Of a stretch of DNA of 64,000 nucleotides, positions 1 through 64,000 are shown one piece after another. This DNA comes from Nesterenkonia sedimenti (GTDB lineage: Bacteria > Actinomycetota > Actinomycetes > Actinomycetales > Micrococcaceae), in contig NZ_JABAHY010000001.1 in assembly GCF_012641515.1 (NCBI RefSeq), forward strand, positions 186,001-250,000, read 5' to 3'. The notes beneath the pieces were generated by a model. That model made no database searches. It saw only the letters and a program-made list of their open reading frames with translations, and was not told the DNA's origin. Made by a program: the position numbers and the translations under genes. The stretch's first letter is position 1, and each line of letters opens with the position of its first letter.

Positions 1-417
1 TTCGGCTCCCCGGCGAATAGGCCAGAACCGGGCAAACGCAGCGTGAGCTGGTCCTGCCCCAGTATCGTCCTCGACGCCGCGGGCAAGCCCATACTGCCCA
101 TCGGAACCCCTGGCGGTACCCAGATCATTCCGAGCCTGGCCAGTGTTCTCACCCAGTGGGGACTCCAGAGCAGGAGTCTCCAGGAGGCCATCACGGAACC
201 GCGGTTCCGCCCACATCGGGGACGTATCTATCTCGAGGCCGGTCATCCGGAGGTGATTGGGCAGCAGCTCGAGAGGCTCGGCTGGGAAGTCACCCAGTGG
301 CCCAGCACCAGCTTCGGATCCATCCAATCGGTGGAGATCACTCAGAGCCCCTCAGGATCGCGGTTGACCTCGGCTGATGACCCACGGCGCGACGGCGCGC
401 ACCGAATAAGTAACTGA
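1..417 (+). CDS. ggt: Gamma-glutamyltransferase, C-terminal part (5' end outside window)
   Basis: The frame is open from base 1 and ends with TGA at 415-417. The product resembles the end of the small subunit of gamma-glutamyltranspeptidase: a PGKRS...PSIVLDAAGKP segment followed by a GTPGGTQII motif that corresponds to the glycine-rich GSPGG loop of the family. This enzyme cleaves glutathione and other gamma-glutamyl compounds, usually outside the cell. Only about 138 residues are visible, so the autoprocessing Thr and the signal peptide cannot be checked. The next gene, thiD, is separated by a riboswitch and is not functionally linked. Confidence 0.75.
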   Translation, partial: FGSPANRPEPGKRSVSWSCPSIVLDAAGKPILPIGTPGGTQIIPSLASVLTQWGLQSRSLQEAITEPRFRPHRGRIYLEAGHPEVIGQQLERLGWEVTQWPSTSFGSIQSVEITQSPSGSRLTSADDPRRDGAHRISN

Positions 418-446
418 CCTCAACAGTATTGATAGCCTGGTCCTTC

Positions 447-517
447 GGCACGGGGTGCTCCGAATCACGGAGCTGAGAACACACCCGTAGAACCTGTTGG
501 CTAACACCATCGAAGGG
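447..517 (+). promoter_or_regulatory. TPP riboswitch (THI element) upstream of thiD
   Basis: The leader carries the conserved THI-box blocks in order: GGGGTGC at 452-458, GCTGAGA at 472-478, ACACCC at 481-486, GAACCTG at about 490-496, CTAACACC at 501-508 and GAAGGGA at 512-518. These match the thiamine pyrophosphate aptamer consensus. The last block, GAAGGGA, is also the likely ribosome-binding site of thiD, which suggests that TPP binding hides the site and blocks translation. I see no clear terminator hairpin between the aptamer and the gene. Confidence 0.9.
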
Positions 518-524
518 AATGCGC

Positions 525-1349
525 ATGGGAATCCCCAATATCCTCTCCATCGCCGGCACCGACCCGACTGGGGGAGCCGGGATACAGGCGGATCTGAAGT
601 CATTTGCCGCCCATGGGGGATACGGGATGTGCGCGGTCACCGCCCTGGTCGCCCAGAACACCCAGGGCGTACGCGAGATCCACGCCCCACCCACATCATT
701 CCTGCGAGCCCAGTTGGACTCTGTCAGCGATGACGTGACAATCCACGGGGCAAAAACCGGCATGTTGGGCACGGTGGAGATCATCGAAACCGTTGCCGCC
801 TGGTGGGATGAGACCTACTCAGATAACCGGCCCCGGCCAGCACTGGTGGTTGACCCCGTCATGGTCGCCACCAGCGGGGACCGACTGCTGGATGAAGAGG
901 CCGAGGAATCCCTCAAAGAGTTCCTCCACCGAGCTGATCTCATCACTCCCAATGTTCCCGAACTGGCCATTCTCGCCGGTGAGGCCCTGGCCTCCTCTGC
1001 GGAGGAACTGCTGGCCCAGGCAGAGAAGGTGGCAGATGCCCACCAGGCCGTGATCCTGGCCAAAGGCGGGCATATGAACAGCGATGAGGTCACCGACACC
1101 CTGGTCTTCCCCGCCGAGTCAGGAACGCGTCCGGAGGCCTATAGTCGCAGCAGCCAACGGATCGAGACCCGCAATACACATGGCACCGGCTGCTCCGTCT
1201 CGGCAGCCTTCGCGACCCTGCGGGCCCAGGGAGCCAGCTGGCAGGAAGCGCTTGCGACCACTAAGGACTGGATGCAGCGGGCCCTGGCCACCTCGGATCA
1301 GCTCGATGTCGGGCAGGGCAATGGGCCGATCAATCACTTCCCCGACTAG
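525..1349 (+). CDS. thiD: Hydroxymethylpyrimidine/phosphomethylpyrimidine kinase ThiD
   Basis: This kinase phosphorylates HMP and then HMP-P in thiamine biosynthesis. The N-terminus SIAGTDPTGGAGIQADLKSF is the substrate-binding signature of the family, MVATSGDRLL lies near residue 120, and HGTGCSVSAA near residue 220 is the anion-hole/catalytic-Cys loop. The product is 274 aa, normal for ThiD. I choose ATG 525 rather than ATG 519 because the riboswitch block GAAGGGA at 512-518 is then a well-spaced Shine-Dalgarno. Its TAG stop overlaps the stop of the convergent gene inside a CTAG. Confidence 0.92.
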   Translation: MGIPNILSIAGTDPTGGAGIQADLKSFAAHGGYGMCAVTALVAQNTQGVREIHAPPTSFLRAQLDSVSDDVTIHGAKTGMLGTVEIIETVAAWWDETYSDNRPRPALVVDPVMVATSGDRLLDEEAEESLKEFLHRADLITPNVPELAILAGEALASSAEELLAQAEKVADAHQAVILAKGGHMNSDEVTDTLVFPAESGTRPEAYSRSSQRIETRNTHGTGCSVSAAFATLRAQGASWQEALATTKDWMQRALATSDQLDVGQGNGPINHFPD

Positions 1350-2239
1350 TTGTCAGTGTGTCGCTGGATGTCCTGCCAGGTGAAAGGTGGGGAGCCGGCG
1401 TCGTCGCTTCCTTTGAACCACTGGGCCGGATCCGGCCGGTCGGCAGGAGTAGGACCTGTGGCACCCTGACCGGATGAGGGGGCCTGCTCACGCAGGGCGG
1501 TGACCTTATCGCGGATCTCAGCCATCTGGGTATCAAGGGCCGCGGCCTTGGTGGCGGCATCGCGGAGCTCATCGAGGATATGACCGGGGACCTCACCGTC
1601 GTAGGTGTAGTAGATCTTATGCTCCAGGGAGGCCCAGAAATCCATGGCCACCGTCCGGATCTGGACCTCCACGTAGACGAACTCCGTGCGGTTGGACAGG
1701 AAGACCGGGACCTGGAGGATCACATGCAGGGACTGATACCCATTGGGCTTAGGCGACCGGATGTAGTCCTTGACCTCCACGACCCGCAGATCCGGCTGGG
1801 AGCAGAGCATCTCGGCCACCCAATAGGAGTCTGAGACGAAGCTTGTGGTGATCCGGATCCCGGCGATGTCCCGAATGGAGTGCCGGATCCCATCCAGGGA
1901 GGGCTCGCAGCCATAGCGCTGGACCTTATCCAGGATCCGCTCCAAGGACTTCAGCCGATAGTTGACGTGTTCGATGGGGGAGTAGTCCCGGGTGTGCTCG
2001 AACTCCTCACGCAGCACATTGATCTTGGTCAGCACCTCATCCATGCCGAATTTATAGTGCAGCTGGAACTCGGTGAGCTGCCGGCGGATATCGACCATGC
2101 GGTTGACCGCCCCAGCCTGGCCATCGGCATCGGCCGAGGCGTTGAGCTGGTTCAACAACTGCCGGTAGAGATCCTGATCGGTCTTTTTGACCAGCTGATC
2201 AGTGGGGATCTCATCAGTTGGCGTGAGGCCAGAGGACAT
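1346..2239 (-). CDS. Small alarmone synthetase (RelQ/YjbM-like GTP pyrophosphokinase)
   Basis: A single-domain (p)ppGpp synthetase of 297 aa: it has the RelA/SpoT synthetase core only, with no HD hydrolase, TGS or ACT domain. Visible core motifs are RLKSLERILDKV, DIAGIRI, SPKPNGYQSLH and VEVQIRTVAMDFWASLEHK, which include the nucleotide-binding and catalytic Glu/Gln segments of the fold. A long N-terminal helix of about 80 residues and a helical, Ala-rich tail flank it. The start at 2239 has CAGGAGAG six bases upstream; the longer start at 2269 has no such site. It probably adds to ppGpp pools under cell-envelope or nutrient stress. Confidence 0.85.
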   Translation of the reverse strand: MSSGLTPTDEIPTDQLVKKTDQDLYRQLLNQLNASADADGQAGAVNRMVDIRRQLTEFQLHYKFGMDEVLTKINVLREEFEHTRDYSPIEHVNYRLKSLERILDKVQRYGCEPSLDGIRHSIRDIAGIRITTSFVSDSYWVAEMLCSQPDLRVVEVKDYIRSPKPNGYQSLHVILQVPVFLSNRTEFVYVEVQIRTVAMDFWASLEHKIYYTYDGEVPGHILDELRDAATKAAALDTQMAEIRDKVTALREQAPSSGQGATGPTPADRPDPAQWFKGSDDAGSPPFTWQDIQRHTDN

Positions 2240-2383
2240 GGTCTCTCCTGAAAGGTAAAGGGTCATCAACGGTGCAACGTTGACCTTCGGTCTCGCTCTC
2301 GATTCTCGACCCTAGGTGGGTTATCTGTGAAGAGCCTTGGAGGTCACAATTCGGCCAATGATCTGATGGCTTAGGCTGGAGGG

Positions 2384-4222
2384 GTGAAGCCTCAGCCGCT
2401 GAACGCAGCCACCCGAGAAACCGCCCTTAACCGGATGCGAAACACCAGCGCCCCGGAGCCCGAACCCCTTGATGTGCTGGTGATCGGAGGGGGCGTGGTC
2501 GGGGCCGCAACAGCCTTCGATGCCGCCGGTCGGGGACTGCGCACCGGACTGATTGAGGCCCGGGATTTCGGCGAAGGCACCTCATCGCGGTCCTCCAAAC
2601 TGGTCCACGGGGGTCTGCGCTATTTGCAGATGCTGGACTTCAAACTGGTGGCCGAGGCACTGCGCGAACGCGATCTGCTGCTGCGCCGGCTGGCACCGCA
2701 TCTGGTGCGGCCGCTGCCGTTCATCTTCCCCTTCGACAAACATGTGGTCGACCGGGCGTTCATCGGCTCCGGTGTGACCCTCTATGACACTCTGGCATCG
2801 GGGTCCTCGCTGCTGCGCGGTTACCGAGCACGAGCAGTGCCCTTCCACCGGCATCTGCGCCGGGGTCGGCTGCGGGAGCGCTTCCCCGGTCTGGACACCG
2901 AGAAGTACCACGGCGGCCTGGAGTACTACGACGCCCAGGTCGACGACGCTCGCCTGGTGATGACCCTGGCCCGCTCAGCCCACAGCCTCGGGGCGGCTGT
3001 TGCCTCCCGGGCCGAGGCGGTCAGTTACCTCCGGGAGGATCCGGCCGAACCCGAACGGATCAACGGGGTCATGGTCCGAGACCGTCTCACCGGTGAGCAG
3101 TTCCCGGTCTACGCCCGAGAGGTCATCCTGGCTGCCGGAGTCTGGACCGGCGACGCCCAGAAACAGGCCCTGGCCCAGGAGGATGAAGCCGGCGAACCAG
3201 CCCTGCGAGTGCTGGCCTCCAAAGGCATCCACATCACCGTCCCGCGCAGCCGAATCCAGGCCGAGGGAACGGTCGGAATCATCACCCAGACTGAAAAATC
3301 GGTGCTCTTCGTCATTCCGCTGCCAGATGTCTGGGCGATTGGCACCACCGACACCGCCTGGCATGAAGCAGTGGACGCCCCGGCAGCCACCAGCGCAGAT
3401 ATCGACTATGTGCTGGAACACGCCAATGAAGTCCTGGGTGAAGACCTCACCCGCGACGATGTGCTGGCCACCTGGGCCGGACTGCGACCCTTGGTCCAGC
3501 CGGTGGCCGAGGACGGCACTGAGGCCGCATCGGCCAAAGTCTCCCGGGAGCACACGGTGATGCAGCTGGCACCGGGGCTGAGCGGCATCGCCGGCGGAAA
3601 ACTGACCACTTACCGGGTGATGGCCGAGGATGTTGTCGACTTCGCCGCCGAGGGAAGCTTCAAGGACCGGCACTCCATCACCTCGGTGCTACCCCTGGCC
3701 GGTGGTCAGGGCTACGGGGAATGGGTGGACCGGGCTGAGGATCTGGTCGCCGAATACGGCTGGGACCATCACCGTGTGGACCGGCTGCTCAACCGCTACG
3801 GATCCCTGTTGGGCGAACTGCTGGAGCTCATCGATGAGGACCCAAGTTTGGGCAGGCCCCTGGAGCAGGCGCCGTCGTACCTCCGGGCGGAGATCGTCTA
3901 TTCGGTAGAAGCCGAAGGTGCCCTGCATCTGGACGATATCCTCGCCCGACGCAGCCGTCTGGTCCACGAAACCGCTGACCGGGGCCTGGCCGCAGCGGAG
4001 GAGATCCTTCAGCTTGCCTCCCCGCTGCTGGGCTGGGATGAGTGCCGCAGGCAGGCAGAACTGCAGGCCTATACCGACTACATCACTGCCGTCCGGCAGG
4101 CTGAGACCACAGAGGACGACGCCGGGGCCGCAGCCCTGATTGCGGAGAACTATCCAGTCCCGGATCTGGTCACCTCTACTGAGACCGAAACATCCAGCCA
4201 GCAGGGGAGCAGCCCACGATGA
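2384..4222 (+). CDS. glpD: Aerobic glycerol-3-phosphate dehydrogenase GlpD
   Basis: An FAD enzyme of 612 aa that oxidises glycerol-3-phosphate to dihydroxyacetone phosphate at the membrane. The dinucleotide fold [19 protein letters not shown] is at about residues 30-48, followed by [15 protein letters not shown], a hallmark of GlpD. The start is a GTG with a purine run only two bases ahead and TTAGGCT (a possible -10) about seven bases upstream, so a leaderless transcript is possible. An internal ATG at 2435 is the alternative. It overlaps glpK by four bases (ATGA), so both form a glycerol catabolic operon. Confidence 0.93.
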
Positions 4223-5721
4223 ACGACTACGTGCTGTCCATCGACCAGGGGACCACTTCCACCCGTGCTGTGGTCTTCGACCGCAGCGGTGCCATCATCG
4301 CCTCCGCGCAGAAGGAACACCGCCAGTATTTCCCCGAGGCCGGTTGGGTCGAACATGATGCCGCGGAGATCTGGCGCAACACCCGTGAGGTGATCAGCAA
4401 AGCGGTCACCGAGGCTGATATCAGCCGCAGTCAACTTACCGCCCTCGGAATCACCAACCAGCGGGAGACCACCGTTGTCTGGGACCGGGAAACCGGGGAG
4501 CCCATTCACCGGGCGATTGTCTGGCAGGACACCCGCACCCAGTCGATCATCGATGAACTGGCCGAGTCAGACGGGGTCGAACGGTTCAAGGAGCGCACGG
4601 GTCTGCCGTTGGCCACCTATTTCGCCGGACCGAAGATCCGTTGGATTCTGGATCATGTCGAAGGCTCCCGGGAGAGGGCCGAGGCAGGGGAACTGGCCTT
4701 CGGCACTATGGACAGCTGGCTGATCTGGCAGCTGACTGGTGGACGCAACGGCGGTATTCACATCACCGATGTCACCAATGCCTCACGCACTCTGCTGATG
4801 AACATTGACACCCTGGACTGGAACCACGAGATCTGCGAAGCCATCGGAGTGCCCCCTGCGATGCTGCCCGAGATCCGCAGCTCCTCAGAGGTCTATGCCA
4901 CCGCTCATGAGCGCAGCGGAATCGAGGGAGTCCCACTTGCGGGGATTCTGGGTGATCAGCAGGCCGCGACAGTGGGGCAGGCCTGTTTCAGCCCCGGCCA
5001 GGGCAAGAACACCTATGGCACCGGCAATTTCATGTTGATGAACACCGGTGAGGAACTGGTGCACAATGACCAGGGACTGCTGACCACTATTGCGTATCAG
5101 TTCGGGGAGCAGAAACCGGTCTATGCCCTGGAAGGCTCGATTGCGGTCACCGGCTCCCTGATCCAGTGGCTGCGGGATAACCTCGGACTGATCGAGGACG
5201 CATCGGAATCCGAAACCCGGGCCAAACGGGTCAGGGACCACGGCGGGGCATATGTAGTGCCAGCCTTCTCCGGTCTCTTCGCCCCCTATTGGCGACCCGA
5301 GGCTAGGGGGGTGCTCGTGGGGCTGACCCGATACGTCAACGCCGACCATATCTGCCGGGCAGCCCTGGAATCGGTGGCCTTCCAATCCGCTGAGGTGGTG
5401 GAGGCGATGAACGCCTCAGCCTCGGAGGAACTCACCGAGCTCAAAGTCGACGGCGGCATGGTCGTCAACGACCTCCTGATGCAGTTCCAGGCCGATATCC
5501 TCGGCGTCGACGTCGTGCGTCCTGAGGTTTTTGAGACCACGGCGCTGGGAGCCGCCTATGCCGCGGGACTGGCCACTGAGTACTGGGCCTCCACAGAGGA
5601 GCTGAGCCAGAACTGGCGGGAAGGTGCCCGCTGGAGCCCGGCAATGGATCCTGAGGACCGCCAGCAGCGCCTTGCCGAATGGAAGAAAGCAGTCACCCGC
5701 AGCTTCGACTGGGTCGATTGA
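4219..5721 (+). CDS. glpK: Glycerol kinase GlpK
   Basis: A FGGY-family kinase of 500 aa that phosphorylates glycerol to glycerol-3-phosphate, the substrate of the upstream GlpD. The N-terminus has [15 protein letters not shown] (phosphate 1 loop), then [13 protein letters not shown] and IVWQDTRT in the substrate site, and [13 protein letters not shown] plus [12 protein letters not shown] in the ATPase core. The length is the family standard. Start and upstream stop overlap as ATGA, so translation is coupled. No glycerol facilitator gene is seen in the window. Confidence 0.95.
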
Positions 5722-6047
5722 GAGGCGCTTGCAACTCTCCGACACGCCCGGGCCAGTGAACACGCAGATGAATTTTTGTGTGGTCTCCCTTGTGGAAATC
5801 TCTGCCTCAAAACCCCCATGTGGCGAGTTTCGCCGCTGTTTGAGCCGGACACACCATCCACAGTCCTTGTGCACAGCCCGTGGATAACTACACTGATGTG
5901 AGTACAGCATCTAGTGTCTGCTGACTTCAGCCAACACAACATGTAGTATTGAAGGGCAGTCGAGGAGGAACCCCCACCACTGAAGGGGATGCCTCAACCG
6001 GCAAGTCTTAGTCGAGAAGCGGAACTACACCGAAAGGGACCTTCCCC
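5722..6047. promoter_or_regulatory. nrdHIEF control region with DnaA-like and NrdR boxes
   Basis: This 326-bp gap holds two 16-bp NrdR-like boxes: 5902-5917 (11 of 16 matches to acaCwAtATaTwGtgt) and 5934-5949 (13 of 16). They start 32 bp apart, about three helical turns, as NrdR needs. The second overlaps TAGTAT, a plausible -10. Just upstream are three DnaA-box-like 9-mers: CCATCCACA at 5854-5862 (7/9), TTGTGCACA at 5867-5875 (8/9 to the actinobacterial TTGTCCACA) and, on the minus strand, TTATCCACG at 5879-5887 (8/9). Confidence 0.8.
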
Positions 6048-6296
6048 ATGAGCGTCACCGTCTACACCAAGCCCGCCTGCGTGCAGTGCAACGCGACTTA
6101 CCGCGCCCTGGACAAGAACGGCGTGACCTACAAGACCGTAGACATCTCCCAGGATGCAGAGGCCCTGGAGCGGGTGCGCGCACTGGGCTACATGCAGGCC
6201 CCTGTGGTGATCACCGACTCCGACCACTGGTCAGGCTTCCGTCCGGACAAGATCTCCGAACTGGCATCAGTCGACCAGGTCCAGGCTGTGGCCTGA
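6048..6296 (+). CDS. nrdH: Glutaredoxin-like protein NrdH
   Basis: A small 82-aa redoxin that reduces class Ib ribonucleotide reductase, itself reduced by thioredoxin reductase. The N-terminus [22 protein letters not shown] carries the CVQC active site of NrdH at residues 11-14. The C-terminal half [19 protein letters not shown] is the typical NrdH tail. GAAAGGGACC lies upstream of the ATG. It is the first gene of the nrdHIEF operon. Confidence 0.95.
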
Positions 6297-6729
6297 TCAC
6301 CTGCCCTGCGGAGGAGGGAAAGCGAATGCTCACCTCAGCCAAGCTGATCTATTTCTCCTCGGTGTCGAATAACACCCACCGGTTCGTGGAGAAGCTGCAG
6401 CTTCCTGAGTCAGAGACAGCCCGCCTCCCACTCCACACCCAGCAGGAGACCCTGCAGGCCACCGAACCCTATGTGCTGATCCTTCCGACATATGGGGCCA
6501 ACGGCGGTAAGGGATCCGTTCCCAAACAGGTCATCAAGTTCCTCAACGTGGAATCCAACCGGAGACTGCTGCGGGGCGTGATCGGAGCGGGCAACACGAA
6601 TTTTCACGACAGCTACTGCATCGCCGGGGATATCGTCGCCAGCAAATGCAATGTGCCGCACCTCTATAGGTTCGAGCTGATGGGCACCACCGACGACGTG
6701 TCCAAAGTCAAAAAGGGATTGGAAGAGTT

Positions 6730-9913
<3,184 letters not shown>

Positions 9914-9935
9914 GGCAGATGTCCTGAGGGACACG

Positions 9936-10339
9936 ATGAGCAGCAGCTTCTCCGTGCACACACGCACGCATCATGGCGCCGAAGAGCTGTTTGAGATGTC
10001 CTTGAACATCGATGCTCATGCCGGCTCCATGTAGGCCTCGGGGAGACCGTGACCTGGCGGGCTCGGCACTTCGGAATCTGGTTCACTATGACCTCACGGA
10101 TCACCGAACTGGAAGCCCCGAGCCGGTTCGTAGACCAGCAGGTCAAAAGGCAATTCAAGACCTTCCACCATCTGCATGAGTTCTACGAACAAGGGCAGGA
10201 GACGGTGATGGTCTATACCATCACTCTCGCCTCACCCATCGGTGGGAGACTGGCCGAACGCCTGATCCTCGTTCCGTATGTGCGCAGACTCATCCGCACG
10301 CGAAATGAGTACCTCCTGGCAGCCTTGGACGAGGACTGA
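9936..10339 (+). pseudogene. SRPBCC (START/polyketide-cyclase-like) gene broken by an internal deletion
   Basis: The N-terminal piece starts at ATG 9936 and reads ...HHGAEELFEMSLNIDAHAGSM before TAG at 10032-10034. The C-terminal piece resumes at once in another frame as GLGETVTWRARHFGIWFTM... and runs to 10339, ending with RRLIRTRNEYLLAAL. Intact SRPBCC ligand-binding proteins of this type carry, from memory of the family, roughly 15 more residues between those two segments. The split therefore looks like a deletion that also shifted the frame. A GTG at 10049 would give only the C-terminal 96 residues. Likely non-functional. Confidence 0.75.
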
Positions 10340-10348
10340 CCCTAGGTC

Positions 10349-10948
10349 CTAGTAAGCAACGGCCAGGGCGCGTTTAACAGTGTCCGGGTTATCTAGGGTG
10401 CTGAGCATGAAATGCGCAGTATCTGCCCGCGAAAGGCGGAAACCCCGTGGGACATTATGTCCCTCGGCCATCCGATAGTTGCCAGGGAGGGGGCCTTTGG
10501 TCAGCAGGGGCGCACGGACGGCAGTCCAATCGAGGTCACTGGAACGCAGGGCATCCTCCATCATCGCTACATCTCCTGGCTCTCGACCTGGCGGATTAGG
10601 ACGCCCCGGCCTGGGAACGGTTGAGACACTCGCACCACTGACCGCCACAATTCGCTGTGCCCCTGCTTTGTTCATCGCATCAATAATGACCCGGGTGCCA
10701 GGGGATAGGACGCCAATTTCCGATCTGCCACGTGGTCCAAGGCAAGAGCAGACAACATCAACGCCGGATATAGCCCTGACTAACATCTCCGGATCGGGGT
10801 CGCTTAGGTCGACTGTGACCACTGGCAATTCTCGGTGCAGCGCCTGAGGTCTGCGCACCACCGCCCTGACCTCATGCCCTGCTTCCAGAGCCTGATCAAC
10901 CAGATGGCGTCCTACTCCGCCGGTGGCGGCGAAGATAGCGAGTCTCAT
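10349..10948 (-). CDS. NAD(P)-binding (NmrA/atypical SDR-like) protein
   Basis: The 199-aa product starts with MRLAIFAATGGVGRHLVDQAL, a Rossmann GxxGxxG dinucleotide loop, followed by RAVVRRPQAL and VDLSDPD typical of NmrA-like or YwnB-like NAD(P)H-binding proteins. Downstream DVVCSCLGPRG and VAVSGASVS complete the nucleotide fold. The substrate is unknown. Its ATG overlaps the stop of the kinase gene upstream (ATGA), so the two are co-translated. They follow hutH closely but no role in histidine breakdown is evident. Confidence 0.75.
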   Translation of the reverse strand: MRLAIFAATGGVGRHLVDQALEAGHEVRAVVRRPQALHRELPVVTVDLSDPDPEMLVRAISGVDVVCSCLGPRGRSEIGVLSPGTRVIIDAMNKAGAQRIVAVSGASVSTVPRPGRPNPPGREPGDVAMMEDALRSSDLDWTAVRAPLLTKGPLPGNYRMAEGHNVPRGFRLSRADTAHFMLSTLDNPDTVKRALAVAY

Positions 10949-11511
10949 CTGCCAGTACTGCCTGTATCGAGCGCTGCTTGTAAGTTCTTGAGGCTCAGCT
11001 CTATATCCCCGGGAATCGATTCGACGAGGACTGTTCCAGGGCGGTTTGAGACCATAGCCAGCATTGTTGCGTAGAGATCCTCGATAGGGGAAGCTCCTGC
11101 GGCCAACTGCAGTAACTCGGCGGCACGGTGATTGGGGTCCTCAGAGGACGCGCGAGCCGCGAATTGTGCAGCGGCAGTCTCGGGGGAGTTGACCAGACAG
11201 ACCTCTAGGAACTCAGCCCCCACAGCCTCGGCAGCCGAGGCCAACTCCGTGATGAACTCCTCGCGCTGCAGAAACTGAGGAACAACCACATCATGGCCGG
11301 CGGAGAGGTGCGTGCTGCACATACCCAGTGCCAGCCGCCGGGCCATGAGGCCGGCCTCAACTGGTTCCGCCTCCCACCCTGAGCCTGAGATGGAACCGCG
11401 GATAGTGTCGATATCCACCACCAGGGTGAATCTCTGCTGTTCAGCAAGGAGTTGCGCCAAGGTGGACTTTCCACTGGCAGGGGCACCATTGAGCAGCAGC
11501 AGAGTGGGCAT
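10945..11511 (-). CDS. P-loop AAA-type small-molecule kinase
   Basis: A 188-aa P-loop protein with Walker A GAPASGKSTLAQLLA at residues 9-23 and VVDIDTIRG as the following acidic strand, then HDVVVPQFLQRE and a lid-like Arg-rich segment. This is the layout of zeta-toxin/chloramphenicol-phosphotransferase-like kinases. The substrate cannot be read from the sequence. It begins 12 bases after the hutH stop and overlaps the next gene by four bases, so it is probably in the hutH transcript. Confidence 0.7.
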   Translation of the reverse strand: MPTLLLLNGAPASGKSTLAQLLAEQQRFTLVVDIDTIRGSISGSGWEAEPVEAGLMARRLALGMCSTHLSAGHDVVVPQFLQREEFITELASAAEAVGAEFLEVCLVNSPETAAAQFAARASSEDPNHRAAELLQLAAGASPIEDLYATMLAMVSNRPGTVLVESIPGDIELSLKNLQAALDTGSTGR

Positions 11512-11522
11512 TGATGAAGACC

Positions 11523-13082
11523 CTACTTCAAGGGGAAACCCAGCTCCGCGCCAGCGGCCTCAACGAGATCCCCTGAGGCCACAAGCAGACGTAGCGCCTC
11601 AATTTCAGGTGCCAGATACCGGTCAGTGCCAGGGCCCTCAACACTCTCGCGAATCTTCCGGCGAACAGCTGTCAGAGGGGCAGAGGACTTGGAGCTGGCG
11701 ATTCCCCCATCACGCATATCCAATGCCCGGCCGGCAGTGAGAATTTCGATGGCGATGACGCGCTGGAGACCGTCCACCGCCCGACGCAGCTTCAGCCCAG
11801 CGGACCAGCCCATCGAGACGTGATCCTCCTGCATCGCCGAACTGGGAATGGAATCAGCCGAGGCAGGAACGGCGAAACGCTTCATCTCCGAGACAATCCC
11901 GGCCTGAGTGTACTGGGCGATCATGTGCCCGGAATCAACACCTGGATCATCAGCTAGGAAGGGGTTCAGGCCATGGGAACGGGCTTTATCCAGCATGCGG
12001 TCAGTACGCCGCTCAGAGATGGAGGCGGCATCGGCGGCTGCCACAGCCAAGAAGTCCAGGACATACCCCACCGGTGCACCGTGGAAATTGCCATTGGACT
12101 CCACCCGTCCATCGCTGGTGACCACGGGGTTATCAATAGCCGAGGCTAGTTCGAACTCAGCCACGCTGGCGGCATGGCTGATCGTGGACCGTCCTGCACC
12201 ATGAACCTGAGGCGCGCACCTCATCGAATAAGCATCCTGAACGCGGGTGAAACGATGCTCACCGGCCTTCTTCTCCTCGATGAGAGGAGAATCAGCCAGC
12301 AGTATGCGCATATTCGTGGCGGAATCCACCTGACCCGGCTGAGGCCGAAGAGCATGCAGATCCTCGGCAAAGACAGCATCCGTGCCGATGAGGGCCTCAA
12401 TAGTCAGGGCCGCCGCTATGTCGGCGCATGCATACAGGCGGCGAAGATCTTCAATGGCCATCAACAGCATGCCCAACATGCCATCGGTGCCATTGATCAG
12501 AGCCAGCCCCTCCTTCTCGCGCAGCTCAACCGGTTCGATCCCAGCTGCGGCAAGTGCTTCAGCGGCGGGGGCGGTTGAGTTCCCATCAAGGACATCACCC
12601 TCACCCATCAGCACCATGGCGCAGTGCGAGAGCGGAGCGAGATCACCTGAGCAGCCAAGGGAGCCATACTCACCGATGGCAGGAGTGATGCCGGCATTCA
12701 GGATGGCGGCATAGGTCTCAGCCACAACCGGCCGTACCCCCGTACGCCCGGTGCACATTGTCGCCAGTCGATTGACCATCAACGCCCGCACCACCTCACG
12801 GTCCACATGGGTCCCGGATGAGGCTGCATGGGACCGGATCAGCGATCGCTGCAGCTGGCTGCGAAGGTCATGGGGGATCTGCTTGGTCGCCAGGGCACCG
12901 ATACCGGTCGAGACCCCATAATGAGGCGTCGTATCCTCAGCCAGTCCATCGATGACCTCACGGGATGCAGTCATCGCCTCCACGGCGCTGGGATCAATGA
13001 CCACTTCGGCATCGCGCCGGGCAATATCCACTACATCTTCGCCGGTGAGGGGGCCGGGAGTCAGGGTGACTGGTGTAGGCAT
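11523..13082 (-). CDS. hutH: Histidine ammonia-lyase HutH
   Basis: Deaminates L-histidine to trans-urocanate, the first step of histidine use. The 519-aa protein has the usual family length and the conserved N-terminal YGVSTGIGALAT. The prosthetic-group triad is Cys-Ser-Gly (GSLGCSGDLAPLSH, about residues 140-153) instead of the commoner Ala-Ser-Gly; as far as I recall this is shared by other actinobacterial HutH proteins and still cyclises to MIO. ATG 13082 is used; an adjacent TTG at 13085 is possible. It follows the HisC-like gene by 26 bases. Confidence 0.95.
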   Translation of the reverse strand: MPTPVTLTPGPLTGEDVVDIARRDAEVVIDPSAVEAMTASREVIDGLAEDTTPHYGVSTGIGALATKQIPHDLRSQLQRSLIRSHAASSGTHVDREVVRALMVNRLATMCTGRTGVRPVVAETYAAILNAGITPAIGEYGSLGCSGDLAPLSHCAMVLMGEGDVLDGNSTAPAAEALAAAGIEPVELREKEGLALINGTDGMLGMLLMAIEDLRRLYACADIAAALTIEALIGTDAVFAEDLHALRPQPGQVDSATNMRILLADSPLIEEKKAGEHRFTRVQDAYSMRCAPQVHGAGRSTISHAASVAEFELASAIDNPVVTSDGRVESNGNFHGAPVGYVLDFLAVAAADAASISERRTDRMLDKARSHGLNPFLADDPGVDSGHMIAQYTQAGIVSEMKRFAVPASADSIPSSAMQEDHVSMGWSAGLKLRRAVDGLQRVIAIEILTAGRALDMRDGGIASSKSSAPLTAVRRKIRESVEGPGTDRYLAPEIEALRLLVASGDLVEAAGAELGFPLK

Positions 13083-13108
13083 CAATGGACCTTTCAGGGG
13101 TTGTACGG

Positions 13109-14218
13109 TTAACGGCGCTCGGCCAGGAGATCGGGGAGGACTTCCTCAACAGCGGTGATCGCCGCCTTACTGGCATCCTCCTCACCAGCGGTGATTCGTA
13201 CTCCCTCACCGGAGAAAGCACGGACAGCCACGCCCTGGCGCAGGCAGGCTGCCACCAGAGATTCGGCATGCAGTTGGGTGGGGATCCAGACGAAATTCGA
13301 GGAGCTGTCCGGGATATGCAGACCGCGTTCCCGCAGGGCGGTGATCAAGGCATCACGATCTGTTGTGATGGTTGAGATGATGTGCTCCATATGGGAGGAA
13401 TCCTCCAGGGCTGCCAATGCAGCCGCCTGGGCCAACCGGCTCAGACCAAAGGGTGGCTGGGCCTTGCGAAGTCCGGCAACCAGGCGCGGATCGGCGGCAA
13501 CATATCCGGCGCGTATCCCGGCCAGCCCATAAGCCTTCGAGAAGGTCCGCATAGTCATGACATTGGGATAGCCTCCGATGAGATCAAAACCATCACCATC
13601 AGTCTGGTGAAACTCCCGGTAGGCCTCATCCAGGATCACCAGAATGTGGCCGGGAACGGAATCGAGAAAGGCAGTAATCTCCTCGAAGGGCAGCACCGTT
13701 CCGGTCGGATTATTCGGATTGCAGATGATCACCGCGCGGGTGCGCTCAGTGATGGCATCTCGCATCGCGGACAGATCGTGTTCGAAGTCCGCGTTCAGCG
13801 ATACCGGCACTGGTTCAGCCTCGGCAACCCGGATGGCAATGGGATAGGCCTCATAGCTCCGCCAGGCGTAGACCACCTCGCTGCCAGCACCGGTGAAGGC
13901 GCTCAGGGCCTGCTGCAACAGACTCAGCGATCCGGCGCCCACGGCGATGTGGTCGGTGGTCAGTTTGTACCGGGAGGCCAGAGCTTCGGTGAGTTCATCA
14001 CCGAACATCGAAGGATATCTATTGCCCTCGGCCGCGGCTCGAGAAATAGCCTCCACGACCCCAGGAGCTGGGGCCACAGGGCACTCATTGGAGGAGGCAA
14101 CCCAGGTGACATCACCGAGACCCTTGGCCTTGGAGTAGACCGGTATCTCCTCAATACTGGGGGTTACCGAGGGAAGGGGAGTGCCCTCTTGGCCCTCAGG
14201 GACGTGCTGTGTGGTCAT
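13109..14218 (-). CDS. HisC-like class I/II PLP aminotransferase
   Basis: A 369-aa fold-type I aminotransferase resembling histidinol-phosphate aminotransferase. It has SSNECPVAPAPGVVEAI near residue 40, VIICNPNNPTGTVLP, ILDEAYREF, and the PLP-Lys motif TFSKAYGLAGIRAGY. The start at 14218 (MTTQHV) is chosen because GGAGAAGGAC precedes it; upstream codons lack a start site. Lying directly ahead of hutH and after an IclR gene, it may transaminate histidine or a related imidazole amino acid rather than make histidine. That role is inference from context. Confidence 0.8.
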   Translation of the reverse strand: MTTQHVPEGQEGTPLPSVTPSIEEIPVYSKAKGLGDVTWVASSNECPVAPAPGVVEAISRAAAEGNRYPSMFGDELTEALASRYKLTTDHIAVGAGSLSLLQQALSAFTGAGSEVVYAWRSYEAYPIAIRVAEAEPVPVSLNADFEHDLSAMRDAITERTRAVIICNPNNPTGTVLPFEEITAFLDSVPGHILVILDEAYREFHQTDGDGFDLIGGYPNVMTMRTFSKAYGLAGIRAGYVAADPRLVAGLRKAQPPFGLSRLAQAAALAALEDSSHMEHIISTITTDRDALITALRERGLHIPDSSSNFVWIPTQLHAESLVAACLRQGVAVRAFSGEGVRITAGEEDASKAAITAVEEVLPDLLAERR

Positions 14219-14249
14219 AAATGCTGTCCTTCTCCGATGCGCCAGCGGA

Positions 14250-14900
14250 TCAGTTGCCAATGAGCTGCCCGGAAATATCAGCTGCCGCCTGAACCAGCAG
14301 CTGACCATACCGAGTGGCCTTCGTCTTATCGATGCGATAGGTGGGCACCAGGACACTCAATACTGCACGGGGTCGCCCGGCAACTTCGATGGGTGCAGAA
14401 ATTGCTGTGACGTCATCCTCAACACTGTTCTGCACGACGACGAAACCCTCATCAGGAGCCTCACCGCGGAGTACCTGACCCGCGGCAGACCCCTCCAGAG
14501 GCACAGTGCGGCCCACCCAATTCGTGTGACGCACCGAATGAGTGCCCTCGATGATGCTGATATAGAGGGCACTGTCATTGGGGCCTTCCACACTGAGATA
14601 GGCAGATTCCCCAATGGCGTCCACGATGTTCTGCATAGGTTGCCGGGCGACCTCAGTCAGGGTGTTCTTCGTAAAAGCCTGGGCACCTAACTGGATCAAC
14701 CTGCTGCCGGGCCGATAGTCCCCCGATTCGTCACGTGTGAGGAAACTATTGGCCTCCAAAGTCCGCAGCAGCCGCAGGGCGGTACTGGCCGGTAGGTCAG
14801 CCTCACGAGCAGTCTCCGCGAGGCTGGCATGGCCACGTTCGCATACTGCGCCGAGAAGGTCTAAGGCACGTTCAACAGTGCGCGTGGATGCTTCAGCCAA
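14250..14900 (-). CDS. IclR-family transcriptional regulator of the hut locus
   Basis: The product has an N-terminal winged helix (TVERALDLLGAVCERGHASLAETAREADLPASTALRLLRTL written in part: HTH at residues 8-50) and a C-terminal IclR effector domain with ESAYLSVEGPNDSALYI and SVLVPTYR. TTG 14900 is the likely start: GGAAGG lies 8-13 bases upstream and it overlaps the symporter stop by eight bases. A longer frame to 14924 would overlap 32 bases. It sits between the transporter and the catabolic genes and probably controls the divergent hut promoters. Confidence 0.85.
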   Translation of the reverse strand: MAEASTRTVERALDLLGAVCERGHASLAETAREADLPASTALRLLRTLEANSFLTRDESGDYRPGSRLIQLGAQAFTKNTLTEVARQPMQNIVDAIGESAYLSVEGPNDSALYISIIEGTHSVRHTNWVGRTVPLEGSAAGQVLRGEAPDEGFVVVQNSVEDDVTAISAPIEVAGRPRAVLSVLVPTYRIDKTKATRYGQLLVQAAADISGQLIGN

Positions 14901-16359
14901 TATCACTGCCTTCCTTCGCAGCAACGGGTCGGGTCAATGCCAGCTCGGCCTCGGTGGGAGCCTTGGTCAGCAGGGAGACCACCACGAAGGCCACCAATGA
15001 CACTGCGCCACCGATCATGATGTCGGGCACCTGATAGTCCACCAGTCCCACCGCACCGGAGGTACCGGCAAGCCCGCCGAGGAGAATAGCCGCAATAGCA
15101 CCCTCCTTGGTGCCGCGCTTCCAGAACAGACCCAGAATCAGCGGAATGAAGACACCGGAGGCGTACATCGTGTAGGCCAGCACCAGGACCTGAATGATCC
15201 CCGGCACCAGAAGCGCGAAGGTCAGGGCCCCTACACCGAGAACCAGCGTGGAAATGCGGGCGATCCGCAGGGTCGTTGTACTGTCACCGTTCTGATCGCG
15301 CCCCATAATCTTGCGATAGAAGTCATTGGTGATGTGAGTACTGCCCGCAATCAGCAGCGAATCCGCGGTGGACATCACCGCAGCAAGAATCGCAGCTACC
15401 AGGATTGCAGCAAGCCAGACCGGCAGGACCTCCACAATCAGCATAGGCAGGGCCGAGGAGCTGTCCTCGAGATCTTCGCCAAACATTGCTCGAGCGCTCA
15501 TACCGCCGATCACGGGGAATGTGCCGAAGAGAACCAGCAGAACACCGGCCATAATTGCCGAGGCGCTGGCGACCTTACCGCTCCGGGCGGAGAAGAGTCG
15601 CTGGTAGAAGTCCTGGCCGATGAGGTCGTACATAATGACCGGGGTCATCACACCGAGCATGGCCATGACACCCATGCCCACCGGAGAGAAGTAGGTCTCA
15701 GCAGAGACAGCGTCACTGGCGGCAGCGAACTCCTGGAGTCCGGAGAATCCACCCACAGTTTGGAGTCCGATGACGCAGGCAATCGGCACGCCAATGACAA
15801 TGATGATCAGCTGCATGGCATCGGTGATAGCCACACCCCACATCCCCGCGAAGAAGGTGTACCCGATGAACAGGGAAACCGCGATGGCGGCCCCAATAGT
15901 GGGATCGATGCCCAGGATCTGGAAGGCGCCACCGGCGGCACTGACCTGAGCTGCGACAATCCCGGTGACGGCCACTATGGACAATAGGGCGGCCAGACCA
16001 CGGACGACCTTGGAGTTGTAGCGCAGCGCCAGAAAGTCAGTGATGGTGTACAGCGAGAGGTTGCGCAACCGTTTAGCGGAGAGCAGGCCGAGCAGGGTCA
16101 GTCCCACTGCAGTACCTGCGCTGTAGGCAATACCGCTGTAGCCGTAGACAAAACTGTCCTCACTGACACCCATGACTGCTCCGCCACCTAGGTGCGTGGC
16201 AGTCAGACCCGCGACGACGAGCAGAGGGCCGAATTTACGCCCGGCCACAAGGAAATCATCGGAACCCTTGATCATTCGGGCTGACAGCAGACCGACTGCC
16301 GTCACCAATAGCAGGTAGGAAACGATGATTATGCCGATCGTCACTCTGTCATCCATCAA
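14893..16359 (-). CDS. Sodium:solute symporter (SSS family), putative histidine/urocanate importer
   Basis: A 488-aa integral membrane protein with about 13 predicted hydrophobic segments, beginning TIGIIIVSYLLLVTAVGLLSARMI. Family motifs GGGAVMGVSEDSFVYGYSG and DFLALRYNSKVV near residues 57-115 and AAIMSTADSLLI-like VMSTADSLLIAGSTHITND near 330 mark the SSS fold. Being divergent from hutU and upstream of the IclR gene, it most likely imports histidine or urocanate with sodium. Substrate specificity is inferred only from position. Confidence 0.85.
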   Translation of the reverse strand: MMDDRVTIGIIIVSYLLLVTAVGLLSARMIKGSDDFLVAGRKFGPLLVVAGLTATHLGGGAVMGVSEDSFVYGYSGIAYSAGTAVGLTLLGLLSAKRLRNLSLYTITDFLALRYNSKVVRGLAALLSIVAVTGIVAAQVSAAGGAFQILGIDPTIGAAIAVSLFIGYTFFAGMWGVAITDAMQLIIIVIGVPIACVIGLQTVGGFSGLQEFAAASDAVSAETYFSPVGMGVMAMLGVMTPVIMYDLIGQDFYQRLFSARSGKVASASAIMAGVLLVLFGTFPVIGGMSARAMFGEDLEDSSSALPMLIVEVLPVWLAAILVAAILAAVMSTADSLLIAGSTHITNDFYRKIMGRDQNGDSTTTLRIARISTLVLGVGALTFALLVPGIIQVLVLAYTMYASGVFIPLILGLFWKRGTKEGAIAAILLGGLAGTSGAVGLVDYQVPDIMIGGAVSLVAFVVVSLLTKAPTEAELALTRPVAAKEGSDIG

Positions 16360-16688
16360 GGGCGTCCTTACTCGTGATGTGGGGGTGGGCCGTGACTGTG
16401 CTGCGGAAGCGAATCACAGATCATAAGTTGCACGAACCTACAGTCTGAGGACAGCGTGTTTCTTCGGCGAGTCTCAATTGTTTCCATTCAGTAAAACCTG
16501 TGAACTGCCTAATGAAAACGTTGTTTCGAGGCTAGCCTAGAGCGCAGCACCTCGCAATCTTATGGTCTAGGCGAGCTGCCTGATTGGCGTTGAGGTCGAA
16601 ACGCGGCCTCACTACAGGGTTGCTAACTAGCGAAAAAGACGTTTCAATGAGTGAAACCCTCGAATCGTTCAGTGAATAGGACACAGTT
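16360..16688. promoter_or_regulatory. Divergent hut promoter region with IclR-type operator candidates
   Basis: The 329-bp gap between the symporter and hutU has a perfect inverted repeat GTTTCA-N5-TGAAAC at 16641-16657, a similar imperfect site GTTTCCATTCAGTAAAAC at 16480-16497, and a core AAAC-GTT-GTTT at 16516-16526. Repetition of the same half-site at the far and near ends suggests a repressor or activator dimer binding several operators, the encoded IclR protein being the obvious candidate. No riboswitch-like structure was recognised. Confidence 0.6.
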
Positions 16689-18380
16689 ATGGCCACCGGA
16701 TTCACCACTCATGACCCCTCCCGAGAGATCAGAGCTCCCCGAGGCGGTGAGATCTCGGCGAAGTCATGGCAGACCGAAGCGCCCCTGCGCATGCTGATGA
16801 ATAACCTGGATCCGGAGGTTGCCGAGCGCCCCGAGGACCTCGTGGTCTACGGCGGAACTGGCCGTGCCGCCCGTAGCTGGGAGGCCTATGACGCGATCGT
16901 CTCAAGTCTGAAGGATCTGGAAGAGGACGAGACACTCCTGGTCCAGTCCGGGAAACCAGTTGGTGTCATCCGGACCAATAAATGGGCGCCACGGGTGCTG
17001 CTGGCCAACTCCAATCTGGTGGGGGACTGGGCCTCCTGGCCGGAATTCCGGAAACTCGAAGCCGAAGGCCTGATGATGTACGGCCAGATGACGGCCGGCT
17101 CCTGGATCTACATAGCCACCCAAGGCATTCTGCAGGGCACCTACGAAACCTTTGCAGCCATCGGTAAGAAGAAATTCAACGGCTCCCTGGCCGGAACCCT
17201 GACCCTGACCGGCGGCTGCGGCGGCATGGGCGGCGCTCAGCCCCTTGCTGTGACCCTCAACGGCGGTGCAGTACTGGTGGTGGATGTCTCCGAGGCGCGA
17301 CTGCGGCGTCGTGCCGGTAAACGCTACCTCGATGAGGTCGAAACCGATATCGATGCTGCGCTGCAGAAACTGCAGAAGGCCAAAGCCGAAAAGAGGGCAC
17401 TGTCGGTGGGTTATGTCGGAAACGCTGCCGAAGTCTTCCCCGAACTGCTGAAGCGACACACTAACGGGGAAGTCGAGATCGATATCGTCACCGATCAGAC
17501 CTCAGCCCACGATCCCCTGAGCTACCTGCCCCTCGAGTACACCATTGAGGAATGGGAGGCAGCAGCCAGCCGGGACCCCGAAGGCTTCACCAAGAAAGCA
17601 CGGGCGGCGATGAGCAGGCAGGTCGAAGCCATGGTCGGATTCCAGGATGCCGGGGCCGAGGTCTTCGACTACGGCAATTCCATCCGCGATGAAGCCCGTG
17701 CCGGCGGCTATGACCGGGCCTTTGAATTCCCGGGATTCGTCCCCGCGTATATCCGACCGCTGTTCTGTGAGGGAATGGGACCCTTCCGCTGGGTTGCACT
17801 CTCCGGCGACTCCGAGGACATCGCGGTGACCGATGAGGCCATCAAGAACCTCTTCCCTGACAATGAGCACCTGCATACCTGGATTGATGCAGCCGGGGAG
17901 TACGTGGAATTCGAAGGACTGCCCGCCCGCATCTGCTGGCTGGGCTATGGGGAACGCCAGAAGGCAGGCCTGCTGTTCAACCAGCTGGTCGCCGAGGGCA
18001 AGGTCAAAGCCCCCATCGTCATCGGCCGCGACCACCTCGACTCCGGATCCGTGGCGTCGCCCTACCGAGAGACCGAGGCCATGCTGGATGGATCAGACGC
18101 CATCGCGGACTGGCCGCTGCTCAACGCTCTGACCGCCACCAGCTCAGGGGCCACCTGGGTATCCATCCACCACGGTGGAGGTGTCGGGATGGGACGTTCC
18201 ATCCACGCAGGGCAGGTTGGGGTGGCAGACGGCACCGAGCTGGCAGCAGCCAAGCTTGAAGCCCTACTGACCAACGATCCAGCCATGGGCATCTTCCGCC
18301 ATGTAGATGCAGGATATGAAGAGGCCGTCGAGGCAGCCACAACCCGCGGAGTGCGCATTCCTATGCGTGAGCAGTCATGA
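16689..18380 (+). CDS. hutU: Urocanate hydratase HutU
   Basis: Converts urocanate to 4-imidazolone-5-propionate with a tightly bound NAD+. The 563-aa product has the standard length, with [15 protein letters not shown] near the N-terminus, the NAD loop [15 protein letters not shown] at about residues 175-190, the active-site Cys region [15 protein letters not shown] near 410, and STSGATW-like [20 protein letters not shown]. First gene of the plus-strand hut operon; its stop overlaps the next start as ATGA. Confidence 0.96.
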
Positions 18381-19663
18381 CAGTCAACAGCCTCATGCAG
18401 GCGATAGCGGATATCGGCGCTGACCCCATCCGTGGCGGATACTCACGGCCGGTGTATTCCGATGCGGACCTGACATTGCGCGAATGGTTCATCTCCGAGG
18501 CCCAAACCCGTGGACTCGATGTGGAGACCGACCACAACGGCATTATCTGGGCCTGGTGGGACCGACAGGCCTCAGCCGGCGAATCGGTGGAGGCAACCCG
18601 CAGAAACTCCGTGGTCACCGGATCGCATCTGGACTCGGTGCCAGGAGGCGGAGCCTTCGACGGTCCATTAGGTGTCGCATCTGCACTGGCGGCCCTTGAT
18701 GAGCTCAAGGCACGGGAGCAGAGCGGGGCTCTGAAGCGTCGTCGTTGTCTGGCCATCACTGTCTTCCCAGAGGAGGAGGGATCCAGATTTGGCGTGGCCT
18801 GCCTGGGCTCACGCCTGATGACCGGGGCCATAACCCGGGAGAAGGCCCTGAACCTCCGTGATTCTGAAGGCCTAAGCTTCGGTGAAGTTGCCGCAGATCA
18901 CGGACTCACTCCGGATCTCATCGGGGAAGACCCAGCCAGACTCAGCACTATCGGCGCCTTCGTAGAGCTCCATGTGGAACAGGGCCGCGGAATCAATACC
19001 CCCGAATACACCGCAGCCGACGGAAAACAGCCTGCGGTCGCAGTGGGCAACACAATCCTGGGGCACGGGCGATGGCGGCTGTCGGTGACCGGTCAGGGCA
19101 ACCACGCTGGTACCACCCTCATGGATGATCGAGCAGACCCGATGGTTGCCGCAGCAGAGATCACCCTGGCCACACGGAACACAGCCCGCGAGCACCCCGG
19201 AGCCCGGGCCACCGTCGGCAGGCTCCAGCCGATCCCCGGTGGCACCAATGTCATCGCCTCACGAGTCGATCTATGGCTCGATGTCCGCCACCCGCAGGAC
19301 GAAGTGACAGCCACTGTTGTCGAGAAGATCTACTCCCGGGCCAAGGACTGCGCGCTGGCCCACGGTTGCCAGGTGGAGATGGTGGAGGAATCGTATTCTG
19401 GCACCGTGCACTTCAGCCCGGAACTGTCCTCCCAGCTTGAAGCGGCTGTGCGCCGAACAGTTCCTGATGCCCCCATCCTGCCCACCGGAGCAGGGCACGA
19501 CGCCGGCGTCCTGGCAGCGCATGTGCCCTCGGGAATGATCTACGTGCGCAACCCCACCGGTATCAGCCATGCCCCTGAGGAATCGGTAGAGAATGACGAC
19601 GCCGACCAGGGCGTTCAGGCCCTCGCAGACGCACTGTCAGGCCTCCTGGAGGCTGAGCGCTGA
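18377..19663 (+). CDS. M20-family amidohydrolase (AllC-like), probable N-formylglutamate hydrolase of the hut pathway
   Basis: A 428-aa zinc hydrolase of the allantoate amidohydrolase/N-carbamoyl-amino-acid hydrolase group. Metal ligands are visible: [20 protein letters not shown] (His, Asp), [10 protein letters not shown] (Glu), FVELHVEQG (His) and PTGAGHDAG (His). The lid-domain segment [11 protein letters not shown] is conserved. It lies between hutU and hutF with four-base and one-base overlaps, and no hutG gene is present in the locus. The simplest reading is that it removes the formyl group made by HutF; this is inference. Confidence 0.8.
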
Positions 19664-20868
19664 TGGAAACCCTATCCCTAGCGGCACCGATCAACGCCCA
19701 CTCGCATGCCTTTCACCGCCTGCTGCGCGGGCGGACACATGATCAGGGCGGAGACTTCTGGGTCTGGCGAGAACAGATGTACCAAGCAGCCGCTCAACTA
19801 AGTCCTGAAGCATATGAGCAGCTGGCCACTGCGGTGTATGCGGAGATGGTCTGTGCCGGCTACAGCGCCGTCGGGGAGTTCCATTACCTACACCACCAAC
19901 CCGACGGCACACCCTATGCCGATCACGAGATGGAGCGGGCGCTGATACGTGCCGCCCAGGCTGCGGGTATCCGACTGGTTCTCCTCGACACCCTCTATCT
20001 CCAGGGTGGGCTCACCGCCGAGGGCAGCCGGATCGAGCTCAACAGTATCCAAGGCAGATTCAGCGATGGTGATGCCGAACAGTGGGCCATCCGGTGGGAG
20101 GAACTCCACTGGGTGGTCGCCGAAGAAGACACCGGCGGGCTGGTCACCCTCGGGGCGGCAGTCCACTCCCTGCGAGCGGTGGCCAAGGACCAACTGCCGG
20201 TGGTCACTGCCCTGATGAAGAGGCATCCATCAGCACCCCTGCATATCCATGTATCGGAACAGCCGGCTGAGAACACAGCCATCGCCGCAGCCTATGGAAA
20301 GACCCCCACTGAAGTTCTGGCTAAGGCTGAACTGCTGAGCCCTCAGCTCTCCGCGGTGCATGCAACACATCTGAGCAGCTCGGATATCGGGCTCCTCGGA
20401 GAGGCAGGGGTCAATATCGTCATGTGCCCCACCACAGAGGCGGACCTCGCCGATGGGATAGGACCAGCCCGGCAGCTGGCGGATGCCGGAGCAGTTATCG
20501 CCCTGGGAAGCGACCAGCATGTCGTCATCGACCCCTATCTCGAGATGCGGGCACTGGAACATGGAGAGCGCCTGGAAACGGGAACTCGTGGACGATTCAG
20601 CCCCGAAGAGATCAACCAGGCAGCCCGCGCTGGTGGACTGCGAAGCCTGGGGCTGGCTGAGAATAATGACCAGATTTCAGTGCGCACAGATTCAGTCCGC
20701 ACCATCGGCAGCCGCGGAGCACAGATTCCGCTGACTGCCACCAGCGCCGATGTCGAGACCGTGAGGGTCAACGGGAGCGAGATCGCCCACAGAGGCATCC
20801 ATGCCAAGCTGGGGGATCCCAGTGCGCTGTACAGCCGATTCTTCTCTGACCACCCGGAGTACCTATGA
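19663..20868 (+). CDS. hutF: Formimidoylglutamate deiminase HutF
   Basis: A 401-aa metal amidohydrolase that converts N-formimino-L-glutamate to N-formyl-L-glutamate plus ammonia. The HxH metal site is INAHSHAFHRLLRG at residues 9-22, followed by GEFHYLHHQPDG, LHIHVSEQPAENTA, VHATHLSSSDI and the C-terminal Asp LGSDQHVVIDPYLEMR, all in HutF order. Start overlaps the upstream stop (TGATG), and the stop overlaps hutI (ATGA). Its presence means the pathway goes through N-formylglutamate, not direct HutG formiminase. Confidence 0.92.
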   Translation: METLSLAAPINAHSHAFHRLLRGRTHDQGGDFWVWREQMYQAAAQLSPEAYEQLATAVYAEMVCAGYSAVGEFHYLHHQPDGTPYADHEMERALIRAAQAAGIRLVLLDTLYLQGGLTAEGSRIELNSIQGRFSDGDAEQWAIRWEELHWVVAEEDTGGLVTLGAAVHSLRAVAKDQLPVVTALMKRHPSAPLHIHVSEQPAENTAIAAAYGKTPTEVLAKAELLSPQLSAVHATHLSSSDIGLLGEAGVNIVMCPTTEADLADGIGPARQLADAGAVIALGSDQHVVIDPYLEMRALEHGERLETGTRGRFSPEEINQAARAGGLRSLGLAENNDQISVRTDSVRTIGSRGAQIPLTATSADVETVRVNGSEIAHRGIHAKLGDPSALYSRFFSDHPEYL

Positions 20869-22073
20869 GCACCACGCTGATTACCAATATTTCTGAACTG
20901 ACCACAGTGGACCCCGAGAACCGGGTTCTGCACAACGCGGCTGTGGTCATCGAGAACTCAAAGATCGTATGGATCGGTGCAGCCACAGAGGCTCCCAGCG
21001 CGGACGAGACAGTGGATGTTGAAGGTCGCGCCGTGCTGCCCGGCTGGGTGGACTCCCATACGCATCTGGTCTTCGCCGGAGACCGCAGCGCGGAATTCGA
21101 AGCGCGGATGGCCGGTGAGGCCTATGCAGCAGGGGGTATCAGCGTCACCATGGAGGCCACCCGAGGTGCCTCTGATGACCAGTTGAAAGCCCTGGTGCGC
21201 CAACGTGTTGCTGAGGCAGTGCGCGGGGGCACAACCTATCTGGAAACCAAAACGGGCTACGGACTCTCTCAGGTTGAGGAGGCCCGGCACGCCAGGCTGT
21301 TAGCTGAACTGCGTGAGGCAGGCGAGATTGACGCTGTGACCTATCTGGGCGCCCATCTGGTTCCGCCGGGAGAGGACGCCCAGACCTATACCGAGCTGGC
21401 AGCCGGCCCCATGCTCCAGGACGTGAAGGACAACGTCCAGTGGGCCGATGTCTTCTGCGAGGAAGGGGCGTTTACGGCAGATCAGTCCCGACAGGTTCTC
21501 ACGGCCGCAGCTGAGGCTGGCCTCGGCCTGCGAGTCCACGGCAACCAACTGGGGACCGGACCTGGGGTCAAGTTGGCCGCCGAGCTGGGCGCAGCCAGTG
21601 TCGACCATGTCAACTACCTCGATGACGAGGACGTCGACGCCCTGGCCGAAACCTGGAAGAGTTGGGACCCATCAGAGCGGACCTGGACTCCCGGCACAGT
21701 TGCCACATGTCTGCCCGCCTGCGATCTCTCGACCCGCCAGCCTCTGGCCCCGGGCCGCCGGCTGATCGATGCCGGGATCGAGATTGCCCTGGCCTCAAAC
21801 TGCAATCCCGGCACCAGCTACACCAGCTCGATGAACTTCTGCATCGGCACCGCCGTTCTGCAGATGGGCCTGAGCCTGGCCGAAGCGATCCGGGCCGCCA
21901 CCTATGGAGGCGCACTGGCACTACGCGCCCAGGAGGAGGTCGGGTCCATCGAAGTGGGCAAACGAGCTGATCTCCATGTCTTGGATGCACCGGCAGCCAT
22001 CCACCTGGCGTATCGGCCCGGCATGCCTTTGACTCATTCAGCGTTCCGAGCCGGAGAGCGGGTGCAAGGCTAG
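20865..22073 (+). CDS. hutI: Imidazolonepropionase HutI
   Basis: Hydrolyses 4-imidazolone-5-propionate to N-formimino-L-glutamate. The 402-aa protein has the metal HxH in VDSHTHLVFAGDRSAEF, TYLETKTGYGL, YLGAHLVPPGE, LRVHGNQLG and SVDHVNYLDDED. The last metal-ligand position reads ASNCNPGTSYTSSM with Asn where many HutI have Asp; I recall this in actinobacterial homologues, so it is noted rather than treated as inactivation. Last gene of the plus-strand hut operon. Confidence 0.94.
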   Translation: MSTTLITNISELTTVDPENRVLHNAAVVIENSKIVWIGAATEAPSADETVDVEGRAVLPGWVDSHTHLVFAGDRSAEFEARMAGEAYAAGGISVTMEATRGASDDQLKALVRQRVAEAVRGGTTYLETKTGYGLSQVEEARHARLLAELREAGEIDAVTYLGAHLVPPGEDAQTYTELAAGPMLQDVKDNVQWADVFCEEGAFTADQSRQVLTAAAEAGLGLRVHGNQLGTGPGVKLAAELGAASVDHVNYLDDEDVDALAETWKSWDPSERTWTPGTVATCLPACDLSTRQPLAPGRRLIDAGIEIALASNCNPGTSYTSSMNFCIGTAVLQMGLSLAEAIRAATYGGALALRAQEEVGSIEVGKRADLHVLDAPAAIHLAYRPGMPLTHSAFRAGERVQG

Positions 22074-22084
22074 ACTGTGGAGCT

Positions 22085-22825
22085 ATGTCCTCCGCCGGCG
22101 AGCTACGTGTATACCGACAGCGTGAATCGCTGGGAGCTGCAGGAGACCTCCACTATGGTCTGCAGCTGCTGGAAGGCACCCGGCGCTATGCAGTCGACCC
22201 CAACGACCCCGAGGCCACTGCCGCCACGCTGAGGATCTACCGGCCGCAGCCGACACTGGCCTTCGGGCAACGAGACAGTCGACTGCCTGGATTCGGTGCA
22301 GCCCAGGAGGCAGCCCACCGGCAGGGTTATGAGCCTCTGGTCCGCCGGGCAGGGGGACGGGCCGCTGCCTATGACCTGGGATCTCTGGTGGTGGACCACA
22401 TCGAGCCTGACCCCGATCCCATCAGGGAGTCCCAGACCAGGTTCAGCGCCTTCGCCGAACTCTTTGCCGAAGCCCTGATGAGCCTCGGGATCCAGGCTCA
22501 GGTGGGCCCCATCCCCGGCGAATACTGCTACGGCGAACACTCAGTCCACGGCATTCACCCAGAACAGCCCGACCGGCGGATCAAACTCATCGGCACAGCC
22601 CAACGCCAGATAGCCACCGGATGGCTGTTCTCCAGTTCCATCATCGTCGAGCAGGGCCCCAGCATCCGCCGGGTACTGACCGACGCCTATGCAGCCATGG
22701 AACTGGAATGGGACCCACTGACAGCCGGGGCAGTGACCGACCTCTATCCGCAGGTGACGGTTTGTGACGTTGAGAATGCCATTCTGGGCACCTATGCCCA
22801 GTACTGGGAGCTTCAGAACGCGTAG
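22085..22825 (+). CDS. Lipoate-protein ligase A-like protein
   Basis: The 246-aa product belongs to the biotin/lipoate A/B ligase fold: LRIYRPQPTLAFGQRD, the signature PLVRRAGGRAAAYDLGSLVVDH (RRxxGG...YD, about residues 78-99) and a central lysine in RIKLIGTAQRQIATGWLF. These match LplA-type enzymes that attach or transfer lipoate or octanoate to E2/GcvH lysines. It starts 11 bases after hutI and may be co-transcribed, but has no obvious role in histidine use. The 3' end overlaps the convergent VKOR gene by 13 bases. Confidence 0.8.
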   Translation: MSSAGELRVYRQRESLGAAGDLHYGLQLLEGTRRYAVDPNDPEATAATLRIYRPQPTLAFGQRDSRLPGFGAAQEAAHRQGYEPLVRRAGGRAAAYDLGSLVVDHIEPDPDPIRESQTRFSAFAELFAEALMSLGIQAQVGPIPGEYCYGEHSVHGIHPEQPDRRIKLIGTAQRQIATGWLFSSSIIVEQGPSIRRVLTDAYAAMELEWDPLTAGAVTDLYPQVTVCDVENAILGTYAQYWELQNA

Positions 22826-23463
22826 GTGAAGGCCTCAGTGAAGTTCAGCAAAATACTGGCGAAGACCAGGAGATAAAGCACGATGACGGCAACCCACCAC
22901 CAGTCGCGGGCCACCTTCTTCATACCCTCCGAGGAAGGAATCACCCCGTGGATCACGTTCCGCGCAGTGGTCACCACAAAGAACGGGATCACCGCCGCCC
23001 AGACGATCATGCAGTAGGGGCAGAGCACCCCAATGCTGTACACCGCCGAATACCAGAGCCAGGTGATGAAACCGAAGGCGAAAAGCGCACCAGCCTGCAA
23101 TCCCGCGTAGTACCAGCGTGGCATCTGACCACGAACGGCCCAGAGGGCCACCGCGGCGAAGATCAGAACCGGGAAGGCGACCACCCCGACGAAGATATTG
23201 GGGAAACCGAAGGTTGAGGCCTGCCAGGACTGCATCACCTCACCACAGGAGACCCACGGATTCACATCACAGGCGGTGATGTGCTCCGGGTCGTTCCACA
23301 GCTGAACGCGTTCATAGAGCAGCAGGAAACTGGCCAGGGCACCGACTGCACCGGTGATCAGCAGCCACAGAGAAAAACCTGCCGGACGGGCGAATGCCGG
23401 GACACGCCCGGGGGTTTCCTCAGCGATATCCCCGTGATCCGGGGCAGTCAGGGTTGCGGACAT
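22813..23463 (-). CDS. Vitamin K epoxide reductase (VKOR) family membrane protein
   Basis: A 216-aa protein with five predicted membrane segments. The loop CDVNPWVSCGEVMQSW holds the two loop cysteines, and FGFPNIFVGVVAFPVL and the CPYCMIVWAAVIPFF helix with the CxxC active site are VKOR hallmarks. In actinobacteria VKOR re-oxidises a DsbA-like partner for disulfide formation outside the membrane. The start is ATG 23463. No DsbA gene is adjacent. Confidence 0.9.
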   Translation of the reverse strand: MSATLTAPDHGDIAEETPGRVPAFARPAGFSLWLLITGAVGALASFLLLYERVQLWNDPEHITACDVNPWVSCGEVMQSWQASTFGFPNIFVGVVAFPVLIFAAVALWAVRGQMPRWYYAGLQAGALFAFGFITWLWYSAVYSIGVLCPYCMIVWAAVIPFFVVTTARNVIHGVIPSSEGMKKVARDWWWVAVIVLYLLVFASILLNFTEAFTYAF

Positions 23464-23826
23464 AGCCCAATTCTACCTCCGGCAACCTGACTGATACATC
23501 CGGTGTGCCATACTGAGTGCATCGAAAGTGCAGACCACACCTGCATTTTTGAGCAGGCTTTAACACGCTACAGAACGGCGAGGCTGGCACCCGTCGTGGA
23601 CGAATGAGATGGATCAACAGTCCGCACGGCTACCGAATCGAACAAGATGCCGCCGCCCTCTTCCCGTGCGTGACCGGCCCGCGAATCCGCTGAGCAGAGC
23701 GCGCCTCGACGAAGAATGCAGGCAGCGCCCGGCAGAATCGCAAGCCGGTGACCCGATAAGCGAGACAAGCCGTGGGCACGCCGAGTGTGGCAGCGTCGCC
23801 TCCGGTGGGAGCAGACCCGTAATTCC
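23464..23826 (+). promoter_or_regulatory. rne promoter and long 5' leader
   Basis: A plausible sigma-70-type promoter is CTGACT at 23487-23492, a 16-base spacer and CATACT at 23509-23514. Transcription would begin near 23521 and give a leader of about 300 nt before the rne start. Leaders of this length are where RNase E autoregulates its own message in proteobacteria; whether this applies here is not known. No ORF of coding character or riboswitch was recognised in it. Confidence 0.45.
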
Positions 23827-26469
23827 ATGACCGATACAACCGCATCCACAAACGAACCCGAAGAGATTTTCAATCCCTTCTCAGCCCCTGAGCCCGGCCA
23901 GCCCGGTGCAGAGGCCACTATTGACAAGCCCGCCGACACTGCACCGGTGGATGCCGACCCCCTGGATGTCACTTTCCAGGCCCCCGATCTCTCCAAACTG
24001 CCGGCAAGGTCCCAGCGCCCCCAGCAGTCTGAGTCCCAGGACACCAGCGATGACGCTGACCAGGACGGAGAGGACGACTCCGGGCAGGGCAGCGGAAACG
24101 ACGACGACGGTGACTCCAGCGGCAACCGTCGGAACCGCCGCAAGCGCCGCCGCGGCGGCCGCAGCCGCAATAAGTCCCAGGACAACCAGGACAACGGCCA
24201 GAACCAGGAGAACTCCCAGAAGGAGAACGAGGGTTCGGCCGATTCCGAGAAGTCCAATGACTCCGAGGATGCCGACCAGGCCGAGGACAAGGACAAATCC
24301 TCTGCCGCGGAGAAGACAGACGACGGTCAGGTCATTCGCAAGAAGCGGCGTCGTCGTCGTGGAACTGCCGATATGGAGATCGAGGAGGATTCCGAGGACG
24401 GTCACACCGTTACTCGGATCCGCTCCGGACGAGAAGCCGGCTCCGATGCCCCGGCCAAGGTCACCGGAGTCAAAGGCTCCACCCGTCTGGAGGCCAAACG
24501 GCAGCGCCGTCGGGCATCCCGGGACGGTGGTCGTCGTCGTGGTGTGATCACAGAGGCCGAGTTCCTGGCCCGCCGCGAGTCGGTGGACCGGAAGATGATC
24601 GTCCGCCAGCGTGGCGAACGCATCCAGATCGGCGTCCTCGAAGACGGGGTCCTGGCTGAGCACTACGTCAGCCACACCACCCAGGATTCGCTGATCGGCA
24701 ATGTCTACCTCGGCAAAGTCCAGAATGTGCTGCCCTCTATGGAGGCCGCCTTCGTGGACATCGGCCGCGGCCGCAATGCTGTGCTCTACGCCGGCGAGGT
24801 CGACTGGGAGGGTGCCAATATCGGCAACGCCCCCCGCAAGATCGAAAACGCCCTGAAATCCGGGGACTCCGTGCTGGTCCAGGTCACCAAGGATCCCGTG
24901 GGGCATAAGGGTGCCCGGCTGACTAGCCAGGTCTCGCTGCCCGGGCGTTACCTGGTGTTCGTCCCCGGCGGGTCGATGACCGGTATCTCCCGGAAACTGC
25001 CGGATACCGAACGCTCTCGGCTGAAGAAGATCCTCAAGGAGCAGATGCCGGAGAACGCCGGTGTCATCGTGCGCACCGCCGCCGAAGGCGCCTCCGAGGA
25101 GGAGCTGACCAATGACATCAACCGGCTGCGGGCCCTCTGGGAGACCATCCAGTCCCAGGCCAATGACCGCAAGGTCTTGGCCCCTGAGCTCCTCTACGCG
25201 GAGCCGGATTTGACCATTAAGGTTGTCCGCGATGTCTTCAACGAGGACTTCTCGGCCATGGAGGTTCAGGGCGAGGAGACCTGGGACGACATCGAGGCCT
25301 ATGTCACCTATGTGGCCCCCCACCTGCTGGACCGCTGCAAGAAGTGGGAGCCCCAGGAGAACCAGGCAGAGGATATCTTCGCCCACCACCGGATCGACGA
25401 GCAGCTGAACAAGGCGCTGGACCGGAACGTGAAACTGCCCTCAGGTGGTTCCCTGGTCTTCGACCGCACCGAAGCGATGACCGTGGTCGATGTCAACACC
25501 GGTAAATTCACCGGCTCCGGCGGCAACCTCGAGGAGACCGTCACCAAGAACAACCTCGAGGCCGCCGAGGAGATCGTCCGGCAGCTGCGACTGCGGGACA
25601 TCGGCGGGATCATCGTCATCGACTTCATCGATATGGTCCTGGAGTCCAACCGGGACCTGGTGCTGCGCCGCATGGTCGAATGCCTGGGCCGTGACCGCAC
25701 TAAACACCAGGTCGCTGAAGTCACCAGCCTCGGTCTGGTGCAGATGACCCGTAAGCGCATGGGCACCGGACTGCTGGAGGTCTTCTCCACCGAATGTGAA
25801 CACTGCGCAGGCCGCGGGATCATGACCCACCCCGAACCTGTTGAGCACCGGCCCTCCTACACCTCCGAGGGGGATGTCGCCTCCGGTAAGAACGCCAAGA
25901 AGCGGAAGAAGAAAAACCGGAAGAACGACGACGCCGGCAGTAACAACCAGCCCGACCCCAAAGAGCTCAAGAAGCTGGAGAAGGCTTCCAAGGGGATGGC
26001 CAAGGTGGCTGCCGCCACCAATGGTCAGCATAAGGGCGAGGAGTCCGATCAGGATCAGGCCCCTGCTGAGCAGAAGCCGGCACGGCAGCAGAAGCAGCAG
26101 TCGAAGCAGCAGAAATCGGCCACCCTCACCATCGGTGGGGAGCCAGTTGAACTGCCCGAGAAGAAGGATTCCGGCTCCGCGCCGGAGAAGGAGGAAGGCG
26201 GTAAGCCCGCCTCCCTCGACCAGCTGGAGACCGCCCTGGCGACTCGCAGCAAGCGGCGTGGTCGCCGGGCTGCGGGATCAGCCCAGGGGTCCTCAGGAGA
26301 GGTCACCCAGGTGAATACCGAGGTGCAGGGCGGAGAGAAGACCTTCGCCTCATCCTCGGGCACCTCCGGAAAGGCTAAACAGGACTCCACCGAGCCTGCG
26401 GCTGAACCGGTGATGCTCGGCGTCGGTGTCAGCGCCGATGAACTTGCTCAAAGCAAGTCAACGGAGTAG
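23827..26469 (+). CDS. rne: Ribonuclease E/G
   Basis: Endoribonuclease of RNA decay and rRNA processing, 880 aa from ATG 23827. A disordered acidic/basic N-terminal arm of about 260 residues (poly-Asn/Asp/Gln and KKRRRRR runs) precedes the catalytic core. The core has the S1 domain ([26 protein letters not shown] written in part), [18 protein letters not shown] and IVIDFIDM with the catalytic Asp residues, and the zinc-link CEHCAGRG. A second disordered Lys/Gln-rich tail follows. An in-frame ATG at 23785 is less likely. Ribosomal protein genes follow directly. Confidence 0.95.
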
Positions 26470-26542
26470 CATAGATCGCTGGGGCAATTTGTGCCCAAAA
26501 TCTTTTTCATGCAAGTCATTCAACGAGAGAAGTGAGTCCCAA

Positions 26543-26851
26543 GTGGTGTACGCGATTGTCCGCGCAGGCGGCCGCCAGGAGAAGGTTTCCGTCGGAGACC
26601 TCGTGACCCTTGACCGCGTCGACGCCGAGGCAGGCAGCACCATCGAGCTGCCGGCGGTGATGCTGGTAGACGGGGAGAAGGTCACAACCTCCGCTGATGA
26701 GCTGTCCAACGTCAAGGTCACCGCAGAGGTGCAGGAGCACCTCCGCGGCAAGAAGATCGTCATTCACAAGTTCAAGAACAAGACCGGCTACCACAAGCGC
26801 CAGGGTCACCGTTCTGAACTCAGCCGTGTGAAGATCGCCTCGATCGCCTGA
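26543..26851 (+). CDS. rplU: 50S ribosomal protein L21
   Basis: 102 aa, the normal length of L21. It begins (M)[18 protein letters not shown] and ends [22 protein letters not shown], the classical L21 ends. GTG 26543 is the start; the open frame upstream to 26426 overlaps rne and is not L21-like. L21 lies with L27 at the 23S domain near the exit tunnel and peptidyl site respectively. Confidence 0.96.
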
Positions 26852-26905
26852 CCGCGCGGTAAACTAAGACAAGATTCCATTATTCCCTGAGAGGTAGGCA
26901 GACCT

Positions 26906-27163
26906 ATGGCAAGTAAAAAGGGCGCCAGCTCAACTAAGAACGGTCGCGACTCGAACGCCAAGCGCCTCGGCGTGAAGCGTTTCGGCGGCCAGACTGTCAG
27001 CGCCGGTGAGATCCTGATCCGCCAGCGTGGCACCAAGTTCCACCCCGGCACCAACGTTGGCCGCGGCGGCGACGACACACTGTTCGCCCTGGCCGATGGC
27101 GCTGTTGAATTCGGCGCAAAGCGCGGCCGCAAGGTCGTCAACATTGTGCCAGTCGCAGCCTAA
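26906..27163 (+). CDS. rpmA: 50S ribosomal protein L27
   Basis: 85 aa. The start [22 protein letters not shown] and [18 protein letters not shown] are the standard L27 sequence, whose N-terminus reaches the peptidyl transferase centre. There is no Firmicutes-type cleaved N-terminal extension. GAGAGG precedes the ATG. It is followed by a hairpin terminator before obgE. Confidence 0.97.
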
Positions 27164-27186
27164 GCTGCGATAAGCATTCATCTAGA

Positions 27187-27222
27187 AGGCCCCGCAGCGA
27201 TGAGCTGACGGGGTCTTTTAGT
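27187..27222 (+). terminator. Intrinsic terminator after rpmA
   Basis: GGCCCCG at 27188-27194 pairs with CGGGGTC at 27209-27215 (one G-U), with a 14-base loop, and is followed by TTTTAG. It ends the rplU-rpmA message, or partially attenuates read-through to obgE 35 bases later. Confidence 0.7.
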
Positions 27223-27255
27223 ATCCAAGAAACACTGACTTCAGGAGGCCCAGGC

Positions 27256-28758
27256 ATGGCACATTTCGTCGACCGGGTAGTGCTGCACGCAACAGGCGGC
27301 AATGGCGGCAACGGGTGTGTCTCTGTGCACCGAGAGAAGTTCAAGCCCCTGGGCGGCCCCGACGGCGGCAACGGCGGGGACGGCGGGCATGTCGAACTCG
27401 TCGTGGACCGCAACACCACAACCCTTCTGGACTACCACCACAGGCCTCACCGCCGAGCCGAAAACGGGGGAGTGGGCCAGGGCGGACTCCGCCACGGCCA
27501 TAAGGGCGAAACTCTGGAGCTGCCGGTCCCCGAAGGCACTGTGGTCAAAGACGCCAAAGGCAATGTGCTGGCTGACCTCGTCGGAGAAGGAGCCCGCGCC
27601 CGGATCGCCACCGGTGGTCAGGGCGGTCTCGGAAATGCCGCACTGGCCTCCAAGAAGCGCAAAGCCCCCGGATTTGCCCTGCTCGGGACCCCCGGTGAAG
27701 AAGCCGAAATCGTCCTCGAGGTGAAATCGGTAGCCGATATCGCATTGGTGGGCTTCCCCTCAGCCGGCAAATCTAGCCTCATCGCCTCCCTCTCAGCGGC
27801 CCGACCTAAGATCGCCGACTACCCCTTCACGACCCTGGTGCCCAACCTCGGAGTGGTCGAAGCCGGCGATACCCGATTCACAGTGGCCGATGTGCCCGGT
27901 CTGATCCCCGGAGCAGCCGAGGGCAAAGGTCTGGGCCATGAGTTCCTCCGGCATGTCGAACGCTGTGCCGCCCTGGTCCATGTCCTGGACTGCGGAACCC
28001 TGGAGACCGACCGTGACCCCGTCGGAGACCTCGAGGCCATCGAAACCGAACTTGCCGCATATACCGCCGATGACGGCCCACCGCTGACCGAACGTCCCCG
28101 GCTGGTGGCCCTGAACAAGACAGATCTCCCCGACGGGGAAGCAATGGCGGAGATGGTGCGCAGCAGCCTGGAGGAACGGGGTTTCCGAGTCTTCGAAGTC
28201 TCAGCTGTTTCCCGCAAGGGTCTCCGAGAGCTCAGCTTCGCCATGGCCCAACTGGTCGAAGAGTCCCGCGAGGCCCAGGAAGTCACCGAAGCCCCGGTTC
28301 CGGTCACCATTCGCCCCGCAGCCATCAACGACAAGGGCTTCACCATCTCCCGCGAGGAGAAGGGCATCCCCGGAGAAGGCACCCAACCACTGTGGCGAGT
28401 CCGTGGAGCCAAACCCGAACGCTGGATCCAGCAGACCGACTTCAACAACGATGAAGCTGTCGGATACTTGGCCGACCGCCTGGCCGCCATCGGCATCGAA
28501 GAGGAACTCTTCGGCCAGGGAGCAACCCCAGGGGATGCCGTGGTCATCGGCACCGAAGCCGATGGTGTTGTCTTCGACTGGGAGCCGACCATGATGGGTG
28601 GGGCCGAACATCTCGGCGCCCGTGGCAGCGACCTCCGATTCGAGGACAGCCACCGGCCCACCCGCGCTGAGAAGAAACAGGAACAGGCCGACCGCAGGGC
28701 CGCCAAACGGCAGATGCGTGAGGAGATGGAAGTGTTCTACGCGGAGGACCAGGAGTGA
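27256..28758 (+). CDS. obgE: GTPase ObgE/CgtA
   Basis: A 500-aa ribosome-assembly GTPase. The glycine-rich Obg domain is residues 1-160 ([32 protein letters not shown]). The G domain follows with G1 [11 protein letters not shown]3 [20 protein letters not shown] and G4 NKTD. The OCT domain extends over about 335-420, followed by a charged tail. CAGGAGGCCCAGGC precedes the ATG. The stop overlaps the proB start (GTGA). Confidence 0.96.
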
Positions 28759-29873
28759 ACTTCGACATCACCTCCGCCAAACGGCTGGTCATCAAAGTCG
28801 GCTCCTCAAGCCTGACCACCCTCGACGGCGGAATCAGTGTCCAATCCCTGAACCGACTGGTAGATGCCTGCCAGAAACTGCGCGACCGCGGAACCGAAGT
28901 CGTACTCGTCTCCTCCGGAGCCATCGCCGCGGGCCTGGCCCCACTGCGGATGGAGCGCCGCCCGCATGATCTGGCCGCCCAGCAGGCCGCAGCGGCAGTC
29001 GGTCAGGGCGAACTCATGGCCCACTACTCCCGGGCCTTCGCCCATCACGGGGCCCAAACCGGCCAGCTGCTGCTGACGGTGGAAGACCTTATCCGCCGCT
29101 CAACCTACGTGAACGCCCTCCGGGCCCTGGAGAAACTCCTTGCCCTAGGCGTGGTACCCATCATCAATGAGAACGACGCGGTGGCCACAGCCGAAATCCG
29201 CTTCGGCGACAATGACCGGCTCGCGGCCCTGACCGCGAACCTCATCCACGCCGATGGGATCATCCTCCTCTCTGATGTGGATGCCCTCTACTCCGGACCC
29301 CCGTCAGAGGGTGGCAAACGGATCAGCCGAATCAGCAGCCCCGAGGACCTCGAAGGGGTGACCCTCGGCCCACGTGGACGGGCCGGTATCGGCACCGGTG
29401 GTATGACCACCAAAGTGGAGGCCGCCCAGCTGGTCACCGCCAATGGCATCCCTGCCCGGCTGACCTCAGCCGCACAGGCACCGGCGCTCTTCGACGGCGA
29501 GGAGATCGGCACCCTGTTCCTGCCCCGAGGTAAACGCCGCGGAGCACGCTCTGCCTGGTTGGCACATCTGGCCAACAGCCAGGGCAGCATCACCATCGAC
29601 GACGGCGCCGTCGAAGCCGTCATCGGGGACCGCCGTTCACTGCTGGCGGCCGGAATCACCTCCGTCGGCGGGGAATTCGAAGCAGGTGACGTCGTCGAAA
29701 TCCGGGACCCCGCAGGGGAGGTCCGGGCCCGTGGGCTGACCTCCTTTTCCGCCTCGGAGACTCGGCAGATGCAGGGGAAGAAGACTGCGCAACTGGGCGA
29801 GGAGCTCGGCGAGGACTATCAGCGCCCCGTGATTCATACTGATGACATGGCCCGAGTGGAGGTTCACCGATGA
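28755..29873 (+). CDS. proB: Glutamate 5-kinase ProB
   Basis: First enzyme of proline biosynthesis, 372 aa. The amino-acid kinase domain starts [12 protein letters not shown] and includes [10 protein letters not shown] and INENDAVAT; a C-terminal PUA domain spans about residues 275-360 ([13 protein letters not shown]...[12 protein letters not shown]). GTG start overlapping the obgE stop; the stop overlaps proA as ATGA. Confidence 0.95.
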
Positions 29874-31120
29874 GTATTGCAGAGACCAGCAGCCGTGCCC
29901 GCAGTGCGGCAGGACCCCTGGGGCGGGCCACCCGCCGGCATAAGGACCACGCACTGCAGCTGATCGCCGGGGCCCTGCGCGAATCCACCAGCGCACTGAT
30001 CACAGCCAATGAGCAGGACCTGGTCCGGGGCAGGGAGAACGGGCTCTCCAAGTCCCTGCAGGACCGTCTGCGTTTGGACAGCAGCCGGGTCGAATCCCTA
30101 GCCGCCGCCGTCGAGGAGATCATCGGCCTGGAGGATCCCATCGGCCGAGTGGTTCAGGGCCGCACCCTTCCCAACGGTCTTCGGCTGAGCCAGACCACTG
30201 TGCCCCTAGGGGTGATCGGCGCGATCTACGAGGCCCGCCCCAATGTCACCGTGGATATCGCGGCCCTGGCCCTGAAATCAGGTAATGCTGCCATTCTCCG
30301 TGGCGGCTCCGCCGCCCAATCCACCAATGAGCTGCTCATCAGCGTCATCCGCGAAGCCCTGCGCGAGGCGGGACTGCCGGTGGATTCAGTCCAGACCATC
30401 GATCCCTATGGTCGCGAGGGCGCCACCGAGCTGATGACCACCCGCGGCAGTGTGGATGTGCTGATCCCGCGCGGCGGCGGGGAACTCATCCAACATGTGG
30501 TCACCAATGCCAAAGTCCCGGTCATCGAGACAGGCGAGGGCAATGTCCATATCTACGTGGATGCCTCCGCCGACCCCCAGCTGGCCCGAAACATTGTGCA
30601 TAACGCAAAAGTCTCCCGACCCAGTGTCTGCAATGCCGCCGAGACAGTTCTCTTCCACGCTGAGGCCGCCGAAGCCGGGCGGGAAGTCCTGGCTGCCCTG
30701 GCCAAGGACGACGTCCTGCTTCACCTCGATCCCCGGGCCCGTCAATGGCTTCCCGCCGAACACAACGGCGCCGATGAGGTCACCGAAGTTCACTACGGCA
30801 CCGAGTTCAACGAACTTGAGGTTGCAGTGGGTGTGGTGGACTCCATTGAGGAGGCCATCAGCCATATCGGCCGGCACACCACCGGACATACTGAGGCCAT
30901 CGTGACTGATTCAGTGGCCAATGCGGAGAAATTCATCGCAGAGATCGACGCCGCAGCCGTCATCGTCAACGCATCCACCCGGTTCACCGACGGCGGCCAG
31001 TTCGGACTCGGCGCTGAGGTGGGGATATCCACTCAGAAGATGCATGCCCGCGGCCCCATGGGGATGGCAGAACTGACCACCACCAAATGGATTGTGCGCG
31101 GGGAGGGGCAAATCCGCTGA
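29870..31120 (+). CDS. proA: Gamma-glutamyl phosphate reductase ProA
   Basis: Reduces gamma-glutamyl phosphate to glutamate semialdehyde with NADPH; 416 aa. Family motifs are GVIGAIYEARPNVTVDIAALALKSGN written in part, ILRGGSAA, the catalytic-Cys region SRPSVCNAAETVLFH and FTDGGQFGLGAEVGISTQKMHARGP near the end. Directly coupled to proB. No proC gene is in this window. Confidence 0.95.
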   Translation: MSIAETSSRARSAAGPLGRATRRHKDHALQLIAGALRESTSALITANEQDLVRGRENGLSKSLQDRLRLDSSRVESLAAAVEEIIGLEDPIGRVVQGRTLPNGLRLSQTTVPLGVIGAIYEARPNVTVDIAALALKSGNAAILRGGSAAQSTNELLISVIREALREAGLPVDSVQTIDPYGREGATELMTTRGSVDVLIPRGGGELIQHVVTNAKVPVIETGEGNVHIYVDASADPQLARNIVHNAKVSRPSVCNAAETVLFHAEAAEAGREVLAALAKDDVLLHLDPRARQWLPAEHNGADEVTEVHYGTEFNELEVAVGVVDSIEEAISHIGRHTTGHTEAIVTDSVANAEKFIAEIDAAAVIVNASTRFTDGGQFGLGAEVGISTQKMHARGPMGMAELTTTKWIVRGEGQIR

Positions 31121-31214
31121 TCCATTAACCCTGGTGTGAGGTTGCTCACTGCGTGTACGATATCGGCTATCACGTGTCTGCTGATATTTGGTGCTGGCGA
31201 CAGAAGGAGCAACC

Positions 31215-32393
31215 ATGGATTTCGGCGACTAGGACTGGCTTGGCCTGCTGGAGAAGATCGTCATCGCCCTGGTGATTCTGGCGGTCACCTGGTTGGCAGC
31301 CAGACTCGTGAAATGGGCAGTAGCAAAACTGGTCACCAAAGTCCCGATCCTGCAGCGCGGAGAAGACAGGGGAGAATCCCTCGGTGACGCTCTCGGGCAG
31401 ATCGCCGGATTGCTGATCTGGCTTTTGGGCCTGGTCGCGATCCTCCAAGTCTTCGCCCTGGAGCAAATTCTCCACCCCGTCCAGGAGCTGCTGCGTATCT
31501 CCCTGGGCTTCCTGCCGAACATCATTGCCGCCGGAGTCATCTTCTTCATCGGCTTCGTGATCGCACGAATCGTCAAACAGATGATCGAGGCCACTGTGGG
31601 CCGGGTGAACTTCGCAGGCCTCATCAGCCGCGCTCAGGCGGCAGCCCAGCGAACCCCACAGGGTACCGGTGCGCACAGCGCCTCAGCCCCGCCCCAGCCC
31701 ACAGAGGCTGAGCAGGGTGGACATTCTCCCGGAGCTGCCGAGACCAACCGTCGGATCACCTCGACAATCGCCAATCTGGTCTTTGCGATCATCGTGATCG
31801 TAGTGGCCATCGCCGCACTGCAGGTGATGGGAATCTCCGCGATCTCTGATCCGGCGACTGAGATGCTCAACATCATCCTGAACACCATTCCAGCGATCAT
31901 CGGTGCCGACCGGTTGGCCGCTGAACTGGGCATTGAGCCGCAGCGCTCCAGCGTCTCGGCCATCCTGGCGAAGGTGGGTCATGTCGCCATCGTGCTCTTC
32001 TTCGCCATCATGGCTGCCCGAGCGCTGAACTTCCCAGAGGTCACAGCCATTCTCAACGAAGTCCTGGCCCTCGGTGGTCGGGTGCTCTTCGGCGCAGCGA
32101 TCATCGGCGTCGGCTTCTTCATCGCCAATCTGCTGGCACGCACAGTCGGATCCGGCACAGCCAGCCAAATCATCCGGTACGGAACCCTGGTCCTGTTCAT
32201 CGCCATGGGCCTGCAGTTCATGGGAATCGCCGACTCCATCATCAACCTCGCCTTCGGTGCCCTGGTGGTCGGCGGTTCCCTGGCCGCGGCCCTGGACTTC
32301 GGCCTCGGCGGACGAGATGCCGCAGCCCGTCAGCTGAAGAAGTGGGAGCGCACCGCCGAGACTCCGACGCCCAGCGGCGAGGGAACCAGCTGA
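31215..32393 (+). pseudogene. MscS-type conserved TM-helix protein with in-frame TAG at codon 6
   Basis: The best start is ATG 31215, with AGAAGGAG at 31203-31210. It reads Met-Asp-Phe-Gly-Asp and then TAG at 31230-31232, after which the same frame continues DWLGLLEKIVIALVILAVTWLAARLVKW and stays open to 32393. The rest has repeated mechanosensitive-channel conserved helices (SLGFLPNIIAAGVIFFIGFVIARIVKQ and later AKVGHVAIVLFFAIMAARAL) and several membrane segments. Either the gene is inactivated, or translation restarts at GTG 31272 (373 aa), or the TAG is a sequencing error. The intact body suggests recent loss or reinitiation. Confidence 0.7.
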
Positions 32394-32491
32394 TGGCAAT
32401 ATCGGCGGCAGTCCGGCGGGGAGCGGCCAGAACAGGGCCGTAACCTTGTAGACTGAACCGAGATATTGTCACAACGTCCTAAGGGAGAGGT

Positions 32492-32668
32492 ATGAACCTG
32501 CCCGTTCTCGCACTGCTGGCTGATGAGTACAACGGTTACGAGCTGCCTATGGCCGCCTGGATCTACGGCGTCGGCATCTTCGCCATCCTGATGCTCAGCC
32601 TGCTGATCACCCTCGGCTTCGCCAGCAAGGGTAAGGAACTGCCTGCTGACCCTCAGGCCCACCACTGA
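32492..32668 (+). CDS. Small 58-aa membrane protein
   Basis: A short ORF missed by length cut-offs. ATG 32492 follows AAGGGAGAGGT at 32481-32491. The protein starts [19 protein letters not shown], has one hydrophobic helix ([21 protein letters not shown], residues 21-41) and a polar tail [17 protein letters not shown]. It lies just ahead of nadD, where I recall similar one-helix proteins in Micrococcales genomes. Function unknown. Confidence 0.75.
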
Positions 32669-32682
32669 CGAAACTCATCAGT

Positions 32683-33384
32683 TTGACCCCACCGCTCACC
32701 ACCACTGCACCCACCGGGCACCGCCGTCGAATCGGCATCATGGGCGGGACCTTCGATCCCATCCATCATGGTCACCTGGTGGCAGCCTCCGAGGTGGCTG
32801 CCGAATTCAGTTTGGATGAAGTGGTGTTCGTCCCCACCGGCGAGCCCTGGCAGAAAGCGGGCCGGGACGTCACCGAGGCTGAGCACCGCTACCTCCTGAC
32901 GGTGATCGCCACGGCATCCAATCCGAGGTTCTCAGTCTCCCGGGTGGATATCGACCGTGGCGGCAAGACCTACACCATCGACACCCTGCGGGACTTCCAC
33001 AGGATGTACCCAGATGCAGATCTCTTCTTCATCACCGGGGCAGATGCGATGGCGCAGATCATGTCGTGGAAGAACGTCAGTGAACTGTGGGAACTGGCCC
33101 ATTTCGTCTCGGTGACCCGCCCCGGCTACCGCAGCGAGGACTTCGGACTCACCGAAAACATCTCGCTGATGGAGATCCCGGCGATGGCGATCAGTTCCAC
33201 GGATCTGCGAGCCCGGGGCCGTGCCGGCAAACCCGTCTGGTATCTCGTCCCTGATGGAGTGGTCCAGTACATCACCAAGCATCGGCTCTACCAGCCAGAT
33301 TCAGGCACACCCACCGGGGTTAACACACTGAGCACCTCACCTGGGCATACCATGGAGGACAACAACCAGGAGGCTTCCTCATGA
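32683..33384 (+). CDS. nadD: Nicotinate-nucleotide adenylyltransferase NadD
   Basis: Adenylates nicotinate mononucleotide in NAD synthesis; 233 aa. The nucleotidyltransferase signature [20 protein letters not shown] is at residues 16-35, then [10 protein letters not shown] and the ISSTDLR motif ([12 protein letters not shown]) near 170. The TTG at 32683 is a weak start with no clear Shine-Dalgarno; the true start may lie nearer the GGTFDP motif. The stop overlaps the following gene as ATGA. Confidence 0.92.
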
Positions 33385-34622
33385 GTGCAGACACTACGGA
33401 GCAGCATGCAGCGGGCGGAGATGATCTCCGTGCGCGGTACCTGCCTGTCTCGCGCAAGGAGCTTCGCCGTCGTCGTGAGCTGGAACTAGCCGCTCAGCAG
33501 CCCGAGGAAGACCCGGGTGCCGAGGAGGCGCAGTCCTCCGAAGAAGAATCACCCGAGGATCACGCCGCGGAGCAGGAGCTCGCCCAGGCCGTAGAGCACA
33601 CCACCGCAGCAGAGGGCGATGACGCCCCTGTTGAGCCGGAGAGCGCCGATGAGCCAGAAGACCTAGAAGAGCCGGAGGCAGATGAGACTGAGGCGAAACA
33701 GCCCGGTGAGCATGCCGATGAGGAGATTGCCTACCCGGACGATGACGCCACCCAGGTCATCACCGCCATCACCGATGAGGAGCCCGAGGAAGTTCCGGCG
33801 CTGAGCCTGCCGAAACCTCCCGAGCCCGAGGATGAGCCAGCTCGGCCCGAAGAAGAGGTTGCAGACGGTGAAGAACCCGATGTCGATGACCTCCAGGCAG
33901 TAGACCCCGAGGCCGAGGAGTTCTCAGCAGTAGAGATTGAGAGCGCGCCCGAAGACCAGGCAGATGTTGAGGATGACGACGACTTCGACTTCGACTCCTT
34001 CGGCACTGAGTCGTCTGAAGACACTGAGCCATCTGAAGAGCCTGAGTCATCTGAAGACACTGGGCTGCCCGAAACTGATCCCGCCCAGGACTCCGATGAA
34101 GAGGAGTCCGAGGATGAACCCTCCTCCCGTCGGGAACGTCGCCTGCTGCGCGAAACCCAATCCATCCCGCCGATGAGCCCTGAGCTGCTGGCTGAGATTG
34201 ACGCCACCCAGGCGGAGATCGCCAAGATCGAGGATCCCAATAAGGTTGACCCCGAACTGCTGAAGAAACAGCAGGCATTGGCAGCCAAGGCCATGCAGGC
34301 CAATCAGGAGCGGTTCCGCAAGCAGAGGGCCGAGGAAGAGAAGGAGGCGCGGCGTCGTCGTCTTGAACGTCCCGAATCTCAGGTCCTGACCGAGAAGATG
34401 GTCCGCGACTCCCTGGAGATCGATCCGGAGGAAATGGACTACTTCACCGGACAGATTGAACCGGTGCACGCCCAGGGCGCGCATGGCTTGGATCTGAATA
34501 AGATGATCGATGCCACATCTCGTCAGGCCGACCGGCAGAATGTCCTGGTCTGGCTGGTGGTTATCCTGGCAATCCTGCTGGTGGCAGCCATTGCGGCGGT
34601 CATTTTCTTTGTGGTGCTCTAG
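33381..34622 (+). CDS. Acidic low-complexity protein with C-terminal membrane anchor
   Basis: A 413-aa protein of unknown function between nadD and rsfS. A short basic N-terminal block [22 protein letters not shown] is followed by about 220 residues dominated by Glu, Asp, Pro and Ser, including an imperfect repeat around [17 protein letters not shown] Lys/Glu coiled-coil-like region ([18 protein letters not shown] and on) comes next, and one membrane helix [20 protein letters not shown] at the very end. This is a tail-anchored topology with a long charged cytoplasmic arm. ATG overlaps nadD by four bases. Confidence 0.75.
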
Positions 34623-34635
34623 ACTGATTGGCCCT

Positions 34636-35016
34636 ATGACTGTTCCTGAGACTGTACTTTCCGAGCTGAAGACTGCCGCGGCAGCTGCAGCCGATAAATT
34701 GGCCACCAATATCCTCAGCTATGACGTGGGGGAGAGGCTGGGCATCACTGATGCGTTCCTGGTCTGCTCTGCGCCCTCGGAACGTCAGATTGCGGCAATC
34801 TGTGACGAGGTGGAACTGAAGCTTAAGGAGATTCACGGCAGCGCACCGCTGCGCCGTGAGGGCCGTGACTCAGGCACCTGGGTTCTGCTGGACTACGGGC
34901 ATATGGTCATCCATATTCAGCATGAGCAGGAACGTGCCGTCTACGGACTGGACCGTCTCTACGCAGATGTCCCGAAGCTGGAGCTCGATTTGCCTGAAGA
35001 GGAAAATCAGGTGTAA
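34636..35016 (+). CDS. rsfS: Ribosome silencing factor RsfS
   Basis: 126-aa RsfS/Iojap protein that binds L14 and blocks subunit joining in starved cells. Conserved features are AADKLATNILSYDVGERLGITDAFLVCSA written in part, and the signature GRDSGTWVLLDYGHMVIHIQHEQERAVYGLDRLY near residues 75-108. ATG 34636 is the family start; the frame opens earlier inside the upstream gene. tRNA-Ala follows 51 bases on. Confidence 0.94.
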   Translation: MTVPETVLSELKTAAAAAADKLATNILSYDVGERLGITDAFLVCSAPSERQIAAICDEVELKLKEIHGSAPLRREGRDSGTWVLLDYGHMVIHIQHEQERAVYGLDRLYADVPKLELDLPEEENQV

Positions 35017-37073
35017 TGTATAGGGGTTGCCAACGGGGGAAACTCAAGGCAACGAACAAGTAAATATGGGGGTATGGCGCAGCTGGTAGCGCGTCTGCAT
35101 GGCATGCAGAAGGTCACGGGTTCGAGTCCCGTTACCTCCACCATTAGACCTTTGGACACACCCAAGACGTGTTCAAGTTGGTTTTGGTTTAGTACCGAGG
35201 TGAGGAGCCCGTTCGAGAGAGCGGGCTCTTTATTTTTTGCCGCCGTGTCGGGCTGCTGTCCGCCGTTTGCGGGCGTTTGAGCGGCCTCCTTGGCCTGTTC
35301 CGCCTGGGCGACGGTTTGGCGGGTTTGTGCCCCGAGGAGCAGGTCGTAGGCCTGGTGCTGGTGGGCTTCGAGGGTGTGAGTGCCGTCGGTTTCGTCGGTG
35401 TAGACGATGATCTTTTCGAAGATGGCTTGGTTGAGCATGCGGCGCAGCGGTTCGGGGGCCTGCTGGTAGGTGGTTCCGCAGTTCTCGGCGAGGTCGAGTG
35501 CTTTGATGACCTGGGCTTCTGCGTGATCGAGATCTGCGGTGATGGTACTCAGTTGCCGGGTGATGTCGGCGTGGTGTCGTTCGAGTTTTGCTTGTTGCTC
35601 GGTGAGCAGCTTCATGGGGATGGCGTTGCTGTAGTGAGCCTCGAGGAGTTTGCGCTGCTTGTCCTCGGTGTCTTTGAGCTGGTTCTCCAGCAGACTGCGC
35701 TCCTCAAAGGTGGAGGCCTTGATCAGGGCTAATGCTTCACGGACGAGGGCTTCGAGGTTCTGGCGGAACTCGGTGGTCAGGGACAGCTGGTCATAGATCT
35801 GCTGAATCAGCTGCTCGGCGTACCAGACGGGGATGGAGCGTGCTCGGCAGTTGCCCCGCTTCTTGCTGGCCCGGTTGCCGCAGCTGAAGTATGGGTACCG
35901 GGTGCCTTTGCTGCCGGTGGAGATGCTGAGCATCATGCGGCCTCCGCACTGGCACCACAGTGTGGATTTCAGGTAGTTCTCGTGCTTGATGCTGCGTTCG
36001 CCGGTGAGTTTGCTGCCCATGATGTCTTGGACCTGCTGGAAGGTACTGGCATCGATCAGGGGTGGGTGCTGGCCGTCATGGATGACTCCTTTATAGGAGA
36101 CCTTGCCGATGTAGTAGGGGTTGCGCAGGATGTTCTGCACGGATTTGCGGTCCAGTTCCCGTGAGGGTCGCTTAGGTGTGGCACGGGTGCGCAGGCCTCG
36201 GCGGGTGAGTTCTTCTGCCAGGGATTCGGTGGTCCATTCTCCGGTGGCGTACTGCTTGAAAGCCCAGGTGATCAGGTGGCGGCGCTCGGGGTCGATGATG
36301 ATGGTGCGAGTCTCGTGCCCGTCGTGGAACTCCCGGTGATTCAGATAGCCCAGGGGCGCCCGGTGGTGGGTGCCGCCTTGTTTGGCTTTAGTGCTCATCC
36401 CCTTCTGAACCTCGTTGGCGAGGTTCTGTGAGTACCACTGGTTCACACTGGAGAGGATGCCCTGCAGCATCTGCCCTGAGGGTGAGGAGTCCAGGGTTTC
36501 GGTGGCCGAGACCAGCTTGACCCCGTACTGATTAAACATTTTCATCAGCGTAACTTCGTTCTCACGGTTGCGGGCCAGACGGTCCAGTTTGTGCACGATG
36601 ACGTAGTCGACCTTGCCCTGCTCCTCTTCGAGGTACTGGAGCATCTTCTTCAGGGCCGGGCGGTTCAGCGTGGTGCCAGAGACCCCGCGGTCGACGAATT
36701 CCTTAGCGACCAGTGCCCCGAGCGTGTGGGCCTTGGCCTGGTTGTATTCCTTCTGCGCCGGGATGCTGAAGCCATCGCCGGTGCGACCCCCAGCTGCCTG
36801 TTCCTGGGTGGAGACGCGCACATAGGACACCGCCTTCGCCGGGGCCAGATTGAAGCTGACCTGACCGGCTGGTGAAGCGGTGTTATTGGTGCGGAGCGCG
36901 TCGAATCCCTGCGTCTCTTCACCGTCATGGGCTAAATTGTTTAGAGTACTGTCCATGGTTCCATTAACGCTCTTTTGGGCGTTTAAGTCCATAGGGTTCG
37001 CACCAGGCAGACTGCGGTTTTCCACAGTCTCTTGAGGTGCGGCGGTGTTGTGGTTTTCTCGTTGATTGCTCAT
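35007..37073 (-). CDS. Large serine recombinase (integrase of the island)
   Basis: A 688-aa serine recombinase. After a polar N-terminal extension of about 75 residues, the resolvase domain begins KAVSYVRVSTQEQAAGG with the catalytic Ser in RVS, then DRGVSGTTLNRPALKK and VIVHKLDRLARNR. The recombinase domain has APLGYLNHRE and NILRNPYYIGKVSYKG. A zinc ribbon follows (WCQCGGRM...YFSCGNRASKKRGNCRARSI), then a coiled coil. The last about 45 residues (from EVTGLEPVTFC) are merely the antisense of tRNA-Ala and rsfS, so the natural C-terminus is unclear. ATG overlaps the upstream stop (ATGA). Confidence 0.9.
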   Translation of the reverse strand: MSNQRENHNTAAPQETVENRSLPGANPMDLNAQKSVNGTMDSTLNNLAHDGEETQGFDALRTNNTASPAGQVSFNLAPAKAVSYVRVSTQEQAAGGRTGDGFSIPAQKEYNQAKAHTLGALVAKEFVDRGVSGTTLNRPALKKMLQYLEEEQGKVDYVIVHKLDRLARNRENEVTLMKMFNQYGVKLVSATETLDSSPSGQMLQGILSSVNQWYSQNLANEVQKGMSTKAKQGGTHHRAPLGYLNHREFHDGHETRTIIIDPERRHLITWAFKQYATGEWTTESLAEELTRRGLRTRATPKRPSRELDRKSVQNILRNPYYIGKVSYKGVIHDGQHPPLIDASTFQQVQDIMGSKLTGERSIKHENYLKSTLWCQCGGRMMLSISTGSKGTRYPYFSCGNRASKKRGNCRARSIPVWYAEQLIQQIYDQLSLTTEFRQNLEALVREALALIKASTFEERSLLENQLKDTEDKQRKLLEAHYSNAIPMKLLTEQQAKLERHHADITRQLSTITADLDHAEAQVIKALDLAENCGTTYQQAPEPLRRMLNQAIFEKIIVYTDETDGTHTLEAHQHQAYDLLLGAQTRQTVAQAEQAKEAAQTPANGGQQPDTAAKNKEPALSNGLLTSVLNQNQLEHVLGVSKGLMVEVTGLEPVTFCMPCRRATSCAIPPYLLVRCLEFPPLATPIHYT
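35068..35143 (+). tRNA. tRNA-Ala (anticodon GGC)
   Basis: A 76-base cloverleaf with encoded CCA. The acceptor stem GGGGGTA pairs with TACCTCC and includes the alanine identity pair G3-U70. The anticodon arm TCTGC-ATGGCAT-GCAGA gives anticodon GGC, and GGTTCGAGTCC is the T arm. A recombinase ORF runs antisense through it, so it marks the left border of the mobile island. Confidence 0.97.
35205..35238 (+). terminator. Intrinsic terminator downstream of tRNA-Ala
   Basis: GAGCCCG at 35205-35211 pairs perfectly with CGGGCTC at 35222-35228 around a 10-base loop, followed by a T-rich run TTTATTTTTT. In the plus direction it would end the rsfS/tRNA-Ala transcript. It lies inside the C-terminal part of the minus-strand recombinase ORF, which suggests that host sequence continues at least this far. 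Confidence 0.75.
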
Positions 37074-37891
37074 GGGGTGGTTTCTCCTTTGGGTGATGTT
37101 GATGGGTCTAGTCCGGTGAGCCCGTCCCGCAGCAGTGGCGTCAGCTGGTCCCAGGTGATGACGCGGAACATCTCTTTGGCCAGGCTCTTCTCGGCACCGA
37201 TGTGGCGCCTCAGGGAGTCGGCGCGCTTGGTGTCGGGGACCAGCCAGAGCACCAGCGGGAAGAAGCCGTGACGCTTGTCCTCTTCTCCGCTGCGCCAATA
37301 AGCCTGGTAGGCCTGGGACTTCTTCACCACGCGGCCGGGGTTCTCGGTGGCCATGTCGACCTCGATGAAGTAGGCGAACTCGTCGGTGTTGGTCAGGCCG
37401 CGGACTTCCAGATCGGGCTTCAGTGTCTGGACGGCACCGAGGCCGATGAGGTGCTTGCGCCAGCAGTCTGGTTCTCCGGTGACCTCCAGCTGTTGCAGTT
37501 CCGGGGTTTGCCGGAGGGTTTCGGCGGCGAGGGTGTGGACTTCGGTCACGGCCAGGGTGTGGTCGATGAAGTCGGTAGAGAGCGCATCGGGACGCTGCCG
37601 GGTGCTGCTGCCGGTGATGATCCGGTGACCCCGGGTGGTCGGTGACCAGATGGCCGGAGTGGAGCCACGCTGCCAACCTCCGACCCGGCGTCCTACAGAC
37701 TGGAGCAGCTCGTGGTGCTGCAGGGACTTCAGGTGCCGGGCGGTCTGGCGTGCTGCCGAGCGGGAACTGCCGTAGTGATGCCCAGTGATCCGGGATAGCT
37801 GTTTGGTCGTGCAGAACCGGAACCTGACCACCAGTTCGAGCAGTTCAGCATGGATGGGGTGGTCAAGTTCTGCGGGCATGCGGCGGCTCAT
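37070..37891 (-). CDS. Replication-relaxation family protein
   Basis: A 273-aa protein with an N-terminal winged helix (LLELVVRFRFCTTKQLSRITGHHYGSSRSA in part) and a C-terminal domain with TDFIDHTLAVTEVHTLAAE, KPDLEVRG and EFAYFIEVDMATENPGRVVKKSQAYQAYW, as in the replication-relaxation family of actinobacterial mobile elements. The conserved Asp/Glu...Lys residues resemble a nuclease-type core. ATG 37891 has GGAAGGAGGGG upstream and overlaps the stop of the preceding small gene. Confidence 0.8.
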   Translation of the reverse strand: MSRRMPAELDHPIHAELLELVVRFRFCTTKQLSRITGHHYGSSRSAARQTARHLKSLQHHELLQSVGRRVGGWQRGSTPAIWSPTTRGHRIITGSSTRQRPDALSTDFIDHTLAVTEVHTLAAETLRQTPELQQLEVTGEPDCWRKHLIGLGAVQTLKPDLEVRGLTNTDEFAYFIEVDMATENPGRVVKKSQAYQAYWRSGEEDKRHGFFPLVLWLVPDTKRADSLRRHIGAEKSLAKEMFRVITWDQLTPLLRDGLTGLDPSTSPKGETTP

Positions 37892-38112
37892 CTCATCCCC
37901 TCCTTCCACTGCGCGGATGGTTGCGACCTCGGGCTCATCCCCGGCGGTGGGTGCGGGACATGGTGACCCCTGTAAAGGGGGTTAGTCATATGCACCTCTG
38001 GGGCATCTTCGGCACCACACCGGCGATGCAGACACCGTGTCAGCAACGCGAAGCGTGCACCGATATGTCTGCCGAGGCGTCCTCTGCATCTGCGGCTGAA
38101 TATGTTGCTCAT
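37888..38112 (-). CDS. Small basic protein in the mobilisation operon
   Basis: A 74-aa Arg/His/Pro-rich ORF. Its ATG 38112 overlaps the stop of the coupling-ATPase gene (ATGA), a strong GGCAGGAGG lies six bases upstream, and its own stop overlaps the ATG of the next gene. These three signals argue for real translation, at least as a coupling peptide. The composition is unlike a globular protein and no family is recognised. Confidence 0.5.
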   Translation of the reverse strand: MSNIFSRRCRGRLGRHIGARFALLTRCLHRRCGAEDAPEVHMTNPLYRGHHVPHPPPGMSPRSQPSAQWKEGMR

Positions 38113-40274
38113 GGGTGCCTCCTGCCAAAAACTGGCGGCTGAGATTCGGGATCGTCGTCGGAAGCCCTAGCGGGTTCCTCCACCGACCCCGCCCCACCAG
38201 AAGGCACAGCAGCAGCCGGAGCACTCAGCGCGGCGATGTCCTTCTCCACCTCGGTGATGGGCTGCCCGTACAGCTGGGCAGCAGTCGCAATTACGTTCGC
38301 CGGATCGGTGACCTGTGATGGGCCGGGGTTTAGTTTCAGGGTCATCCAGCCGGTGCTTTGTCCGTTGTGGAGCAGATTGGCCTGGGCGTGATACTTCGGC
38401 AGTTGAATGAAGTCCTGGGCATCTAGGCCATCGGCGTACTTGGCCAGGGTTGCAGCATCTTTGGGCGAGGTACCCCAGATGATCTGGTTGCGGCAGTTCG
38501 AGGAGATCGCTGAATACATCTGCGGGCTGAGCTGACCGTCGATCTGCTGGGTGGCGAGTACAAAATTTGTTCGCAGGCTGCGGGCCATCGCCAGAGCTTC
38601 GGCCATGTCGCCGGAGAAGCTGGAGAGGAAGTCGTGGGCTTCATCGATCACCACCGAGACCGGCCGACGATGTTCGGCGGGAACGCTCTGCCGTGCCAAA
38701 GTTTGCTGCCAGATCATCGAGACCAGCAGGTTGCCGATTAGCCGGGCGGTCTCAGCTCCCAGCAGTCCTTTGTTCAGGGAGCACAGGATGGTGGTGGGCT
38801 GAGTAAAGAAGGTGTTCAGGCTCCAGCGCGGCTCTGGCTGGCCGAGCATGGCCCGCAGGCCACGGCGCAGCAGCAGCGGATGGATCCGCCGCAGCACCGG
38901 GGCGATGTCGTACTGCTGGGCGGCAGGAGTCTTGGCTTCGTACTGGCTCCAGAAGTCCTCCAGGCCCGTCAGGTCATCCACACGCTTGAGCACTCGGGTC
39001 CGGAAGCCTGTGTCGGTCAGCAGCGGCACCAGCCACAGCAGCGTCGCCGAACGCCCTTGAGAATCTGTAACCCGCGTCAGGGTGTGCAGTGCTGCCGAAA
39101 ATACCTGCCGGGTGGAGGCCCCCCAGGGTCGTTCATCGAGGCCTTCGAAGATCGCCAGCAGGTTATCGGCCCGCACCGCCGCCAACCCCGTGGGGCCAGC
39201 CAGTGGGTTCAGGCCGACCGGGCGGTCGCTGGAGGGGTCGATGACGATGATCTGCCGGTCAGTATCCTCGGGGTGTAGGCCTGCGGCTCCTTGGACGATG
39301 TCGCCCTTGGGGTCCAGCAGCAGCACGGAGCGTTGGGCGCGGATATCGGCATCGATGAGTCCCAGCAGTGTGGTGGATTTGCCGCTGCCTGTCTTGCCCA
39401 GCAGCCAGGCATGAGCAGCGTCTTTGATCGGGATGCCGACCCGGGTCTCTTCGAACCCAGCAGCCGAGGAGGTCCCGATGATGCGGTCGGTGTCGATGAT
39501 GTGTGCTGGTGGCGGCAGGTGCCGAGGATGAATCGATCCTGCCCCGGGCATCTGGTCGTTCTCGCTGATCGGCCAGCCGGTCAGCCCTGCGGCCTCGGCT
39601 GCGGTGAGACGGTTCAACCACCGTGGCGGCAGAATCCCTTGTTGGATCAGCCGGGGGTTCTCGTCAGTCAGCACGATCTGCACCCCCGGGGTCTCCAGCA
39701 GTTTCAAGGCCGAGCGTAGCCGCCGAATGACGCTACGAGCCTGCTCGGGGCTTTCTGCGGTGGCTGCTAGGCGCAGATGGACTGCGAACCCGTGTTGGCC
39801 GGTACGGGCCTTGTGCCACGGGCTCAGCGCCTCAGAAGACGGTGAATAGGCCGGGTAACGGCGCCCGAACATCAGCTGCAGTACCGCCTGCTGACCGTCA
39901 GACAGGCCGCCGACGGCGGCGTGCAGCGCGGTGATAGCAGCAGTAACCTTCTCCTGATTCAGCACCGGGCGCTTCCCGGAGATCACCGACTTCGTGCTCA
40001 GAACAGGTGCAGTGCGGGGTTGACGCTGTTCGACAACGCGCACGCCCAGCTGGCCGGTGAGCATCCGGGAGACCTCGGCGCTGGCTTCTGGTGTTGTGGC
40101 CAACAGCCAGCAGGTGTGATTACTCGTGGCCCGCAGCTCGAGGATGATTTCGCCGAGATGAACAGCCGCTGCGATCTGAGCCAGTACCGCGCGAGTTGCT
40201 TGGGGTGTGACGGGTCCGGTGAAGACCAGCTGGCGCCACACCCAGGTGTGGGTTTTAGGTTTCAGCAGCGGCAT
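38109..40274 (-). CDS. VirD4/HerA-like conjugative coupling ATPase
   Basis: A 721-aa DNA-pumping ATPase. The Walker A GKTGSGKSTTLLGLIDADI is at about residues 290-310, LLLDPKGDIVQGAAG follows, Walker B is VSVVIDEAHDFLSSF near 560, and FVLATQQIDGQLSP is the sensor motif. No N-terminal membrane helices are evident, as in TraG/TraM-type or HerA-like enzymes of actinobacterial elements. GGAGGAAGGAGG precedes the start. It most likely delivers the excised element to a conjugation channel supplied elsewhere; no VirB4 or relaxase is seen here. Confidence 0.82.
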   Translation of the reverse strand: MPLLKPKTHTWVWRQLVFTGPVTPQATRAVLAQIAAAVHLGEIILELRATSNHTCWLLATTPEASAEVSRMLTGQLGVRVVEQRQPRTAPVLSTKSVISGKRPVLNQEKVTAAITALHAAVGGLSDGQQAVLQLMFGRRYPAYSPSSEALSPWHKARTGQHGFAVHLRLAATAESPEQARSVIRRLRSALKLLETPGVQIVLTDENPRLIQQGILPPRWLNRLTAAEAAGLTGWPISENDQMPGAGSIHPRHLPPPAHIIDTDRIIGTSSAAGFEETRVGIPIKDAAHAWLLGKTGSGKSTTLLGLIDADIRAQRSVLLLDPKGDIVQGAAGLHPEDTDRQIIVIDPSSDRPVGLNPLAGPTGLAAVRADNLLAIFEGLDERPWGASTRQVFSAALHTLTRVTDSQGRSATLLWLVPLLTDTGFRTRVLKRVDDLTGLEDFWSQYEAKTPAAQQYDIAPVLRRIHPLLLRRGLRAMLGQPEPRWSLNTFFTQPTTILCSLNKGLLGAETARLIGNLLVSMIWQQTLARQSVPAEHRRPVSVVIDEAHDFLSSFSGDMAEALAMARSLRTNFVLATQQIDGQLSPQMYSAISSNCRNQIIWGTSPKDAATLAKYADGLDAQDFIQLPKYHAQANLLHNGQSTGWMTLKLNPGPSQVTDPANVIATAAQLYGQPITEVEKDIAALSAPAAAVPSGGAGSVEEPARASDDDPESQPPVFGRRHP

Positions 40275-40479
40275 CGCAGCCTCCTTCCTCCAAGGTGATG
40301 ACCTGGCCCCTGTCCTCTTGGGTGTGGTGGTAGAAGGCGATCAGCAGCATGGCTTTGGCGAACTGCTGGCGATCCATGTCTCGGTGGAAGACCGGGGCCA
40401 GTTTGTGCGGGTAGTTGCCCTGCCGAGGGGGTCGCCCACCACGACCTCGGCGATGGTGAGATGAGTTGTTGGTGTGCAT
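40255..40479 (-). CDS. Small hypothetical protein of the mobile element
   Basis: 74 aa, with a basic N-terminus (SSHHRRGRGGRPPRQGN) and a helical segment MDRQQFAKAMLLIAFYHHTQ. A perfect AAAGGAGGT lies just upstream of ATG 40479, and the end overlaps the coupling ATPase start by 20 bases, so it is very probably translated and coupled to it. No family is recognised. Confidence 0.65.
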   Translation of the reverse strand: MHTNNSSHHRRGRGGRPPRQGNYPHKLAPVFHRDMDRQQFAKAMLLIAFYHHTQEDRGQVITLEEGGCDAAAET

Positions 40480-40536
40480 GGGCGACCTCCTTTCATCAGG
40501 TCATAAGGGTTGATATCGGGGTACCCGAGGGGTGGG

Positions 40537-40731
40537 TCACCAGGTCCGGCGCAGCTTCCACCACCAGATCCCGGTGATGACAGCGGCGGTGAGGATCAGG
40601 CCGATTAGCAGCGCCCACCAGATACTGGAGAGGAGCTCAACGATGAGCACCAGGGCGATGGCCACCACCAGAAGCTTCAGCACGATGCCGAGCAGCCGGT
40701 CAGTCAGACCTGCGGGGCTGGATGAGGACAT
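40537..40731 (-). CDS. Small two-helix membrane protein
   Basis: 64 aa. Two hydrophobic segments (LLGIVLKLLVVAIALVLIVEL and WWALLIGLILTAAVITGIWW, in part) with a short hydrophilic start and a basic end KLRRTW. GTGAGGAG precedes ATG 40731. In this context it could belong to a mating-pair or surface function of the element, but nothing specific is visible. Confidence 0.65.
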   Translation of the reverse strand: MSSSSPAGLTDRLLGIVLKLLVVAIALVLIVELLSSIWWALLIGLILTAAVITGIWWWKLRRTW

Positions 40732-40734
40732 GGT

Positions 40735-40997
40735 GACTCCTCACGGGTTTCGGAGCCGCAACCGGCAGGGTCTGGTGTGGTGAACATGCCCTGCGGGGTG
40801 CGGCAGGCTTGGTTATAAACAAAAAATTCGCGGCTGTAAAGTGTCTCTTCGCTCAAAGGACGCCCGACGCACCGAGCGATGCGACAGGTGCCAACAGAGG
40901 CCAGAAATCCGGTTATGGCACCGGTTGGCACGTGTTGCGGGATGTACAACGATTCTGCGGTTTTCGTGCTCCGAGATGCTCCCGGGGGGTAAGTGGC
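40735..40997. other. Non-coding gap in the mobilisation cluster with a candidate oriT-like hairpin
   Basis: No convincing gene lies here. The notable structure is a perfect 8-bp inverted repeat, GTGCCAAC at 40888-40895 and GTTGGCAC at 40924-40931, enclosing a direct repeat of CCGGTT (40909-40914 and 40921-40926). Inverted repeats next to direct repeats in a gap among mobilisation genes are the usual look of an oriT. The nick site cannot be assigned. Confidence 0.35.
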
Positions 40998-41330
40998 TCA
41001 TTCGGCGATGTTGCGCCAGCCCTGCCCGGCAGCCTCGTGCATCGCCATCCGAGTCTCACGGTGGATGGCCTCCTGCTTGGCCTTCGCGGCCAAATACTCG
41101 GCCACCAGACGCTGCTCGGAAGTCATAGCCGGGATCTCCGGGCGTGGGCGACGGTGCTGGATCCAATCCAGTGAATCCTCCACCACCATCGCAGGCTCCG
41201 TGGTGGAGGCCGGGGCCTCCGGGCTGAAGTGCTGACGAAGGCGGTCCGCCAGCATCCTCAGCCCGGAGACGGCACCGATCACCAGCACCGTGACCAGCAC
41301 GGCGATGATGAACAGGTCAGCGGCAGTCAT
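40998..41330 (-). CDS. Small single-pass membrane protein
   Basis: 110 aa from ATG 41330 (a GTG is directly ahead at 41333). One N-terminal membrane helix LFIIAVLVTVLVIGAVSGLRM, then a charged cytoplasmic tail with an Ala/Gln/Glu-rich helix (EQRLVAEYLAAKAKQEAIHRE in part). GGGGAG is upstream. It is in line with three other small ORFs on the minus strand. Function unknown. Confidence 0.65.
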   Translation of the reverse strand: MTAADLFIIAVLVTVLVIGAVSGLRMLADRLRQHFSPEAPASTTEPAMVVEDSLDWIQHRRPRPEIPAMTSEQRLVAEYLAAKAKQEAIHRETRMAMHEAAGQGWRNIAE

Positions 41331-41337
41331 CACCGGG

Positions 41338-41628
41338 TCACTCCCCGAAGCTGATCACGCTGCGGCGGAACTTCTCCGCAGCGGCCAGCTCGATCTGCAC
41401 CAGCACCGGAGCCAGGTCCGGGTGCTGCTGGGTGTGGTGCTGCCTGGTCTGATCGATATCAGCCATAAGATCCATGCCATTGACCGCTAAGGCGGCAGTG
41501 GCATCCTGCTCCAGCTTCGCCAACCGGGCTTCCTGCTTGACCCTGTCAACGGCCTGGTCGTACTTACGCGATTCCTGGTTCCGGGAGAGCGCTCGTCCGC
41601 TGCTGCTCCACTTCTCAAGCTCACTCAT
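41338..41628 (-). CDS. Small helical protein of the mobile element
   Basis: 96 aa starting MSELEKWSSSGRALSRNQESRKYDQ in part. It looks all-helical with possible coiled-coil character (RVKQEARLAKLEQDATAAL). GGGAAGTG precedes ATG 41628; the open frame further upstream overlaps the next gene and is not used. No family recognised. Confidence 0.65.
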   Translation of the reverse strand: MSELEKWSSSGRALSRNQESRKYDQAVDRVKQEARLAKLEQDATAALAVNGMDLMADIDQTRQHHTQQHPDLAPVLVQIELAAAEKFRRSVISFGE

Positions 41629-41633
41629 GGTGA

Positions 41634-41930
41634 TCACTTCCCTGTGGTGTTGTTGGTGTGCTGGTGATGGCGGGTGTAGTGACGGACCACCCGGGCGCAG
41701 TCGCGGTAGAGCGGAGCGATGATGTTCCTGTACTGCTGCTCTAGGCGGTCGCGGGCGGTCTTGGTGTCCTTGGCGGTCTTGGCTGCCAGATCTGCGTCGT
41801 AATCGGTCAGCCTGGCCACCAGGCGCTGGTAGGCCTCTTCGAAGTCGGAGATGCACTCCAGCAGCGTGGCCGTATCGTGCATCCCTTGGATGGCCCACTC
41901 AGGGGCTTTGGTCTGTGGTCTGCGTTCCAT
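41634..41930 (-). CDS. Small hypothetical protein of the mobile element
   Basis: 98 aa with ATG 41930 preceded by TCGAAGGACC. The sequence is helical and charged (LLECISDFEEAYQRLVARL, DTKTARDRLEQQYRNII), with a His/Arg-rich end. It stops five bases before the next start, so the genes form one operon. No family recognised. Confidence 0.6.
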   Translation of the reverse strand: MERRPQTKAPEWAIQGMHDTATLLECISDFEEAYQRLVARLTDYDADLAAKTAKDTKTARDRLEQQYRNIIAPLYRDCARVVRHYTRHHQHTNNTTGK

Positions 41931-41966
41931 GGTTCGTGGTCCTTCGAGGGTGAGGGGGCTGGGTGG

Positions 41967-42185
41967 TCAGTGGTTGGTGATGGTCTTCTCGATCAGATCG
42001 AGAACCGCGCGAATGTCATCGAGCATGGTCCGCACCGGGCTGACATTCAGATGCACGCCCTGATGCCGGTCCAGGTCCTCGCGGGTGTAGCGCAGCGCGT
42101 TCTGCGCAGCAGCGTGGATATCGAGCTGGTACTGCCCAATACGGCTGGTGAGCATATGGGACTGCTTGAGCTTGGAGTGGTTCAT
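41967..42185 (-). CDS. Small hypothetical protein of the mobile element
   Basis: 72 aa from ATG 42185 with a strong GCGAAGGAGGTG upstream. Helical, with QYQLDIHAAAQNALRYTREDL and RTMLDDIRAVLDLIEKTI, which resembles a WXG100-like or helical-hairpin size class but lacks a clear WxG. First gene downstream of the hairpin at 42376-42431. Confidence 0.6.
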   Translation of the reverse strand: MNHSKLKQSHMLTSRIGQYQLDIHAAAQNALRYTREDLDRHQGVHLNVSPVRTMLDDIRAVLDLIEKTITNH

Positions 42186-42375
42186 GGGGATTCACCTCCT
42201 TCGCCTGTCGACTGCAATTACCCCGCCAGTGGGCCTTGGTCCGTAGATGTCCCACAAGATTGCGGCGGGGACATCGGAGTACATCCAGGTCAGAAGCAGG
42301 CACTCGGCGTGTCTCGGAAGACGCGTGTCGTGGGCTTAGAGGTCGAAGGAGGTCGGATTCGGCAGGTTTAAGGCA

Positions 42376-42431
42376 AGAGAAAAGCCCACCAAGCAGAGGG
42401 CGTCGAACCGCATAGCGGTGAGCTTTTCTCT
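42376..42431. terminator. Long-arm inverted repeat, probable bidirectional terminator
   Basis: AGAGAAAAGCCCACC at 42376-42390 and GGTGAGCTTTTCTCT at 42417-42431 are complementary at 14 of 15 positions (the odd pair is a C/A or G-U depending on strand), with a 26-base loop. The A/T-rich outer arms supply a T tract on both strands. It separates the 169-aa gene from the small-gene operon. The rest of the 42186-42451 gap shows nothing else. Confidence 0.6.
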
Positions 42432-42451
42432 GTTGATGGGCGGGTGGTCAG

Positions 42452-42961
42452 CTATCCGAGGCGCCGGAGTTCACTAAGAAGCTCTTCGGCGCTCTTGGCT
42501 GCTTCGTGGCGGTCCTTCTCCGACAGGTGCACGTCGTCAATGGCATCAGCGCAAACCTGTAGTGCGCCTTGGAGAAGAGCACGACCTTCGAGGCCTCGTT
42601 CTTTTAGCAGAAGAATCCGAGAGCGGATGCGATCCCTATCGGAGGGACGCCGCTCTGGTTCTGCAAACCGGAACGTCTGCTGGCAGATCGTGAGCGTCTC
42701 AAGCCCAAGGTCAAGTGTCCACACTGTGCCAGGGGCGCGGAAGCCAGGCGGTAATGGACCTCCAGCCTGGTGTTCCGGATTGTAGGGGTCATACGCCTCA
42801 TCCTCTGAGTAAAGAGTCTCGATCATCTCTTCGTAGGTTTCGGCCTCTGGCCGGTCCTCCTCGAGATCCACTTCAGGATCAGGGAGTATCCCCTCAGGCA
42901 TCGGTGCTGGCTGCGCATCCTCGGGAACGTGACGATCTTCGTCGTTGCAAGTGCTGTACAT
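42452..42961 (-). CDS. Acidic hypothetical protein
   Basis: 169 aa. The first 60 residues are acidic and Pro-rich (EGILPDPEVDLEEDRPEAE, ETLYSEDEAYDPYN), followed by a short beta-like segment TVWTLDLGLETLTICQQTFRF and a helical C-terminal half. CCAAGGAGGCC precedes ATG 42961. It is divergent from the 587-aa gene. No family is recognised; the acidic N-terminus could suggest DNA mimicry, but that is speculation. Confidence 0.55.
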   Translation of the reverse strand: MYSTCNDEDRHVPEDAQPAPMPEGILPDPEVDLEEDRPEAETYEEMIETLYSEDEAYDPYNPEHQAGGPLPPGFRAPGTVWTLDLGLETLTICQQTFRFAEPERRPSDRDRIRSRILLLKERGLEGRALLQGALQVCADAIDDVHLSEKDRHEAAKSAEELLSELRRLG

Positions 42962-43105
42962 GTGGTGGCCTCCTTGGGCTCAAGCGTGTTCCGCACGCGA
43001 GCGGGGCCAACAACTGACTGATGCTGACCGAGGCAAACACCGTGATGTCCGCGTCGATCAGCACCAAAAGAACGTAACCGAATGAGGTTCAGTTATTGTG
43101 CAAAT

Positions 43106-43125
43106 AATAGCATATTTATGCTATT
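43106..43125. promoter_or_regulatory. Perfect 20-bp palindrome in the 587-aa gene promoter
   Basis: AATAGCATA-TT-TATGCTATT is an exact 9-bp inverted repeat with a 2-base centre. It sits in the AT-rich gap between two divergent genes, 80 bp before the ATG at 43206, and overlaps sequence that could act as a -10. This is the form of an operator for a dimeric repressor. Confidence 0.6.
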
Positions 43126-43205
43126 TCGTCAATGTTTATGCGCTTGCCCTACCCTCTCGACAGACGGGCTGGCATAGGATCAGGATCAGCGACGAGAGGG
43201 GCGAC

Positions 43206-44969
43206 ATGGCACGGGAGCTGAGCGGCGACGAGCGAGAGCAGCTTCGTGGGCATGTTGAGCATCTGTTGCTGAACGCGCAGCAATTCCCACCCTGCCCCGG
43301 CAAAGAACATGTCGATCGCGACCCCTCTAAGGCGGATGCGTCGTTTGCCATTTTGCAAGAATTCGCCGACCTGGTGGCCACCCGGTGCGAGCAACTCGTT
43401 GGCGGGGTCGCAGTACGAAACCACTTCGCTATCTATTTCCTCCAGCAGGTGATCATCCATGCCGTCGAGGAAGAGGCCGATGACGACTACCGTCAAGCTC
43501 TTCTTGCGGCCCAGCACCTGGCACTCGCGCCCGAAGAGACCGAGGAGTCATCCCTCGAAGAGCTGGCGCGCTCTACCTATGAGGCAATGATCAGCGCGCC
43601 GGACATTGCCCCGCCCAGCGTCGATGATGGTCGCGCCTACACGGAGCTCCTGGCTAATTCTGTGGTCTTTCGCCGGAACTTCGGTGCTCATCACGCAGGG
43701 TACGACGTAGGTAAGCATGCGCTCCGGCCCGCGCGTGATCCCAGGGGGCGTCTGGTTGCAGCTCAGGTGACGAGATATCTACGCCTGACGCTAGAAAGCC
43801 GAGCGCGCATGGTGGTCCTGTGGAAGCGCTACACCTGGGACTTCTACACGACATGGGGCGACGGGTTCGTCCCTGCGGTGGCGCCGAAACATGGTCCACA
43901 GCGCGATCTCTATAGTTACCATCTGCCACCAGAAGAGCCGGTGCTGAACAGTATCCGAGACCACCCTCGGCAAAGTAATACGAGCAGCTTCTTCCGAGTG
44001 AAGCGACTGGAGAATGGTGAGGTAATACGCCCAGCCAGCAGCGAGGTTATTCTCCGCCCCGGTGATTCCTGCCGGTGCGTGGTCTACATCTGCGATGACA
44101 CCGCTGTAGACGCGGAAGAGGGCGCCAAGGACGTCGTACTCCGGATCGACGCACCGAAAGTAATTGCAGGCTCGAAACAGCTAAGAGCGACGCTCAGCGC
44201 CAGCAATACCGAGCATCCAAGAGTTTGGGATTCGGTCGTGATCACGATGACCAAACCCGAGGGGAGAGCTTGGGCGAGGCTCTGCCAGAAGAGCCTGAAG
44301 CTATACAACCTCACGACCAAGCGTGAGATCCCCGTCGAGAACATCCGCGCCGTCTTCCGTGAAGGGATTCAGATACCGGCAGCGGAATCGACACGAGACG
44401 GCACGCGCCCGACATACGCCTTGACCTTTGACATACAGGCTGACTACCCAAACTTTGAGGTTAAAGCCAGGGCACGGATATCAGAACCCGGCACAGATGA
44501 TGAGTTCCGTGAGTTCATCAAGATCCGCCCCGGGCAGATCATGGAAGTAGAGGTTACCTACACCAACACCGGCAGCGTTAAGCAGAACGGCGTGGAATTG
44601 ATCCTGAACGAGCTGCCCCTGCCCTTGCGCGCCTACCCCAGCAAAGTGCGGATCACGAGATCCTCCGACCCCGATACAACCATCAATTCGGATGATTCAC
44701 TGAAGGTGGACCGGCGCATCAAGCTCGACCAGACGCACCCCAGCGAGGTGCTGACCATGCTCTTCTATCTGAAAGTCGCCGACAACGCTGACGACAGCTT
44801 CTTTTATCGGCAAGGAACTCACTGGGTCAACATGGAGAAGTTCGCGTCGATTGCCACCCAGAACGGGACCAAGCATGCCTCGCTAGATGTGCTCATCCAC
44901 GCCGAACATGGGGCCACGATGCCCACCGGCTACTTCGAAGCTATCGCAGAAGAAATAGGCGAAGCGTAG
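43206..44969 (+). CDS. Large hypothetical protein with C-terminal beta-sandwich-like repeats
   Basis: 587 aa from ATG 43206, which has GAGAGGGGCGAC upstream; the frame is open from 43098 without a better start. The first 240 residues are mainly helical and acidic (FLQQVIIHAVEEEADDDYRQ in part). From about 290 on it looks beta-rich: PASSEVILRPGDSCRCVVYI and later IKIRPGQIMEVEVTYTNTGSVKQNGVELILNELP resemble DUF11/CARDB-type domains (PGQ...V.YTNTG). No signal peptide, membrane helix or catalytic motif was recognised. It neighbours the defence operon, tail-to-tail. Confidence 0.6.
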   Translation: MARELSGDEREQLRGHVEHLLLNAQQFPPCPGKEHVDRDPSKADASFAILQEFADLVATRCEQLVGGVAVRNHFAIYFLQQVIIHAVEEEADDDYRQALLAAQHLALAPEETEESSLEELARSTYEAMISAPDIAPPSVDDGRAYTELLANSVVFRRNFGAHHAGYDVGKHALRPARDPRGRLVAAQVTRYLRLTLESRARMVVLWKRYTWDFYTTWGDGFVPAVAPKHGPQRDLYSYHLPPEEPVLNSIRDHPRQSNTSSFFRVKRLENGEVIRPASSEVILRPGDSCRCVVYICDDTAVDAEEGAKDVVLRIDAPKVIAGSKQLRATLSASNTEHPRVWDSVVITMTKPEGRAWARLCQKSLKLYNLTTKREIPVENIRAVFREGIQIPAAESTRDGTRPTYALTFDIQADYPNFEVKARARISEPGTDDEFREFIKIRPGQIMEVEVTYTNTGSVKQNGVELILNELPLPLRAYPSKVRITRSSDPDTTINSDDSLKVDRRIKLDQTHPSEVLTMLFYLKVADNADDSFFYRQGTHWVNMEKFASIATQNGTKHASLDVLIHAEHGATMPTGYFEAIAEEIGEA

Positions 44970-44978
44970 CAGCAGAAC

Positions 44979-45194
44979 TTACTCGTCTGCCCCGTCCTCG
45001 CGCTTGTGGCGCTCCAGCAGGTCTTTATGGCGTTCCCGCATCTCTGGGGTGGCCGTGATGTTCCGGTAGTGCGCCAGCAGAGCCTTAGCCAGCAGGTCCG
45101 GGTCCGGATTCCTGGGGTGCAGGCTGGTGATATAGATCGGGTCGTTATTGGGCGGACGTCCGCGCTTCTTCGGTTTCGGAGACGGCTCAGACAA
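44979..45194 (-). CDS. Small protein with AT-hook-like motif
   Basis: 71 aa with a TTG start at 45194; GGGGAGAACCCTGA precedes it. The N-terminus SEPSPKPKKRGRPPNNDP contains KKRGRPP, a typical AT-hook core for minor-groove binding, followed by NPDPDLLAKALLAHYRNITA and a charged helix. It might bind AT-rich DNA such as the 43106 palindrome; this is speculation. The gap 45195-45451 upstream holds no recognisable gene. Confidence 0.5.
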   Translation of the reverse strand: MSEPSPKPKKRGRPPNNDPIYITSLHPRNPDPDLLAKALLAHYRNITATPEMRERHKDLLERHKREDGADE

Positions 45195-45451
45195 TCAGGG
45201 TTCTCCCCGTTCGTGAAGGGCCAGTGGTTCCAGGCCAGCAGCCGCAGGTGACACTTGTGGAAACCCCGATGGAACAGTGCCTGAATGTTATAAACTCCGG
45301 GTACCGCCGTGGCCTCATCTCCTCTGAAGTATGTGTCTTCAGGATTGGCGACCGGCTAACCCGACTCCTGCACCAGTGCATCAGTAACGCGAAATAGCTC
45401 AAGGATGGGCGTCTCTAGCGAAGGTTCCAGCTTTCTTGATTAGAGGGTTCT

Positions 45452-47158
45452 CTAGTCAACCAGCGGAATCGCCCCTTGTTGAGGACGCAGAATCACTACC
45501 TGATGCCGAGCACGGGTGATTCCTACGCGCAACAAACGACGCGCTGAGGTGCGCTGTGCCGATGTGTCCGTCTCGCGGAAGAAACTTCCCTGGTACTGCC
45601 CTTCAACGAGCAGCACGCCGTCAAATTCTTTCCCCTTCGCCTTATGAATGGTCATTAGTACACAGCCCTGTGGGTTGCGTTGATCAGACTGAAGTCTTCC
45701 TGCTTCGAGCGCCCGGCGTACGGGGGTGATGGCATTGCCGTAGCTCCCATCAAGGTCCCACGCTTCAGCGAGTCGACTCCCGATCTCGTCCGTCGCTCGA
45801 AAGAGTCGGACGAACTTCGCGTTCGTCACCAGGTCTGCCAAATCATTTCCCGTACCGAGCAAATCTCGTGCACTACGCCAGTCGCTCGATGGGTCACCTT
45901 GAGGTATAAAGCTGCGTTCGCAGGCGGCACCAAGAGCTCTGGCACTGGTTAGTCGCTGCGACTCACCCTTCCGTGCTCGCTCTGCCGCTATTCTGTAGCG
46001 TTCGGTGGTTTGCCTTGCACTCTTGCTCGCGTTAGTGGCGTTCTTCGCCTCGAAATAGTCAGCGATGCAATCAAGAGTTTGGCCGAGCGCGACCTCTGGC
46101 GAATGGCTTGGCCACTCCAAAATCGAGGCAACGGCCAGTGCAGCAGCAGCCGTCAGGTCTGCATCCCAGAGGACATCATGGTCCACCGGGTTCAGAGTCC
46201 GACCATTGAAGCTGTGCTCATTACTGAGGATCGATGACAGCTTGCCGACCAGCGAGTTTGTTCTTGCAAGCACGACGACCGAGGGGTGGGTGATGCCCTT
46301 CTTACGAAGCGAACTAAACATCCAGACGACGCCGGCGTGAACGGTACTGTCGAACCCATTAGGCCAGTACGAGCGTGTAGTTACATCCTGCGTGTCCGGG
46401 AGGGGACGATTCGCTAGAACCGCATCGGCGTAGCGCAGGATTCCCCCTCCCGGGCTCCGGTGATTTTCACCGCTGAGGTCAAACTCCGCTGGGTGGAGAT
46501 GAGCACGCAGGTGATTGAGGCGCTCCGGATCCACTCGCGAGTCATAGTCAAATATGCGCTGGTCTGGATCGGCCATAAAGACAGTCTTCGACCGTGTAGA
46601 CAGCGCCTTGACGAGGTTCCATTGCGAGTCGTCGGTATCCTGGAACTCATCGAGGATTACCACGGGGTATTTATTGGCGAGCAGAGACCCTATTGACGTG
46701 CTGCCTGCGACAAGTTGGGCAGCGGCTGCAGCGAACTGGCTGAATACGTAGCGCCCCTCCTCATGGGCAAGGCGTTCTGTCTCGGACTCCCAGTCCCCTT
46801 CGAAAGCTGCTTTAGCGAGATTCTCCTGGCCGGGATAGATAATGCGTGGAGAGCGCCCAGTGAGCAGCTTGCCATGAGTCCGGAGAATCTCCATCGCAAA
46901 CGCATGGTAGGTGCGCACAGCGATCTGCTGACGCTCGTCAGAACGAAGGATGTCGCGGCAACGGATCTCTACCTGCCGAACGGCCGCACGAGAGAAGCTG
47001 AGGAAAAGGACCTCCTGGCCTGGCTTAAGGTCGGGTAGCATCGCCTGGGCTTTCAGGAGAGACAGGGTGGTCTTACCAGACCCTGGCCCGCCGAGCACCA
47101 AAACGGGGCAGTCATAATTCAGGGCACCCTGGGCGATTTTGGAGAGTTGCACCTCCAC
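45452..47158 (-). CDS. gajB: Gabija GajB: UvrD/PcrA-like SF1 helicase
   Basis: 568 aa. Walker A is LVLGGPGSGKTTLSLLKA at residues 19-36, then motif Ia FLSFSRAAVRQ, Walker B VVILDEFQDTDDSQW near 170, GENHRSPGGGILRYAD (motif IV-like) and at the C-terminus VLMTIHKAKGKEFDGVLLVEG (motif V) and RLLRVGITRARHQVVIL (motif VI). This compact UvrD-like layout next to an OLD nuclease is the Gabija GajB arrangement. GTG start, with GGGGAGTAAG in the end of gajA. In Gabija it is thought to act with GajA after nucleotide or DNA-end sensing. Confidence 0.88.
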   Translation of the reverse strand: MEVQLSKIAQGALNYDCPVLVLGGPGSGKTTLSLLKAQAMLPDLKPGQEVLFLSFSRAAVRQVEIRCRDILRSDERQQIAVRTYHAFAMEILRTHGKLLTGRSPRIIYPGQENLAKAAFEGDWESETERLAHEEGRYVFSQFAAAAAQLVAGSTSIGSLLANKYPVVILDEFQDTDDSQWNLVKALSTRSKTVFMADPDQRIFDYDSRVDPERLNHLRAHLHPAEFDLSGENHRSPGGGILRYADAVLANRPLPDTQDVTTRSYWPNGFDSTVHAGVVWMFSSLRKKGITHPSVVVLARTNSLVGKLSSILSNEHSFNGRTLNPVDHDVLWDADLTAAAALAVASILEWPSHSPEVALGQTLDCIADYFEAKNATNASKSARQTTERYRIAAERARKGESQRLTSARALGAACERSFIPQGDPSSDWRSARDLLGTGNDLADLVTNAKFVRLFRATDEIGSRLAEAWDLDGSYGNAITPVRRALEAGRLQSDQRNPQGCVLMTIHKAKGKEFDGVLLVEGQYQGSFFRETDTSAQRTSARRLLRVGITRARHQVVILRPQQGAIPLVD

Positions 47159-47163
47159 AGCAC

Positions 47164-49020
47164 TTACTCCCCGGGCTCTGCAGTGCTGGCCCCCGGCGTA
47201 ACAGCGTCGTCCAGTATCAGTTCAGGCTCGTCCTGGAGCTGTTCGTTGATGGCGAGAAGCGCATCACGGATGAAGTCGGGCAGATCAGCCTCAGTCTGAC
47301 ACTGTCCGACAAATATGTCGGTGTACCCGAAACCGAAAGCATCCCCCTTGCGGGCTTTCAACACCTTTATTGCCAGCGCGGGCAGATCATGGTCTGTGAC
47401 TTTCTCCGCCACGTAGGGGTGACTCGTCGGATAATCGTCTCGCTGAACGACCTCGTCGAGGAAGTTCCTCAGTACATAAGTCGGAACCTCCTTGACGAGA
47501 ATCTCCTCTATACCCGTCTCCGGTGACTCCCAGAAACCGTCGAACAACTTGATGTTCTCAATCGCATCTGCTGCATCGGGGGCATTTAGCTTGTCGCGCA
47601 TGCCATAGACGCGCTTGCCGAGAGCTTTGAACATCGGAGCGAAGCCTGGCACTGCACGGTCGTTGCCCGCGTTGAAGAGAGAGACGCCAGCGAGGTCGAT
47701 GTGTGAGTAGTCATTCCTGAACTGTTCGAGTGCTGATGAGACCGCGTGAACGGCAACCATTTCCGTCTGGCCCTCGAGGACGAAAACAGCGCGACTAAGG
47801 ATCGCCTCAGAAAACTGGCGGCGCTGGGTTCGGTAGGTCTTTGGCTTAACGCTTGTGGTGTCAATCGGTGCGCCCGACAAAGTCTCACCGTCCCGCGAGA
47901 GGATCACAACGTTATCCGGAGCAAACTGCTCGATGACATAAGGTGAGTGGGACGTGACGATCGACTGTCCCATTTGCTGCACCACATACTTGGTCACGCG
48001 TCGCTGAGTGTGGGGAGGAAGTGCGATCTCAGGCTCTTCCATCACGAAGATGACCGATTGGTCTCCTTTCAGATCCGCGATGATCGTTAGCAACGCGAAA
48101 ACCAGCATGTTGACTGACCCGGTGCCCTGCTTGGCGAACGGCACCGAATGGCTACTTGGTTGCGTCGCAACAAAGAGACGTACGACCTCGCGCAGATGCT
48201 CGCGCGTCAGATCTGAGGCGAAGAACGCCGCAGAGTCTTCACCCGGAGCCAGGTTGACGAACTGGCCTAGGCGTGCGCGAATGTTGTCTCGGATAACCTT
48301 CAGCTGTTCGATCTCTCCGATCGCCGGATCTAGGTCTTGCAGCGCCCCAAGTGCATTCCGCCACATTTCTGCTGCGCCCTCGCCACCGAGCCGAAGGATG
48401 GTGTCGAGCAGCGAACCGCGTTGCAGGCTAAGCGCACGAGACCCGGTACGCAACGCTCGCAGGAAGATGAATCCGCAGACTCTCTTGTGCTTACTACTGA
48501 ATCGAGCGCGACCGGATCCCAGGGATGCGCGGTCCTCGTCATCCAGCTCATCGAGTTCAGGTAGTGGATGATCAAAGAATGTGTCCCCAACGAAGTCGTC
48601 TTCCTCCTTGTCGTATCGACCTATGAAGACGACAGGGAGCGCCCAAATTACATGGTCATTGTCTGCGGACTGGAGACTATCCGGCTCTGTGTCAATAAAC
48701 TCAAGGGATTTGTCATCCCAGCGGCGTAAATGCTGCATGAAGCGGCGCCGCTGCTCATCTGAAAGGTCTGTGAGCACAGCACGAATGCAGATCTCTTGAG
48801 GCTGCCCGTCACTATCCAGATACCTCCCATGAGAAAAGTCGTGCTCGTCGATGACTGGTCGGCGATAGAGACGCTCCGGTCCAAGTACGAGCTCTAGGGC
48901 TTCGCAGACAGTCGATTTACCGATATTGTTTCCACCTACCAGCAAGGTGTGCTCTTGGAAAACCACCTCACCTGAAGTGATTCCCCGAAAGTTCTCTATC
49001 TCGAGTCGGCGAATTCTCAT
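47164..49020 (-). CDS. gajA: Gabija GajA: OLD-family ATPase with TOPRIM nuclease
   Basis: 618 aa. The ABC-type ATPase starts MRIRRLEIENFRGITSGEV with Walker A LLVGGNNIGKSTVCEALEL; signature and Walker B regions are QGTGSVNMLVFALLTI and SVIFVMEEPEIALPPHTQ, and IVTSHSPYVIEQF is the switch His. The TOPRIM domain begins SRAVFVLEGQTEMVAVHAVS (conserved Glu), continuing VSLFNAGNDRAVPGFAPMF. This is the GajA/OLD architecture, normally around 580 aa. It starts three bases after the GIY-YIG gene, forming one operon. Confidence 0.9.
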   Translation of the reverse strand: MRIRRLEIENFRGITSGEVVFQEHTLLVGGNNIGKSTVCEALELVLGPERLYRRPVIDEHDFSHGRYLDSDGQPQEICIRAVLTDLSDEQRRRFMQHLRRWDDKSLEFIDTEPDSLQSADNDHVIWALPVVFIGRYDKEEDDFVGDTFFDHPLPELDELDDEDRASLGSGRARFSSKHKRVCGFIFLRALRTGSRALSLQRGSLLDTILRLGGEGAAEMWRNALGALQDLDPAIGEIEQLKVIRDNIRARLGQFVNLAPGEDSAAFFASDLTREHLREVVRLFVATQPSSHSVPFAKQGTGSVNMLVFALLTIIADLKGDQSVIFVMEEPEIALPPHTQRRVTKYVVQQMGQSIVTSHSPYVIEQFAPDNVVILSRDGETLSGAPIDTTSVKPKTYRTQRRQFSEAILSRAVFVLEGQTEMVAVHAVSSALEQFRNDYSHIDLAGVSLFNAGNDRAVPGFAPMFKALGKRVYGMRDKLNAPDAADAIENIKLFDGFWESPETGIEEILVKEVPTYVLRNFLDEVVQRDDYPTSHPYVAEKVTDHDLPALAIKVLKARKGDAFGFGYTDIFVGQCQTEADLPDFIRDALLAINEQLQDEPELILDDAVTPGASTAEPGE

Positions 49021-49022
49021 GC

Positions 49023-50189
49023 TTAGTCGACTTTCCTCTGCACTAACTCCCCGCGAGCCGCGTCATATTCGAAGTCGACGATGCCGCCAGAGGTAATCAG
49101 CTCGATGGCACGGTCGATCACGGGCAGAGGGACTGCGTACCACTCAGAGGGTTCGTAGCGACGGCCGTCTTTGCCGACCTGACTGACGTTGAGTTTCACA
49201 TCCGCGAACACCCGGTGCAGTAGGTGCTCCAGTGCGGAGGTTTTCAGGTTGTAGGTGCGGTAGCTGGCCACGATCTCTACCGGGGCCATCAGGTAGGTGG
49301 GTTCCTTCTCGGCACCAGCGATGCGCTTTTCCACAGGGCCGCGGGAAAACCCGATCTTGTAGAGGTTCTCGATGCCGCTGATCTGCGGGTCATCGCTGAG
49401 GGAGCGCAGTACGTAGATGAAACCTGTGGCCTGGTCATCAGGCAGGATCTCCCCGTGATTGGCGTCGACCACCGCGAAGCCTTCTTGCTCATAAAGGCGT
49501 CCCGCTAGTGAGCGGCGGTAGAGGCTGGATTCTGTGCCGTTCTCGAAGATGGTGCGGGTGCGCTGCTTATACCGAACTCGCTTACCTGGTACCGGCTGTT
49601 TCTCACCTACCTCGGCGACGAAGAGCATCAGGCCCGAGAGCACGAAGAACGCCCCTGGTTCGATGCTGGATTCTCCACCGAATGGCACGAGCTTGGCCTG
49701 TCCGTTGCGCAGTTCTTCGTGTTTCTGCGCGAACAGTGGCTCGAACTCCTTGAAGTCCTCGCTCTTGATCCGCTGGGCTACCTCTTCAGGGTCAGTCCGT
49801 TGCGCCCGTGGCGGGGTTGGCAGGCTGCTGGTGTCGAGGATCCCGGAAGTATCTTCCAGTAGGTCGGCACCATCGGAGTCCAGTAGCTCATCGAGAGATT
49901 CTGGTGCTTCTGGCACCTCGAGCAGCCCGAACTCGTCTAGGTGTTTGAGCGCCTGGATCTTCTCGTCATTGGCCAGGATGCCGTCCAGCCTGGCTCCGAG
50001 CTTACGTTCGGCGATCTCGCGGGTGGTTGAGCTCGGGATGCGCTGGTGCTCGCGGTAGAACTCCACGATCTCCAGGAACGAGCGTTCAAGCCGGTCGCTG
50101 GAGGTGACCTTGGCTGGTTTCTTCGGAGCGTCCAGCAGTCCGGCGTCGTCGGAGGCAAGGATGCTGTCGAGATCGAGTTTCTCGCTCAT
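49023..50189 (-). CDS. GIY-YIG/T5orf172-type nuclease-like protein of the defence operon
   Basis: 388 aa. The C-terminal third has the GIY-YIG core of the T5orf172/MUG113 type: TGFIYVLRSLSDDPQISGIENLYKIGFS written in part, with Y-V-L and L-Y-K-I-G-F strands, then VEKRIAGAEKEPTYL (catalytic Arg helix) and SALEHLLHRVFADVKLNV (Glu/His helix). The N-terminal 160 residues are helical and acidic with RLERSFLEIVEFYREHQRIPS. Placed between an SF2 helicase and gajA, it is a good candidate for the cutting subunit of a restriction-like system. Confidence 0.8.
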   Translation of the reverse strand: MSEKLDLDSILASDDAGLLDAPKKPAKVTSSDRLERSFLEIVEFYREHQRIPSSTTREIAERKLGARLDGILANDEKIQALKHLDEFGLLEVPEAPESLDELLDSDGADLLEDTSGILDTSSLPTPPRAQRTDPEEVAQRIKSEDFKEFEPLFAQKHEELRNGQAKLVPFGGESSIEPGAFFVLSGLMLFVAEVGEKQPVPGKRVRYKQRTRTIFENGTESSLYRRSLAGRLYEQEGFAVVDANHGEILPDDQATGFIYVLRSLSDDPQISGIENLYKIGFSRGPVEKRIAGAEKEPTYLMAPVEIVASYRTYNLKTSALEHLLHRVFADVKLNVSQVGKDGRRYEPSEWYAVPLPVIDRAIELITSGGIVDFEYDAARGELVQRKVD

Positions 50190-50191
50190 AG

Positions 50192-52156
50192 CTACTGTGC
50201 ACCTCCTTGGGCTTCGCGTTCCCGCTTCAGCTTCTGCAGGAACAACAATGCCTCAGCCAGGCGACGCTCTGTCTGGTCCTCGCTGCGCAAATCCGGACGG
50301 CGCCTGTTGACCTTGTGGAACTGCTGGATCTTCGGCCACAGTGCCACGGCTTCTTCCTCGGTCATCTGAATCCGATTCGAGGAAATGGTGTCCTGAATAA
50401 TCCGCAACACCCCGGGGGTCACCGACTTCGACATCACCTCGAAGGCACGCTGGAACGGGTTGACCGAGTCGATGAGGTTGATGTTGAGCTCTTCGATGTT
50501 GACGAACTTGTCCTGCATCTTGATAAACCGCTTATCGCCAACATTCTTGACCTCACCGTTCTTTACCACCGAGTCCACCACCACTTGCTGGCGGAGCTCC
50601 TCGACCTGGGACTCATCGAGGTCTGGGTAGCGGTCGCGGATGATCTTCGGAATCAGCACCTTGTTGGTGGTCTCCGGGTCAGCGTTAGCTGCGGCCTGCT
50701 TCACGAAGGTCTCATCCTGCAGCACCGTGGCCTTCAGGTCGTTGAGGTCCGTAGCGACGATCTGCTTGACCCGATCCGAGGACGGCTCCTTGAACCCCTT
50801 GATCTGCAACTCACCAGGCTTCGGCGCATCGTCATTGCCGGTCTTAGCCTTGAACGTGAAGTTCGGTGCCAGCACCTGCTCCATCAACAGGGAGGCGGTG
50901 ATGGCTTTGAGCATGTTGTTCACCGAGATCTTGACCTCATCCGAGGTCGCATCCGGCTGCGCAATTAGATTGGTGAACTGTGCATGCTGCTTACCCGGAC
51001 TATCGCGTGTCACCCGCCCGATAATCTGAATCACTTCTGTCAGTGACGCGCGGTAGCCCACAGTCAGTGCGTGCTCGGCGAAGGGCCAGTCAAAGCCCTC
51101 TTTCGCCATCCCCAGGGCGATAATGACATCCACCGCATCCCGGTCCTTAGAGGCCACGGTGCTCAAGTAGTGCAGTGTTTCGGCGCGGGCCAGCTGGTCC
51201 ATGTCATCGACCAGGTCTGCCACGCGCAGCATCTCGCCGTTATCTTTGCGGCGGACCTGCAAGATGCCGGTGTCTTCTTCCTGGCTGACCACCTCACCGA
51301 TGGCATCCAGAATGAACCCGACCTCTTCGATCTTGTCCTTGGTGGACTCACCACTGTTGACGTTCGGGATATGCAGGATGGTCTTCTTATCCAGGTCCAG
51401 GATCTCGTGGATCGCGCTGGTGTAGCGCCCCTGGTAGAAGTGATGTCCAATCCCGAGAGACTTTAGGTGCTCGTACCCGTTGAGCTGGTCGTAGTAGTTG
51501 AACGTCACCGGCGTGAACTTCGCCTCATCCGCAGGAGAGAGCACCGGCACCGAGTCTCCACGGAAGTATGAACCAGTCATCGCCACGATGTGAGCATCCG
51601 AGTTGGCCATCACGCCCTTGAGCAACTCACCCAGCCGATTGCTGCCAGTATCCGAGGAGACGTGGTGGAACTCGTCAATGGCCAGCACTGTGCCGTTGAA
51701 CGCGCCAGCGGGCAGCTTCTCGTAGGCGAACCGCAGCGTCGCGTGCGTACAGACCAGCGTTGCATCGGGGCCGTTGAGAAAGTCGATGAACTGATCCACC
51801 TTGCCCGCAGATGAACCCGGGGTGCATAGGTTGTGTTCGTCCTTGATCTCCCAATCAGCGAAGAACCCGTGACGCGTCAGCTGCGTGTTAGCAAACGAGC
51901 CACCGATAGAGCGTTCCGGCACCGCCACGATGACCTTCTGCCGCCCCTGGTTATACAGCTTGTCCAGCCCCACGAACATCAGAGCGCGGGACTTACCAGA
52001 AGCAGGCGGAGCCTTCACCAACAGATACTGCGCAGCCCGCTGGGCATAGACCCGCTGCTGCATCTCCCGCATCCCCAACGCATCAGTATTGACGCTGTTA
52101 CCGGTCTGCGCGTACTCAACGTTGACGACATTCACTGGCTTCTTCGCTGCACTCAC
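50192..52156 (-). CDS. SF2 DEAD/DEAH-type helicase of the defence operon
   Basis: 654 aa. Motif I is LLVKAPPASGKSRALMFVGLD near residue 50, motif Ia KVIVAVPERSIGG, motif II TVLAIDEFHHVSS (DEFH), motif III AHIVAMTGSYFRG. The second RecA domain has DVIIALGMAKEGFDWPFAEHALTVGYR (motif V) and EVIQIIGRVTRDSPGKQ (motif VI). The rest resembles helicases that accompany methyltransferases in restriction modules. GTG start overlapping the methyltransferase stop (GTGA). Confidence 0.85.
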   Translation of the reverse strand: MSAAKKPVNVVNVEYAQTGNSVNTDALGMREMQQRVYAQRAAQYLLVKAPPASGKSRALMFVGLDKLYNQGRQKVIVAVPERSIGGSFANTQLTRHGFFADWEIKDEHNLCTPGSSAGKVDQFIDFLNGPDATLVCTHATLRFAYEKLPAGAFNGTVLAIDEFHHVSSDTGSNRLGELLKGVMANSDAHIVAMTGSYFRGDSVPVLSPADEAKFTPVTFNYYDQLNGYEHLKSLGIGHHFYQGRYTSAIHEILDLDKKTILHIPNVNSGESTKDKIEEVGFILDAIGEVVSQEEDTGILQVRRKDNGEMLRVADLVDDMDQLARAETLHYLSTVASKDRDAVDVIIALGMAKEGFDWPFAEHALTVGYRASLTEVIQIIGRVTRDSPGKQHAQFTNLIAQPDATSDEVKISVNNMLKAITASLLMEQVLAPNFTFKAKTGNDDAPKPGELQIKGFKEPSSDRVKQIVATDLNDLKATVLQDETFVKQAAANADPETTNKVLIPKIIRDRYPDLDESQVEELRQQVVVDSVVKNGEVKNVGDKRFIKMQDKFVNIEELNINLIDSVNPFQRAFEVMSKSVTPGVLRIIQDTISSNRIQMTEEEAVALWPKIQQFHKVNRRRPDLRSEDQTERRLAEALLFLQKLKREREAQGGAQ

Positions 52157-54837
52157 TTGGCCTCCTCCTTCGCTGTCATCTCCTCATACAGACGGAAGAG
52201 GTACGACAGCCGATCCTCATCCAGCTCGAAGCCACTCTTCTTATAGATCCGATCCACCAGATCATCCAGCTCCTGATGCGCCTCACGCAGATCCCCCGGC
52301 ATCTTCTCCGGGTCGTAGAGCTCAGCCAGGGTCTTCTCTGAGTGATACTCCCGAACATCCAGCACGCGGTATGCCGCTTCTGTCAGCCGTTCCTTGGTCG
52401 GGTCGCTAAGGGGAGGGACTGGGAAGTTGTTGTAGACGATTGAATTGGAGTACCGGTAGTCTTTCTTCAGCTTTCCGCCAACCGCTCGCATCCACGCCAT
52501 ATGTATTTTTGACGTTAGAAGCCCAAAGAGCCAGAGCTCTGGATCGTATACAACATTCAAAGCATTGGTCGCAACTACTCCTCTTCCAACGACATCGATC
52601 GGAATGTACTCCCGCCTTTCAGATGAATGATTAGGCACAAGAATGGCAATATTGCGAGGTTCCTTCTGTTCACGGAAGCTATAGGGGCGTCCTGCTTTCT
52701 TGCGAGTGCCAGCGTCTTTGCTGCTGAGGCGAAATTCTTCAACCTGTGCGACACGTTCCTTGATAGAGGCGAATTCTAGAGCGCCCTCTACCTCAGAGTC
52801 ACCTATCCACAGGCACCACCTCTCCACTCCTTTGATTAACTCCGTGCTTCCAGTTAATCGACGCGTATATGCAGTAGCTGACGGGTGTTCGGATATTAGA
52901 GCTTCTCGTTCATCGGGACTCATGATTAAATTCCCACCATCAAGCGGCATGTTTCCAAACTCCATCTTTGGGAGACCAGCTAACGGGCGGGTTCGCTTTG
53001 AGACTGATATATCGTTGCCGTCTGCCAAGTAGCCGTTGATATTCTTGACTTCAATACGCATGTCATCCGTATAGAGATACTTCGGAGATGGGACGATGTT
53101 CCGAAGATTTATAACTGCCACAGTTACTCCAGCACCACCCTTGGCATTGTTCTCCCACTTGAACGATGTGTAGGCATAGCCGACCTCCAGTCCCATCTCG
53201 AAGATCATCGGAAACATAAGCCCGACATGCTCGCCTTGCGATACGGAGTTGGTCGTCACGAATGACAGCTGCGCCTTTGTCCCGGAAATGTAATCAGCAC
53301 CCTTCACGAACCACAGGGCAATGTAGTCCAGGTTCTTTGAGTAGGTGCGGCTTCCGAACACATGCGGGAAGTCAGCTTTCTGCTCAGCTGTCTGGCGTTT
53401 GCTGCCGAGATAGGGTGGATTACTGATCAGGTAGATCTCGTCGGTGCCGTTGTTGGCGCAGATAGAGTTCCAGTCCACTCGCGTGGCATTGCCCTGATGG
53501 ACCTGACCGGCTTCTTTCAGCGGGATCAGGGAAAGTTCGATTCCGAACTTCTCGCGGAACTCGACGTTCATCTGGTGCTTGGCGATCCACATCGACAGGA
53601 TCGCGACCTCGGTGGCGAACGGGTCAATCTCGATGCCGTAGAAGTTCTCGATATTGATCCATGAACCCAGCAGCTCTTGCTGTGTGCCACTACCGCTGAG
53701 CTCACCGATGCGCTCAAGGATGGCGTGTTCGAGCTTGCGCAGTTCCTTGTACGCGATGACTAGGAAGTTCCCGGAGCCGCAGGCTGGGTCGAAGATCTTG
53801 ATCTCGCTGATCCGACGGCGCAGCTCCTTGAGTTTCGGGATGCTGTTGAAGTGCTTATTGAACTGCTCTTTAAGTTCGTCCATGAACAGCGGGTCAATGG
53901 TCTTTAGGATGTTCGGCACAGAGGTGTAATGCTGCCCGAGGTCAGAGCGCTGGCCCGGGGCCACCACTGCCTGGAACATCGAACCAAAGATGTCAGGGTT
54001 GATCTCTTCCCACCGGAGTTTCCCGAGCTCGATCAGGGCGTCGCGGGACTTCTTGTTGAACTTCGGCACCGTGTGGCGCTGGTCTGCAGCGAAGAGCCGT
54101 CCGTTGACGTAGCCGAAGTCAGCCAGGTAGCTCGGCTTCTGCGCCTTGTCCTCGGTATCGAGGGCGAGGAAGAGGTCGTTCAGGAACTGGTCAACATCGG
54201 AGCCGTCAAGCTGCGTGTAGGCCTCGACTGCGCTGGTGAACTGGCCGTCTTTGAAGACCCCCGTGTCTTCTGCGAAATAGCAGAACAACAGCCGGGTGAA
54301 GAAGACGTTCAGGGCGTGACGGCTGGTCTCGGTAGCGTTGAGATCCGGGTTGATCGCCAGCAACTCGTCGAAGAGCTTCGCCATGCGCTCGGCAGCTTTG
54401 ACGTCTGCGTGAGCCTCGGCAACGTACTGGGCCTTCTCCATGCCTGCCCATGGCAGGAAGAACGTGAAGTGCTCGTCGATCTCAGCGATCGGGATCGCCA
54501 GCGTCTCGTTGGTCTTGGTATCAACCGCCAGCAGATCCACATAATCGGTGACGATCACGAACCGGGTCGCGAACCGGACAACCGTCGGCGAGGTGCGCAG
54601 CTCGTCAATCGTGGCGTAGAGATCACCACTGGTCGGCTTGAAGTAGACGACGTTCTTCTGCGCAACCTCAGTCTCTGGGTCATCCGCGACGTTCAACGAA
54701 CCGTTGCGCAGCCGGGTGATGTTGCCCTTGGACCGCCCATAGGCGGCCATCAGGTCGAAGATAAACTCCCGGTCGTAGCTCTCACGGCCACCGAGAGGAC
54801 GGACGCGCTCCTCGACTGACTTCAGGTTCAGCCTCAT
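52153..54837 (-). CDS. MmeI-like class I DNA (adenine-N6) methyltransferase
   Basis: 894 aa from ATG 54837 with GCGGAGGTGA upstream (an in-frame extension to 55008 is open but lacks such a site). Order of parts: N-terminal region with RLRNGSLNVADD and ETEVAQKNVVYFKP (the place of the MmeI nuclease, but no clear PD-ExK), helical spacer (LLFCYFAEDTGVFKDG), SLGQHYTS-like DLGQHYTSVPNILKTIDPLF, SAM motif I FDPACGSGNFLVIAYKELR near 347, motif IV LISNPPYLGSKRQ near 475, a target-recognition region of about 510-800, and a C-terminal helical tail. The target-recognition part is AT-richer than the flanks. Confidence 0.85.
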   Translation of the reverse strand: MRLNLKSVEERVRPLGGRESYDREFIFDLMAAYGRSKGNITRLRNGSLNVADDPETEVAQKNVVYFKPTSGDLYATIDELRTSPTVVRFATRFVIVTDYVDLLAVDTKTNETLAIPIAEIDEHFTFFLPWAGMEKAQYVAEAHADVKAAERMAKLFDELLAINPDLNATETSRHALNVFFTRLLFCYFAEDTGVFKDGQFTSAVEAYTQLDGSDVDQFLNDLFLALDTEDKAQKPSYLADFGYVNGRLFAADQRHTVPKFNKKSRDALIELGKLRWEEINPDIFGSMFQAVVAPGQRSDLGQHYTSVPNILKTIDPLFMDELKEQFNKHFNSIPKLKELRRRISEIKIFDPACGSGNFLVIAYKELRKLEHAILERIGELSGSGTQQELLGSWINIENFYGIEIDPFATEVAILSMWIAKHQMNVEFREKFGIELSLIPLKEAGQVHQGNATRVDWNSICANNGTDEIYLISNPPYLGSKRQTAEQKADFPHVFGSRTYSKNLDYIALWFVKGADYISGTKAQLSFVTTNSVSQGEHVGLMFPMIFEMGLEVGYAYTSFKWENNAKGGAGVTVAVINLRNIVPSPKYLYTDDMRIEVKNINGYLADGNDISVSKRTRPLAGLPKMEFGNMPLDGGNLIMSPDEREALISEHPSATAYTRRLTGSTELIKGVERWCLWIGDSEVEGALEFASIKERVAQVEEFRLSSKDAGTRKKAGRPYSFREQKEPRNIAILVPNHSSERREYIPIDVVGRGVVATNALNVVYDPELWLFGLLTSKIHMAWMRAVGGKLKKDYRYSNSIVYNNFPVPPLSDPTKERLTEAAYRVLDVREYHSEKTLAELYDPEKMPGDLREAHQELDDLVDRIYKKSGFELDEDRLSYLFRLYEEMTAKEEAK

Positions 54838-55152
54838 CGGGTCACCTCCGCAACAGCGGGCACAGTAAACGATGGCAACAGGCAGATGTGCAGCGACGAC
54901 TCCAGTGATGACGTGCTCATATGGTTGTGGTTCTCCCTCACCCGCAGGTATGTTAAGTGATTCACAATCCAGCCTACCGGGGAGGTCGGACATGCAGATG
55001 TTCCGCACACCGAACTGGCCTGGAGTTGGATCCTCGCAGAGCGGGAGCAGAGGAGCTCAGAACCGCTACTTGCGAACTGTTCTTATTATCGCATATCGCA
55101 GGAGTCAGTAAAAGGCCATTTCCTGGAGGACATCGTCTGGCCCCTCTGGTCT
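54838..55152 (-). promoter_or_regulatory. Promoter and leader of the five-gene defence operon
   Basis: On the minus strand TTTACT (55107-55112), a 16-base spacer and GATAAT (55085-55090) form a good sigma-70-like promoter. The spacer contains the tandem GCGATAT/GCGATAA. Transcription would start near 55078 and leave a leader of about 240 nt before the methyltransferase. No other gene is recognised in this 315-bp gap. Confidence 0.5.
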
Positions 55153-55911
55153 TTACAGGCCTTCGTGATCGGGCGGATATGGTCCAGAGATAGTTGCCCG
55201 AGATCTCACGTAGCCCCGAATCATGGCAACTAAGACGATCGCACCGCCAATCCCGATAACAACCATCCAGAAACCAAGGGACGAACTCCCACTGAGAAAT
55301 AGCGAGAGTCCAACAGCAGCGACTGCTACGGATGCTCCCGCCAAGTATGCCAGCAGAAATTCCTTCCTTGTGCCGCCCTCCATGGCTGCCAGGATGTCAG
55401 TTCTTGGCTTCCTGATTTCTCCTGCGGCCTGCAAATAGTCATGCAAAAACCGCTCTCGTTCCGAAAGCACACGAATCACCTGCCTGATGGGCATACTGAT
55501 ACACAGCATGGCAAGTAAGGCACTCCAGAGCAGGGACCAGCCCTCTCTATCGTTATGTGTCCACATGACGGCCTGGGCAGGTGCAGCCACAAGCCAAGCT
55601 ATCGCGATGAAGTAATAGCGCCTCGGGAATAGGATCCCCGCCACCAGGTAGGCGGTTGTTCGGTCGAGCAGCTCGCGGAGAAGTTGTTGACGGTTGGGGT
55701 TCCCCTCGGCCGAGAGCGCAGAACGAAGCCACTCCTCACGCCTCCGGAGGATTGCTGATCGCGTTAGCTGGTTGAGAGTGAGGAGAGCCCCCAGAAGCGC
55801 AGCTAAGGCAGCCAGAACGCGATAGAGCCACTCCAGGGCCTCCGCTGTATCGACACCTTCCACATAGTCAGCATATGCATCGGGGTCGCACAAGAGAGAC
55901 AATAACCCCAT
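55153..55911 (-). CDS. Hypothetical polytopic membrane protein
   Basis: 252 aa with about five hydrophobic segments: VLAALAALLGALLTL, FIAIAWLVAAPAQAV, LLWSALLAMLCISMP, LLAYLAGASVAVAAVGLSLFL and LGFWMVVIGIGGAIVLVAMI. The N-terminus is acidic (CDPDAYADYVEGVDTAEALEW). No family motif is recognised. CGGAGTAACGCGCC is a possible ribosome-binding site, but it lies inside the divergent transposase-like ORF, whose start codon overlaps this one. Confidence 0.65.
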   Translation of the reverse strand: MGLLSLLCDPDAYADYVEGVDTAEALEWLYRVLAALAALLGALLTLNQLTRSAILRRREEWLRSALSAEGNPNRQQLLRELLDRTTAYLVAGILFPRRYYFIAIAWLVAAPAQAVMWTHNDREGWSLLWSALLAMLCISMPIRQVIRVLSERERFLHDYLQAAGEIRKPRTDILAAMEGGTRKEFLLAYLAGASVAVAAVGLSLFLSGSSSLGFWMVVIGIGGAIVLVAMIRGYVRSRATISGPYPPDHEGL

Positions 55912-56155
55912 GGCGCGTTACTCCGACGACTTCCGGCGCGAGGTCATCGCCGCTGCGCGGCAGAGCCACGAGCCGCGATCCCATATAGCTCAGAGGTTTG
56001 GCATCGCCCCAGCGACGCTGAACAATTGGCTCAGCGAGTTCTACGCCGAGAATCCAGAGGAACTCGAGGCCGATCATCAGCGGCTCCAGGATGAGCAAGC
56101 CCGACTGCTGGCGGAGGAAGAAGAACTGCGGAATCAGCTGCCATGGCTCCGGTAG
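55910..56155 (+). CDS. Short IS3-OrfA-like HTH protein
   Basis: 81 aa: YSDDFRREVIAAARQSHEPRSHIAQRFGIAPATLNNWL is a transposase-8/IS3 OrfA HTH domain, followed by a Glu/Arg-rich coiled coil (ADHQRLQDEQARLLAEEEELR) that stops early. No orfB follows, and a pilin-like gene converges two bases later. It may be a remnant of an IS3-type element or a domesticated DNA-binding protein. AAGAGAGACAA lies upstream. Confidence 0.6.
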   Translation: MARYSDDFRREVIAAARQSHEPRSHIAQRFGIAPATLNNWLSEFYAENPEELEADHQRLQDEQARLLAEEEELRNQLPWLR

Positions 56156-56156
56156 A

Positions 56157-56708
56157 TTATTGTCTGCCAAGTTGTCGCTGAAAGACCCCAGCCGATGACC
56201 AGCGCGTTACGTCATGCTCGCCACCGGTTATAGACGTGCACACCCACTCTGCACCCGAAGGAAAGTCACTTGCGCTCCCAGTAGGTTCAGCTGTGCTTAT
56301 TCGCCCCGTAGTCCCTTGCCAAAATTGATGAGCACCAAACTCACTCTGTTCCATCTGTACAGATGATGTCTCGGCGTTTATCCAAATGTCACTGCCATCG
56401 TCTTTGGTGCAATACAGATGCCGCTTGCCATCTATAGCCAGTGACTGTCGACCCAGCACTCCGACATCTGCATAGTTGTCTAATGCGTTACCAATAGCCT
56501 CGTTATTGTGCGGGAACTGTCCTCGGTCAAGCCGGTACATCTCGAAAATAGTTGCTAGCTGGCGCAGATCCGTCTGGGCACTGCTTATCACGGCCCGTTC
56601 TCGCACGCCCGTGTACGCCACGATGCTAATCGCTGCCAAGATGGCAATGACCACGATCACAATCATCAACTCCACAATGGTAAAACCATCTCTCTGGAGT
56701 TTCCTCAT
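56157..56708 (-). CDS. Orphan type IV pilin-like protein
   Basis: 183 aa from ATG 56708 (GGAGTGGCGCT upstream). The N-terminus MRKLQRDGFTIVELMIVIVVIAILAAISIVAYTGV in part is a type III signal: prepilin peptidase site G/FTIVE with Glu+5, then the hydrophobic pilin helix. The soluble part has two Cys (YCTKDDG and WVCTSIT) that could form the pilin disulfide loop. No peptidase, ATPase or PilC gene is in the window, so it depends on machinery elsewhere or is a stray cargo gene. Confidence 0.8.
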   Translation of the reverse strand: MRKLQRDGFTIVELMIVIVVIAILAAISIVAYTGVRERAVISSAQTDLRQLATIFEMYRLDRGQFPHNNEAIGNALDNYADVGVLGRQSLAIDGKRHLYCTKDDGSDIWINAETSSVQMEQSEFGAHQFWQGTTGRISTAEPTGSASDFPSGAEWVCTSITGGEHDVTRWSSAGVFQRQLGRQ

Positions 56709-56967
56709 AGCGCCACTCCTGCGCGGGCGCGCAAAGATGTGTGTGGCTCGCGCCGCTTCGCGGCGCTCATCCCCGCGCTGAGCTTGGCGGAGGCGGCTAG
56801 AAGTGCCTGACAGATATTCAGTTATCTTCATGCTACTTACGTTTATAACTCAGGCACAATAGAAAGACAACAGTAAAATGTTATTGTCAGAGTCAATCTA
56901 TCTTGTTATTTGCAACTTTGTGAAGATTGGCCGAAGTATCCTGCTTGGCCGCTCAGGTCACAACGCG

Positions 56968-57702
56968 TTAAGAGTTCGCCCCTCTAGACTGCAACGGCTC
57001 TCGGAGTCCAAGCTTTATGAGTCGCCGGCGTACCAGATCGGCTGAACAGTTCAGCTGTGCCGCAATAGCTGCCAACGTCAAGCCCTGTTCATGAAGCTCG
57101 ATCATCTGTGCTTGCAGAGAGTCGCCCTTCAGCGATCGTGACCGCTTCAGCCCTCGTTGCGCCACTATCTGCGAGACAGTCTGCCGAGCACAACCCACCT
57201 GCGCTGCGATCTGCTTCACTGGAGCGCCTGCCAGGTACTCCTGGCAGATCAGCCCCTTCTGTTCCTCGGACAGACGCGGCCAAGGCTGATACTCCGCCGC
57301 AGGGGTCTTCCGTTTAGGCTTCTTAGCCTTCCCTGCCTGGAACCGTCCCCAGAGGTCGTGAGCCTCCTGGAGTTTCGCTGTCCACGGGCCGCCTAAGGCC
57401 ACCAAAGGTTTCTTACTAGAAACAGGACCAGAAGTAGATAACCAGCAAGATAACCCGCCCGATGAGGCGGGTTTCTTGTTTTCTCCGGACGTCTCGTTGC
57501 TGTCCGCGTTTCGGGGTTGGTCCTCGATTTCAGTAATCATCTGGCGGGTGGCAGGGTCGAGGTCGTCGATGTGGAGCCAGACTCGGTCGAAGAACACCAG
57601 GTTCAACTGCCGCTTCAGTGAATCAGGGGCTGTGCGATAGGTGCGGCCCATGTCCTCGGCGAGGTCCAGTGCGAGCGTGAGGATCTCTTCGGTGTCACTC
57701 AT
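56968..57702 (-). pseudogene. Serine-recombinase C-terminal remnant fused to double HTH domain
   Basis: The first 60 residues, EEILTLALDLAEDMGRTYRTAPDSLKRQLNLVFFDRV in part, match the C-terminal helical segment of the island recombinase (ALDLAENCGTTYQQAPEPLRRMLNQ). The N-terminal catalytic domain is missing and IS3 orfB sequence lies there instead. After a linker comes a Hin/resolvase-like double HTH: EYLAGAPVKQIAAQVGCARQTVSQIV and LTLAAIAAQLNCSADLVRRRL. The ORF is intact, so the fusion may still be expressed, but it can no longer recombine DNA. Confidence 0.7.
57452..57482 (+). terminator. Intrinsic terminator inside the recombinase remnant
   Basis: AACCCGCC (57452-57459) pairs with GGCGGGTT (57466-57473) around a 6-base loop, followed by TCTTGTTTT. 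It points in the plus direction although no plus-strand gene precedes it now. It occupies the same relative place as the tRNA terminator in the complete recombinase ORF. Confidence 0.65.
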
Positions 57703-57932
57703 ATCGCTCTCCCGGCGGCGGCGAGCTCATCAGCGATGAACCGGTGCCCGAACTCCGGGTCATCAGCATGAACATCGATTGCGGCGTTGAGCAGGTGGGC
57801 CTCCTCCCAATCCCGCTGAGATATCGGGGCTGCTGCCCATTTGTAGAACGCTTGTTTCGTGAAACCCAGAACCCGGCAGGTCACCGCCACCGGCACCCCG
57901 GCGGCGGCAAGGTCACGGACCAGCGGGAACAT
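57699..57932 (-). pseudogene. IS3-family transposase OrfB, N-terminal fragment
   Basis: 77 aa beginning MFPLVRDLAAAGVPVAVTCRVLGFTKQAFYKW, the normal start of OrfB in this IS3 subgroup, and continuing ADDPEFGHRFIADELA before it breaks off. The rve integrase core with its DDE residues is absent. The left part was lost where the recombinase remnant begins, and orfA (59267-59581) is separated from it by the IS110 insertion. Confidence 0.85.
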
Positions 57933-57933
57933 C

Positions 57934-58199
57934 TGTAATGGGTAGTGGCCGACCTGTGGCTGGCTGAGATGCTGAGTTCAGTCCTAGTGCGTGACCCCGG
58001 GTATTTCCGACCCTCCGATTCAAGAGGTGTCTTTAAAATGACGTGTCCGCGCTGGGACCGGCTCGGCTTCTGCGCACAGATGCCTTAATTAGAAGCCTGT
58101 CCGACCGCCAATGAAACGGTGGCCGTGACTCATTACAGATGTGGACTCTGAGCGACCACACGAGCCGGGCAGACCTTATCCGCTCTATGTCCTTAGAGG
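57934..58199 (+). ncRNA. Candidate IS110 bridge RNA region
   Basis: This left-end non-coding stretch is where IS110-group elements encode the bridge RNA. It contains CTTTAAAATGA (58031-58041), which can pair with the right target flank plus core 59267-59277 at all 11 positions (three as G-U); TAGAAGC (58090-58096), identical to 59259-59265 in the right end; and CATTACAGA (58131-58139), the exact complement of core plus left end 57932-57940. A left-target guide was not clearly found. RNA ends are unknown. Confidence 0.6.
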
Positions 58200-59249
58200 A
58201 TGATCATGATTCCAGTCCCTGAAGTTTTCGACTACATCGTGGGCATCGACACCCATGCCCGAACCCATACCTATTGCCTGATCGACTCCCGTACCGGCGC
58301 GATCATTGACAGCGCCCAGTTTCCGACCTCAAAGCCCGGCAACGCGCGGGCGATCACTTGGACCCAACGGCGCAGCAAGAACGGCAACATTCTGGCTGCA
58401 GTCGAAGGTACCGCATCCTACGGCGCCAGCATCACCATGTCTCTCAGAGCAGCCGATATCGAAGTCACCGAAGTCCGCCCTGGCCCTAAGCGAGAACACG
58501 CACACACCGGAAAATCTGACACAATCGATGCCGAGTCCGCCGCACGACGAGTACTGCGTAGCAATGTGGAATCTCTTGCCCAACCCCGCGCTTCCGGTGA
58601 ACGAGCCACTCTGCGCGTACTTCTCTCTTCTCGATCATTAATCGATCAACAGCGCACAGCCAACCGCAACTCTCTTACCGCTCTGCTGCGCAGCTTCGAG
58701 CTGGGCGTCGATGCCCGCCGCCCACTAAAAGACACCCAAATTGCTGCTATTGCTAGATGGCGAGTTGTCACCGACCCTGCCATTGAGCCTCTACGAAGTG
58801 AAGCGAAACGGCTGGCAGCGACCGTGATCGAGCAGACTCGGCTACTGGAGGAAAACCACCAAAAGCTCGCCAAGTTCACCGAGCATTTGGCCCCTGGACT
58901 CCAAGAGATTCAAGGAGTCGGCCCAGTCACCGGAGCGATCCTCGTCACCGTCTACTCCCACCACGGGCGGATCAGCTCAGAAGCTGCCTTCGCGGCACTC
59001 GGTGGCATATCACCACTGCCCGAGTCCTCTGGGAACACCACTAGGCACCGCCTCTCACGATCTGGCGATCGCCAACTCAACAGGGCTATCGAAGTGATCA
59101 CCCGCACCCGCATCAGCTGTGACCCCACGACTCAGGACTACGTGGCCAGAAGACAAGCTGAAGGGCTGAGCAAACGAGAGATCCGTAGATGCCTAAAACG
59201 CTACATCTGCCGAGCCCTCTACCGAGAGCTGAAGACTCGCATGGCTTGA
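58200..59249 (+). CDS. IS110-family transposase (bridge-RNA-type recombinase)
   Basis: 349 aa. The N-terminal RuvC-like DEDD domain shows YIVGIDTHARTHTY (first Asp), LAAVEGTASYG (Glu) and HTGKSDTIDAESAARR (Asp pair). A coiled coil follows, and the C-terminal Tnp domain has IQGVGPVTGAILVTVY and SPLPESSGNTTRHRLSRSGDRQLN with the candidate nucleophile Ser. The length is within the IS110 range and there is no frame damage, so the element looks active. ATG 58200 or ATG 58206 may be used. Confidence 0.92.
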   Translation: MIMIPVPEVFDYIVGIDTHARTHTYCLIDSRTGAIIDSAQFPTSKPGNARAITWTQRRSKNGNILAAVEGTASYGASITMSLRAADIEVTEVRPGPKREHAHTGKSDTIDAESAARRVLRSNVESLAQPRASGERATLRVLLSSRSLIDQQRTANRNSLTALLRSFELGVDARRPLKDTQIAAIARWRVVTDPAIEPLRSEAKRLAATVIEQTRLLEENHQKLAKFTEHLAPGLQEIQGVGPVTGAILVTVYSHHGRISSEAAFAALGGISPLPESSGNTTRHRLSRSGDRQLNRAIEVITRTRISCDPTTQDYVARRQAEGLSKREIRRCLKRYICRALYRELKTRMA

Positions 59250-59266
59250 CAGAAGGCATAGAAGCG

Positions 59267-59581
59267 TCATTTTGGGGAGGCCCCACCCAGCTTCAAATTC
59301 GCCTGGGAGAGATACGCCGCAGCTTCGCGCAGGACCTTGTTCTCCTGCTCCAGCTCACGGATCCGGCGCAGCATCTTCGCCTGTTCCCGAGACTCCTCAG
59401 CGTCCTTAGCCGGCTCGATCCCGTGCTCTTCGAGCTTCGCGGCCCGGACCCAGGACTGCAGCGCAGATTTCGAGCAGCCCATATCCGCGCAGACCTGCTT
59501 CTGGCTCATCTCGCCAGCAACCAGCTCCACGGCGGTGCGACGGAACTCCTCGGTGTAGACGACTTTCGGCATGACTTCCAT
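59267..59581 (-). pseudogene. IS3-family transposase OrfA, intact frame but element disrupted
   Basis: 104 aa: TEEFRRTAVELVAGEMSQKQVCADMGCSKSALQSWVRAA in part is the OrfA HTH, followed by a leucine-zipper region RRIRELEQENKVLREAAAYL. The stop TGA is formed where the IS110 core TC joins the IS3 sequence. OrfAB cannot be made because orfB is separated and truncated. The IS3 left end must lie between here and the adh stop at 59643, but its inverted repeat was not identified. Confidence 0.85.
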
Positions 59582-59642
59582 CCTTCCTGCTTTCTAAGCA
59601 GTCTTGAAGTCAACCGAACCTTCAGCAGACCCGTGTGAGTCC

Positions 59643-60668
59643 TCATCTGGTGTAGTCGATGACCACGCGACCGTCGATCTTGCCGTGTCGCATTTCGTCC
59701 AGAATCGCGTTGATATCGTCCAGTGGCCGCTTGGAATACGTGGGGTGGATCAGCCCCCGTGCGTAGAAGTCCAGGGCTTCGACCATGTCCTGCCGGGTTC
59801 CGACGATGGATCCGCGGATGGTCAGGCCTTTGAGCACAATGTCGAAGATCGGGGCCGGGAAGTCCCCTGGGGGCAGTCCGTTGAACACGATGGTCCCGCC
59901 GCGACGGGTCATACTGATCGCTTGCCCAAAGGCGCTCGGGTGTACAGCGGTGACCAATACTCCATGAGCACCGCCGATCTGCTCCTGGATCTCATGGGCA
60001 GGATCGGTTCCCATGGCGTTGAGGGTGAGCTCAGCCCCGTGCTTCTTGGCCAAGGCGAGCTTGTCATCGGCAATGTCTACTGCAACAACGCGCATGCCCA
60101 TGGCCACCGCGTACTGAACAGCAATATGCCCCAGACCACCGATGCCTGAGATCACGACCCACTGGCCGGGGCGGACGTCAGTCATCTTCAACCCCTTGTA
60201 CACGGTCACGCCAGCACAGAGCACTGGGGCGATTTCATGGGGGTCGGCACCTTCCGGGATGGCCGCAGCATGGCTGGCCTCGACCAGCATGTATTCGCCG
60301 AAGGATCCGTCTGAGGAGTAGCCGCCGTTGAGCTGATCTTCGCACAGGGTCTCCCACCCGGTCCGGCAGTACTGGCAGTGACCGCAGGCCCTCCACAACC
60401 AGGCATTGCCTACGGTCTGGCCAACCTGTATGTTCGTCACCCCCTCGCCGAGCTTTTCCACAATGCCTACTCCCTCGTGTCCGGGAATGAGGGGCAGTGT
60501 GGGCTTTACCGGCCAGTCTCCTTCGGCAGCGTGCAGATCGGTATGGCAGACTCCCGAGGCGATCAGTTTCACCAAGACCTGACCGGGGCCGGGTTCCGGC
60601 ACGGGCTGGTCTGTGACGGCAAGCTCCTTGCCGAAATCTTCCACTACTGCTGCAGTCATAACTGACAT
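59643..60668 (-). CDS. Zinc-dependent alcohol dehydrogenase (AdhP-like)
   Basis: 341 aa from ATG 60668, which has AAAAGGAG upstream. Catalytic zinc ligands: ASGVCHTDLHAAEGDW (Cys, with His in PGHEGVGIVEK) and the structural zinc loop with four cysteines CGHCQYCRTGWETLC. The NAD loop is ISGIGGLGHIAVQYA. This is the propanol-preferring class I type that oxidises short primary alcohols to aldehydes, which the aldehyde dehydrogenase nearby could take to acids. First host gene right of the island. Confidence 0.92.
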   Translation of the reverse strand: MSVMTAAVVEDFGKELAVTDQPVPEPGPGQVLVKLIASGVCHTDLHAAEGDWPVKPTLPLIPGHEGVGIVEKLGEGVTNIQVGQTVGNAWLWRACGHCQYCRTGWETLCEDQLNGGYSSDGSFGEYMLVEASHAAAIPEGADPHEIAPVLCAGVTVYKGLKMTDVRPGQWVVISGIGGLGHIAVQYAVAMGMRVVAVDIADDKLALAKKHGAELTLNAMGTDPAHEIQEQIGGAHGVLVTAVHPSAFGQAISMTRRGGTIVFNGLPPGDFPAPIFDIVLKGLTIRGSIVGTRQDMVEALDFYARGLIHPTYSKRPLDDINAILDEMRHGKIDGRVVIDYTR

Positions 60669-60733
60669 GTCGGCTCCTTTTGTCACAAGTGGTTTTCAGG
60701 TGCACTTGTGACGTTAGCCACACTGAGGTTGCG

Positions 60734-61924
60734 TCAAGGTTGCATACGTGCCACCAGTGCTGCACGCTGCGGGGAATCCGGGGGCAGCAGCCGCAGTGCG
60801 GTGTAGACCACCTGCTCATCGCGGGCAGCCTCAGACAGTTGGAGGTACCTCAACAACTCCTCAGGCGTACCGTCTGAGAGCAATGCTTCACGCAGCGCCG
60901 CCGAGATGTGTTGGCGCAGCTCCATAATGCCGGGAGCCTCAGAATTCGGCAGCAGCGCCCCTCCGTAGATGTCCAGTGCGGTGCTGCGATCGCCGGCGGT
61001 CAGTGCCGTGACCACTGTCAGCGCATCCAGATCCAGAGGGGAGGAGAGCCGGTAGGGTCGTGATTCCAGGTCCATGCCAGCAGCGGCTGGGGTAGACCTG
61101 AGGATTCTGCGGAGTCGAACAATCTCAGCACGGAGCGTGACTTCATGGCCGGGCTCGCCGAAGATGAGCTCCGCCAGTTCCCCAGCACTATGCCCCCTGC
61201 CGGAGGTGGAGCCGTCCCAGGCGAGCAGGGTGAGAATCTCTGCATGGCGCAGGCTCAGCGACTCCCGGGCTGCGGCAATACCGATCTGTGGCCGGCGGGT
61301 TCCCAGCGTGGTCAGCTGGGCAAGGCCGGTGTCCGCCGGCAGAACCTTGAGCTCTGCCTCCGCTGCCGAGATGGCTGCTTGAATAAGCGGCAGCGAATGG
61401 GTGGCCACTGCCATCTCGCCCCCCGTGAGGTCCACCACGCCCAGCAGGCCGCCGGTGTGGGGATTGCAGATCGGTGCCGCAGAGCAGGAGAACTGGTGTG
61501 CCGAGGAAGCGAAATGCTCCTCCTGATGAACCTGGACACCCTGCCCGGTGATCAGCGCCACGCCAGGCGCTGACGTGCCGATAGCCTCCTCGGACCACGT
61601 GGCCCCTGGCTGAAACGCTGAGCCCTCAGCTAGGCGCAGGGCCCGCCGGTCCCCATCCACCCAGAGCAGCCTGCCCTCCGCATCTCCGATTGCCACGACC
61701 AGCCCGGCGTCGGCAGCAGGTTGCACCAGAAGCTTCTCAAAGATGGGAAGCACCTGGCGGAGGGGATGTTCCCTGCGGTAGGCGCCGAGATCGCTGTCAT
61801 CCATTTCCACCGGAGCCAACGCGGAACCAGGATCCCGCAAAAACTGCGCTGAACGGTGCCAGGACTCGCGCAGCGCCGGCCTGAGTGCGCTCCAGGTCTG
61901 AGGGTCGTCAGGGACTGCCTTCAT
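60734..61924 (-). CDS. GAF-domain transcriptional regulator of the alcohol/aldehyde locus
   Basis: 396 aa. The N-terminal part RESWHRSAQFL and the sensor FQPGATWSEEAIGTSAPGVAL...SAHQFSCSAAPICNPHTGGLLGVVDLTG in part are the AcoR-type GAF region. Instead of a sigma-54 AAA domain it has a C-terminal winged-helix-like region (LSLRHAEILTLLAW...GHEVTLRAEIVRLRRIL), as in actinobacterial relatives. It is divergent from the aldehyde dehydrogenase and followed by adh, so it likely activates both in response to alcohols or aldehydes. Confidence 0.82.
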   Translation of the reverse strand: MKAVPDDPQTWSALRPALRESWHRSAQFLRDPGSALAPVEMDDSDLGAYRREHPLRQVLPIFEKLLVQPAADAGLVVAIGDAEGRLLWVDGDRRALRLAEGSAFQPGATWSEEAIGTSAPGVALITGQGVQVHQEEHFASSAHQFSCSAAPICNPHTGGLLGVVDLTGGEMAVATHSLPLIQAAISAAEAELKVLPADTGLAQLTTLGTRRPQIGIAAARESLSLRHAEILTLLAWDGSTSGRGHSAGELAELIFGEPGHEVTLRAEIVRLRRILRSTPAAAGMDLESRPYRLSSPLDLDALTVVTALTAGDRSTALDIYGGALLPNSEAPGIMELRQHISAALREALLSDGTPEELLRYLQLSEAARDEQVVYTALRLLPPDSPQRAALVARMQP

Positions 61925-62081
61925 CTCCCTCCTTCGTGGAAGAGAAACGTGCTATGTATCACAGTCTACTGTGCCGCCGGCATGCTGGGTCATGCAACGT
62001 TGGTGCAACGGTGCATGGCGTAGGTTCTTGAATTGTAGTGATCTTCATCACTATCCTTGACCTGACGACAAAGGAGTCACC
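61925..62081. promoter_or_regulatory. Divergent promoter region with three inverted repeats
   Basis: CACAGT-CT-ACTGTG at 61960-61973 is a perfect palindrome with a 2-base centre. CATGCAAC at 61991-61998 and GTGCATG at 62011-62017 are opposed, with direct TGCAACG copies between. TAGTGAT-CTTC-ATCACTA at 62036-62053 is a perfect 7-bp repeat 29 bp ahead of the aldehyde dehydrogenase ATG. AAAGGAG lies just before that start. Confidence 0.55.
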
Positions 62082-63605
62082 ATGACCGTATATGCACAGC
62101 CCGGCACTGAGGGAAGCACCGTCAGCTTTAAGTCTCGGTACGAGAACTTCATCGGCGGCGAATGGGTGGCCCCGGTCAAGGGCCAATACTTTGAGAACCC
62201 CTCGCCGGTGACCGGAAAGACCTTTACTGAGGTGGCGCGCTCCACTGCCGAGGACATTGAGCTGGCCCTGGACGCCGCCCACAAGGCAGCCCCGGCCTGG
62301 GGGAAGACCTCAGTGGCTGAACGTGGCGTACTGCTGAACAGAATCGCTGATCGGATCGAGGAGAACCTCGAAGCTCTGGCCGTGGCAGAAACCTGGGAGA
62401 ACGGCAAGCCGGTGCGCGAGACTCTGGCCGCGGACCTGCCGCTGGCTGTAGACCACTTCCGCTACTTCGCCGGGGTGATCCGTGCCCAGGAGGGCGGGAT
62501 CAGTGAGATTGACTCCAGCACTGTGGCCTATCACTACCACGAGCCGCTGGGCGTGGTCGGTCAGATCATCCCCTGGAACTTCCCCATCCTGATGGCAGTC
62601 TGGAAGTTGGCGCCGGCCCTGGCCGCGGGCAACGCTGTGGTGCTCAAACCTGCCGAGCAGACGCCCAGCTCCATCCTGGTGCTCATGGAGCTGATCCAGG
62701 ACATCCTGCCTGCCGGCGTGGTCAACGTGGTCAACGGGTTCGGCACCGAGGCCGGAGCGCCGCTGGCCTCCAACCCGCGGATCAAGAAGATCGCCTTTAC
62801 CGGAGAGACCACCACCGGCCGGCTGATCATGCAGTACGCCAGCCAGAACCTGATCCCGGTCACTCTGGAGCTGGGCGGGAAGTCCCCGAACATCTTCTTC
62901 GAGGATGTGGCCGCCGCAGATGACGCCTTCTACGACAAGGCTCTGGAGGGCTTCACCATGTTCGCCCTGAACCAGGGAGAGGTCTGCACCTGCCCCTCCC
63001 GGGCGCTGATCCAGTCCACCATCATTGATGAGTTCCTGGACAAGGCAGTGGCCCGCACCAAGGCGGTGAAGCAGGGCAACCCGCTGGACACCGAGACCCA
63101 GGTGGGCGCCCAGGCCTCCAATGACCAGCTGGAGAAGATCCTCAGCTACCTGGACATCGGCCAGAAAGAGGGCGCAGAGGTGCTCACTGGCGGTTCGCGG
63201 TTGCAGCTGGAGGGTGATCTCGCCGAGGGCTACTACGTGGAGCCGACCATCTTCCGCGGCAATAACAAGATGCGTGTCTTCCAAGAGGAGATCTTCGGAC
63301 CGGTGGTCTCGGTGACCGAGTTCACCGATTACCAGGATGCCATCTCCATCGCCAATGACACTCTCTACGGACTGGGGGCCGGAGTCTGGGCGCGCAGCGG
63401 CAACACCGCCTATCAGGCGGGGCGCGATATTCAGGCCGGCCGAGTCTGGACCAACTGCTACCACCAGTACCCGGCACACGCTGCATTCGGTGGGTACAAG
63501 CAGTCCGGCATTGGGCGGGAGAATCACCTGATGATGCTGGCCCACTACCAGCAGACCAAGAACCTGCTGGTCAGCTACAGCGAAGACAAGCTGGGATTCT
63601 TCTGA
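62082..63605 (+). CDS. NAD-dependent aldehyde dehydrogenase (ExaC/acetaldehyde type)
   Basis: 507 aa. [29 protein letters not shown] in part is the cofactor site, [13 protein letters not shown] holds the general-base Glu, and [14 protein letters not shown] the catalytic Cys. Adjacent Cys and a following DUF779 gene are typical of the acetaldehyde/chloroacetaldehyde dehydrogenases used in ethanol oxidation. Together with the adh it converts alcohols to carboxylic acids. AAAGGAG is five bases upstream. Confidence 0.93.
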
Positions 63606-63632
63606 GTTAGTTCCGGCGAAAGGAGCCAAGCC

Positions 63633-64000
63633 ATGGGTGCTGAGCGCGTTGCAGTAACAGATGATGCTGCCGCTCTGCTGCGTCAGCTCCGTGACGAGCA
63701 CGGACAGCCGCTGATGTTCCACCAGTCAGGAGGATGCTGCGACGGCTCGGCACCCATGTGCTATACCCAAGGGACTTTCATGACCGGGCCCCAAGATGTG
63801 CTGCTGGGTCAGCTGCAGCCGGGCACACCGGAGCCGGTTCCAGTGTGGATATCCAAACCCCAGTTCGAATACTGGTCGCATACCCACATCACCATTGATG
63901 TCACGCCCGGCCGAGGCTCGGGATTCAGCATTGAGGGCCCCACCGGGAACCGGTTCATCGTACGATCCCGTCTCTTCACCGAACAGGAGACCGCACAGCT
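63633..64000 (+). CDS. DUF779 protein, 3' end outside window
   Basis: The frame runs from ATG 63633 (AAAGGAGCCAAGCC upstream) to the window edge without a stop; about 122 residues are visible. FHQSGGCCDGSAPMC near residues 30-44 is the Cys-rich DUF779 signature, and ISKPQFEYWSHTHITIDV follows. Such proteins nearly always accompany aldehyde dehydrogenases of the ExaC type, but the biochemical role is not known. Confidence 0.88.
   Translation, partial: MGAERVAVTDDAAALLRQLRDEHGQPLMFHQSGGCCDGSAPMCYTQGTFMTGPQDVLLGQLQPGTPEPVPVWISKPQFEYWSHTHITIDVTPGRGSGFSIEGPTGNRFIVRSRLFTEQETAQ

Follow-up and report, generated by a model that had tools for sequence, protein, structure and literature searches.

An intact IS110-group element with a predicted bridge RNA, inserted between orfA and orfB of an IS3 element in Nesterenkonia

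Described IS110-group systems and the Nesterenkonia element

Two members of the IS110 group come closest to the element described here: IS621, whose own target is REP, and ISEc21, which is enterobacterial. Passages of the papers on IS621 describe an upstream RNA with a target loop and a donor loop, left and right target guides (LTG, RTG) and left and right donor guides (LDG, RDG) that obey a strand rule, a sigma-70 promoter at the joined ends, and a DEDD and Ser recombinase (PMC11208160, PMC11208158); our element resembles IS621 in each of these respects. The IS621 core nearly always has T as its second base and is less strict about its first (passages of PMC11208158); in our elements it is a C that is nearly invariant at the second position, again with a looser first base. 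The two systems differ in their core (CT in IS621, TC here), in their target, and in their recombinases, which are only distantly alike (profile E-value of 1.9e-11 to structure 8wt6). The recombinase of ISCro4 (structure 9t56) is another relative (profile E-value of 1.6e-9). ISEc21, as presented in passages of PMC11187229, is likewise an IS110-group element with a guide RNA (seekRNA) that directs it into IS3-family elements and with a promoter at its joined ends; its target lies in the IS3 DDE catalytic domain, at the codons that surround the second D, whereas our element is found at the orfA/orfB junction and in actinobacteria. A natural guide change, in ISMch6, is described in the same passages (PMC11187229), and those of PMC12500396 report an IS110 element in Kocuria with no target named. 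We found no paper on the IS3-junction target among titles, abstract openings and passages of PMC8944449, PMC10214660, PMC12500396, PMC11208160 and PMC11187229, a scope that leaves out most subscription papers and ISfinder. The mechanism is already known from IS621 and ISEc21, the latter targeting IS3 at another site; the target described here, the use of a TC core and a natural test across the whole clade are new.

The element is an intact IS110-group insertion sequence occupying positions 57934-59268 of a 64,000-nt stretch of a Nesterenkonia genome (hereafter the window), where it separates orfA from orfB in an IS3 element. We consider it very probable that it uses a bridge RNA and was placed at this junction by its guides. 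The features of the locus are as follows.

57711..57932, minus strand: IS3 OrfB remnant, 74 codons matched
57924..57933, plus strand: left target CGGGAACATC, including the core TC at 57932-57933; antisense to IS3 OrfB
57934..59268, plus strand: whole IS110-group element, 1335 bp with one TC core counted in
57934..57939, plus strand: TGTAAT, opening the left end; right donor half, and -10-like box after joining of the ends
57944..58162, plus strand: predicted bridge RNA, matched at 170 bits by model R1, of which the window is itself one row
57947..57965, plus strand: 5' hairpin of the predicted bridge RNA (consensus fold, helix columns 5-24)
57998..58007, plus strand: LTG, CGGGTATTTC, placed by anchors in aligned relatives
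58009..58031, plus strand: hairpin closing the target-binding loop (consensus fold, helix 74-101)
58032..58041, plus strand: RTG, TTTAAAATGA, from the guide table of relatives
58090..58099, plus strand: LDG, TAGAAGCCTG, with a variable base agreeing with the donor end in 43/43 elements
58131..58139, plus strand: RDG, CATTACAGA, with a variable base agreeing in 54/54 rows
58200..59249, plus strand: DEDD/Tnp recombinase, 349 aa, open reading frame with both IS110 Pfam domains
59246..59251, plus strand: TTGACA, -35-like box of the right end; joining of the ends leaves 17 nt between it and the -10-like box
59258..59268, plus strand: ATAGAAGCGTC, left donor half and donor core TC
59269..59581, minus strand: IS3 OrfA (HTH_Tnp_1), severed from OrfB by the insertion

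Elsewhere in the window, an open reading frame on the minus strand (56157-56831) has a type IV pilin-like start (GFTIVELMIVIVVIAILAAI), as judged by eye only.

Ends, recombinase and predicted bridge RNA

The letters and coordinates of the element, and the left-end segments read in the original prediction, proved correct. The target core TC lies at 57932-57933 and the donor core TC at 59267-59268, next to the first base of the right flank (59269). A vacant IS3 site (L234), nearly identical to that of the window (98% in both halves), reveals that one TC became two on insertion and that nothing beyond the core was duplicated at the window junctions, as is characteristic of the IS110 group. The same assignment follows from the layout of the element, with 266 nt of non-coding left end upstream of the transposase gene and only 19 nt after its stop codon; in the IS1111 group the guide RNA lies instead in a long right end. 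The core sets the element apart from IS621 but not from the IS110 group. The predicted TC core is borne out by relatives: the target core of the IS3-targeting group (n=36) is TC in 25, GC in 9 and AC in 2, and its second base is C in 36/36 of this group and 17/18 of the others (53/54 rows), with T, G, A or C as first base.

The recombinase gene is open throughout, as predicted, and its product carries the two domains of the group, PF01548 (DEDD RuvC-like, E-value of 1.5e-18) and PF02371 (Transposase_20, E-value of 6.7e-17). Residues D17, E69, D107, D110 and S277-G278 are invariant across 10 aligned recombinases including that of the window; all of these align with IS621 except D17, which falls outside the alignment and was assigned by position. 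Another Nesterenkonia genome carries a near-identical copy of the element (100%, rounded, over 1334 bp, with a protein identity of 99.4%).

These observations bear on whether this is an ordinary bridge-RNA IS110 that has since become inactive, its guide match being a relic. Two mismatches of the LTG at the window insertion and the presence of an internally deleted copy in the same genome speak in favor of this idea, which we nonetheless regard as unlikely given the intact reading frame, the retained catalytic residues, the presence of all guides and promoter boxes, and a near-identical element that occupies another site in N. sphaerica. The deleted copy (L002, contig 34) is 723 bp long and 84-86% identical, keeps the bridge RNA and both ends, and also sits in an IS3. 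In two further loci (L034 and L035) an intact right end lies in an IS3, and other DNA has taken the place of most of the left end, including target loop and left donor guide.

Joining the two ends would form a promoter-like sequence in every element in which both were found: TTGAC and TSTAAT are separated by 17 nt (32 elements) or 18 nt (11 elements) in 43/43 cases, and TTGAC arises by chance in 152/8600 shuffled right ends. A right end was recognisable in 43/54 rows of the guide table described below and in none of the other 11/54.

The RNAalifold consensus of 36 left ends predicts a 5' hairpin followed by two internal loops, the target loop being 5' of the donor loop. The LTG faces the RTG in the first loop and the LDG faces the RDG in the second. 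Compensatory changes occur at 38/52 consensus pairs across these 36 sequences, and 92.9% of cells are paired, against 79.1% in shuffled alignments (0/500 shuffles reach the observed value) and 33-46% when the structure is slid along the alignment. The arms of the target loop measure 13 nt in 115/117 (left) and 117/117 (right) model matches. Folded alone, the window sequence has a minimum energy of -81 kcal/mol (z-score of -2.89). As to the check attached to the original prediction, the guides lie in two internal loops of the 36-sequence consensus and not in its stems; part of the LTG is paired in the single-sequence fold. Overall the predicted RNA shares with the IS621 type its two-loop structure and four guides that are complementary to target and donor, overlap at the core and covary with their sites, with the exceptions listed below. 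An Rfam scan of positions 56000-61500 returned only two sub-threshold matches, which we take as chance.

Covariation of guides, donor ends and targets

Read from the window sequence alone, the case for a bridge RNA was suggestive. To estimate how often such matches arise by chance, we generated 4000 dinucleotide-shuffled versions of the 266-nt left end. Both predicted donor segments are present and rarely arise by chance: the 7-mer TAGAAGC (58090-58096) in 59/4000 shuffles, and the 9-mer at 58131-58139, whose sequence CATTACAGA is the exact reverse complement of TC-TGTAATG, in 0/4000. The proposed right-target guide (58031-58041, CTTTAAAATGA, 11/11 with three G-U pairs) was at the right position, while its match alone is insignificant (226/4000 shuffles, 5.7%), and an 8/8 right-target match appears in 1283/4000. 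The left target guide, described at first as the missing piece, is in fact present as CGGGTATTTC at 57998-58007. It matches its own target CGGGAACATC at 7 identical and 1 wobble position out of 10, with two mismatches, and CGGGTACTTC, the target of the nearest relative (L030 and L031), at 9 identical and 1 wobble position out of 10. In the window alone this match is also insignificant, since 3806/4000 shuffles contain an 8/10 match. Only the donor-guide matches are strong in a single sequence, and the target guides were therefore settled by comparison.

We collected relatives through a genome scan, from which the best 80 of 209 relatives (40-99% identity) were used, and added more from plasmid and genus- and order-level searches. 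A scan of viral contigs found no relative, and a class-wide protein search at an E-value of 1e-100, with few candidates scored per genome, returned only the window's own genome and one other (G025). The left ends of relatives align through two GTGACTC box repeats and two GTCC boxes, and fixed rules on these anchors give the four guides in a table of 54 rows; the right guide of L070 and the right end of L061 were set by hand. Excluded from the table were L034 and L035 (left end replaced), L039 (run of N), L001 (the window), L003 (part of L002), repeats of the same insertion (L004 of L052, L007 of L030, L008 of L031, L020 of L043, L028 of L023, and L025 of L100), and partial or distant loci (L011-L019, L026, L027, L074-L099 and L101-L108).

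Guides and targets covary across this table. LTG-target pairing averages 8.28/10 over 36 unique pairs, against a permuted mean of 5.89 and maximum of 6.89, and RTG-target pairing averages 6.73/8 over 22 unique pairs, against 4.89 and 6.09 (0/20000 permutations in both cases, kinship being ignored). The 18 elements with other targets behave alike, with a left-guide mean of 6.07 against 3.44 permuted (14 unique pairs, first 8 nt; 0/20000) and a right-guide result reached by 1/20000 permutations (8 unique pairs). Within the IS3 group alone the left-guide test is again reached by 0/20000 permutations and the right-guide test is weak (409/20000). On the donor side, the variable base of the LDG agrees with the donor end in all 43 elements (C/C 24, A/A 11, G/G 8), with 0/20000 whole-guide permutations reaching the observed agreement; for the RDG, with agreement in every row, 5/20000 do. 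It could be argued that the recombinase itself reads the site through protein-DNA contacts and that RNA complementarity is incidental, as the conservation of the core C and of the end sequences might suggest. We consider this very improbable, and reject specificity by protein only, because guides and targets covary across unrelated sites; in addition, the RNA-structure model fixes the position of the guide without reference to the target.

The covariation has exceptions. In one of the 54 rows (L052), a CTTTT-type guide is found in an ATTTT-type site. The right flank of L033 is a misfit (4/8), L060 and L072 match on the left only after a one-base register shift, and L055-L057 and L071 match at only 6-7 of 10 positions. 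In a tree of 45 of the 54 rows, IS3-targeting elements form one branch (support of 100/100) of 28 rows. Within the IS3 group the target switched three times independently (the third being L052) and the guide followed twice, too few events for a test.

Comparison also refined the right guide. The element of L030 has the same right guide as the window and sits at ATTTTGACGG rather than ATTTTGGGG, and the three outer G-U pairs look incidental, lying outside the pairing rule. As for the prediction that other copies would share the target, near-identical left ends are indeed found at IS3 sites with ATTTT and CGGGTA, while GGGG is not always present; the right guide is thus shorter than was claimed, yet specific. 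The reading as a bridge RNA with the target loop first, the donor loop second and the proposed strand rule is supported by the relatives.

We then turned to elements outside the RNA model. At an E-value of 1e-6 or better, model R1 has matches in 60/396 genomes of the order, including the element's own genome and some already used. The listing comprised 117 places, of which 10 were already in the guide table, 80 were taken and the 27 weakest left out; 53 more loci were searched with R1, and 35 of these entered the test set together with the window. Apart from the window there were 116 matches, which yielded 103 contexts once repeats and short flanks had been removed and 102 once a context with N was dropped; the guide of L086 and the IS3-type element L211 are closely related to rows of the table. 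The LTG position in these further rows was fixed by the RNA fold, without reference to the target. The LTG matches the junction at 8/10 or better (identity or wobble) in 87/102 contexts, against a permuted mean of 7.9 and maximum of 16. With one context per distinct LTG the figure is 49/59 (permuted mean 3.8, maximum 10), and dropping one guide shared with the table leaves 86/101. Registers of 10, 11, 12, 13 and 14 nt upstream of the model start account for 5, 6, 29, 43 and 6 contexts; the best register is thus 12-13 nt, against 10 in the window, and the 10-14 range was chosen after the scan, with permutations using the same range. Two other IS110-type bridge RNAs of the window's genome (L160 and L184, contigs 11 and 56) have other guides, and their left flanks fit at 9/10 and 8/10.

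The IS3 junction, other targets and a model for insertion

The predicted IS3 orfA/orfB target is supported by the flanks of relatives. Elements with a TGTAAT end have antisense IS3 OrfB on their left in 34/36 cases and antisense OrfA on their right in 31/33, and these counts are unchanged without self-hits and without the L042 query (an OrfB query with no Pfam match); Pfam rve domains are found in three OrfB queries. The 18 elements with a TCTAAT end have no IS3 OrfB match on the left or OrfA match on the right. The left OrfB match starts at most 5 nt from the junction in 25/34 cases, and in the others the OrfB start is unmatched or the frame is broken; the match of L040 is weak (E-value of 7e-5). 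Two elements lack a left match. L009 still has 46 nt from an OrfB start next to the element, and L047, outside any IS3, is found next to a gene for proline dehydrogenase; its site is CGGGAACGTC-ATTTT, which its RTG matches at 8/8 and its LTG at 7/10 with wobble. This site fits the guide of L047, which makes sequence recognition separable from the IS3 context.

The presence of IS3 flanks in nearly all close relatives, together with the single branch formed by IS3-targeting elements, could also reflect one ancient insertion, after which IS110 and IS3 traveled as a composite and shared the site by descent. We judge this extremely improbable. The elements of the window and of L030 are almost identical and their host IS3s differ (the OrfA halves cannot be aligned by blastn, and OrfB is 76% identical over the aligned part), which implies separate insertions and refutes composite descent as a general account. 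Moreover, host OrfB and OrfA identities to the queries range from 34 to 90% (self-hits excluded), two target subtypes pair with two guide subtypes, and L047 lies outside IS3. The second target subtype, CAAAAG-GC-TCTACCCG, accompanies a changed guide.

Read on the strand of the IS3, the site in the window is CCCCAAAAT-GA-TGTTCCC; here orfA ends, with an AAAA run, and orfB begins. According to passages of PMC8944449, which concern IS911, IS3 elements produce OrfAB through a frameshift at slippery lysine codons, and the AAAA run may be the slip site here.

Some relatives with a different guide are inserted in other transposon sequences. Two (L059:1146-2225 and L064:1847-2224) are inside another IS110 recombinase gene, at codons RCL-KRY. 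L061 (417-616, 2007-3122) has a flank that looks like a bridge-RNA donor loop from another IS110; a second bridge-RNA model match (77 bits) ends at the insertion, and an IS110 recombinase gene follows shortly after. L063 adjoins an IS110 gene. A Pfam scan of selected flank open reading frames of L062, L065, L066, L067, L068, L070 and L073 found no mobile-element host. An integrase-core-domain gene adjoins L060.

On contig 45, the window's genome also has two chimeric IS3s without an IS110 (L227:1498-2287 and L229 around 1801), in which OrfA and OrfB are reciprocally exchanged at the site that the IS110 targets. In L227 the OrfA half is of the window type (98%) and the OrfB half of the L030 type (92%); in L229 the OrfA half is of the L030 type (98%) and the OrfB half of the window type (97%). 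Unmixed IS3 partners exist elsewhere in the genus (L234, L237; L255, L256, L262). The breakpoints lie at the target, which L229 reads exactly and of which L227 falls short by about 4 nt. An exchange between two occupied IS3s would explain these chimeras; homologous or illegitimate recombination may instead have produced them. It is conceivable, though we hold this only tentatively, that the clade is specialised in parasitising functional sequences of transposons (the IS3 junction in 34/36, the IS110 gene in L059 and L064, the bridge-RNA donor loop in L061), with its recombinase reshuffling IS3 OrfA/OrfB modules at the target (L227, L229).

Returning to guide-directed insertion, we propose the following model, in which the ends, guides, fold, covariation, target and promoter-like boxes are read from sequence, and the circle, its transcription, the action of the recombinase and strand exchange are modeled on IS621 and ISEc21 by homology. 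The joined ends of a circular intermediate would form the promoter TTGACA-17-TGTAAT and drive an RNA of roughly 215 nt with two internal loops. The donor loop would pair with the joined ends AGAAGCG-TC-TGTAATG, and the target loop with CGGGTANNTC-ATTTT, that is, on the IS3 strand, TAC-CCG (Tyr-Pro) at the start of orfB and the AAAA run ending orfA. The DEDD/Ser recombinase would exchange strands at the core with its near-invariant C, leaving the element antisense at the orfA/orfB junction and the two halves of the IS3 transposase separated.

These insertions provide a natural test of the bridge-RNA code in actinobacteria, in which guide, donor end and target can be compared over many insertions, with one guide-fitting site outside IS3. 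The lineage of TC-core recombinases, with a target rule of 10 nt on the left and about 8 nt on the right (core included), could be tested for programmable recombination. Finally, the locus points to a way in which one transposon may tame another, namely by breaking up the two-frame transposase gene of the latter.
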